This document shows, one piece after another, positions 1 through 64,000 of a stretch of 64,000 bases of DNA (position 1 is its first letter; each line of letters starts with the position of its first letter). The notes beneath the pieces were generated by a model. That model did not search any database, was not told the origin of the DNA, and saw only the letters and a program-made list of their open reading frames with translations. The position numbers were made by a program, and so were the translations under genes. This stretch comes from an uncultured archaeon (GTDB lineage Archaea; Nanobdellota; Nanobdellia; Pacearchaeales; GW2011-AR1), in the NCBI GenBank assembly GCA_902385655.1, contig CABMGO010000003.1:176456-240455 (forward strand). Direction: 5' to 3'.

Positions 1-113
1 TTGTAACTGCGTTTTTTACTAAAACTACTCCCATATTTTTACCTCCTTTTTTGCGAATATAATGTTTATACATCGACGGGGTATTTAAATGTTTCGAAAA
101 TAACTCGTCGAGC

Positions 114-419
114 CTATTTTGTCGACGAGATTGGAATTTCCAATAGGTATCGGCCATACTCGGAAAAATAGGGTGCCCAGTTTTTCACGTCGATAATTTT
201 TACAACTCTTTTTTTGTCGTCGAGCCAAAGTGCTTTGAATGGTTTGCAGAAAAAAGAATGAATAGTTATGTCTTGGTTTTTGTCGAAAATAAAAAGGAGA
301 GGAGAGGAATTTTTTCTAAACATGAGTCCTCTTGTTTTTTTCCAGACAGTATCACAAACTTCTACAGAAATTTTTGTTTTCTTTCCCTTATTGTAATATG
401 TGAAAGTTTGGAGGTTCAT
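114..419 (-). CDS. DUF192 family protein
   Basis: GLMFR...IHSFFCKPFKALWLD..VV..YLLEIP pattern typical of DUF192. Confidence 0.8.
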   Translation of the reverse strand: MNLQTFTYYNKGKKTKISVEVCDTVWKKTRGLMFRKNSSPLLFIFDKNQDITIHSFFCKPFKALWLDDKKRVVKIIDVKNWAPYFSEYGRYLLEIPISSTK

Positions 420-1165
420 TTTGCGATAGTCCAGAGGACATTAAAATATTGCTTAAAACTTTCAGCAATTAATTTATTTTTTATCATGAACACGAATGGC
501 TTTTCTTCCCATAAAAAGATATAAACATAATCTTCAAAAATATCCATCGCTGCAGGGCTTAGATAGCCTGAGGGCATGTACTTTACCTCAGTATTTTTTG
601 CTTTTGCTATATCTTCTTGGAAACCTCTAGAAGAGATATCCGTGATAAGTCTAAGCTTTTGTCTTTTTTTTATGGATTTTAAGTTCAAATTATTTAGAAA
701 TAAACTAAGATTTTCAGATTTATACTGTGGCTGAGAAAAACCAAAAACATCTATAACTCCATTCACGGGGCAGTCATATACAATTTTTCTAAATGCTGTC
801 TTAAAACCTTCATAGCCTTCATAAACCGCAGTTAGCGTTTCCTTTTCCTTAGTATTTTTTAAGTTATTTAGCTGAGGAACTAATTCTGAAATCTTTTTCT
901 TTCTTTGTTCTTCTAATTCAATAAATTTATTTGGGCTTTCTGCTTGGAAATGTTTTCCATCTTTTTGAACATTGTAGGAGACTAAACCCTTTCCTACAAG
1001 AGTATTCAGTGATTCGTATACTCTTGAATTAGCTATTTGTGTTTCTTTAATTATACTTCCAGTAGTAGTTTCCCCTTTTTTTAAAAGGTGAAGATAAATC
1101 AAGGATTCATTTTCTGTTAAACCCAACTCTCTGAGTTCTTTTTCCATAGCCTCGAAAGCCTTCAA
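416..1165 (-). CDS. TrmB-family transcriptional regulator
   Basis: N-terminal wHTH (LTENESLIYLHLLKKGETTTGSII..SRVYESLNTLVGKGLV) plus TrmB-like C-terminal domain. Confidence 0.8.
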   Translation of the reverse strand: MKAFEAMEKELRELGLTENESLIYLHLLKKGETTTGSIIKETQIANSRVYESLNTLVGKGLVSYNVQKDGKHFQAESPNKFIELEEQRKKKISELVPQLNNLKNTKEKETLTAVYEGYEGFKTAFRKIVYDCPVNGVIDVFGFSQPQYKSENLSLFLNNLNLKSIKKRQKLRLITDISSRGFQEDIAKAKNTEVKYMPSGYLSPAAMDIFEDYVYIFLWEEKPFVFMIKNKLIAESFKQYFNVLWTIAK

Positions 1166-1175
1166 AACTATTTAA

Positions 1176-1913
1176 ATGTTTCTCCCAAAAAGGAGAAATA
1201 ATATTCTTATTTGGACCTGTTGCTACCTTCTCATGGTACAAACAAAAATTCCAGAGATAACACAAAACCAAATGCGTTTTATGATGAGTAGGAAGAAATC
1301 AGAAAGAGTAATTGTTAATGGAATTAGTGCCGAGATTCAGCCCTATATGTTCCCCCCGGTTTCTCCGTATTCATACAGCACAAGGATATTGCTGGAAGAT
1401 ATGCACTTCAAAAAAGATGAGCGAGTCCTAGAAATTGGCACGGGTTGCGGAATACTATCTGTCTTTGCTGCAAAACAAGGGGCTAGAGTTGATGGCGTAG
1501 ATATCCTACCAGAGTGTGTAGAATTTTCCCTTAGGAACGCAATCACAAACGGAGTGTTTGAAAGAACAAAATTTTATTACAGTAATATGTTTCAGAATAC
1601 CGACGCACACTATGATACTGTCTTATGCAATCTGCCAATATTAAATGGAGATTTGCCAGACAAGAACTCCGCGTGGTACAGCTTATTCGATCCAAACTTT
1701 AAATTCCATATCCAGTTATTTGAAGAGGGGAGAAAATACACCCAAAGGATCATAATGGCTCATGCAGATTTGATAGGTAAAAAAGATTTTGCAGATTTGG
1801 AATCTCTTGCTGAACAAAATGGATGGAATGTCAGTAGAGTGCATTCTAGAAATTACGCAACCCAAGAATGGAGATCTTATGAATTTAAATATAGAGGAAA
1901 CTTGAAAAAATGA
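1176..1913 (+). CDS. class I SAM-dependent methyltransferase (HemK/PrmC-like)
   Basis: VLEIGTGCGILSVFAAKQGARVDGVD and CNLPI motifs; true start may be an internal Met. Confidence 0.75.
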   Translation: MFLPKRRNNILIWTCCYLLMVQTKIPEITQNQMRFMMSRKKSERVIVNGISAEIQPYMFPPVSPYSYSTRILLEDMHFKKDERVLEIGTGCGILSVFAAKQGARVDGVDILPECVEFSLRNAITNGVFERTKFYYSNMFQNTDAHYDTVLCNLPILNGDLPDKNSAWYSLFDPNFKFHIQLFEEGRKYTQRIIMAHADLIGKKDFADLESLAEQNGWNVSRVHSRNYATQEWRSYEFKYRGNLKK

Positions 1914-2593
1914 TGAGCTTGGTAATAATTTTAGTATGGATTATCTTGGTTACTTCTATTTCTCTTTTTGGAGCATGGTACGCAAAAAAATATGGAAAAC
2001 CTGACGGAATTATTGGGCTTTATGTGACATTTGTACTTATTAGCAACTTAATAGCGTTTAAAATCTCAGAGTATAATTTTGGTTTCATAACTCTTTACGC
2101 TACAGCAGCTTCGATAATATTTCCAGTAACATTTTTATTGACAGATGTAGTAAATGAAAAGTTTGGTAGAAAAGAAACGCATAGAATGATCTTCATTGCA
2201 TTTATTGCTCAGGTTGCTACTGCTGTTTTTATATTCATTTCTATATATCTGAGTCCTGCTCCTTTCTGGGCAGACCAAAATATTTTTCAGAAGGTATTTG
2301 GATTTGCACCAAGAGTTATGCTCGCGAGTTGGATTTCATTTTTAATAAGCGAGAATGTAGATGCATATATTTTTGCATGGTTCAAGAAATTAACTAAAGG
2401 AAAACATTTGTGGAGCAGAAATGTTTTTTCAAGTATTCCTGCTATGGCTTTAGATACGATTATTTTCGTGACACTTGCATTTTATGGAGTTCAACCACTG
2501 GCGCCACTTATTACTGGAGTTCTAATTATCAAATGGATTGTCGGAATAATAGATATTCCGTTTATGTATCTAAATAGAAAAATAATGGATTAA
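1910..2593 (+). CDS. queuosine precursor transporter, YhhQ/VUT family
   Basis: Hydrophobic protein with LTDVVNEKFGRKETHRMI signature. Confidence 0.8.
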   Translation: MMSLVIILVWIILVTSISLFGAWYAKKYGKPDGIIGLYVTFVLISNLIAFKISEYNFGFITLYATAASIIFPVTFLLTDVVNEKFGRKETHRMIFIAFIAQVATAVFIFISIYLSPAPFWADQNIFQKVFGFAPRVMLASWISFLISENVDAYIFAWFKKLTKGKHLWSRNVFSSIPAMALDTIIFVTLAFYGVQPLAPLITGVLIIKWIVGIIDIPFMYLNRKIMD

Positions 2594-3063
2594 AACCATC
2601 GAATCTCTTTTCTGAAAACTCTTTGCCTATTTTTTTCTTCGAGGTGCTTCTTTACATTGAAAGGTATTGGCGAAGTTTGAAAATTAAGTTTAAGATTAGT
2701 ATAATGCTCGAAAACAATTTTTACAGTGTCTTCGTGAACCATGTCATGATGGATGAATCCTCCGCCGAAAGTTTTTGGAATATGCATCAATTCATGGATA
2801 ATTGTTTTTGTTTGTTCGTCTCTTGGAAGCTTATCGAATTTTTCTGAGATTACTTCAACTAAATAAAATCCAGTCGTCCTTCCCATAGCGAGTTGCATGG
2901 CCTTTCCGAGTGCATGACATCTTGCAATTGTTCCTCTGGAAGACGAACCTTTACTTCGTAAAAAACCTACATTGGACAAGTCAATATAATTCCAATTTAG
3001 AACTCTGACTATTTCTTCCGCCTCTTTTTTTACGTCGTCTGCTGAAAAGTACTTTATTCCCAA
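2590..3063 (-). CDS. putative metallopeptidase
   Basis: HELMH (HExxH) motif. Confidence 0.6.
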   Translation of the reverse strand: MGIKYFSADDVKKEAEEIVRVLNWNYIDLSNVGFLRSKGSSSRGTIARCHALGKAMQLAMGRTTGFYLVEVISEKFDKLPRDEQTKTIIHELMHIPKTFGGGFIHHDMVHEDTVKIVFEHYTNLKLNFQTSPIPFNVKKHLEEKNRQRVFRKEIRWF

Positions 3064-3282
3064 TTACAAAACCTCAATTAACTTATTTTTATTTGTTAAT
3101 CCCGATTTTATTTTAATGTTTTTCCAAGGTACTCCAAAATGCTTTGATAATAGCGAAACAACTTCCATGTTTGCCTCATTTTTTTCTGGTTCAGAAGCTA
3201 CATAAATAAGAAAATTTCCTCCGCCAAAGTCTTCAACTCGAGGATTCGAGGATCGAGGTTTTACCATCACTTTTATTATCAT
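3064..3282 (-). CDS. DUF167 / YggU family protein
   Basis: VKPRSSNPRV...VYVASEPEKNEANMEVVSLLSKHFGVPWKNIKIKSG pattern. Confidence 0.8.
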   Translation of the reverse strand: MIIKVMVKPRSSNPRVEDFGGGNFLIYVASEPEKNEANMEVVSLLSKHFGVPWKNIKIKSGLTNKNKLIEVL

Positions 3283-3322
3283 GAAATTTAGAGAAAAAGA
3301 TAGATTAAAAATATTGTTATAC

Positions 3323-3574
3323 TCAAATGTCTCCGTCTTCTATAGAAAAACCATGGTCATCAAGATTTCTATGCTTCCAATTTTGAGTGTTTTCTTTCCA
3401 ATTTTGAAAAACCTTGTTCCTTACTTTCTTTATCTTAATTCCTGCTTCTTCGGTTTTAGGATGATAAATAATTTTTGTGAAAAAATTTCCAACAGTTGAA
3501 AATAAATTTTTAAAGAAATCACAAAAATTCTCAAACCCTCTTTTTATTTTGAACAGCTTAACTGAACTACTCAT
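3323..3574 (-). CDS. hypothetical protein
   Basis: ORF in co-directional minus-strand block; no recognised domain. Confidence 0.4.
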   Translation of the reverse strand: MSSSVKLFKIKRGFENFCDFFKNLFSTVGNFFTKIIYHPKTEEAGIKIKKVRNKVFQNWKENTQNWKHRNLDDHGFSIEDGDI

Positions 3575-3629
3575 GAAAATTATAAGGAGAAATTGTTTTT
3601 AAAATTATCGAGTTACTATTTCCGCCCCT

Positions 3630-3688
3630 CAAATTTTGCACCTCGCAAAAATCTCAAAATAAATATTTGTTTTGCTCGGAGCGAAATT
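3630..3688 (-). repeat. tandem-GA hairpin family, copy R1
   Basis: minus strand AAATTT-CGCT-CC-GA-GCAAAA..TTTTGC-GA-GG-TGCA-AAATTT. Confidence 0.7.
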
Positions 3689-3708
3689 TTCGCCATCCCT
3701 TTCGCGAC

Positions 3709-4905
3709 TTATCTCGTAATGATCTCAACACCGTCGCGATGTTCTAAAACGTGGTCTTTACCAATTGCTTGTTTTGTTTTTGCGTTGATTGCTTTTACAA
3801 AATTCTTTCCTAAATCAGTATGAAGTTTGAATGCAAATTGTAGAGCTGTTGTACCCCTTGGAACTAAAAAGCAGTCTGGTAAAACGTTTCCTTTAGAATC
3901 TGCAAGTTTTGTTGCACCTGCGGGAAATACTGCGATATAATTTAACAAGGAAAAAACAGTAGCGTCTAAAATTGCTTGAACCCCCGTTCCCTCGTTAAAT
4001 TTATCCAAAATATTTTCTTTAATTAATTTTAAGGCAGCTTTTTGCTTATCATTTAACTTTTCTTCATTCATTTTAAAATCTCTATTTCCAGGAGTGTAAT
4101 CAATCATTCCTGCTTTTGCTGCTTGTCTTAAAGATAACTCCGAATCTGCTGAACAAGGAATTATTAACAAATGGGGGAATTCTGCTTTCAGTTTGTCATA
4201 CCATTCCTTTGCGCCAGGTTTGTCGATTTTATTTGCTGCGATTATCATGGGTTTTGTCATGTGTCTAATTTCGTGAGCAAAATTTCTTAAATCTTGAGCT
4301 GACCAAGTTGTTGCTTTTTCCGGATTTAAGTTTAATTTTCTAATTGCAATTTTCACATCATCTTCATTAACATCTAAACCCGAGAATTGTTTTGCGATTG
4401 CTTTTGCTAAGTCTGTTTTTTCAATTGCCAGTTTTCTTACTAATGGTCCCCAAACTTTATTTAAAATTCCTAGATACCAGAGATCTAATTCATTTTCTAG
4501 CATTGCAATATCTTTAACTGGATTGCCTTTGTCAGGAGTGCATTCCTTTCCCTCTGCGTCTGTGGTTGCTGAGATGTCAACAATGTGAATAAAAGCATTT
4601 GCTCTGGATAAGTCATTCAAAAATTGATTTCCTAAACCTTTTCCTTCAGAAGCTCCCTCGATTAAACCCGCGACATCCATTAATTCTACCGGAACAAATC
4701 TTGTCTCTCCATTACAATTTCCAGTTCGAGGATTGCATCGGGTATTGAAATCCTTGCATAAACATTTTACACGAACGTAACCAACTCCTGTGTTCGGTTT
4801 TATAGTCGCGAATGGATAAGCCGCAATTAAAACATCCATGAGCGTTGCTGCCTTGAAGAACGTTGACTTTCCACATGAAGGTTTTCCTACTAATCCGACT
4901 AACAT
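3709..4905 (-). CDS. YchF/Obg-like GTP-binding protein (archaeal type)
   Basis: G1 GKPSCGKST, NKID, C-terminal TGS-like domain. Confidence 0.9.
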   Translation of the reverse strand: MLVGLVGKPSCGKSTFFKAATLMDVLIAAYPFATIKPNTGVGYVRVKCLCKDFNTRCNPRTGNCNGETRFVPVELMDVAGLIEGASEGKGLGNQFLNDLSRANAFIHIVDISATTDAEGKECTPDKGNPVKDIAMLENELDLWYLGILNKVWGPLVRKLAIEKTDLAKAIAKQFSGLDVNEDDVKIAIRKLNLNPEKATTWSAQDLRNFAHEIRHMTKPMIIAANKIDKPGAKEWYDKLKAEFPHLLIIPCSADSELSLRQAAKAGMIDYTPGNRDFKMNEEKLNDKQKAALKLIKENILDKFNEGTGVQAILDATVFSLLNYIAVFPAGATKLADSKGNVLPDCFLVPRGTTALQFAFKLHTDLGKNFVKAINAKTKQAIGKDHVLEHRDGVEIITR

Positions 4906-4941
4906 AAAATTGAGAGAAAAAGAGAGTTTTTAAGATTTTGT

Positions 4942-5412
4942 TTACGAATAAATGTACTTGAATAGTCGATAATTGCTAAGTATCCATGCCAAAAGCACCA
5001 TAGCCCAGAAAAATATATGTTCTTGTCCTAGAAAAAATAAAGTTGCCAACATTATGAAGAACAAAGCAGGGAATGCTACTAACATCCAAAAATAAAATGG
5101 AAATATTGGAAAAACTTTTTTTGCCCAAGTCAGAGTGATATCTACTTTTTTACCCAATCCTTTTTTTGAAATCCCAACGAACACTAAAATAAATGAGAAA
5201 AGCATATATCCTGCGACCAAATAATAAATGGGCAAGATTTCTTGAAAATTTATTCTATTCGAGATAACTGCCCACAATCCTACAAAAAAGGATGCGCCTC
5301 CTGCAAAAAAGAATAAGAAAGGAGTTATACTTTTTGTGTGATATTTGTAGTAGACAAGTTTCCAGTAAATTAGAACGCATAAAATAATTATAATCCCTTT
5401 TACGAAATCCAT
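4942..5412 (-). CDS. integral membrane protein
   Basis: multiple hydrophobic segments. Confidence 0.55.
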   Translation of the reverse strand: MDFVKGIIIILCVLIYWKLVYYKYHTKSITPFLFFFAGGASFFVGLWAVISNRINFQEILPIYYLVAGYMLFSFILVFVGISKKGLGKKVDITLTWAKKVFPIFPFYFWMLVAFPALFFIMLATLFFLGQEHIFFWAMVLLAWILSNYRLFKYIYS

Positions 5413-5451
5413 AAATTATCTAGAAAATAAAGATTTAAATAAATTGAGGTC

Positions 5452-5754
5452 TTGAAAAAATTTGTGGCAGAACCAAAATATGTTTATGCATTGTGTAGAC
5501 ATTATAGCGTAGGAATGAATCCAGATGATAGGGAGATTGTTGTTGGAATTGAAAAAAGTTCCTTTCTGGCAAATACCTTTGATTTATTCAGGACGAAAAG
5601 AGGAGAATATGTTGCTCGATTCGAAGAGGTCTCGCGTGCGAAAGGATGTGTTATTGGAAAAATCACGGATAGTTTAAAAGAGTGGAAAGCAATGAGGGTT
5701 ATTCCTATAGATGATTTAGTTGATGCTTGTGAGATTGTGTCTGGTGTGACTTAA
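5452..5754 (+). CDS. hypothetical protein (TTG start)
   Basis: open frame with plausible composition. Confidence 0.4.
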   Translation: MKKFVAEPKYVYALCRHYSVGMNPDDREIVVGIEKSSFLANTFDLFRTKRGEYVARFEEVSRAKGCVIGKITDSLKEWKAMRVIPIDDLVDACEIVSGVT

Positions 5755-5779
5755 AAAATAAAATGAGCCCACCGACTCA

Positions 5780-5840
5780 CAATTTGCATTTGCTAATTTT
5801 TACTTTTGTTGCTTCGCAAATTTTATGCAAAAGCGAATTG
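5780..5840 (-). repeat. tandem-GA hairpin family, divergent copy R3
   Basis: CAATT-TGCATTTGC..GCAAAAGCG-AATTG; lies between the two tRNA-Ile 3' end copies. Confidence 0.55.
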
Positions 5841-5925
5841 CTCGGATTTGAAATACGAATTGCGATTCGCCCCATAATATTGGGAGATTATCAACATATC
5901 TCATTTCATTCGATATGCTACAAAT

Positions 5926-6043
5926 GAGCCCACCAAGATTTGAACTTGGGACCCCCGCCTTTCTTAGCGAATGCTTGAAATTACGTCCCTAACGGGACGC
6001 ACTCTTATAAGAGCGGTGCTCTACCAGGCTAAGCTATGGGCTC
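5926..6043 (-). tRNA. tRNA-Ile(TAT) with ~45-nt intron at canonical position 37/38
   Basis: Acceptor GAGCCCA/TGGGCTC, anticodon stem CCGCT/GGCGG, loop CTTATA^A, T arm CCAAG-TTCAAAT-CTTGG. Confidence 0.85.
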
Positions 6044-6098
6044 ATTTGATTTATATAGATATAAAAGGTTTTTTAAAGGTTGTTAAATATATTTAGTA

Positions 6099-6326
6099 AT
6101 GGCAACACAAAAAGGTGTCAAGACTAATGTCCAGAAAAAGGAAATAAAGAGGCTTTACAGATCAAAAACTGATCGAGTTATTGCTGGCGTTTGCGGAGGA
6201 ATTGGAGAATATCTCGGCATAGATCCCGTAATCGTTAGATTGGTTTGGGTTCTTCTTACATTATGCGCCGGTGCGGGAATCTTAGCTTATATTCTTGCGT
6301 GGGTAATAATTCCAAAAGAGAAGTAA
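6099..6326 (+). CDS. PspC domain protein
   Basis: LYRSKTDRVIAGVCGGIGEYLGIDPVIVRLVWVLL. Confidence 0.9.
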   Translation: MATQKGVKTNVQKKEIKRLYRSKTDRVIAGVCGGIGEYLGIDPVIVRLVWVLLTLCAGAGILAYILAWVIIPKEK

Positions 6327-6357
6327 ACAACTTATTAGTTCTTTTTTCTTGAGAACT

Positions 6358-7344
6358 TTACTTTTTACAAATTAGTAATGCCTTAGACTTATCTTTAGAA
6401 ACATTTAGAGAAACTTGTCTAAAGTGCATGTTAAAATAAGTCAGTAAATCTTCTTTCTTATGCTTGAATGCTATTGCAATAATCATTTGATCGCCTTTGT
6501 TAAATGAAATTTCTCTATTTTGAAATTTAACAAGCTTGTTTACTTTTATTGTGTAATACAGCTCTATTCTCTGATTCTTCCATCTTGTTCCAAGTTCTAC
6601 TTCTTCATGGAGTAAACCTAATTGTAATGGAATGTGAATTAACCAGTCATTCGCCAGTTTATTTTTCTTGTAAGCTTCCGCTCTTTCTTCTTGTTTGCTA
6701 TCATCTATAGCAGTGTCGATTATGAAAAGATCATCCATGTTCATTGAACTTCTTATTTCATATAGCAGTTCATGTATTTCAAAATTTCCTAAAGTATTTC
6801 CTAGTAAAAGGAAAACATTTTTCTTGTATTCTCCCTTACTTAATAAAGGAGTTACATTTTCTAAGTTTTCAAAATCAGAAATGTTATACTGAAATTCAAT
6901 TATCTCGTCAACTTTTTTGTTGGATACTGTTTCGATTGCTTTTTGCACCATATAACCGCTAATGTCTATAGGGCAGTATCTTATTTTTATTGAGGGATTT
7001 ATCTTTCTTAATAATTCTATAATTCTCAATCCTTTTGTTCCATCTCCACAACCAAGGTCCACAATATTTATCGGTACATCGCCTATCTCTTCCGCAATCT
7101 CGGTTATATTTGCTTCAAGCAAATCTTCTGCTTGGGGCTGTCCTGTTTGAGTTTTATAACCTTGATCTGACTCTAAGTCCAAATATCCTTGTGCTTGTTC
7201 AGGTGTTAAATACCATAATTTAGAATCAGCAATGTTCCAGACTCGAGTGTTGCCTTCCAGAGAGTAGCCTCTTTTGATCAGTTCCTTAAAGATTAAATCA
7301 TTAATTTTGGAGTCGCTTTCTTTGGCAGGTTGTGTCTTTGCCAT
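6358..7344 (-). CDS. SAM-dependent methyltransferase, EgtD-like fold
   Basis: NIVDLGCGDGTKGL motif; LLLGNTLGNF resembles the EgtD family. Confidence 0.55.
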   Translation of the reverse strand: MAKTQPAKESDSKINDLIFKELIKRGYSLEGNTRVWNIADSKLWYLTPEQAQGYLDLESDQGYKTQTGQPQAEDLLEANITEIAEEIGDVPINIVDLGCGDGTKGLRIIELLRKINPSIKIRYCPIDISGYMVQKAIETVSNKKVDEIIEFQYNISDFENLENVTPLLSKGEYKKNVFLLLGNTLGNFEIHELLYEIRSSMNMDDLFIIDTAIDDSKQEERAEAYKKNKLANDWLIHIPLQLGLLHEEVELGTRWKNQRIELYYTIKVNKLVKFQNREISFNKGDQMIIAIAFKHKKEDLLTYFNMHFRQVSLNVSKDKSKALLICKK

Positions 7345-7562
7345 ATTTTTTTAGAGGATTCACCCTTTTTATTCCTTTGTATTACTAGAGCAATGACACA
7401 AAACATAAGGTTTAAAAGTTAAAACTATTTTAAGGTTTTGCAAATGACGATTTAGGGATCGAATTTTTGCGCTCACATTTCGGCCTTTTGTGAGTCTAAA
7501 TAAAAGGTTCATATTCACTATTTTTAAGAAAAATATTTAAATTACTTATTTTAAGAGAAGTC

Positions 7563-8147
7563 ATGAAAAAAATATTTGGTTTAGTTTTAGCAGGACTTAT
7601 TGCATTCGGAGGTATTTCTTATGGTCAAGAAAAAGATGCTGTAAAAAATCAGGTTGAAAGAGATGCTATCGCTCTTTCATTATACGAGAAGGCTGATTTG
7701 TTGAGAAGATCTGCAGAAAAATCTAGAACAGCGGCGGTAACGCATCAATCCCATGCTGCACAAAATAGAAAAACTGCAGACAACTTTGAAAATTCTCTTA
7801 GAGGACCTAGCTTCGATAGAACAGCAGATTACAGAAATGCTGGAGGACTATTAATAAAATCAGGGGATTCAGAAATTTCAGCCGCAAGGGATTATGCTGT
7901 TGCTTCATCAAACCTAACAAGTGCGATAGGAATATACAAAAACTTCAAATATAAAGACATTGAAAAACTTGAGAAGTTGCTCGGAACAGACATGGAAAAT
8001 GTTGAAAGATGTTTTTATCAAGCTTTAGACGATTATGCAAAAGCTGAGGAAGATTACTCTGAATTATATGGAAATGATTTAGAAAAGCAAGCAGCAGCAA
8101 ATGAAAAGTCTGCTAAATGTTTAGAAACTTTGGCTGGAAGAAAGTAA
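7563..8147 (+). CDS. secreted coiled-coil hypothetical protein
   Basis: N-terminal signal peptide MKKIFGLVLAGLIAFGGISYG. Confidence 0.65.
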   Translation: MKKIFGLVLAGLIAFGGISYGQEKDAVKNQVERDAIALSLYEKADLLRRSAEKSRTAAVTHQSHAAQNRKTADNFENSLRGPSFDRTADYRNAGGLLIKSGDSEISAARDYAVASSNLTSAIGIYKNFKYKDIEKLEKLLGTDMENVERCFYQALDDYAKAEEDYSELYGNDLEKQAAANEKSAKCLETLAGRK

Positions 8148-8290
8148 TTACGAGGTTTTAATTTTCGAATCCCTGAAATATGCCAAAATGGTGCGACGCT
8201 CCCACCTTGCTTCTCACTCTGCCCTCGTTCGAATCTCTACAAAAAATTTACAATTTTTTCAAAACCCCAAATAGTTTTCTAAAGAAAATA

Positions 8291-8363
8291 CGCTCCCACC
8301 GAGATTCGAACTCGGGTTACTGCCGTGAAAGGGCAGTGTCCTTGGCCTCTAGACTATAGGAGC
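8291..8363 (-). tRNA. tRNA-Glu(TTC)
   Basis: GCTCCTA/..GGGAGC acceptor, anticodon stem CTGCC/GGCAG with loop CTTTCAC, T arm CCGAG-TTCGAAT-CTCGG. Confidence 0.93.
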
Positions 8364-8437
8364 ACTTATCACAGAAATAGTGATGAAATACCGAGCAAAA
8401 ATTCATTTTTAAAACTTACTACTACCAAAAATTATCT

Positions 8438-8611
8438 TTATGCACTAGGAATTGGAAAAAATGCTCTTAATCCTAGAACAAATAGAATTACCAGAATTAT
8501 CATTACAACTACCGCGTTTGGAGAGAACTTGAATTTAGAGTCGTACTCTTCTTTAAATCGAGTAAGTCCTCCGCCGAATCCGCTTGGAACTGTGTTATCT
8601 ACTTGAGCCAT
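8438..8611 (-). CDS. preprotein translocase subunit Sec61-beta (57 aa, absent from ORF track)
   Basis: MAQVDNTVPSGFGGGLTRFKEEYDSKFKFSPNAVVVMIILVILFVLGLRAFFPIPSA; archaeal Sec61-beta pattern (GGxxRFxxEYDS.. then one TM). Confidence 0.88.
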   Translation of the reverse strand: MAQVDNTVPSGFGGGLTRFKEEYDSKFKFSPNAVVVMIILVILFVLGLRAFFPIPSA

Positions 8612-8671
8612 ATTAGATTAATTGAAAGCTCGTTTATAAATTTTCCCTCCGCAGAGAGGGACTCTGAAGGA

Positions 8672-8701
8672 TGGAGAGTGTAGAACAAAAATATGCAGGA
8701 C
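8672..8701 (-). repeat. dispersed 30-bp repeat GTCCTGCATATTTTTGTTCTACACTCTCCA
   Basis: exact 30/30 match to 15069-15098; diverged copy at ~38896-38926; partial at 26671-26685. Confidence 0.85.
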
Positions 8702-8712
8702 AGGTGTAACCT

Positions 8713-18647: not shown

Positions 18648-18950
18648 TTATATTTTTAAATCATTCTGATTAATGACTAAATCGCTTTCAGATCTCATTG
18701 GCTTTGTGCCTAAAAAAGTTTCGCAAGTTCGGATAAGAACTGTTTCTTTATTTCTTCGTGCATAACCTGCCTCTCCATTAAGGCTAATTACTGTACCCAT
18801 ATAATAGCCATTGGAAGAATTGTATGCTATTGCAAAACCAACTCCCTTTGGAATTGCTACTCCTCGCATATTTTCAAACTGAATAAATCTTGCTCGTTGT
18901 TCATCAGTCATTTTAGAGAACTCTACAATTGGAATTTCCATTTCGAACAA
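18648..18950 (-). CDS. hypothetical protein
   Basis: open frame, plausible composition. Confidence 0.45.
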   Translation of the reverse strand: MFEMEIPIVEFSKMTDEQRARFIQFENMRGVAIPKGVGFAIAYNSSNGYYMGTVISLNGEAGYARRNKETVLIRTCETFLGTKPMRSESDLVINQNDLKI

Positions 18951-19199
18951 ACCTCCTTTTTCATAAATAAAGTTTCAAAAGAATTCTTTTTCAAAGCTGG
19001 ATGAGAAATATGTGTCATTTTCAAAAACCGAGAAGAAAACGACTCTTTATAAGAGAGTCAAGACTAGCACTAATAATAGAACAGTTGTTGTTTGTGCTAG
19101 TTTCATATTATTTTTAATAAACTCTAATTTAAAAAATTTTTGGTTTCGAGGCATGTTTAAAAAGAAAGAACTCTTTGAAATAATAGGGAATTCCCGAAA

Positions 19200-21734
19200 A
19201 TGCAAAGCGTTACTGAAACTATAAAATCACTTAAGATTCGCGGATTATCTGAATCGGAAGTTCAACAAAAACAAACTGAGAAAGGTTTTAATGAACTTCC
19301 AAAAGAAAAAAAGAAAAGCTTTCTTAGAATTTCTTTTGAAGCGATAAAAGAGCCGATGTTTATTCTGCTAATAGTTGCCTGGTTGATTTACATTTTTCTA
19401 GGAGACATTGAAGAGTCCTTCATGATGATGGGTTTCTTTGTAATTATTATTGGAATAACTATCTATCAAGAAAATAAAACTGAAAAAGCGTTGGAAGCAC
19501 TTAGAGATCTTTCAAGTCCTCGAGCATTAGTTGTTAGAGACGGAATTAGTAAAAGAATTCCTGGAAGAGAAGTTGTTGAGGGAGATATTGTAATTTTATC
19601 GGAGGGAGATAGAGTTCCTGCTGATGCTGTCGTCATTGCTTCTACAAGTTTGAGAATAAATGAAAGTCTGCTTACTGGAGAATCTGTTTCGGTAACAAAG
19701 AAACATTGCGATAATCGAAATATTCAGATGAAATCTCCAGGAGGAGAGAATAGTTGTTTTGTGTACTCTGGAACTTTAGTTGTTGGAGGCCAAGCGATAG
19801 TTTTTGTAAAGAAAATAGGAATAGAAACTGAAATGGGAAAAATTGGTAAATCGCTTGGAGAGATTAAAGGAGAAAAAACTAATTTAGAAAAAGAAACAAA
19901 ATTTTTAGTAAAAAATTTTGCAGTGTATGCTATTCTAATTTGTCTCGGAGTAATTATTGCTTATGGAATTTTACGAAATAACTGGCTTGAGGCAACTCTT
20001 AATGGAATAACTCTGGCTATGGCAACAATACCTGAAGAGTTTCCAGTAATACTTACACTATTTTTGGGGCTAGGTGCTTGGAGGATGTCGAAGAAAAATG
20101 TTTTGATAAGAAGACAACAGGCAATTTCTGAACTAGGTTCTGTAACGGTTTTATGTGCGGATAAAACTGGTACTCTGACGGCTAACATGATGAATGTAAA
20201 GAGGCTCTATTCTTATAATCAAACTTGTTCTGTAGACGGAAAAATACCTGAAGATTTCAAGGAGTTAATTGATTATGGTATTCTTGCAAGTCAGAAGGAA
20301 CCATTTGATCCAATGGAACAAGCATTAAAAAATGCAACTGGCGATAGAAAAGATTTTATCCATAAGAACTGGGAATTACTTAGAGAATATCCGTTATCCG
20401 ACGAATTACTTGCAGTTTCACATGTTTGGACTAGACCTGGATCGAAAGAAAATTTAATCGCTGCAAAAGGAGCACCCGAATCAATTATTGATCTTTGTCA
20501 TTTACGACCAAATGAAAGAAAAAAAATATTGGAACAAGTTAAAGATTTTTCTAAATATGGTCTGAGAGTTATAGGAGTTGCAAAATCTACCTACAAGGGA
20601 AAGCTTCCATCTGGGCAACATGATTTCACATTTGATTTTGTAGGTCTTGTGGGTTTCGAAGATCCTGTAAGAAAAGATGTACCTCCAGCAATTAAGGAAT
20701 GCTATGATGCAGGAATAAGAGTTATAATGATTACTGGAGATTATTCTGGAACGGCACAAAATATTGCTAAAGAAATTGGATTGAACAATTATCAACAATT
20801 TATAACAGGAGAAGAAATAAATAGTTTTTCGGATGTAGAGTTAGCAAAAAGAGTAAAGGAAACAAATATTTTTGTAAGAGTTGTGCCTCAGCAGAAACTT
20901 AGGTTAGTAAATGCTTTGAAAAATAATGGCGAGATTGTTGTTATGACTGGTGATGGAGTTAATGATGCGCCAGCATTGAAATCTGCAAATGTTGGCGTGG
21001 CTATGGGAAAAAGAGGAACTGATGTGGCGAGAGAAGCGGCTTCAATTGTTTTGTTAGATGATGATTTTAGTTCAATTGTAAATGGAGTTATGATGGGCAG
21101 AAGAGTTTTTGACAATATAAGAAAAGCGATGGCTTATGTTTTTTCAATTCATATTCCGATAATAGGGATAACTATTTTGTCTCTGTTATTGGGTTGGCCA
21201 CTGATACTTCTCCCAGCGCATATTTTATTTATGGAACTTATTATAGATCCGGCATCGTCAGTAGTTTTTGAAGCAGAAAAATCCGAACCTAATATTATGA
21301 AGAAAAAACCTCGAGATCCTGCAGAAAAAATATTCAATAAGCCAACTTTATTTTACAGCATCATTCTTGGAATAATTACTCTTGCTTTTTTCGCAGCAAG
21401 TTTTTACATTTCTGAAATTCTTTTGGGAGACAGCAATAAAGCTAGAGCAATAAGTTTCTCGGTTTTAATATTCTCCAATCTATTTTTAATTTTAAATAAC
21501 AGGTCTTTATATGCCCCAGTGCATAAATATTTGTTTAAAGAAAATAAGTCTTTTTGGTTCCTGAGTCTTGGAGCGGCAGTATTTTTAGGACTTAGTTTAT
21601 ACTTGCCGATTCTAAAAGATATTTTCAAATTCGGATCATTAAGTGTTCTAGAAATATTAACTAGTCTCGGAGTTTCTTTAATTTGTCTTGTACTATTCGA
21701 AATCGTGAAATATTTTTATTATAAAGAAAAATAA
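19200..21734 (+). CDS. P-type cation (Ca2+-like) transporting ATPase
   Basis: LLTGESV, DKTGTLT, MTGDGVNDAPALK. Confidence 0.95.
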   Translation: MQSVTETIKSLKIRGLSESEVQQKQTEKGFNELPKEKKKSFLRISFEAIKEPMFILLIVAWLIYIFLGDIEESFMMMGFFVIIIGITIYQENKTEKALEALRDLSSPRALVVRDGISKRIPGREVVEGDIVILSEGDRVPADAVVIASTSLRINESLLTGESVSVTKKHCDNRNIQMKSPGGENSCFVYSGTLVVGGQAIVFVKKIGIETEMGKIGKSLGEIKGEKTNLEKETKFLVKNFAVYAILICLGVIIAYGILRNNWLEATLNGITLAMATIPEEFPVILTLFLGLGAWRMSKKNVLIRRQQAISELGSVTVLCADKTGTLTANMMNVKRLYSYNQTCSVDGKIPEDFKELIDYGILASQKEPFDPMEQALKNATGDRKDFIHKNWELLREYPLSDELLAVSHVWTRPGSKENLIAAKGAPESIIDLCHLRPNERKKILEQVKDFSKYGLRVIGVAKSTYKGKLPSGQHDFTFDFVGLVGFEDPVRKDVPPAIKECYDAGIRVIMITGDYSGTAQNIAKEIGLNNYQQFITGEEINSFSDVELAKRVKETNIFVRVVPQQKLRLVNALKNNGEIVVMTGDGVNDAPALKSANVGVAMGKRGTDVAREAASIVLLDDDFSSIVNGVMMGRRVFDNIRKAMAYVFSIHIPIIGITILSLLLGWPLILLPAHILFMELIIDPASSVVFEAEKSEPNIMKKKPRDPAEKIFNKPTLFYSIILGIITLAFFAASFYISEILLGDSNKARAISFSVLIFSNLFLILNNRSLYAPVHKYLFKENKSFWFLSLGAAVFLGLSLYLPILKDIFKFGSLSVLEILTSLGVSLICLVLFEIVKYFYYKEK

Positions 21735-21743
21735 TTTTAGAAA

Positions 21744-23006
21744 CTATTCGTACCTTAGAGCTTCCACCGGATTCAATTTTGATGCTCGATAAGCAGGGAT
21801 TACTCCCGCAATCATTCCTACGAGTACTGCAAAAACGATAGCACCGATTATCAGAGGAATGCTGACCACTGAAGATCCTGCGAGCATATTTGTAAATCCT
21901 CCAGGACCACGAGCGGAAGCAGATGTCGTGCTCACTCCTGCAAGAGAGTTAACAGCAACTGAAGAAATCGATCCTAAAATAACTCCTCCGATTCCACCAA
22001 CTAGGCCAATTAAACCTGAATTTATTAAGAAAATTGTCATGATGTCGCCATTTCTTGTTCCAATTGCTTTCATTATTCCGATATCTTTTGTTTTTTCCAA
22101 AACTGAAGTAAACATAGTATTTGCGATACCAATTCCTCCGACAAGTAGAGAAATTGCTGCTATAGCCCCTAAGAATATTGCAAGAGTAGAAATTGTTTGT
22201 TCTATTGTTGATTGTATTGCAGAGGGATTGGATACGCTAAAATCTTGTTTTTTGGAACTAAATATCCCTCGAGAAAGTAACAATTTATTTGTTATTGCAG
22301 TTACAGTATCATTTGAATATGTTACATCCGATATCTTTACTGAAATAGAACTGAAATCATCTCCACCCAAGTCCTCAAGAACAATCCTTGCTTGTGCCAG
22401 GGGCATAACAATCCCTCGTCCGTTTGATAAAATTCCAACTACTGTAAACTGCTGTCCGCCAATACTAATCCTCGAATTAACGGGAACTGTTTTTCCAAAA
22501 ACATTATTTGCCAAATCTTGTCCAATTACCACTGAATAAGAATCCCCTAACTGAAGAAGTCTTCCAGAGGTTAAAGTTTCTGTGTTAAAATCTTTCCACA
22601 TGCTGGGATCTACTCCTTGAATAGTATAGCTATTAACTGTTTTTCCAGAATAACTGACACTTGCTCTTCCAGATAACGTCCCCATTACTTCTTTCACATT
22701 TGAAACTGAATTAATTGCTAAGATATCTTTTGAAGTTAGATTTTTTTGATCAGTTGAAGAAGATTCAGAGTCACGACCAGCGAAACCAAATCCTCCGGCT
22801 CTTTGTGCTCCAGGACTAACCGTTAAAATGTCTGCTCCCAAACTCCCCAACCTTGATTGAAGTTGTTGTTGTGCTCCAAGACTCATGGAAATTATTGAAA
22901 CAACTGCAGCAATACCTACGATAATTCCAATAATTGTAAGCCAACTTCGTAATTTACTATTAACGAATATATTTACTGCCAAGTCAAAAGATTTTCTTAG
23001 CTTCAT
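21744..23006 (-). CDS. ABC transporter permease, MacB/FtsX type
   Basis: MacB periplasmic core + FtsX TM segments; ..RASKLNPVEALRYE tail. Confidence 0.92.
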   Translation of the reverse strand: MKLRKSFDLAVNIFVNSKLRSWLTIIGIIVGIAAVVSIISMSLGAQQQLQSRLGSLGADILTVSPGAQRAGGFGFAGRDSESSSTDQKNLTSKDILAINSVSNVKEVMGTLSGRASVSYSGKTVNSYTIQGVDPSMWKDFNTETLTSGRLLQLGDSYSVVIGQDLANNVFGKTVPVNSRISIGGQQFTVVGILSNGRGIVMPLAQARIVLEDLGGDDFSSISVKISDVTYSNDTVTAITNKLLLSRGIFSSKKQDFSVSNPSAIQSTIEQTISTLAIFLGAIAAISLLVGGIGIANTMFTSVLEKTKDIGIMKAIGTRNGDIMTIFLINSGLIGLVGGIGGVILGSISSVAVNSLAGVSTTSASARGPGGFTNMLAGSSVVSIPLIIGAIVFAVLVGMIAGVIPAYRASKLNPVEALRYE

Positions 23007-23013
23007 TTTAGAA

Positions 23014-24060
23014 TTAACTCTTTAATTTATTTCTGTGATTTTTAACCCAGGATGGGGCTTCTTCTGAAGAGCTATTTTGTTTTTTCTTTGAAAAAAATTC
23101 TTTGATTTGTTCAGAATATTTTCTGTAAAGGAAAAAAGCTACAATAGCGATTAGCGCGATAATTATCCAGAAATTTATTGAGGAGAGTAAATTTATCGAG
23201 GTCGTAGTACTTCTTCTCGAGCCTGGAAAGTTACCATAAGCTCCAGAGGCTGTAGTATTTGTTGTGAGTTTTAACGGAAGTTCCAGAGATGCAATTCTTC
23301 TTTGTCCAATGTTGTCCGTGTAGTAAATATCACATTGCAAATTTTTGTCTTGCTGAGGCATGTAATTTATTCCAGAATTAGGATTTGTTCCAGTAGTTTG
23401 ATTTTGTCTGCTTATTTTTGGAGTTATAGAAAATCCGACAATAGTATAATCTCCAGAAGCCAAATTTCCGACCATTTGTCCATCAATACCTGATGCTTGG
23501 TAATAAGACTGATTAGAGGGAATTCTAACTACAACAGAATTTGCAGCGTATTTTCCAGTATTTGCAATTGCTATCGAGACCTCATTGCCGTTTATTGCTT
23601 GAATGACTGCATCAAAAGATGTACGCGAATCTTGCACAGATAGGTTGAAAGCCTTTGCCGAGTAGAAAGGAGTCATATAGTTGCCTTCGTTATATTCTAA
23701 TGTTACGTTATAGTCTCCGTTAATTGCTGCAGGATCTACTCGAAGTTTGTACGAGACCATCCAAACATCTTTTGTATCGGGAACATATGGACTAGAACTA
23801 ATTGTTTGAATAAGACTATCATTTGAATCTAAGGAAAAGGGATAGTCTGGGGCTAGTTTGACTGCATAACCATTGCAGTTACCTAATCCGCTTATTTCAA
23901 AAACAACTTTAACATATTCTCCCGGTACTGCAGGATTTGGATCTTGACTTACTAAAGAAATTGAAGGGTCACATAAACTTGATGCAGAAGCAAAAGAAAT
24001 AATGAATAGTGAAAATAGCAATACTAGAGACAAACTTGTTAGATTTTTTTTGTTCTTCAT
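23014..24060 (-). CDS. secreted/anchored CARDB/NEW3-like accessory protein
   Basis: signal peptide MKNKKNLTSLSLVLLFSLFIISFASA, Ig-like region, C-terminal TM; upstream Met at 24111 probably not the real start. Confidence 0.75.
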   Translation of the reverse strand: MKNKKNLTSLSLVLLFSLFIISFASASSLCDPSISLVSQDPNPAVPGEYVKVVFEISGLGNCNGYAVKLAPDYPFSLDSNDSLIQTISSSPYVPDTKDVWMVSYKLRVDPAAINGDYNVTLEYNEGNYMTPFYSAKAFNLSVQDSRTSFDAVIQAINGNEVSIAIANTGKYAANSVVVRIPSNQSYYQASGIDGQMVGNLASGDYTIVGFSITPKISRQNQTTGTNPNSGINYMPQQDKNLQCDIYYTDNIGQRRIASLELPLKLTTNTTASGAYGNFPGSRRSTTTSINLLSSINFWIIIALIAIVAFFLYRKYSEQIKEFFSKKKQNSSSEEAPSWVKNHRNKLKS

Positions 24061-24090
24061 AACATTAGCAGAAGAAAAACCCTTTTTAAA

Positions 24091-24111
24091 CAAGGTGGAC
24101 TTGAAATCCAT
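24091..24111. promoter_or_regulatory. 21-bp operator-like element, copy 1
   Basis: CAAGGTGGACTTGAAATCCAT, identical to 24940-24960; adjacent to TATA-like TTTAAAAA. Confidence 0.65.
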
Positions 24112-24818
24112 TATTTCTTTCCAGGAGGACTAATTATTTTTCCGTCCATGATATTTATTATTCTTTTTGCATATTTTTTTAAATTTGGATCGTGCGTTAT
24201 CAAAATTATTGTTTTTCCTTGCTTGTTGAGTTTTTGTAAGAATTCCATAACAAATTGACCTGTGTGTGAATCCAAATTTCCAGTCGGTTCATCAGCAAGA
24301 ATTATTTCAGGATCGTTTGCGAGTGCTCTGGCAATTGCAACTCTTTGTTGCTGTCCTCCCGAAAGTTGATTGGGTTTGTGATGAAGTCTATCTTGTAAAC
24401 CGAGAACAGTCAAAAGCGCTATTGCTCTTTGCTCAGACTCTTTTTTTGAAAGAATATCTAAGGCTTCCATAGGGAGCATGACATTTTCCAGAGCAGAAAG
24501 AGTTTTTATTAGATTAAATTGTTGAAATATAAAACCTATTTTTTTCCCTCGAAGAATTGCCAGATCTGATTCTCTTAGAAATGAAATGTTCTGGTTATCT
24601 AAAATAACTCTACCCCAAGAAGGTTTGTCTAAAACGCCGACAAGATTTAGCATTGTTGATTTTCCGCTTCCCGAAGGCCCAGTTATCGCAACAAACTCGC
24701 CCCTTTTTATTTCAAGATTTATATCGCTAAGAACAACTAAAGGTTCCACTTCTCCCATATCATATTTTTTCCAAACATCTTCCATTTCGATTGACTTTGC
24801 AGAATTTTTTCCTTTCAT
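24111..24818 (-). CDS. ABC transporter ATP-binding protein (LolD/MacB-like)
   Basis: [33 protein letters not shown]. Confidence 0.95.
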
Positions 24819-24910
24819 CTTTTAATTATTTGGAAGATCATATATCCATAACTCATTACGAATAGAATGAGGCCAAGAGATTTAATTATATTCAAAGTAA
24901 TTTTTTTCAT
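24815..24910 (-). CDS. 31-aa membrane peptide preceding the ABC ATPase (absent from ORF track)
   Basis: [31 protein letters not shown]; stop overlaps the ATPase ATG; TATA-like CTTAAATAG upstream. Confidence 0.55.
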   Translation of the reverse strand: MKKITLNIIKSLGLILFVMSYGYMIFQIIKR

Positions 24911-24939
24911 GCACTTATTCTCATGGAGAGCTATTTAAG

Positions 24940-24960
24940 CAAGGTGGACTTGAAATCCAT
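24940..24960. promoter_or_regulatory. 21-bp operator-like element, copy 2
   Basis: identical to 24091-24111; lies between divergent TATA-like boxes. Confidence 0.65.
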
Positions 24961-24992
24961 GAGATTTATAAGCGAGAATACTATCTAATTTT

Positions 24993-25667
24993 ATGGGTCC
25001 ACCAATGTTTGAAGGTATGATGGGAAATGGTTTTGGCTTAGAAGTGCTTTACTCATTTGTAATAATATTAGTTAGTTTAATGATTTATTTTTCAACCAAG
25101 GAATTGTACGAGTTAAGCTCTTATAAAGGGATAAAATATTTCAGACTTTCATTTTTGTTTTTTGCGATAGCTTACTTCGTTAGGTCCTTTATTAAGTTTG
25201 TAATGTTTTACTTTAGTTTGGGAGATGTAAGAAGCTTCCACCAAGATATTTTCTTTGGTTTGATAACATTGGCCTTATTTTCTTATTTCAGTTCGATGGC
25301 AATATTTTATTTAGTGGAAAGTGTGCTTTACAAAAAGTTCAACGGAAAAATGCTTTATGTTTTCCATGTAGTTGCAATAATTATTGCTTTTTCAGTTTTA
25401 TTTTTTATTAGTCCTAGAGTGATATTAACAATAAATGTTTTGCTTCTTGCTTCAGTTTTCACTGCATATTATTTTTCTAGAAAAGAGAAAGGTAAAAATA
25501 GTCTTTCAGTAATTTATGGCTTGCTTGCATTATTTTTCACAGCTAATTTCATTGATACTATCCTTCCAGATTTATTTAGAGGGCTTCAGCTATGGATTTA
25601 TCTAGTTTCGATTTCGATCTTCCTGACAATATTATACAAGGTACTTAGAAAGGTAGGCGCAAGTTAA
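24993..25667 (+). CDS. polytopic membrane protein
   Basis: ~7 hydrophobic segments; stop abuts the downstream wHTH gene. Confidence 0.7.
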   Translation: MGPPMFEGMMGNGFGLEVLYSFVIILVSLMIYFSTKELYELSSYKGIKYFRLSFLFFAIAYFVRSFIKFVMFYFSLGDVRSFHQDIFFGLITLALFSYFSSMAIFYLVESVLYKKFNGKMLYVFHVVAIIIAFSVLFFISPRVILTINVLLLASVFTAYYFSRKEKGKNSLSVIYGLLALFFTANFIDTILPDLFRGLQLWIYLVSISIFLTILYKVLRKVGAS

Positions 25668-25937
25668 ATGGCAAAGAGAGGGAGATTAGAAATAATTCGA
25701 GATCTTCTTTTAATTCTTAGAGAAAACCATTTTGGTATAAAGTTTACTCCGCTTCTTAGAAAAACTAATTTATCTTCTGCAAGATTTTCAGAATATTTCG
25801 AGGAAATTAAGTCGAAGGATTTTATTGAAGAAAAGATCATGGAAGATCAGAAACGTTATTTCATAACAGATAAAGGACAAAGATTTTTAGAAAAGTATCA
25901 AACAATTTCAGATTTTATTAGCGAGTTTGAACTTTAG
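25668..25937 (+). CDS. winged-helix DNA-binding regulator
   Basis: LLRKTNLSSARFSEYFEEIKSKDFIEEK..RYFITDKGQRFLEKY archaeal wHTH pattern. Confidence 0.75.
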   Translation: MAKRGRLEIIRDLLLILRENHFGIKFTPLLRKTNLSSARFSEYFEEIKSKDFIEEKIMEDQKRYFITDKGQRFLEKYQTISDFISEFEL

Positions 25938-25951
25938 TTGTTGCAAGAAAT

Positions 25952-26617
25952 TTAGCCAGAGCTTTTTGCTTCATATTTTCTAGCGTAAAATTCTTCTAAT
26001 CTGTCCATTATTGTTCCAATACAACCAGAACATTCTCCTGCTCGCATCATATTTACATCAAAACTATCAAAATACTCTTTGTGTTCATTAAGTGCTTCTT
26101 GAAGTGTGCTTCCAGAAAGTATTGCGTCGCGCATAGAAGTAAGAGCGCTAGCTGGAACATAGCTCGGTGTTTTTGACTCGGCCATATCTTTTAAGATTCT
26201 TACTACGCAAGAACCCGAGTCTAATGCTCTTCCAATATCGCCAAAAAACTTTCCTTTTGCTGCGTAAGTGTCCAATTCTTTTTTGTCTGCTTTTGGTTCT
26301 CTAACAGGATTTTGAGCAAGGTCTTGTTTCACTAAGTCTCTGCATTGAAATAAATAACTAGGTAATTCCCCGTCTTCCTCGCCTCTCAAGACTAGTGGAA
26401 CTATGCCTGGATGAAATGAGCTAGAATATTTATCAAAAACATCTCTTACAGACTCTCCGGATTTAATGACGTCATGCATATACTGTATTTCTTCAGTATA
26501 ACTTGGAAAACATTCTCCTAAAATTCTTAAAGATTGAAGGATTGGAACTCCGCCCATTAATTCCACACCGAGAGTGTCCCACATCATCATTTCTTCAAGC
26601 GAATTTTTTCCAGTCAT
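25952..26617 (-). CDS. soluble tandem GspF/T2SSF-like domain protein
   Basis: two repeats of the GspF cytoplasmic pattern (GGVPILQSL..SVRDVF..LRGEEDGEL ; DSGSCVVRIL..TLQEAL..MRAGECSGCI), no TM segments. Confidence 0.6.
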   Translation of the reverse strand: MTGKNSLEEMMMWDTLGVELMGGVPILQSLRILGECFPSYTEEIQYMHDVIKSGESVRDVFDKYSSSFHPGIVPLVLRGEEDGELPSYLFQCRDLVKQDLAQNPVREPKADKKELDTYAAKGKFFGDIGRALDSGSCVVRILKDMAESKTPSYVPASALTSMRDAILSGSTLQEALNEHKEYFDSFDVNMMRAGECSGCIGTIMDRLEEFYARKYEAKSSG

Positions 26618-26720
26618 TTTGTATCTAGCGAGCTGAGATTTATAAGGATTATGTTATATGAGTATATATTTAACACTTGTCCTGCGGAAACCTTAAAAAC
26701 TGGCGTTATTATAAAAAATC

Positions 26721-27050
26721 ATGTTCGGAAATATAAATCCAAAGCAATTGCAAGGCATGATGAAGAAAATGGGTATTGCTAATAGTGAGATCAATGCCGA
26801 GAGAGTTATAATTGAATGTGCAGATAAAAATATAATTATTGAAAATCCTTCTGTTCAAAGAATATCTATGCAAGGAAATATTTCTTATCAAATTTCTGGA
26901 GATGAAACTGAAGAAGAAAAATCAAGTTTTAGTGAAGAAGATATAAAGATGGTAATGGAAAAAACTGGAAAATCAAAGAAAGAAGTAGTTGAATTTCTGG
27001 AAAAGAATGAAGGTGATATCGCTGCGGCGATTATGGAATTGAAAGAATAA
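26721..27050 (+). CDS. nascent polypeptide-associated complex protein (alpha-NAC)
   Basis: MFGNINPKQLQGMMKKMGI...C-terminal UBA domain. Confidence 0.92.
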   Translation: MFGNINPKQLQGMMKKMGIANSEINAERVIIECADKNIIIENPSVQRISMQGNISYQISGDETEEEKSSFSEEDIKMVMEKTGKSKKEVVEFLEKNEGDIAAAIMELKE

Positions 27051-27055
27051 TAATC

Positions 27056-27517
27056 ATGCAATCACCTCAAAGTTGGGAACAACATATTAATGAATCTAAG
27101 ACTTACTTTAAGAACGCAAATCATCTTGCTTATGTAAGTTTGACACTTTTGAAGGAAAATAGACTTTTAATAAAAATTTTACTCGATTTGCATAAGTCTG
27201 CAGTGAGTTTGATTAAAGCATATTTAGAATATTCCGCAAAAACAGATAAGATTGCACTCTCGAAAGATCCTCATAAGAATTTGACAATTTTTATAGAGAA
27301 AATAGCTCCAAACTACTTGAAAAAAGAACAAATTGATGATTTAGTTAGGATACTTAAGTTGGCTAGACAGCATAAAGATGCGCCGCTTGAGTTTGTTAAG
27401 AGGGATAAATTCGTGATTTTTAACAATGGAAACTATGAAATTATCACTGCTGAAAGTATAAAACATTTGATTTATAGCCTAAACCAAGCAATTTCTGCAT
27501 TTCCGACAAAACAATAA
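27056..27517 (+). CDS. helical hypothetical protein
   Basis: ORF, co-directional, tight spacing. Confidence 0.55.
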   Translation: MQSPQSWEQHINESKTYFKNANHLAYVSLTLLKENRLLIKILLDLHKSAVSLIKAYLEYSAKTDKIALSKDPHKNLTIFIEKIAPNYLKKEQIDDLVRILKLARQHKDAPLEFVKRDKFVIFNNGNYEIITAESIKHLIYSLNQAISAFPTKQ

Positions 27518-27572
27518 ATATAAATACTACTATAGCTTGGTAAATTTTACGTAAAATCATCTAGATAGAATT

Positions 27573-28016
27573 ATGTTAACCGAAATACTTAAAGAAAAAA
27601 CTAGCGCCGACCATCTGCTCTATGTGAGCATGAAATACACGAAGACCTGTGATGTTATTCTTAATTTGATTGCCAGATGGAAAAGCATGATGGAAATTTC
27701 TTTCGATGCTATGCTTGATAGGGCAAAGGAAGAAAAAATTATTCCGGCTTTACCGACAAATCCAAAACAAAAAATTGAATACATGAGACAGTATTTTAAA
27801 AAACAAAAAGCTACACAAGAGGCACTTGCATTGTACATTTTTTTTAAGAGAGTTCCTGAATTACAAAAAACGAGAGAGGGCGAGTTCAGAAAAAATGTTT
27901 GTCTAAAAGTTATCGAACCTGGAAAAACCACCGAGATAAATTTAGAAAAACTTAAGGAATATTCTGAGATACTCGAAAGATTTATAAGCGAAGTTAAGCT
28001 CTTTTTGCATAGTTAA
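27573..28016 (+). CDS. helical hypothetical protein, organised like the preceding gene
   Basis: ORF, stop overlaps/abuts minD. Confidence 0.55.
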   Translation: MLTEILKEKTSADHLLYVSMKYTKTCDVILNLIARWKSMMEISFDAMLDRAKEEKIIPALPTNPKQKIEYMRQYFKKQKATQEALALYIFFKRVPELQKTREGEFRKNVCLKVIEPGKTTEINLEKLKEYSEILERFISEVKLFLHS

Positions 28017-28017
28017 C

Positions 28018-28794
28018 ATGGGACGAGTAATCGCTGTTATCTCGGGAAAAGGCGGAGTTGGAAAGACCACAACCGCAATAAATCTTGGTGCAGCTTTAAA
28101 CAAATTAGAGAAAGAGGTTGTAGTTGTCGACGTCAATCTTAATACTCCAAATGTTGGAATCCATCTTGGTGCACCAATTGTTCCAGTAACATTAAATCAC
28201 GTTCTAAAAGGAAAAGCAGACATAGAAGAAGCAATTTATGAGCATTCGTCTGGTACAAAAATCGTTCCTTCGTCACTTTCTATAAAAGAAATTACAAAAT
28301 TCAACACAAAAAAGATACCAGCAGTTATAAAAGAGTTAAAAGCTCTTGCAGATTTTGTTATTTTAGATTCTGCAGCAGGTTTTTCTGAAGAAGCTATGGC
28401 TACAATTGAAGCAGGCGATGAAATTATTGTTGTTACAAATCCTGAAATGCCTTCAGTTACAGATTCTCTTAAGGCTGTGAAAGTTGCTAGAGAAATGGGT
28501 AAGGAAGTAAAAGGAATTGTTGTAACAAAATATAGAGGTGAATCTTATGAGATGCCATTATCTTCAATCAAATCAATGCTTGAGGCGCCAATCATCGGGG
28601 TTATTCCTGAAGATAAAGCAGTTAAAGAAGCATTAAACAAAAGAGACGCAGTTGTTCATACAAATCCAAGAAGCAAGGTTTCTAAAAAATATAATGAGAT
28701 TGCTTTGAAGATTTTAGGTCCAAATGGTGCTCCGAAAGAAGAAAAGAAAGATGGAATATTTTCTAAGTTGATGAGTTTAGTTGGAGAAGATTAA
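28018..28794 (+). CDS. minD: MinD/ParA-family ATPase
   Basis: SGKGGVGKTTTAINLGAAL deviant Walker A. Confidence 0.92.
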   Translation: MGRVIAVISGKGGVGKTTTAINLGAALNKLEKEVVVVDVNLNTPNVGIHLGAPIVPVTLNHVLKGKADIEEAIYEHSSGTKIVPSSLSIKEITKFNTKKIPAVIKELKALADFVILDSAAGFSEEAMATIEAGDEIIVVTNPEMPSVTDSLKAVKVAREMGKEVKGIVVTKYRGESYEMPLSSIKSMLEAPIIGVIPEDKAVKEALNKRDAVVHTNPRSKVSKKYNEIALKILGPNGAPKEEKKDGIFSKLMSLVGED

Positions 28795-28883
28795 AGATTA
28801 AATTATTTTTGGATTTGTTTTTAAAGAAATGGGTAATTTAGGATATAAATAAAGTTTTTATATTAGGTAAGATTCTATAAATC

Positions 28884-38931: not shown

Positions 38932-38989
38932 CCAATTTGCATCTCACAAAATTAGTTTAGAGAATTACCTTTTGTTCGAAGCGAATCGG
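38932..38989 (-). repeat. tandem-GA hairpin family, copy R4
   Basis: minus strand CCGATT-CGCT-TC-GA-ACAAAA..TTTTGT-GA-GA-TGCA-AATTGG. Confidence 0.7.
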
Positions 38990-39051
38990 TCGTCTCAAGT
39001 GTCCCCATCTGCATGGGGAACATTTATTAATTCAAACGACGAAGAGAAATT

Positions 39052-40008
39052 ATGGAAGAAGAGGTAGAAGTTCCACGGAATATTTCGAGCGGCAAGTCTC
39101 AGGATAAGATTGGATCGACACAGTTTTATAATTTAATCACTGGAGAAGAAGTTAGCTGGCAGGCAATTATTTATGACTTAATTAAGACAGAACAACTTGA
39201 TCCTTGGGATATTGACTTGGGAGTTTTAGCAGAGAAGTATGCCCAAGTTATTCAAGAAATGGAAGAAGCAAATTTTTATGTTTCTTCAAAAGTTCTTTAT
39301 GCGTGCTCATTATTATTAAGATTGAAAGCTGAAATTTTGTCTAACAGATTTATACAAGAATTGGACGAAGCAATTTATGGAATAAAAGATGATAAAAAAT
39401 ATGCGCTTGAAAGAATTACTTTAGATGAAGATGAAATTCCAGTTCTAGTTCCAAAAACGCCTATGCCTCGTTACAAAAAAGTTACGCTGGCAGAATTAAT
39501 GGCTTCGCTTCATAAAGCTATTGAAACTGAAAATAGAAGAATTAGAAAAGATATCAAAGCAAGACAAGCAGAAAAGTTAACTTCAGTTGTTTTGCCAAAG
39601 CACGATAGAATTCCGCTTAAGGATAGAATTTCGGCAGTTTTTGAAAGAGTTAGGGGCCATTTTGTTAAGCCAGAAATACAACATATGACTTTTTCCCAAC
39701 TTGCTCCTTCACGAGAAGAAAAGCTAGCTTATTTTTTACCCGTTCTTCATTTGTCGAACACTGATAAATTATACATTAGACAAATAAAACATTTTGATGA
39801 AGTTTATATGCGACTTGAAAAAATAAAAGAAGAAATAGAAGAATTAAAACGAGAACTTGGCGAAGCAGTTCCAGGAGATGAAACTATTGAAGAGACTGAA
39901 GAAGAAATTGCTGAGTTGGAAGAGTATGAAAAAGAAATGGAAAAAGCATTCAAAGATAAAAAGATGAAAGAGATTGATAAGGAATTAGAAAGTGGTGAGG
40001 AAGGTTAA
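39052..40008 (+). CDS. scpA: segregation and condensation protein A
   Basis: LIKTEQLDPWDIDLGVLAEKYAQ..YVSSKVLYACSLLLRLKAE. Confidence 0.9.
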   Translation: MEEEVEVPRNISSGKSQDKIGSTQFYNLITGEEVSWQAIIYDLIKTEQLDPWDIDLGVLAEKYAQVIQEMEEANFYVSSKVLYACSLLLRLKAEILSNRFIQELDEAIYGIKDDKKYALERITLDEDEIPVLVPKTPMPRYKKVTLAELMASLHKAIETENRRIRKDIKARQAEKLTSVVLPKHDRIPLKDRISAVFERVRGHFVKPEIQHMTFSQLAPSREEKLAYFLPVLHLSNTDKLYIRQIKHFDEVYMRLEKIKEEIEELKRELGEAVPGDETIEETEEEIAELEEYEKEMEKAFKDKKMKEIDKELESGEEG

Positions 40009-40967
40009 CTAAAATAATTACTTTTGTAGATCATTGTAGGTTTAAACCATTGAACTTCCTGTATTACTCCTCTAAAATCTCTTTTCATGTCTTCTAGTAA
40101 AGCAACAAACTTTTCAAAAGAGTTAATTTCCACATCAAATTCAAAATCTGCGCCATTGATGAATCTATCGAAATAAACTACATTAGGTTTTGTTCTTATC
40201 CAATTGTAAAGTCTATCTCTAATTTCTAAATCATTTAAACTAACTAGGATTTTGTAATATTCAAAGCCAAGTTTTTGGAAATTAAGATTTATTTTATATC
40301 CCAAGATAATCTCTTTTTCTTCTAATTTTCTAATTCTGTCTCGTATAGATTTTGTTGTTAGGTCTAATTTGTCAGATAAATCTAAGAGAGAAACTCTTGC
40401 ATTCTCCGAGAGTAGCTTTAAAATCTTCAGGTCTTTTTCATCAACAATAGTGTATTCCTTTTTACCAATTGTTGCAGTACTTCTAGCAGAAGCATCTTTG
40501 TCAAGTAAATATTCCTTCGTAAAATGATGATACTCTAAAAGAATAGAAATTCTTACTAACTTTACAAAATTATTTATCTTTCTATAAATTGTATCCCAGA
40601 TTTTGTAGAATTCTTCGGGCGTTTTTGTAGATATCAAAATAGCAAGATTAATTGCACCCTCCACTTTGCTTACCATCCAAACATCTTTATTTTTTGTAAC
40701 TGAATCTATTATTTCTTGTTCTTTTTCTGGAGTTGTATCTACAAATTTCAGATAAACATCATAAGTAGTGTATCCGATTTGATTTACATTAATTAAAGTG
40801 TTGTAACCTAAAATTATTTTTTCTTTTTCTAAAAGTTTGATTCGATTTATAACTGAATTCTTACTTAGTCTTACTTTTTTAGCTATTTTAGAAAAAGAAA
40901 CTCTTGCATTCTTATCTAATTCGTAGAGGATTTTTCTGTCATAGAGGTCAATTTTCATAATTAACAA
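40005..40967 (-). CDS. Lrp/AsnC-family regulator with two HTH units
   Basis: two AsnC-type HTH segments (LDKNARVSFSKIAKKVRLSKNSVINRI ; LSENARVSLLDLSDKLDLTTKSIRDRI). Confidence 0.85.
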   Translation of the reverse strand: MLIMKIDLYDRKILYELDKNARVSFSKIAKKVRLSKNSVINRIKLLEKEKIILGYNTLINVNQIGYTTYDVYLKFVDTTPEKEQEIIDSVTKNKDVWMVSKVEGAINLAILISTKTPEEFYKIWDTIYRKINNFVKLVRISILLEYHHFTKEYLLDKDASARSTATIGKKEYTIVDEKDLKILKLLSENARVSLLDLSDKLDLTTKSIRDRIRKLEEKEIILGYKINLNFQKLGFEYYKILVSLNDLEIRDRLYNWIRTKPNVVYFDRFINGADFEFDVEINSFEKFVALLEDMKRDFRGVIQEVQWFKPTMIYKSNYFS

Positions 40968-41051
40968 AAAGTAACTTATACTTATAAATATTTCCTTTTT
41001 GTATCATATTTAGATAGAACAAGATATAAATGTAAAAAATTATAGCTTTTT

Positions 41052-41894
41052 ATGGTAAAATTAACCGAAGGAATACGTACGGGCAAACTTATTGAAATAG
41101 ACTATGAGGGGAAGACTTTAAGATTTGTTCATCCCAAAAGCGACTGTTTTAAAGATCCTGGCGATTACTCTCATTTAGACACTATCTGGGATGATACTCA
41201 GCATAAAACGTTAAGCATAGCAAACCGAGAAATATTTGTTGCAGAAGGAGATCGTATCAAAAAGTATAGAATAAGATCTTCAAAACCTGAGGAACTAGTT
41301 CACCTATTATATGAGGTAAATTGTATTCCAGACTCCAAAATGAAAAAGGATTTTTTTATGTTTAGAGGAGATACTGCTGATAGTTTTTTTATAGAAAACA
41401 GAGCCTTTTTTGATGAAAGCGGAGCCTACATGGTTAGCGATCCTTATGGGGAAAGACTGAGCAGAAAACTATTTTGGAAAAGAGATTCTGGACAATGGCC
41501 CCTTGCCACTTCTGAAAAAATAACTGAAAGACTTAAAGAAGATAAAAATAAAACTTCAGAACAAGGAGTTGTAATTAGCCATGATAAGAGAATAGCATTT
41601 GCGCCAAAGGAAACATATACAATTGGAGAGATAGATCCTAACAATTTCGCTCAAAATGGTTTAGCTATAGCTATTTCAAGAGGTGTAGAAAATGCAAAAA
41701 AATTAGAATATGTTCTCAAAAAGACAAATGACCGATTTAAATTCATAAAAACATCTATTGAAATACACCCGTATAACACAGTGAACTATCCATTATTTAG
41801 TATTCTGAACATAAATTCTTTTAATTTCTGCCTAGAATTTACTAGTAGTGTGAGAGAACGTTTTGGACCAATCCCCTTAGCAGTGATTAACTAA
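41052..41894 (+). CDS. hypothetical protein
   Basis: ORF convergent with hisS. Confidence 0.55.
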   Translation: MVKLTEGIRTGKLIEIDYEGKTLRFVHPKSDCFKDPGDYSHLDTIWDDTQHKTLSIANREIFVAEGDRIKKYRIRSSKPEELVHLLYEVNCIPDSKMKKDFFMFRGDTADSFFIENRAFFDESGAYMVSDPYGERLSRKLFWKRDSGQWPLATSEKITERLKEDKNKTSEQGVVISHDKRIAFAPKETYTIGEIDPNNFAQNGLAIAISRGVENAKKLEYVLKKTNDRFKFIKTSIEIHPYNTVNYPLFSILNINSFNFCLEFTSSVRERFGPIPLAVIN

Positions 41895-43053
41895 ATTTTT
41901 CTAAAATTTCTTTTTCAGCCAATTTTTCTTCCTTTCCAGATTTCATATTTTTTATAGTATATTTTTTAGATTTCACTTCTTCTTCACCAATAATAATTAC
42001 ATTTTCAATCTTTTTTGAGTTTGCATAATCTAGTGCTTTCGAAGGTGATTTGTCCATTAAAAGAACAACCGGAACAGATTTTTCCCGTAGTTTATTTGCA
42101 AGTGCTACTGCTTTTTCGTCTTGTGAGATTGAAAGAACTAAAACATCTTTGTTAGAATTGTCGATTTTGGAAATTAAAAATAAAGGTTCTAAACCAAATG
42201 ATATTCCTGTGCTTTGAATCCCATCAATTAAGAAACTTCCTCCACCTGACAATGAAACCCCTAATTCTTTTGCCCAGATCTCAAAAACTGAGCCATTGTA
42301 ATAGCTAAGTCCTCTTGCTAGGAAAGGTCTGAATTCTACTTCGACACCATAGGCTCTCGCTAAATCCTTTAACTTTTGTATTTCTTTGAAATAAGCATAT
42401 TTTTCGAAGGATTTTTCTTTTCCAGTAAAGATCTCTAAAAGTTTTTCTGCTTTGAATTCTTTTAAATTTTTAGCAACCTCCTCTTTAGAAAGCTTGTCTA
42501 GTTTGTCTAACTCTCTTATTATTTGGTCCCTGTCTCTTTCAGGAATTTTTTCTGTTTCAAGAATTTCATTTATTAATTTTCTATTGTTAATATAGATTTT
42601 AGAAGAAATTTTTAAATCATCAAAAACATTTTTTGCCAAAGCCAGTAACTCTGCTTCATCTTTTATTGAACTACCAATTATGTCTGCATCGCATTGGATA
42701 AACTGTCTTAGCCTTCCTTCTCTTATTGGCTCATCTCGGAAGTTATATCCGATTTGATATCGCTTGTAAGGAAGTTTTTGATTTTTTGCAATTCTTTTTA
42801 ATTGAAATGTAAATTCAAATCTTAATGCTAGCTTTCTTTCTCCTCGATCTTGTAATTTAAAAATATCTCTTACTGCGGAGTCTTTTTCGTTGTCTCCCCT
42901 AACAAATTCTTCTGATTCTATTATTGGTGTTTCTGCTGGCTCGAAACCAAAAAGTTTGAATTGATTTCTAATTACGTCCATCATTTTTTCTCTTTTCTTA
43001 GCATCTTCGCCGAGAAAATCTTCAAATCCTTTGACTTTTGTTGTGTTTACCAT
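41887..43053 (-). CDS. hisS: histidyl-tRNA synthetase (class II), with non-canonical motif 3
   Basis: RYQIGYNFRDEPIREGRLRQFIQCDADIIG, RGLSYYNGSVFEIW; GISFGLEPL in place of ..GLERL. Confidence 0.85.
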   Translation of the reverse strand: MVNTTKVKGFEDFLGEDAKKREKMMDVIRNQFKLFGFEPAETPIIESEEFVRGDNEKDSAVRDIFKLQDRGERKLALRFEFTFQLKRIAKNQKLPYKRYQIGYNFRDEPIREGRLRQFIQCDADIIGSSIKDEAELLALAKNVFDDLKISSKIYINNRKLINEILETEKIPERDRDQIIRELDKLDKLSKEEVAKNLKEFKAEKLLEIFTGKEKSFEKYAYFKEIQKLKDLARAYGVEVEFRPFLARGLSYYNGSVFEIWAKELGVSLSGGGSFLIDGIQSTGISFGLEPLFLISKIDNSNKDVLVLSISQDEKAVALANKLREKSVPVVLLMDKSPSKALDYANSKKIENVIIIGEEEVKSKKYTIKNMKSGKEEKLAEKEILEKFS

Positions 43054-43056
43054 CTT

Positions 43057-44010
43057 TTATTTCCTACTGTTTGAAATGTTTTGTTTATTTAAATAGGTTT
43101 CTTCTGACAAGGTAATTATAAAATCAACAACAAATTTTTGAGGGTCTATTCTAAAAGCAACTTTAAAATTTACTTCTTTTTCTCTAACTTTTCTTAAGTC
43201 TGCAACGGTCATACCTCTTGTTAATTTGCCATTAGTTTCTACACGAACATCTAGATTTTCCGTAAGATATATCTCCGGATTCAAAAGGTAATAAACTGCT
43301 AAAGCATCATAAACTAATGCAACTCTTTTTCCAGTTTCATTAATTTCCAATCGACTCATAAATTCCCCAACCATCTCCAGTATTGGTTTCTTTAGTTTAC
43401 TATCGATTTTATTAAAGTCTTCTTCAGACAACTCAACCTGATTACATAAATCAAGGGGAATTAAGGTTTTGCTCACGGGAAAATTGAAAACTATTTCTGC
43501 AGCAAGCGGATCATTGTATATATTAAATTCCGCTACCTTGTTCATATTACCGGGCACTTTTATTGCTCCGCCCATAATAATTATCTCTTTTACTTTTTTC
43601 ATTACTTCAAAATTTTCTTGAATAGCTTTAGCAATATTAGTCAATGGACCGATTGCAACAATGCTTATTTCTCCAGGATTATTACTCACAATTTCTAAAA
43701 TCTTTTCAACCGCGTTATTACTTAGGCTAAAATTATTCTCTAACTTTAGACCTCCCAAGCCATAATCACCCATAACAAATGCGGTCTTTAATTCTCCCGA
43801 TAGGGGTTTCTCTGATCCCGAATAAATTGGAATATTTTTCTCATCAAGAATATCTAAAATCCAACCAGCATTACGAGTCGTATTTTCAATAGTAGAATTA
43901 CCCATTACAGTAGTTATTGCTTTAACATCTAATAAGCTCGATTTAACTGCAAGCATTATTGCCAACGCATCATCTACTCCCGGATCTGTATCAATTATTA
44001 TCTTTTTCAT
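43057..44010 (-). CDS. inosine-uridine-type nucleoside hydrolase
   Basis: IIIDTDPGVDDALAIMLA. Confidence 0.93.
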   Translation of the reverse strand: MKKIIIDTDPGVDDALAIMLAVKSSLLDVKAITTVMGNSTIENTTRNAGWILDILDEKNIPIYSGSEKPLSGELKTAFVMGDYGLGGLKLENNFSLSNNAVEKILEIVSNNPGEISIVAIGPLTNIAKAIQENFEVMKKVKEIIIMGGAIKVPGNMNKVAEFNIYNDPLAAEIVFNFPVSKTLIPLDLCNQVELSEEDFNKIDSKLKKPILEMVGEFMSRLEINETGKRVALVYDALAVYYLLNPEIYLTENLDVRVETNGKLTRGMTVADLRKVREKEVNFKVAFRIDPQKFVVDFIITLSEETYLNKQNISNSRK

Positions 44011-44822
44011 ACTTTCTCTCCCAAGTAAGAATTTAGATACTCTAAAAAATCAATAACTCCTAGTGTGTAATCATGCTGGGAAACAAATCCACTAAGATTT
44101 TTTACATATTCCCTTGCCTGATCTTGAGAGTTATTTGGGCAACCAATTAATTTTGTATCTGATTCTTTGAACATACATATGTCTACAGATTCGTCCCCAA
44201 AAGAGGCAATTTTCAAACCCTGAGCAATTCTTTTCATAGGATTACTTTTCGATGCATTTTTTGGAACTAGAATTATGTTCCCGTACGACTCGGAGGTCCG
44301 GATGTCATATTTTTCGCTATAAATTAATTCTAATCTGTCCTTAATTCTGTTTAAGTACGCCCTGTCTACAAAGAGTACTCTTTCTTTAAACAACCGAGGA
44401 TATGCCGTCAAAGTAAACTTTCTTGTTTCTTCAAAATAGATTTTACTAGAACATTCTGAAATAAAATTTTTTGGTTCACGAACTAGATCATCCGTTGGAA
44501 TAAATTCTAACTCCCCTGCAATATCCGAAAGATTGTTTATCAGTTTCTCTCTATCAAATTCGGGTTGATCGAAGGATTTACCTTGTTCAAGTAAGGGGTT
44601 GTATACGCCAAGACCATTTTCATAGATTAGGAGTCCATTAAATTTAAGCTTCTCCCAAATTTTTAAAATACTTGGCAGAGAACGATTTGAGTTTAGGTTT
44701 ATTCTTGCCTTGGACTCTAATTTTCTGGCTAATGCTATGATTTTCTCAATTGGCGCAGTAAAATCGTAATTTCTATTTATCAGACAGCCATCTATGTCTA
44801 AGAATATCTCGAGATCTCTCAT
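44007..44822 (-). CDS. HAD-superfamily phosphatase (Cof/PGP-like)
   Basis: FLDIDGCLI, ASFGDESVDICMF. Confidence 0.8.
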   Translation of the reverse strand: MRDLEIFLDIDGCLINRNYDFTAPIEKIIALARKLESKARINLNSNRSLPSILKIWEKLKFNGLLIYENGLGVYNPLLEQGKSFDQPEFDREKLINNLSDIAGELEFIPTDDLVREPKNFISECSSKIYFEETRKFTLTAYPRLFKERVLFVDRAYLNRIKDRLELIYSEKYDIRTSESYGNIILVPKNASKSNPMKRIAQGLKIASFGDESVDICMFKESDTKLIGCPNNSQDQAREYVKNLSGFVSQHDYTLGVIDFLEYLNSYLGEKV

Positions 44823-45250
44823 TTCCTGTTCTCCTTTCCAGTTAGGTAGTTAAAAAATGCTAATTTTTCTTTATCGCTAACTGTTGTTTTTTTAAGATCT
44901 TTCTCGACTAAATTTGGATCTTCAACTATTTGAAGTTTAGATTCCAAACTAAATGCAGAGACAATTTCTCTAGAGTATTCTAAACCTTCTTCATCCATAT
45001 CATAACTCTGCCCACACTTTGGTAAGCAATTAGTACTTCCTAGAGTAAACTTAAGTGGTTGATCATTTATTCTCAATTCAAAGTAATAATTAGAGAGTAT
45101 GGTTGTTTTGACTCTACCCGCTCTTGAATATCCATTATACTCTACGAACTCTGTTGTGAAACCTTCATATTCTGCAGACTTCCCAATAGCAAATGTTATT
45201 TTTTTATCTTCCATTTTATTTTTTATCCCTCCTTTCATTTTCTTTTTCAA
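44819..45250 (-). CDS. hypothetical protein
   Basis: overlaps neighbours on both sides in the operon. Confidence 0.6.
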   Translation of the reverse strand: MKKKMKGGIKNKMEDKKITFAIGKSAEYEGFTTEFVEYNGYSRAGRVKTTILSNYYFELRINDQPLKFTLGSTNCLPKCGQSYDMDEEGLEYSREIVSAFSLESKLQIVEDPNLVEKDLKKTTVSDKEKLAFFNYLTGKENRK

Positions 45251-46073
45251 TATCCTCTACTGTAACTCCATTCTTTGCCATTATAACAAATAAAAAATAA
45301 ATTAAATCCGAACATTCCCAAATTAGTTCTTCTTTATTTTTGGAAGTAATAACTTCTGCAGCTTCTTCAATTAATTTTCGCTTCAGAATTTCTGGATCGG
45401 CAACCAATTTTTTTGTATAAGAATCTTCATCACTACTTGAAATTTTTTCATTAATTTTTTTTAATAGATCATTTAAACTGAAATTTTCTAAGGCTTTTGA
45501 TTCTTCTTTCTCTCTTGTACCGATTATAACTATGTCTGATTCAAATATTTTTTCATAAACTCGTAGTCCTGCTTCTTCTGCAGATTTTCCAGAGTAAACT
45601 ATTTCTATAACTAGGTCTGCCAGTCCTTTATTGAATGATTCTTCAGTTACTCCTGAAAGATAAAATTTTTCAAATGTATAACCTCTAGCTTCCAGTAACG
45701 AGAGATATCTTTTGGCAAGTTTCGTATATTTTTTATTTATACAAACTTTTAGATTTTTTGGAAGTTCTTCCATCTTTTTTTCTTTTGGGCCCAACAAGCA
45801 CAAGCAAGGTTTTCCAAACATAGCAGAATCATCCTCCCAGATAAACTTCTTCAAAATACTTAGTTTTGAATTTTTAAAATTAAGTAAAAACTCTTTAAAC
45901 AAATCTTCTCCAGTTATTCCTATAACCTTCTTACCTTCCTTAAGTAATCTGGTTACTATTGAAGGAATATCTTCTCCCCGAACAACTACTTGTTTAGTTT
46001 GAGGATATTCTGCAGCAACGATTTCTCTGCATCTTTTAAGTCCGGAATTTTTCGGAACAATGAATATAATCAC
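45216..46073 (-). CDS. HisG-like (short) ATP phosphoribosyltransferase fused to HisE-like pyrophosphohydrolase
   Basis: GLADLVIEIVYSGKSAEEAGLRVYEKIFESDIVIIG (HisG) followed by SYTKKLVADPEILKRKLIEEAAEVI..ELIWECSDLIYFLFVIMAKNGV (HisE). Confidence 0.8.
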   Translation of the reverse strand: MIIFIVPKNSGLKRCREIVAAEYPQTKQVVVRGEDIPSIVTRLLKEGKKVIGITGEDLFKEFLLNFKNSKLSILKKFIWEDDSAMFGKPCLCLLGPKEKKMEELPKNLKVCINKKYTKLAKRYLSLLEARGYTFEKFYLSGVTEESFNKGLADLVIEIVYSGKSAEEAGLRVYEKIFESDIVIIGTREKEESKALENFSLNDLLKKINEKISSSDEDSYTKKLVADPEILKRKLIEEAAEVITSKNKEELIWECSDLIYFLFVIMAKNGVTVEDIEKENERRDKK

Positions 46074-46133
46074 AGCTTTTTTGAGCTACCATGTTATCCT
46101 CCAAGAATTATTGTTTACTAATTGATTATTAAG

Positions 46134-46205
46134 GGCGGAAGGTGTGAATCGGACACACGTCTCACGAGCCACAGTCGCGCATTCTACCATTGAACTACAT
46201 CCGCC
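46134..46205 (-). tRNA. tRNA-His(GTG)
   Basis: anticodon arm CGCGA-CTGTGGC-TCGTG; encoded G at -1 opposite C73; TCCGATT T loop. Confidence 0.85.
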
Positions 46206-46364
46206 ATAACTACGTTTAATTGTTAATGATAAGGGTATAAAAAGGTTTTTAGAAATGAAATTAGAGTTGCAACTAGTAATTTTACTAAATGTGCCGATAA
46301 CTCCAATTGTTTACCATATTTATTTTAGAAGAGGAGGGTTTTTATATCTTTCTGTTGGAGAATT

Positions 46365-46679
46365 TTAATCTTCAACTCTTTTTAATTTATGTTCCCACAG
46401 CCAAATGTAATTTTTTTTACTTTCAAGTGTGTACTGCTTCTCCTTCCCAGAAAGAAGATATGAAAGTTTTGCAATTTTTGTTCCTAAATACCAATTAAGG
46501 AGAATGAAAAGTACAGAAAAAGGACTTAAATAAAATTTTAGAAAACTTTTAAGAGAGCAAAGGTAATCACAATAAGGCATACTTCCTGCCAAAGGCAATA
46601 GGATCATCGGAGCTAAGACAAGCGTGGAAATTACCATTATGACCATTCCATAAACAAAACCCTTTAGTCTGTAGCCCAT
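46365..46679 (-). CDS. small membrane protein
   Basis: three hydrophobic stretches. Confidence 0.5.
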   Translation of the reverse strand: MGYRLKGFVYGMVIMVISTLVLAPMILLPLAGSMPYCDYLCSLKSFLKFYLSPFSVLFILLNWYLGTKIAKLSYLLSGKEKQYTLESKKNYIWLWEHKLKRVED

Positions 46680-46728
46680 GCCTCTTTTTAATTGGTAAGT
46701 CTTGAGAAGTTTATAAAATCTTGTAATT

Positions 46729-47217
46729 CTATGGACATCTCACATAGAATAATTTGTCGGTTGGAGGGTTTACGTAGCAAGTATGTTGCTCATAGGTGTT
46801 TGTGTAGTCGTTATATTGGTAGTAGTAGTTAGGGCTAGCCTGATAAACTGTATAATCTCTTTTTCCATCGAAAAACCAGTTCGGACCAAAATGATTATTC
46901 TGATAAGTAGAATCGTCCCGACTATTTAGAATAACTGGCTTTGAATAATAGCTATTGTCTGCTCTGTAAGTGTATCCATAGGCATAATCTGATACTGGAT
47001 GTCGGTCTGAATTCTCGTTCTGGTAAATTTCGGACCCATGATACTGATTATCATAGACGATAAAAATTACCCCATCATTAGTGTCTAAACTATTTTGATA
47101 TAAGTCACTGTAAGTTCTGTGATGATCAATATTGCATGCAGAGCTAAAAGAGATAAATAGAACTCCTACCAGCAGTACACTCAAAAGCAAAGTTATTGTG
47201 TTTTTCATAGTTCTATT
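46729..47217 (-). CDS. secreted Tyr/Asn-rich protein
   Basis: likely start at internal Met, approximate; signal peptide MKNTITLLLSVLLVGVLFISFSSAC. Confidence 0.6.
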   Translation of the reverse strand, partial: NRTMKNTITLLLSVLLVGVLFISFSSACNIDHHRTYSDLYQNSLDTNDGVIFIVYDNQYHGSEIYQNENSDRHPVSDYAYGYTYRADNSYYSKPVILNSRDDSTYQNNHFGPNWFFDGKRDYTVYQASPNYYYQYNDYTNTYEQHTCYVNPPTDKLFYVRCP

Positions 47218-47352
47218 AGAAATCTTTTGTTTATAAGATTTATTCAGATTTTTTGTCCTAGACAGGGAGTGAAAATAGAAGCAATGCCTAAAGTATGCAG
47301 AAAAAACTTCTCGCCGAATCTCGGACATTAGATTTAACGCTCCCTCCTGCTC

Positions 47353-47414
47353 GCAGTTTGCATTTCGCAAAATTGTTTATCCCTTTAAAATTAGTTTTGC
47401 TCAAAGCGAACTGC
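47353..47414 (-). repeat. tandem-GA hairpin family, copy R2
   Basis: minus strand GCAGTT-CGCT-TT-GA-GCAAAA..TTTTGC-GA-AA-TGCA-AACTGC. Confidence 0.7.
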
Positions 47415-47495
47415 TCGGATTCGAAATAAAAGTTGCTACTTTTACAAGTATATCGAAGAGATTAATTGAATTTCACTTCATTCAATTCAATAGAA

Positions 47496-47668
47496 CGCTC
47501 CCTCCGAGATTCGAACTCGGGTTTCCACCGTTCCCCACATCACCTTTGAAAATTCGAGATGAATTCTCGCAGGAAACACAGTGCCATAGAGATGGCGTGA
47601 CAGTTGTCTCATCGACTCGTATCTTCCGTATGAGAGGGTGGAGTCCTTGGCCTCTAGACTAAAGGAGC
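47496..47668 (-). tRNA. tRNA-Glu(CTC) with ~100-nt intron at position 37/38
   Basis: exon 1 GCTCCTTTAGTCTAGAGGCCAAGGACTCCACCCTCTCA, exon 2 C-GGTGG..CCGAGTTCGAATCTCGGAGGGAGC; same exons as tRNA-Glu(TTC). Confidence 0.85.
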
Positions 47669-47797
47669 TCAGTGTTAAGAGAGAGATATCATTTTTAAAG
47701 TTACTCCAAGGATGGAAGCCTCTCTGAGAGGGTGAGCAGATTGGCCTTTTGCACAAATTAAAAGTTATATAAAATTAAAAAGGGCAATCTGCGAATA

Positions 47798-47843
47798 GGA
47801 GTCCTTGGCCTCTAGACTAAAGGAGCTCGGTGTTAAGAGAGAA
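47798..47843 (-). repeat. displaced second copy of the tRNA-Glu(CTC) 5' half plus upstream leader
   Basis: near-identical to 47640-47685 (GGAGTCCTTGGCCTCTAGACTAAAGGAGCTC[A/G]GTGTTAAGAGAGA). Confidence 0.85.
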
Positions 47844-47867
47844 TTTTGCTTTTTTAAAGGTTGTTTA

Positions 47868-48731
47868 TTATCTGTCAAGCATCCCACATGCTGCTTCAAT
47901 ATCTGAACCTCGAGATTTTCTAATAAAACACTTCCAGCCGGCTTTAATTATTTCTTGTTTAAAGTGTTCAACTATTTCTTCATCTGATTTTTGAAAATTT
48001 CCAGAAGGATTAAATTCAATCAAATTGAAAAGCATTTTTTTTGGCCATTTAAATGAAATTAATTTTTTCAGATCTTTTTCTGAATCGTTTACTCCCTTAA
48101 TCATAGAATATTCAACCATAACATATTTTTTGTTATTGCTCTTATCTAGATATTTTTTTGTAAATGAGATTATTTCTCTCAATGAAGCTGCGCCAGGAAT
48201 AAGCTCTTTTCTAACCTTGTCAAAAGGAGAATGCAGAGAAAGAGCTATGTTGAAATGAATATTTTCTAACCTATCTAAGGTGTTCAGGCAAGATGTTGAA
48301 ATTGTTATTCGGTTATATGAAATTGGAAGTTCTTTGTGAATTCTTTCTGCGGCCTCAAGAACATTTTTTAGATTTAAAGTTGGTTCTCCCATTCCCATGA
48401 ATACGATGGATTGAATTTTTTTTCCAATTATATCTTGTGCAATTTTTGCCTGTTCAAAAATTTCTTCCGGTGAAAGATTGCATTTGAAACCTAACTTTCC
48501 AGTATAACAAAATTTACAACCTACGGGGCAACCCACTTGACAAGAGATACAAACTGTATTTTTTTCATCCTTACTTTGCTCCGAATTTGCATTCAGTATT
48601 TCTTGACTTTTGTTGCCTTGCATGGATTTCTTCGAAAGCGAATTCGTCGGAATAACCACCGCAATATGTCCCTTGTCGAAAATTAATTTTTTTGTTCCGT
48701 CCGAAGATTCTTGAATTTTATTAAGTGCCAT
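47868..48731 (-). CDS. rlmN: RlmN-like radical SAM RNA methyltransferase
   Basis: CQVGCPVGCKFCYTGKLGFKCNLSPEEI; terminal AACGML Cys. Confidence 0.9.
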   Translation of the reverse strand: MALNKIQESSDGTKKLIFDKGHIAVVIPTNSLSKKSMQGNKSQEILNANSEQSKDEKNTVCISCQVGCPVGCKFCYTGKLGFKCNLSPEEIFEQAKIAQDIIGKKIQSIVFMGMGEPTLNLKNVLEAAERIHKELPISYNRITISTSCLNTLDRLENIHFNIALSLHSPFDKVRKELIPGAASLREIISFTKKYLDKSNNKKYVMVEYSMIKGVNDSEKDLKKLISFKWPKKMLFNLIEFNPSGNFQKSDEEIVEHFKQEIIKAGWKCFIRKSRGSDIEAACGMLDR

Positions 48732-50436
48732 TTCTTTTCCTTAAACTTTCGTATAAAAAGAGGAAATAATCTTTTTTTAAAGACTTTGCCATTTTTTCTA
48801 CAATTAATTCAGGAGTAGAATTTGCAAGCCTCCCAAGGACAGGGTTGTGGTCTACAATAAGCTCATAATTTTCTGTAAGGCCCTTCGCTTCAATCCCGTC
48901 AATTCTACAATTTTTTGGTAGGAAATCTTTTATTTCCTGACCGAGATGAGTCGCTATAATTAAAAAGCAGTTTTTGTCTAGAAAATATTCTGCCGTTGAA
49001 ACAATTATCTCCCCGGCTACTCCTGGCTCCGTAACTGCTTCGATTTCATCAGCTAAAATTAAAGTTCTTTCCCCAGGATTTATTTCAGACATTTGAGTTA
49101 AAAGAGTTTCAAATGCACCTTTAGACATCGAACCCTTGTTTTTTGCAAAATAATAAACTTCTGAGAAAATAGGAAGACTTGTCTCGCCTGAAACTGGCAT
49201 CCCCATAAGAGAAAGAGACACTAACTGAATTATGTGCTCGATTAAAGTTGTTTTCCCGCCAGAATTTGCTCCAGTTAAAATTGAACATCTCACATCTTTC
49301 AGATTAAATGAAATTGGTTGAGCATTTGAAAGAAATAAATTTTTTGATTTATTTATTTCTAAATTGGATGAAACTTTTGGATAATGAGATAGTTTATTAT
49401 TAAATTTTGAAATTCCAGCTATAAAATCAAAATAAATTAGTTCTTGTTCTAATTTTTTCAATAAATTTGGAATCTCTTTTATTTTTGCTGAATGTTTTTT
49501 TACCATCGCTGCAGAATTTGTAAATTCTTGAGTTGATTGTCTCTTGAGATAATTCTCAACTTCCTTTTCTTCCAATCTTAATGGAACTGAGATGTCAAAA
49601 AGTTCTTCTGGAATTCCTGACGTAGAAATTTCTTTTTCAATTAAAATCTGAATTTCTTTTGGAATTCCTTTGCTTAGAAGAGAAATAACTGAATCGCCCG
49701 AAAGAGTCATATTTTTTATTTGATTTAAAATAGAACTATTTATTTTATCCAAAGCAACTTCAATATCTCTTTGAGTTATATTTGTTTTTTGTTTTTCTTC
49801 AATTAATGGAAGAATTTCTTTTAACTTATTTCTCAATTCGGAAAGCTCTGCGTTCAAGTCTAATTGATCCAATTTTTCAATATTAAATTTCCATCCAGAT
49901 AAATTTGAAAGAAATCTTTCTAAGTATACATTCTCTATATCGTCGATAAAAACAGATTGAGGAAGCCTTTCAAGCGCAGTTTCATAATTTTCACAATCGA
50001 TTACTTGAACTAGATCATATCTTTCTAAACCATTAAGATCAGAATCTGAATTTATGAAAACAACTGGACAGCCGAGCTTTTGGAGCTGTATCAAAGTTGA
50101 TTCGCTTTCTGTGACAACACAAACGTCATATTTTGGTTTCCAAAATGGTCTAATTTTCTGAAGAGATCTTAATTCTGAATTATTTAATTGGGGAAGTGTC
50201 TTGAAGAAAGCTTGTCTTTTTTCAATTTCTTTTTCTGAGTCTGCAAAGTTGAATAATTTTAAAATTTGTTTTGTATCTGAAAAGATAAAATTGTCAGAGA
50301 TTAAGTCTAATACTCTCGAATAAACATCTTTAGCATCTTTTGTTTTTAGAACCATACTTGGCTGAGATCTAGCAGTATTTCTATCAAATAAAGATAAATT
50401 GTTCTCTTGTATAAATTTCAATACCTCTTCGCGCAT
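48721..50436 (-). CDS. MutS2-like ATPase without Smr domain
   Basis: GANSGGKTTL, LILADEIEAVTEPG. Confidence 0.85.
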   Translation of the reverse strand: MREEVLKFIQENNLSLFDRNTARSQPSMVLKTKDAKDVYSRVLDLISDNFIFSDTKQILKLFNFADSEKEIEKRQAFFKTLPQLNNSELRSLQKIRPFWKPKYDVCVVTESESTLIQLQKLGCPVVFINSDSDLNGLERYDLVQVIDCENYETALERLPQSVFIDDIENVYLERFLSNLSGWKFNIEKLDQLDLNAELSELRNKLKEILPLIEEKQKTNITQRDIEVALDKINSSILNQIKNMTLSGDSVISLLSKGIPKEIQILIEKEISTSGIPEELFDISVPLRLEEKEVENYLKRQSTQEFTNSAAMVKKHSAKIKEIPNLLKKLEQELIYFDFIAGISKFNNKLSHYPKVSSNLEINKSKNLFLSNAQPISFNLKDVRCSILTGANSGGKTTLIEHIIQLVSLSLMGMPVSGETSLPIFSEVYYFAKNKGSMSKGAFETLLTQMSEINPGERTLILADEIEAVTEPGVAGEIIVSTAEYFLDKNCFLIIATHLGQEIKDFLPKNCRIDGIEAKGLTENYELIVDHNPVLGRLANSTPELIVEKMAKSLKKDYFLFLYESLRKRNGT

Positions 50437-50452
50437 AGTAATGGCACCGATC

Positions 50453-51310
50453 TTAATTTTTTAAGGTTTTGTATGCTTCTTTAATATCGTTAAGGTTCTT
50501 TGCAGAAACAAGCTTTTCTCGAATTTCTTTTGCATTCTTTAGACCTTTTGTGAAGTTCATTGCCTGAAACTTTATTTGAGCATATTTTATACCGTACTTT
50601 TCTGCTAGTTTAAGATAATCAAAGAAGGTTATTTTTTGTTTTGTCTTTCCTAAAAGTTCACTAAAAATGGAAGGGTTTCCTATTGCTTCTCTCCCAATCA
50701 TAAGAAAATCAAATTTTTTTAAAAGTTCTTTACAATTAACCTTGTTTACATTTCCAGAGTAGATTACTGGAAGTTTTGTTGACTTTTTTACTAATTCTGC
50801 AAACTCTAAATCTGGTTTTCCAGAGTAACCTTGATCTTTAGTTCTCGGATGAATGCAAATTGCGTCAACGTATTTTTCTGCCATTTTTATTATTGGAAGA
50901 GTATTTGAAGATTTTCTTAGTTTGATAGTAATTGGTTTTTCGGTAGACAAACGCATTATTTTCAAAATTTCTTCTATTTTTTCAGGCTTGTCTTGAAGAA
51001 AAACACCAACCTCATTTCTTTTTGCAATAGGAGAGGGGCAGCCAAGATTTAAATCCCAAAGAGAAACTTGAGAGTCATATTTTTTTATGAACTCTTTTAC
51101 AAAATCTGTAGAGTTGCACATGATCTGAATTGCAGGTTTATCTTCGAGAAAAATTTTTTCTTTCGTTCTTGGTGAATACATTCCAGTAAAATTTAATCCT
51201 GATCCTGATTTTTTACATAAAATCCTAAAGGCAATATCATTTGGCTCAAGCATCGGAGCTAGAAAAAATCTATTTTTGAAATTTAAATTTCCAATTTTAT
51301 TTACTTGCAT
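50453..51310 (-). CDS. tRNA-dihydrouridine synthase family protein
   Basis: FLAPMLEPNDIAFR, DLNLGCPSP, IHPRTKDQGYSG, IGREAIGNP. Confidence 0.9.
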   Translation of the reverse strand: MQVNKIGNLNFKNRFFLAPMLEPNDIAFRILCKKSGSGLNFTGMYSPRTKEKIFLEDKPAIQIMCNSTDFVKEFIKKYDSQVSLWDLNLGCPSPIAKRNEVGVFLQDKPEKIEEILKIMRLSTEKPITIKLRKSSNTLPIIKMAEKYVDAICIHPRTKDQGYSGKPDLEFAELVKKSTKLPVIYSGNVNKVNCKELLKKFDFLMIGREAIGNPSIFSELLGKTKQKITFFDYLKLAEKYGIKYAQIKFQAMNFTKGLKNAKEIREKLVSAKNLNDIKEAYKTLKN

Positions 51311-51830
51311 TTGATTGATTGGACAAATAATCTTTAACTGTTTGTATCGCCTGGTCTTGAGATTGATTTGAAATATTAATGTTAAATTGCTGAGCATACT
51401 GCTGATAATTTGCTTGAGTTAAATTATTCAAATATTCAGTAATTTTTTCTTGCGTGAAATTGTTTAGAGTTCGTATGTCGCAGGCAGACTTTGCAAGGGA
51501 CAATCCTTCCTCGGCTTGACTTTTTAGTGTGGGAATGTCATTGCATGTATAAGGTAACCCTTGATAATTTGTAGAAACATAGTAAATGATAGGGTTTGAA
51601 CAAGCGGAGTTAGCTTTTAATTCTAAAAGAATAGCTCTTGTTTCTATCGAGGATATTTTTGAACAGTCTCCTTGTTCTAGTTGAGTTATTTCTGACTTTA
51701 TTTCATTCTGTTGAGAATTTATTGTTCCAATTAAATCGTAAACCTGATAAGCAGTTATGCCTGCAACTAGAATAATTAATAAAAAGATTATCAAAAATAT
51801 TTTCCCAATCAAACCTTTTTTGTTTTGCAT
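51297..51830 (-). CDS. membrane-anchored hypothetical protein
   Basis: N-terminal TM, helical. Confidence 0.6.
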   Translation of the reverse strand: MQNKKGLIGKIFLIIFLLIILVAGITAYQVYDLIGTINSQQNEIKSEITQLEQGDCSKISSIETRAILLELKANSACSNPIIYYVSTNYQGLPYTCNDIPTLKSQAEEGLSLAKSACDIRTLNNFTQEKITEYLNNLTQANYQQYAQQFNINISNQSQDQAIQTVKDYLSNQSNASK

Positions 51831-51871
51831 GGTTTAGATAGGAAATAGGTATTTATAAAGATTAATCCAAA

Positions 51872-52438
51872 CTAATTAACCTCATACTCATAAACTTTGT
51901 CGTAGGGAATATACAAATCACAGGTTTCTTTTACAGAAAGATTTTCCATTAATTTTCTGAATAGACGAATTGAATTGCCGTGAGCAGAAATTACTACATT
52001 CACTTTATTTTTTCTCATGTAAGATTTTAGGAACTTGATAAATTCCCTTACTCTTTTGTCAATATCCTTAAAAGACTCACCTTTGGGAGGTCGAGAGTCC
52101 CATCCTCTGTGCCATAAATCGTATTCTTTGACTCCAAACTTTTTTACAATTTCTAAGTGCGTTTTTCCATTGAGAGTTCCATAGTTTCTTTCTATCATCC
52201 GGTCGTCTTCAAAAAAATGAAGGCATTCTGGATGCATTAAAGCTACTTCTTTTAAAGTATCTAAAGAACGTGAGAGAGATGTATGGAATGCGACTTGGAA
52301 CTTTTTATCTCGAAGTCTTTCTGCGACAATTTGAGCATCTTCCTTACCTGCTTTTGTTAGTTTAGAATCCATGAATCCTGTGAACTTATTGTCCCGATTG
52401 AATTCGGTTTGACCGTGCCTAAAAATATAGATTTTCAA
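51872..52438 (-). CDS. histidine phosphatase superfamily protein (phosphoglycerate mutase-like)
   Basis: FRHGQTEFN, SAHGNSIR. Confidence 0.92.
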   Translation of the reverse strand: MKIYIFRHGQTEFNRDNKFTGFMDSKLTKAGKEDAQIVAERLRDKKFQVAFHTSLSRSLDTLKEVALMHPECLHFFEDDRMIERNYGTLNGKTHLEIVKKFGVKEYDLWHRGWDSRPPKGESFKDIDKRVREFIKFLKSYMRKNKVNVVISAHGNSIRLFRKLMENLSVKETCDLYIPYDKVYEYEVN

Positions 52439-52498
52439 ATTTTTGTCCCTCTTTAGATTATTTAGTAATAAGAGTATAAAAACATTTTTATAGAGGGT

Positions 52499-52846
52499 TT
52501 GGTTTGGAATTTAATGATACTTTGGATAATAATTGGGATTGTTGTATCAATTTTAATTACTAGTCTTTTCCATGCTGAACATCTCTTAAATAGAATAAAG
52601 GTTTTCTTATTTGTTTTAGTTGCTCTTATTGTACTCTTTTCAATTATTGGTTTTTTTACTTCAAATAGTTCGAATTTAAATTCTCCAAAGGGAATTATAT
52701 CTTCAGTTTATGGATATTTTGGATGGCTTGGGGAGAAGGGACTACAATTAGTGACAGTTGGGCAGGGTACAATCAATACTGTTGGGAATATTATTAAAGA
52801 TAACCAGACAACTGTTCAGAGTAAGATTAGTGACGGCAGAAAATAG
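52499..52846 (+). CDS. small membrane protein
   Basis: two TM segments. Confidence 0.55.
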   Translation: MVWNLMILWIIIGIVVSILITSLFHAEHLLNRIKVFLFVLVALIVLFSIIGFFTSNSSNLNSPKGIISSVYGYFGWLGEKGLQLVTVGQGTINTVGNIIKDNQTTVQSKISDGRK

Positions 52847-52982
52847 TTTTTTCTAAGTCTTCCTCTCCTCAAATGATTAGCTTCGTGCCTTTGGCAAATA
52901 AGAAATTATAGAACTTACTTTCTTTGCCAATCATTTTCGGTTCGAACGTCTGCCCTTCGAATTTAATATGGATCTAGCGAAG

Positions 52983-53501
52983 TCAGGCCGTTCTCAATTT
53001 CACGCCAACATCTAATTTACCTATTTCGCATACGTCCTCAATAATTCCAGAAGGTCTTGCGACCTTTTCACAGATAGAAACGAACGTATCTCTCCCAACT
53101 ATGGAAGACTGATTTGAGTTATAGATCTCATAGTATGTACAATTTTCTGCAGGACATCTTATTTGTTCTGCAGGTATTGGATAAATTTTTCGCACTTTAA
53201 TGTAAGCAACGGGCCAGAAATCCTTATATCGGTCAGCATTAGATGCAAAAACTAGCAGCTTGTCTTTGTCTAGGCAGAAACTTTTTTGAGAATCGCAGTT
53301 TAACTCAGGCATATTTGAAATTGTTTCTAGAGATGATATTGCGAGATTGATTTGTTGAGCTTCGTAAGTTGACTTTACATCTTTTGAGTAAAACATCACT
53401 AAAAAAAGTCCAGCCATTGCAAAAAATATGAAGACAAATAGCAACATAAAAGCCATTTGCTGAATCTGCATATCCGCTTTTTTGTTTACCATACTCCACA
53501 A
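52983..53501 (-). CDS. pseudopilin-like membrane-anchored protein
   Basis: short basic N-terminus + single hydrophobic helix. Confidence 0.55.
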   Translation of the reverse strand: MWSMVNKKADMQIQQMAFMLLFVFIFFAMAGLFLVMFYSKDVKSTYEAQQINLAISSLETISNMPELNCDSQKSFCLDKDKLLVFASNADRYKDFWPVAYIKVRKIYPIPAEQIRCPAENCTYYEIYNSNQSSIVGRDTFVSICEKVARPSGIIEDVCEIGKLDVGVKLRTA

Positions 53502-54451
53502 CCACCTCTTTCAGCTTCTTTTTTCATTTGAAGTTGTTTTCCAACTTGGAAAAGAGTTGGCAAATCTTGAGCTGTCGCATTAATTGTCTGTTGAGAAAAT
53601 GAATCTAAATCTGCGTTGAGATTTGTGCTACAACCTCTTGCATCCATTAAATTAGCTTTTTCATAATATGTATCTGCAATTTGAGCAGTACGATATAAAA
53701 GTCGTTTTACATTGCACTCATAAAGATCTTTATTAGAAAAAATTGCTCCGTAAAGTAAATCGCCGATGTAATTCACATTGCCGTCATCTTTAGAAACGGT
53801 TCCAGTTTCATATTGGTCTTTACATTCATTTGAGTTAAAACATGTTCCAGATACAGTCATGTTGCAGTTATCTGCATAACCAAAACAGACTCGAGTTGTT
53901 TTCTCTGAACAAGTGTTATTTTCTGAGTCTTGTATTTTTATTTTGGGAGGATTAAGTCCCATGATTTCCTCTTTTATTCTTAGAGGAGGATTAACTAGGC
54001 AATATTCTGTGGTAGAAATGAAAAGCATGTCAGCTACTGGAAAACCAAGTTCGAATTTTTTGGAGAAAATATAATAATCTTTTCCGAAAGATTGTTGCGC
54101 AAAAATATATTTGTTAGGAATTTTTATTTCAATTGGTGTTGGAGGATTTTTTTTGAGAGCATCGGATTCTGTAACTGTTGAAAGCATATGATAACCAAAG
54201 CCAGTATCATAACATGAAGGATTTAGCTGAGTATTTACTCCAAATGAAATTTTACTTGTTTTCGCCTCGACAAAACCAGTTTGCAGCGGATCTGTTAAAA
54301 TTTCTAAAGATTTAGAAACAGAAGTGTCTCCAGCAGTTTTTAGAACTCCTCCGAATTTTACTGCGAAAAATATAGCCAAGAGTAAGAATGCAGTACCGGC
54401 AATTATTGCGAAAAGCCAGACAAAATTAAAATCTCCTTTTTTTGAAATCAT
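53486..54451 (-). CDS. pseudopilin-like membrane-anchored protein
   Basis: MISKKGDFNFVWLFAIIAGTAFLLLAIFF, Cys-containing ectodomain. Confidence 0.6.
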   Translation of the reverse strand: MISKKGDFNFVWLFAIIAGTAFLLLAIFFAVKFGGVLKTAGDTSVSKSLEILTDPLQTGFVEAKTSKISFGVNTQLNPSCYDTGFGYHMLSTVTESDALKKNPPTPIEIKIPNKYIFAQQSFGKDYYIFSKKFELGFPVADMLFISTTEYCLVNPPLRIKEEIMGLNPPKIKIQDSENNTCSEKTTRVCFGYADNCNMTVSGTCFNSNECKDQYETGTVSKDDGNVNYIGDLLYGAIFSNKDLYECNVKRLLYRTAQIADTYYEKANLMDARGCSTNLNADLDSFSQQTINATAQDLPTLFQVGKQLQMKKEAERGGCGVW

Positions 54452-54984
54452 TTTATAACTACGCCTCTCCCATACTGTGAAGGCTCATAAACTATTTGAA
54501 CTTTTCCATTCGCGTCGACACAATAGGGATTTTTCATTCTTGTTATTGCACTGACATTTAGAAATTTTATATTAGTTGGAGATAAACCGCAAGATTTTCC
54601 CCCAGGAACTAAGAAAGTGTTTACATTATCAAATTCATAAATATTTATTTCTTCATAAACTTTTAAATCACCAGTTAGAGGAGCAGATAAATTTGCAAAA
54701 CAAAGCTTGTCAGCTCCAGGGAAATTTAATTGGATTTCTCTTGAGTAAGAAGAAGATTGATATGCGGTTTGAACTTCTTTCTGCAAGCTATCAATTGAAA
54801 GTCCTATATTTGAACAAGCATTTAAACTAAGAAAATATCTTACTCCCCATACTGCGCCGAATACAAAAATAATTATAAGGATTATTGAGAATAAAAATCC
54901 GAAAGACATTCCTACTCCTGCTTCTTGACCTCTTTTTCCGATAGGAAATATGGAGCAAGGAGATTGCTTTCTTTTGTTTTTCAT
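54448..54984 (-). CDS. pseudopilin-like membrane-anchored protein
   Basis: GKRGQEAGVGMSFGFLFSIILIIIFVFG N-terminus. Confidence 0.6.
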   Translation of the reverse strand: MKNKRKQSPCSIFPIGKRGQEAGVGMSFGFLFSIILIIIFVFGAVWGVRYFLSLNACSNIGLSIDSLQKEVQTAYQSSSYSREIQLNFPGADKLCFANLSAPLTGDLKVYEEINIYEFDNVNTFLVPGGKSCGLSPTNIKFLNVSAITRMKNPYCVDANGKVQIVYEPSQYGRGVVIK

Positions 54985-54985
54985 T

Positions 54986-57712
54986 TTACAAAAAGTTCTC
55001 TGTTGGTCTTACAATCAATGAGCAGTCTGTTGGAAGACTTCTGTATTGATCTTGGCATTTTATATAATATGTCTTGTCTGAGAACCAAGGAGTGATATGT
55101 GTTGTTGAATTTGCAGGAGACATTGGGCTTCCCTCATTAAGAAAATCGCAGTTCTCATTGGAAAAGAAACACTCAGAGTTCTGAGGAGTTACTATCTTAA
55201 GATAATCGTCTTCTTCATATACTCTTGCAATTAAAGGAGCATTGGGATCAATGTTTACTGTGAAACTAGTTGAGTTCTCAGCAACATTTCCTCCGGCGTC
55301 GACACATTTTACTGTGTAAGTATATGTTCCACTTGTTAAATCTAATCTTTGAGTGTGTATTCCATCCGCTTTGTTTGTATCAAAGAACTGTACAAAACTA
55401 TTATCTGCACCAGTTGTAGAGTAATAGCAAATTGCTTGACCATTATCACAACCGAATAACGTCGAGGTTGACATTTCTATTGGCATCGGACTTATTGTTC
55501 CATAAATAGTTTCATTGGGTCTTATTGATCCCATCTTTAGTGGATTACTTGATCTTAAGCTAAATTTGTAACTCTCTAAATTTGTATTCCTTTTTGATTC
55601 ATTTATCCCAGGTTGGTCTTTACATCTTACATAAAAGTCAGATCCACTTTGAGAAACCCCAGTCAATACTGTGTTACAAGGGTAAAGCTGTAGAGCATTG
55701 ATTTCGGTTACAGAAGTTGCGCAAGACATATTGTTTTGCATACTTTCATAGTTTTGATCTTGAGTACTCCACCTACATTCTGCAGGTTCATTTGTGTAGA
55801 AAGTCATACTTGAATTTAGAGAAGTTGCAGCAACACAACTATCTGTAGGTATTGAAGTAACGCTGACAGCGGGAGGAGTCGTATCTGGAGAGGGATCGAC
55901 GCATAAGCTCATCTCATAATCTGCCTCGTTGGTATTGCCCATAGAATCTTTACATTTTATGAAAAGATTTAACTGCTTCCCATTTTCTAAACTAATTGAA
56001 GAGTTCTCAAAAGAATCTGCACTTGGAAGTGAAAGTGTTTCTGTATGGTTGTAATCGTATAAGTTGCTTCCTCCGAAGTAAGTAGTCATCACAGAATAAT
56101 TTTTACCCTCGACATAATCGATTTTACATTGTGCAGGCTCATTTGTTTGTATTCCGAATGTTATTGGAGTATATGGTTTTATACATCCTGTTGTTGTATC
56201 GCTAGATTTTATTTTAAAGCCTGCTCCAGGAGGATTATTTTTCACATCAGTGTATTTTAAGTCTGTTGGATCTAAAACATCAGCATAGGGACTAATGATA
56301 GGAGAAGAAACGTCCCTAACATTTTGATTTACACATCTTTCTGAGGAAGTCCCCGCATTGATAATTCCACAAGATTGACCAAGAGATTTACATCTATATT
56401 CTGAACAAGGCAGTGTTGGATCTGAATTACATAATTCACAGTCACTTCCACCATGAGGAGCTTGCCAAGGCATACATTTGAATGTTACAGTTTCTGTTCT
56501 CGTAGTTTGTTTTTTGTACATTGAGTTGTAAATTATCCAAGCTGTTGCCGCTCCGACTGCTAATTGAGTCCAGCCAGAACTTAGAACTGTACCAGTCTTT
56601 GTTCCTTCGAGTTTAGTTCCTAAATATGTTCCCTTTCCGAAAAGACCGCCAACAACACTTCTTCCAGCTAAAATACCTCCGAATACAGCAGCCTGCAATG
56701 CCTTAGCTGATTGAGAATTATTAGAACCAAAAAAACCACCAAATACTCCGACAAATCCTGCAACTGCTGTTGCCCAAACTGCTCCTTGAACGACATAGCC
56801 TAAACTGTAAGAATATTTTTCCAAACCAAATGAACCTTGACCAAGGGATTCTTGCTTAACAGGTTGTGTATTCGCAGAGTCTAGTTTGGCCGAATTTAGA
56901 GAATCCTTCGATACTGAATAAGTATTTCCTGCATTTGGCCCATCGGTCCATTTTACAGTATATGTTCCATCCGCATTTACAGAAACAATCTCTCCGTGAA
57001 CTCCTGCCCCTGAAATTATTTTATTTCCTGCTGAAAAAGATGATGAAACCAAGTTACTTGCTGCACTAAATTCGTTAATCATTTCTTCAGTAGTTGCTTG
57101 AGAATTTTGTTTGATTGGTGCTGCGGCAGGAGATGGCCCTGCGTTCCCCGTAGATGAAGAAGTAGCTAAATCAAAACTACTTGATGGATTAAAACTAACC
57201 GAAGTTTGAGAAGTTATTTTTGACCAAGTACTACTCGTAGGAGAACGTGTATATGTGTCAGGACCAATACTTACGTAGTAATTACCATCAGTACCTATTC
57301 TTTTTATTGGTCCCCCAAATGCAGTTGCATAATTACTAGGTAAACCTGTGGAATCTACAATTACCTCGCCAGTAATAGCCATGCTAGTCAAGTCCACAAT
57401 TCCTGCTCCTGATTGGCCTGCGCCAGTGTAAGAATTGATGTTATTCTTTGAAGATTTTTTGTTGTTGATTAAGTTATTTATTATGTCTGAAATTGTTGTA
57501 TAATGTTTTTCTGTTGTCGTAACATTTTCTATAGGTATCTCATTTCCATCTTTATCCACAATTATTTGGCCAGGTTTTAATTCCGAGGCTTTAATCATTT
57601 TTAATTCTGAAGCAAATGCTAGTGGAGAAAGAAGCATTAAGAATAGCATAAATACTGAAATAACCTGAATTTTATTTTTTATTTTCATTTTGCGAATCTG
57701 CCTCCTTCGCAA
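54986..57712 (-). CDS. large secreted Cys-rich protein with Ig-like repeats
   Basis: signal peptide, TNEPAxC repeats; homologous to C-terminal part of 60619-64000 product; real start probably the internal ATG giving MKIKNKIQ. Confidence 0.75.
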   Translation of the reverse strand: MRRRQIRKMKIKNKIQVISVFMLFLMLLSPLAFASELKMIKASELKPGQIIVDKDGNEIPIENVTTTEKHYTTISDIINNLINNKKSSKNNINSYTGAGQSGAGIVDLTSMAITGEVIVDSTGLPSNYATAFGGPIKRIGTDGNYYVSIGPDTYTRSPTSSTWSKITSQTSVSFNPSSSFDLATSSSTGNAGPSPAAAPIKQNSQATTEEMINEFSAASNLVSSSFSAGNKIISGAGVHGEIVSVNADGTYTVKWTDGPNAGNTYSVSKDSLNSAKLDSANTQPVKQESLGQGSFGLEKYSYSLGYVVQGAVWATAVAGFVGVFGGFFGSNNSQSAKALQAAVFGGILAGRSVVGGLFGKGTYLGTKLEGTKTGTVLSSGWTQLAVGAATAWIIYNSMYKKQTTRTETVTFKCMPWQAPHGGSDCELCNSDPTLPCSEYRCKSLGQSCGIINAGTSSERCVNQNVRDVSSPIISPYADVLDPTDLKYTDVKNNPPGAGFKIKSSDTTTGCIKPYTPITFGIQTNEPAQCKIDYVEGKNYSVMTTYFGGSNLYDYNHTETLSLPSADSFENSSISLENGKQLNLFIKCKDSMGNTNEADYEMSLCVDPSPDTTPPAVSVTSIPTDSCVAATSLNSSMTFYTNEPAECRWSTQDQNYESMQNNMSCATSVTEINALQLYPCNTVLTGVSQSGSDFYVRCKDQPGINESKRNTNLESYKFSLRSSNPLKMGSIRPNETIYGTISPMPIEMSTSTLFGCDNGQAICYYSTTGADNSFVQFFDTNKADGIHTQRLDLTSGTYTYTVKCVDAGGNVAENSTSFTVNIDPNAPLIARVYEEDDYLKIVTPQNSECFFSNENCDFLNEGSPMSPANSTTHITPWFSDKTYYIKCQDQYRSLPTDCSLIVRPTENFL

Positions 57713-57779
57713 GACAGCAAGTTTATCGAGCTGTCGCTATTGTTCTTGACTGCTATGAGCAAAGCGAATTTATTGCATG

Positions 57780-64000: not shown

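Follow-up and report, generated by a model that had tools for sequence, protein, structure and literature searches.

How does the 3' end of a tRNA-Ile gene come to stand twice in close succession, with hairpin-forming DNA between the copies? The question arose from an earlier note on the DNA analysed here, a stretch of 64,000 nucleotides from an archaeon (the window). The note likened the duplication to attachment-site duplication at tRNA genes and remarked that the intervening DNA is far too short to encode an integrase. The repeat is indeed present: the 13-bp sequence AAATGAGCCCACC is exact at both 5761-5773 and 5922-5934, 161 bp from start to start. The copy at 5922-5934 is the 3' end of an intron-bearing tRNA-Ile gene and the other lies downstream of it, the order being intact tRNA, about 148 bp, displaced 3' end. 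In a cross-tRNA control, the chance of a match as good as this one at one locus alone is about 0.6%. We propose, with a probability of roughly 60%, that the duplicated tRNA end and the DNA between form an integrated, coding-free mini-element of about 80-160 bp, which is probably mobilised in trans by a tyrosine recombinase.

The tRNA-Ile unit and its relatives in the window

The tRNA-Ile gene was missed by ARAGORN as run, presumably because of its intron; the anticodon, TAT, and the intron were read from the sequence. The displaced copy of its 3' end proved to be longer than the earlier note had given: besides the repeat, which reads GGTGGGCTCATTT in the tRNA sense, it comprises TTCAAATC, and hairpin B stands between these two parts (Table 1). 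The likeness that the note saw between this segment and the one at tRNA-Glu(CTC) held up, both containing hairpins A and B, with spacings of 161 and 158 bp, respectively.

In the tRNA sense, a unit consists of the tRNA 3' end and a few bases, hairpin A (in the longer units), an inverted T-arm piece, a direct T-arm piece, hairpin B, and finally the remaining T-arm and acceptor strand. Both T-arm pieces derive from the unit's own tRNA, and hairpin B splits the displaced T-arm copy. Hairpin A is optional; across the 11 copies compared, its stem varies while its loop, of the type TTGA..GAAA, is conserved. The T-arm and its inverted copy are separated by 14-24 nt in most units, and by 38-63 nt when hairpin A or other sequence intervenes. 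Inverted T-arm copies exceeded the control level, with a score of at least 18 for 10 of 38 tRNAs against 2.8% in the control. The units, about 80-160 bp in size, contain no reading frame and, as had been claimed for the tRNA-Ile locus, cannot accommodate one the size of an integrase.

In an alignment of 22 copies of hairpin B, 91.5% of the cells pair, a percentage that is biased upward because the copies, chosen by pattern and by eye, were also those that provided the structure. Twelve of the 15 pairs vary on both sides, and the covariation score was 0.51, compared with 0.19 after shuffling and at most 0.14 with slid pairings. As judged from the alignment, the double changes are stronger evidence for the structure than the percentage paired.

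The units at tRNA-Glu(TTC) and tRNA-Thr(GGT) are weaker than those at tRNA-Ile and tRNA-Glu(CTC), and tRNA-His (46134-46204) has no unit. A second dispersed repeat family, intergenic and with CTGCAGGA / GGAGAGTGTAGAA motifs, was observed at 8660-8720 of the window and in a tRNA flank at C3:67544 (L015).

Table 1. Units, their parts and solitary hairpins in the window
Feature	Position	Strand	Basis
Solitary hairpin B away from tRNA genes (C3:180080-180149)	3625-3694	-	model R1 match, 72 bits
Displaced copy of tRNA-Ile 3' end, GGTGGGCTCATTT	5761-5773	-	exact repeat
Hairpin B of tRNA-Ile unit, splitting the displaced T-arm copy (segment R3 of the earlier note)	5776-5843	-	22-sequence alignment, strong covariation
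Direct T-loop-region copy TTCAAATC, left part of the displaced tRNA fragment	5845-5852	-	sequence reading
Hairpin A of tRNA-Ile unit; variable stem, conserved loop type TTGA..GAAA	5893-5919	-	comparison of 11 copies
tRNA-proximal core copy, GGTGGGCTCATTT in tRNA sense	5922-5934	-	exact repeat
tRNA-Ile gene with intron, insertion target; its 3' end is the tRNA-proximal core copy	5925-6043	-	Rfam RF00005, 53.4 bits
Displaced copy of tRNA-Glu(TTC) 3' end	8196-8206	-	3'-end alignment against downstream DNA
Inverted T-arm copy, tRNA-Glu(TTC) unit	8223-8237	-	11-nt inverted match, 0/37 controls as good
tRNA-Glu(TTC), bears degenerate unit	8291-8363	-	ARAGORN + Rfam
tRNA-Thr(GGT), bears unit	37391-37462	+	ARAGORN + Rfam
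Hairpin-B-like segment, tRNA-Thr(GGT) unit	37490-37550	+	sequence reading
Displaced, slightly diverged copy of tRNA-Thr(GGT) 3' end	37552-37572	+	score 35, 0/37 controls as good
Solitary hairpin B, 1.5 kb from tRNA-Thr	38926-38994	-	model R1 match, 67.7 bits
Displaced copy of tRNA-Glu(CTC) 3' end, GGAGGGAGCGTT	47336-47347	-	3'-end alignment
Hairpin B, tRNA-Glu(CTC) unit	47350-47416	-	covariance model R1 match, 77 bits
Hairpin A, tRNA-Glu(CTC) unit	47466-47490	-	hairpin A comparison
tRNA-Glu(CTC), long intron, bears unit	47496-47668	-	RF00005 match (G000 C3:223951-224123)

Units in the genome, the order and genus g64

The genome under study (G000; 836 kb in 8 contigs, 85% complete) gave 39 tRNA matches, 38 of which had enough downstream DNA and were tested. 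For each tRNA, the final 30 nt and a further 6 nt were aligned to its own downstream DNA and, as a control, to the downstream DNA of the other tRNAs. A copy of the tRNA's own 3' end at score 22 was found at most about 300 bp downstream in 21 of the 38, compared with 1.8% of the controls (binomial 4e-27), while in the upstream search 1 of the 38 reached this score. The score of the tRNA-Ile locus itself, with a chance of 0.6% for each tRNA, was attained by 13 of the 38 (binomial 1e-19); 17 had no copy at the threshold used. The spacings cluster near 112 bp and near 150-160 bp, and a few of 259-293 bp correspond to two units in tandem. At score 24, 16 of the 38 tRNAs had a copy, as against 2 of the 34 tested in the relatives G001, G002 and G011, both of these belonging to one cluster of neighbouring tRNA genes in G002; in G007, 3 of 24 tRNAs reached this score. 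Repeats at random positions near tRNAs with no common intervening sequence, which the earlier note had named as the outcome that would speak against it, are not what was found.

A covariance model of hairpin B listed 25 copies in this genome, of which 15 lie within 400 bp of a tRNA, a zone making up 3.7% of the genome (binomial 9e-16, a figure for which most of the tRNA-linked copies came from the model's own training set). Of 200 genomes of the order, the model matched 25, and 16 of these belong to species of genus g64 (G121-G136; E-values of 1e-17 to 1e-10); among the matching genomes, G000 alone had contributed to the training set. Every one of the 16 species searched in g64, a genus other than that of G000, bears hairpin B, 21 copies are present in G006, and the hairpin was found in both orientations. 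A scan of viral contigs with a hairpin pattern gave no match.

Some copies sit elsewhere than behind a tRNA. At L282 (G130:C4, 1400-1700), hairpin B lies 5' of tRNA-Leu; here the duplication covers the leader and tRNA positions 1-12 and is accompanied by an inverted D-arm piece, so that the sequence reads as a mirror-image insertion at the D-arm. At L036 (G000:C3:14203-17256), the 3' end of a gene for an 88-aa protein (..ELYMKAKVRGWEIK) is imperfectly duplicated 146 bp away with hairpin B between, indicating that protein genes can be targets too. Together with the solitary copies, these cases extend the target range beyond tRNA 3' ends. At L265 (G126:C18, about 1450-1640), hairpin B lies within the T-loop of a tRNA-Gly(CCC)-like gene (GGGTTC..hairpin..TCCCGG), which may be broken or spliced. 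At L066:1020-1541, shortly upstream of tRNA-Thr(UGU), the last codons of a 173-aa reading frame seem to come from a hairpin B copy that overlaps its end. Nor is hairpin B the sole passenger, since at L302, L305, L311 and L314 other hairpin families follow tRNA-Arg in an identical position and layout, again with the 3'-end copy.

An AlaRS scan of named genomes gave best identities of 65-69% (Pacearchaeota / Nanoarchaeota MAGs) and no close relative of the source species, which is placed in Pacearchaeota through these nearest named records, and the comparison of filled with empty sites was therefore made in g64. There, hairpin B matches lie mostly 20-160 bp from tRNA genes, usually together with tRNA 3'-end copies, and units occur at tRNAs for Arg, Cys, His, Ser, Leu, Met, Pro, Thr and Gly. 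The 3'-end copies are mostly exact over 10-24 nt at 92-159 bp, a few being diverged or gapped; lengths of 13-24 nt at about 99-159 bp predominate. From the tRNA outwards, a unit there begins with the tRNA end and an inverted T-loop, followed by a direct copy of tRNA positions about 46-53; hairpin B then replaces 54-56 and leads on to 57-73. In most units the displaced copy begins at T-loop position 57, preceded by a constant hairpin end (for example, GAGTA or GAGCA).

Of two species in which tRNA-Gly comes after tRNA-Arg(CCT), G122 has the latter filled with a 107-bp unit and G130 has it empty. In G122 the displaced copy is followed by the flank CATTAATTTTAAAAACCC, which in G130 stands directly behind tRNA-Arg(CCT), and after in-silico excision of the unit 136 of 168 aligned bases were identical. 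A tRNA-His with the same synthetase gene downstream is filled in G136 and empty in G122, with the common flank CAAAGATT.TTTAATG.TGATTTG; in a second tRNA-His neighbourhood, G133 has a unit and G128 and G123 have none. Likewise, no unit is present at tRNA-Arg(TCT) in G122, G123, G120 and G133, while others have this site filled. Since a unit can be present at a tRNA locus in one species and missing from its ortholog in another, the units are insertions, and insertion has occurred many times over.

Units also occur in tandem, two at tRNA-His in G134 and two at tRNA-Arg in G127, and tandem units were read at L287, L314, L024 and L020. Long duplications were at first viewed as target-site duplications; tandem units with a common left end account for several of them (L287, L005), not with certainty for all. 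In L257 (G135:C25) and L271 (G125:C1), several T-stem and acceptor bases are not the same in the displaced fragment as in the intact tRNA, as though the fragment came from another tRNA allele; such loci can help to tell the ancestral copy from the other.

Candidate movers and rival explanations

Because a unit encodes nothing, the enzyme that moves it must act in trans. Two tyrosine recombinases are encoded in G000, one of 394 aa on contig C5 and one of 413 aa on C1, which are 25% identical; the C5 protein has a Pfam Phage_integrase match and a weak match to XerA structures. At tRNA-Thr(UGU), there are three copies of the 12-bp core CTCTGCAGGCTT: one within the tRNA, one 5.9 kb downstream and a third 158 bp beyond that. 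The C5 recombinase lies in the first interval, and the second interval is itself a mini-unit, with both hairpin A and hairpin B. This makes the resident tyrosine recombinases the best candidates, since one of them has its core and its tRNA in common with a unit. A reading of the 6.1-kb element and the hairpin unit as one element was ruled out by the third core copy, which makes them two in tandem. The resemblance to attachment-site duplication noted at the outset thus finds support in related hairpins between the copies across the genome, in orthologous sites that are filled in one species and empty in another, and in a core common to a unit and a recombinase element.

The second recombinase adjoins tRNA-Asp on C1, a contig of 22.8 kb that overlaps C4 and C5 by exactly 127 bp; the C4-C1 overlap ends at, and the C1-C5 overlap starts with, the 12-bp tRNA-Asp core CGGTTTGGGCGT. 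If 127 is read as the assembler's k-mer, the breaks fit a graph with both C4-C1-C5 and C4-C5 paths, as expected if the tRNA-Asp element were present in part of the population; judging from the contig ends, this 22-kb element appears polymorphic for integration. Besides the recombinase next to the tRNA, it contains a PD-(D/E)XK nuclease and an IS200-like Y1 transposase (L071, G000:C1:15000-22782). Neither recombinase element has hairpin A or B at its own ends. A relative of the C5 recombinase is present in 64 of the order's 211 genomes, 10 of the 16 hairpin-bearing g64 species among them, and all 16 have PF00589 proteins of some kind; as backing for a recombinase as the mover, this co-occurrence is weak.

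The units are inserted at tRNA genes, are spread over tRNAs and species, have a structured hairpin in common, show a fixed T-loop junction in g64 and in one case share their core with a recombinase element. We suggest that the element enters the T-loop or T-stem of a tRNA gene, where its left end would bring a replacement 3' end, leaving the tRNA intact and the severed original 3' end at the far side. Repeated insertion at the same place would build tandem arrays, the newest unit presumably adjoining the tRNA. The bulk of the element would resemble an attachment site, with a copy of its own tRNA's T-arm and an inverted T-loop at a roughly set distance, split by one or two hairpins that are possibly looped out. 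With hairpins A and B looped out, a unit amounts to about the tRNA's T-arm and an inverted copy at a roughly fixed distance, from which we hypothesize that the hairpins are either tolerated or recognised as extruded structures. The mover would probably be a tyrosine recombinase acting in trans, of the kind borne by larger elements of the same genome, presumably through a circular intermediate.

What speaks against the mini-element, besides the ends of the two recombinase elements, the patchy occurrence of C5 recombinase relatives and the wider target range, is that each unit matches its own tRNA, the inverted T-arm included, which one fixed attP does not explain: either the units diversify along with their target, or insertion copies target sequence. 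Target copying is the main rival, although we consider it unlikely. A transposase or reverse transcriptase would copy the hairpin into a staggered cut, with a fixed nick at T-loop 56/57 and a variable one downstream, and the tRNA copy would then be a target-site duplication rather than an attP-borne core. Such a process accounts for every unit matching its own tRNA; duplicated blocks ranging from about 10 to about 65 bp would also fit it, as would left-junction T-arm pieces, which resemble templated filler. Yet the tandem units with a common left end also give long duplications, hairpin B occurs in both orientations, and the candidate enzymes are largely missing or unsuited: reverse transcriptase is absent from G000 and from 14 of the 18 hairpin-rich genomes searched, no Cas1 homologue was found in any of 20 genomes (G000, 85% complete, and 19 relatives), and the sole Y1 transposase, on C1, has ordinary IS200-like ends that, by inspection, do not resemble hairpins A and B. 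Local template-switching during replication at the quasi-palindromic T-arm, making the inverted and direct copies and the hairpin in place, would explain why the two T-arm pieces adjoin and may be the source of the T-arm filler. For hairpin B it is largely refuted, since unrelated loci and different genera share a single family of uniform structure, and we regard template-switching as very improbable.

Full-size integrative elements do sit at tRNA sites in this genome, and the units could be their decayed remnants, reduced by internal deletion to the ends. The two preferred sizes, the single conserved hairpin family across genera and the lack of hairpin B at the ends of the known full-size elements make this improbable. 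Covarying stems, and displaced T-stems that still pair though they differ from the tRNA (L271, L257), would instead suit a selected, immobile RNA element of the tRNA 3' trailer, serving processing, stability or termination. We disfavour this explanation as quite improbable, given that orthologous sites may be filled or empty, that copies stand in tandem, in both orientations and also far from tRNAs, and that 17 of 38 tRNAs lack a unit at the threshold used. Integration of a coding-free mini-element remains our preferred reading.

Relation to known systems

The 3' ends of tRNA genes can be targets of casposons. These share with the units site-directed insertion in archaea, carried out in their case by a dedicated integrase (PMC10359463, PMC6614799), but no Cas1 homologue was found in G000 or 19 relatives. 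MITEs and REP-like hairpin elements, which are mobilised in trans, are similarly short, non-coding, hairpin-bearing, dispersed and non-autonomous; the units differ from them in being site-specific for tRNA arms and in restoring their target, and no terminal inverted repeats of a resident transposon were found. Integron attC sites are flanked by outer boxes, RYYYAAC and GTTRRRY. By inspection the units have no such boxes, their hairpins ending in CGARC..GAGYA in the G000 alignment and in g64; nor do they have a cassette gene, and the tRNA end is duplicated at each insertion. What they have in common with integron cassettes is an imperfect hairpin kept more by structure than by sequence, as hairpin B is, arrays that presumably grow from a fixed site, and probably an enzyme in trans; attC clusters without an integrase are known, also in Archaea (PMC9668308). 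Tentatively, and with doubts of our own, we suggest that the units could be a mobile-DNA class of their own, att-only cassettes about 100 bp long. Extrusion of their hairpins would present a tRNA-like site to a tyrosine recombinase, and tRNA genes would serve as the platform on which units stack, making up an integron-like yet gene-free system in DPANN archaea.

If the mini-element reading is true, selfish DNA can be hardly more than an attachment site, and the units provide a natural series of insertions in many tRNA isotypes for the study of integrase choice and of changes of tRNA target. They also bear on the frequent disruption of archaeal tRNA genes and on mis-annotated tRNA fragments in MAGs of minimal-genome archaea. 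No earlier description of such mini-elements was found in the literature searched, which left most subscription journals out of reach. In a natural archaeal population, a tRNA-Thr gene of Caldiarchaeum was likewise disrupted by a recombinase element with a fragment left, though that insert is 1.8 kb and predicted to encode the recombinase (PMC3293823).

Tyrosine-integrase elements and tRNA genomic islands (PMC8371274; Islander, PMC4383910) agree with the units in targeting a tRNA gene, restoring it, leaving a displaced 3' fragment at the far end, and recombining at a tRNA loop with a short core; archaeal integrases act at tRNA loops (known or inferred), with cores down to 8-13 bp (PMC8371274). 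The units, too, have an intact tRNA at one end and the displaced 3' fragment at the other, and empty orthologous sites with the same flank exist (tRNA-Arg(CCT), G122 versus G130; tRNA-His, G136 versus G122). At 80-160 bp they have no integrase of their own, which makes them only a non-autonomous relative of a tRNA-targeted integrative element, and they differ further in being gene-free and present in dozens per genome at many isotypes. The smallest integrated element in a survey of Thaumarchaeota measured 2.6 kb (PMC6563490), and tRNA fragments in Thermococcaceae stem from inserts of about 9-23 kb (PMC9897764). Next to these, the Pacearchaeota units look like the smallest integrative elements known and, if they are such, lower the size floor of integrative elements more than ten-fold.
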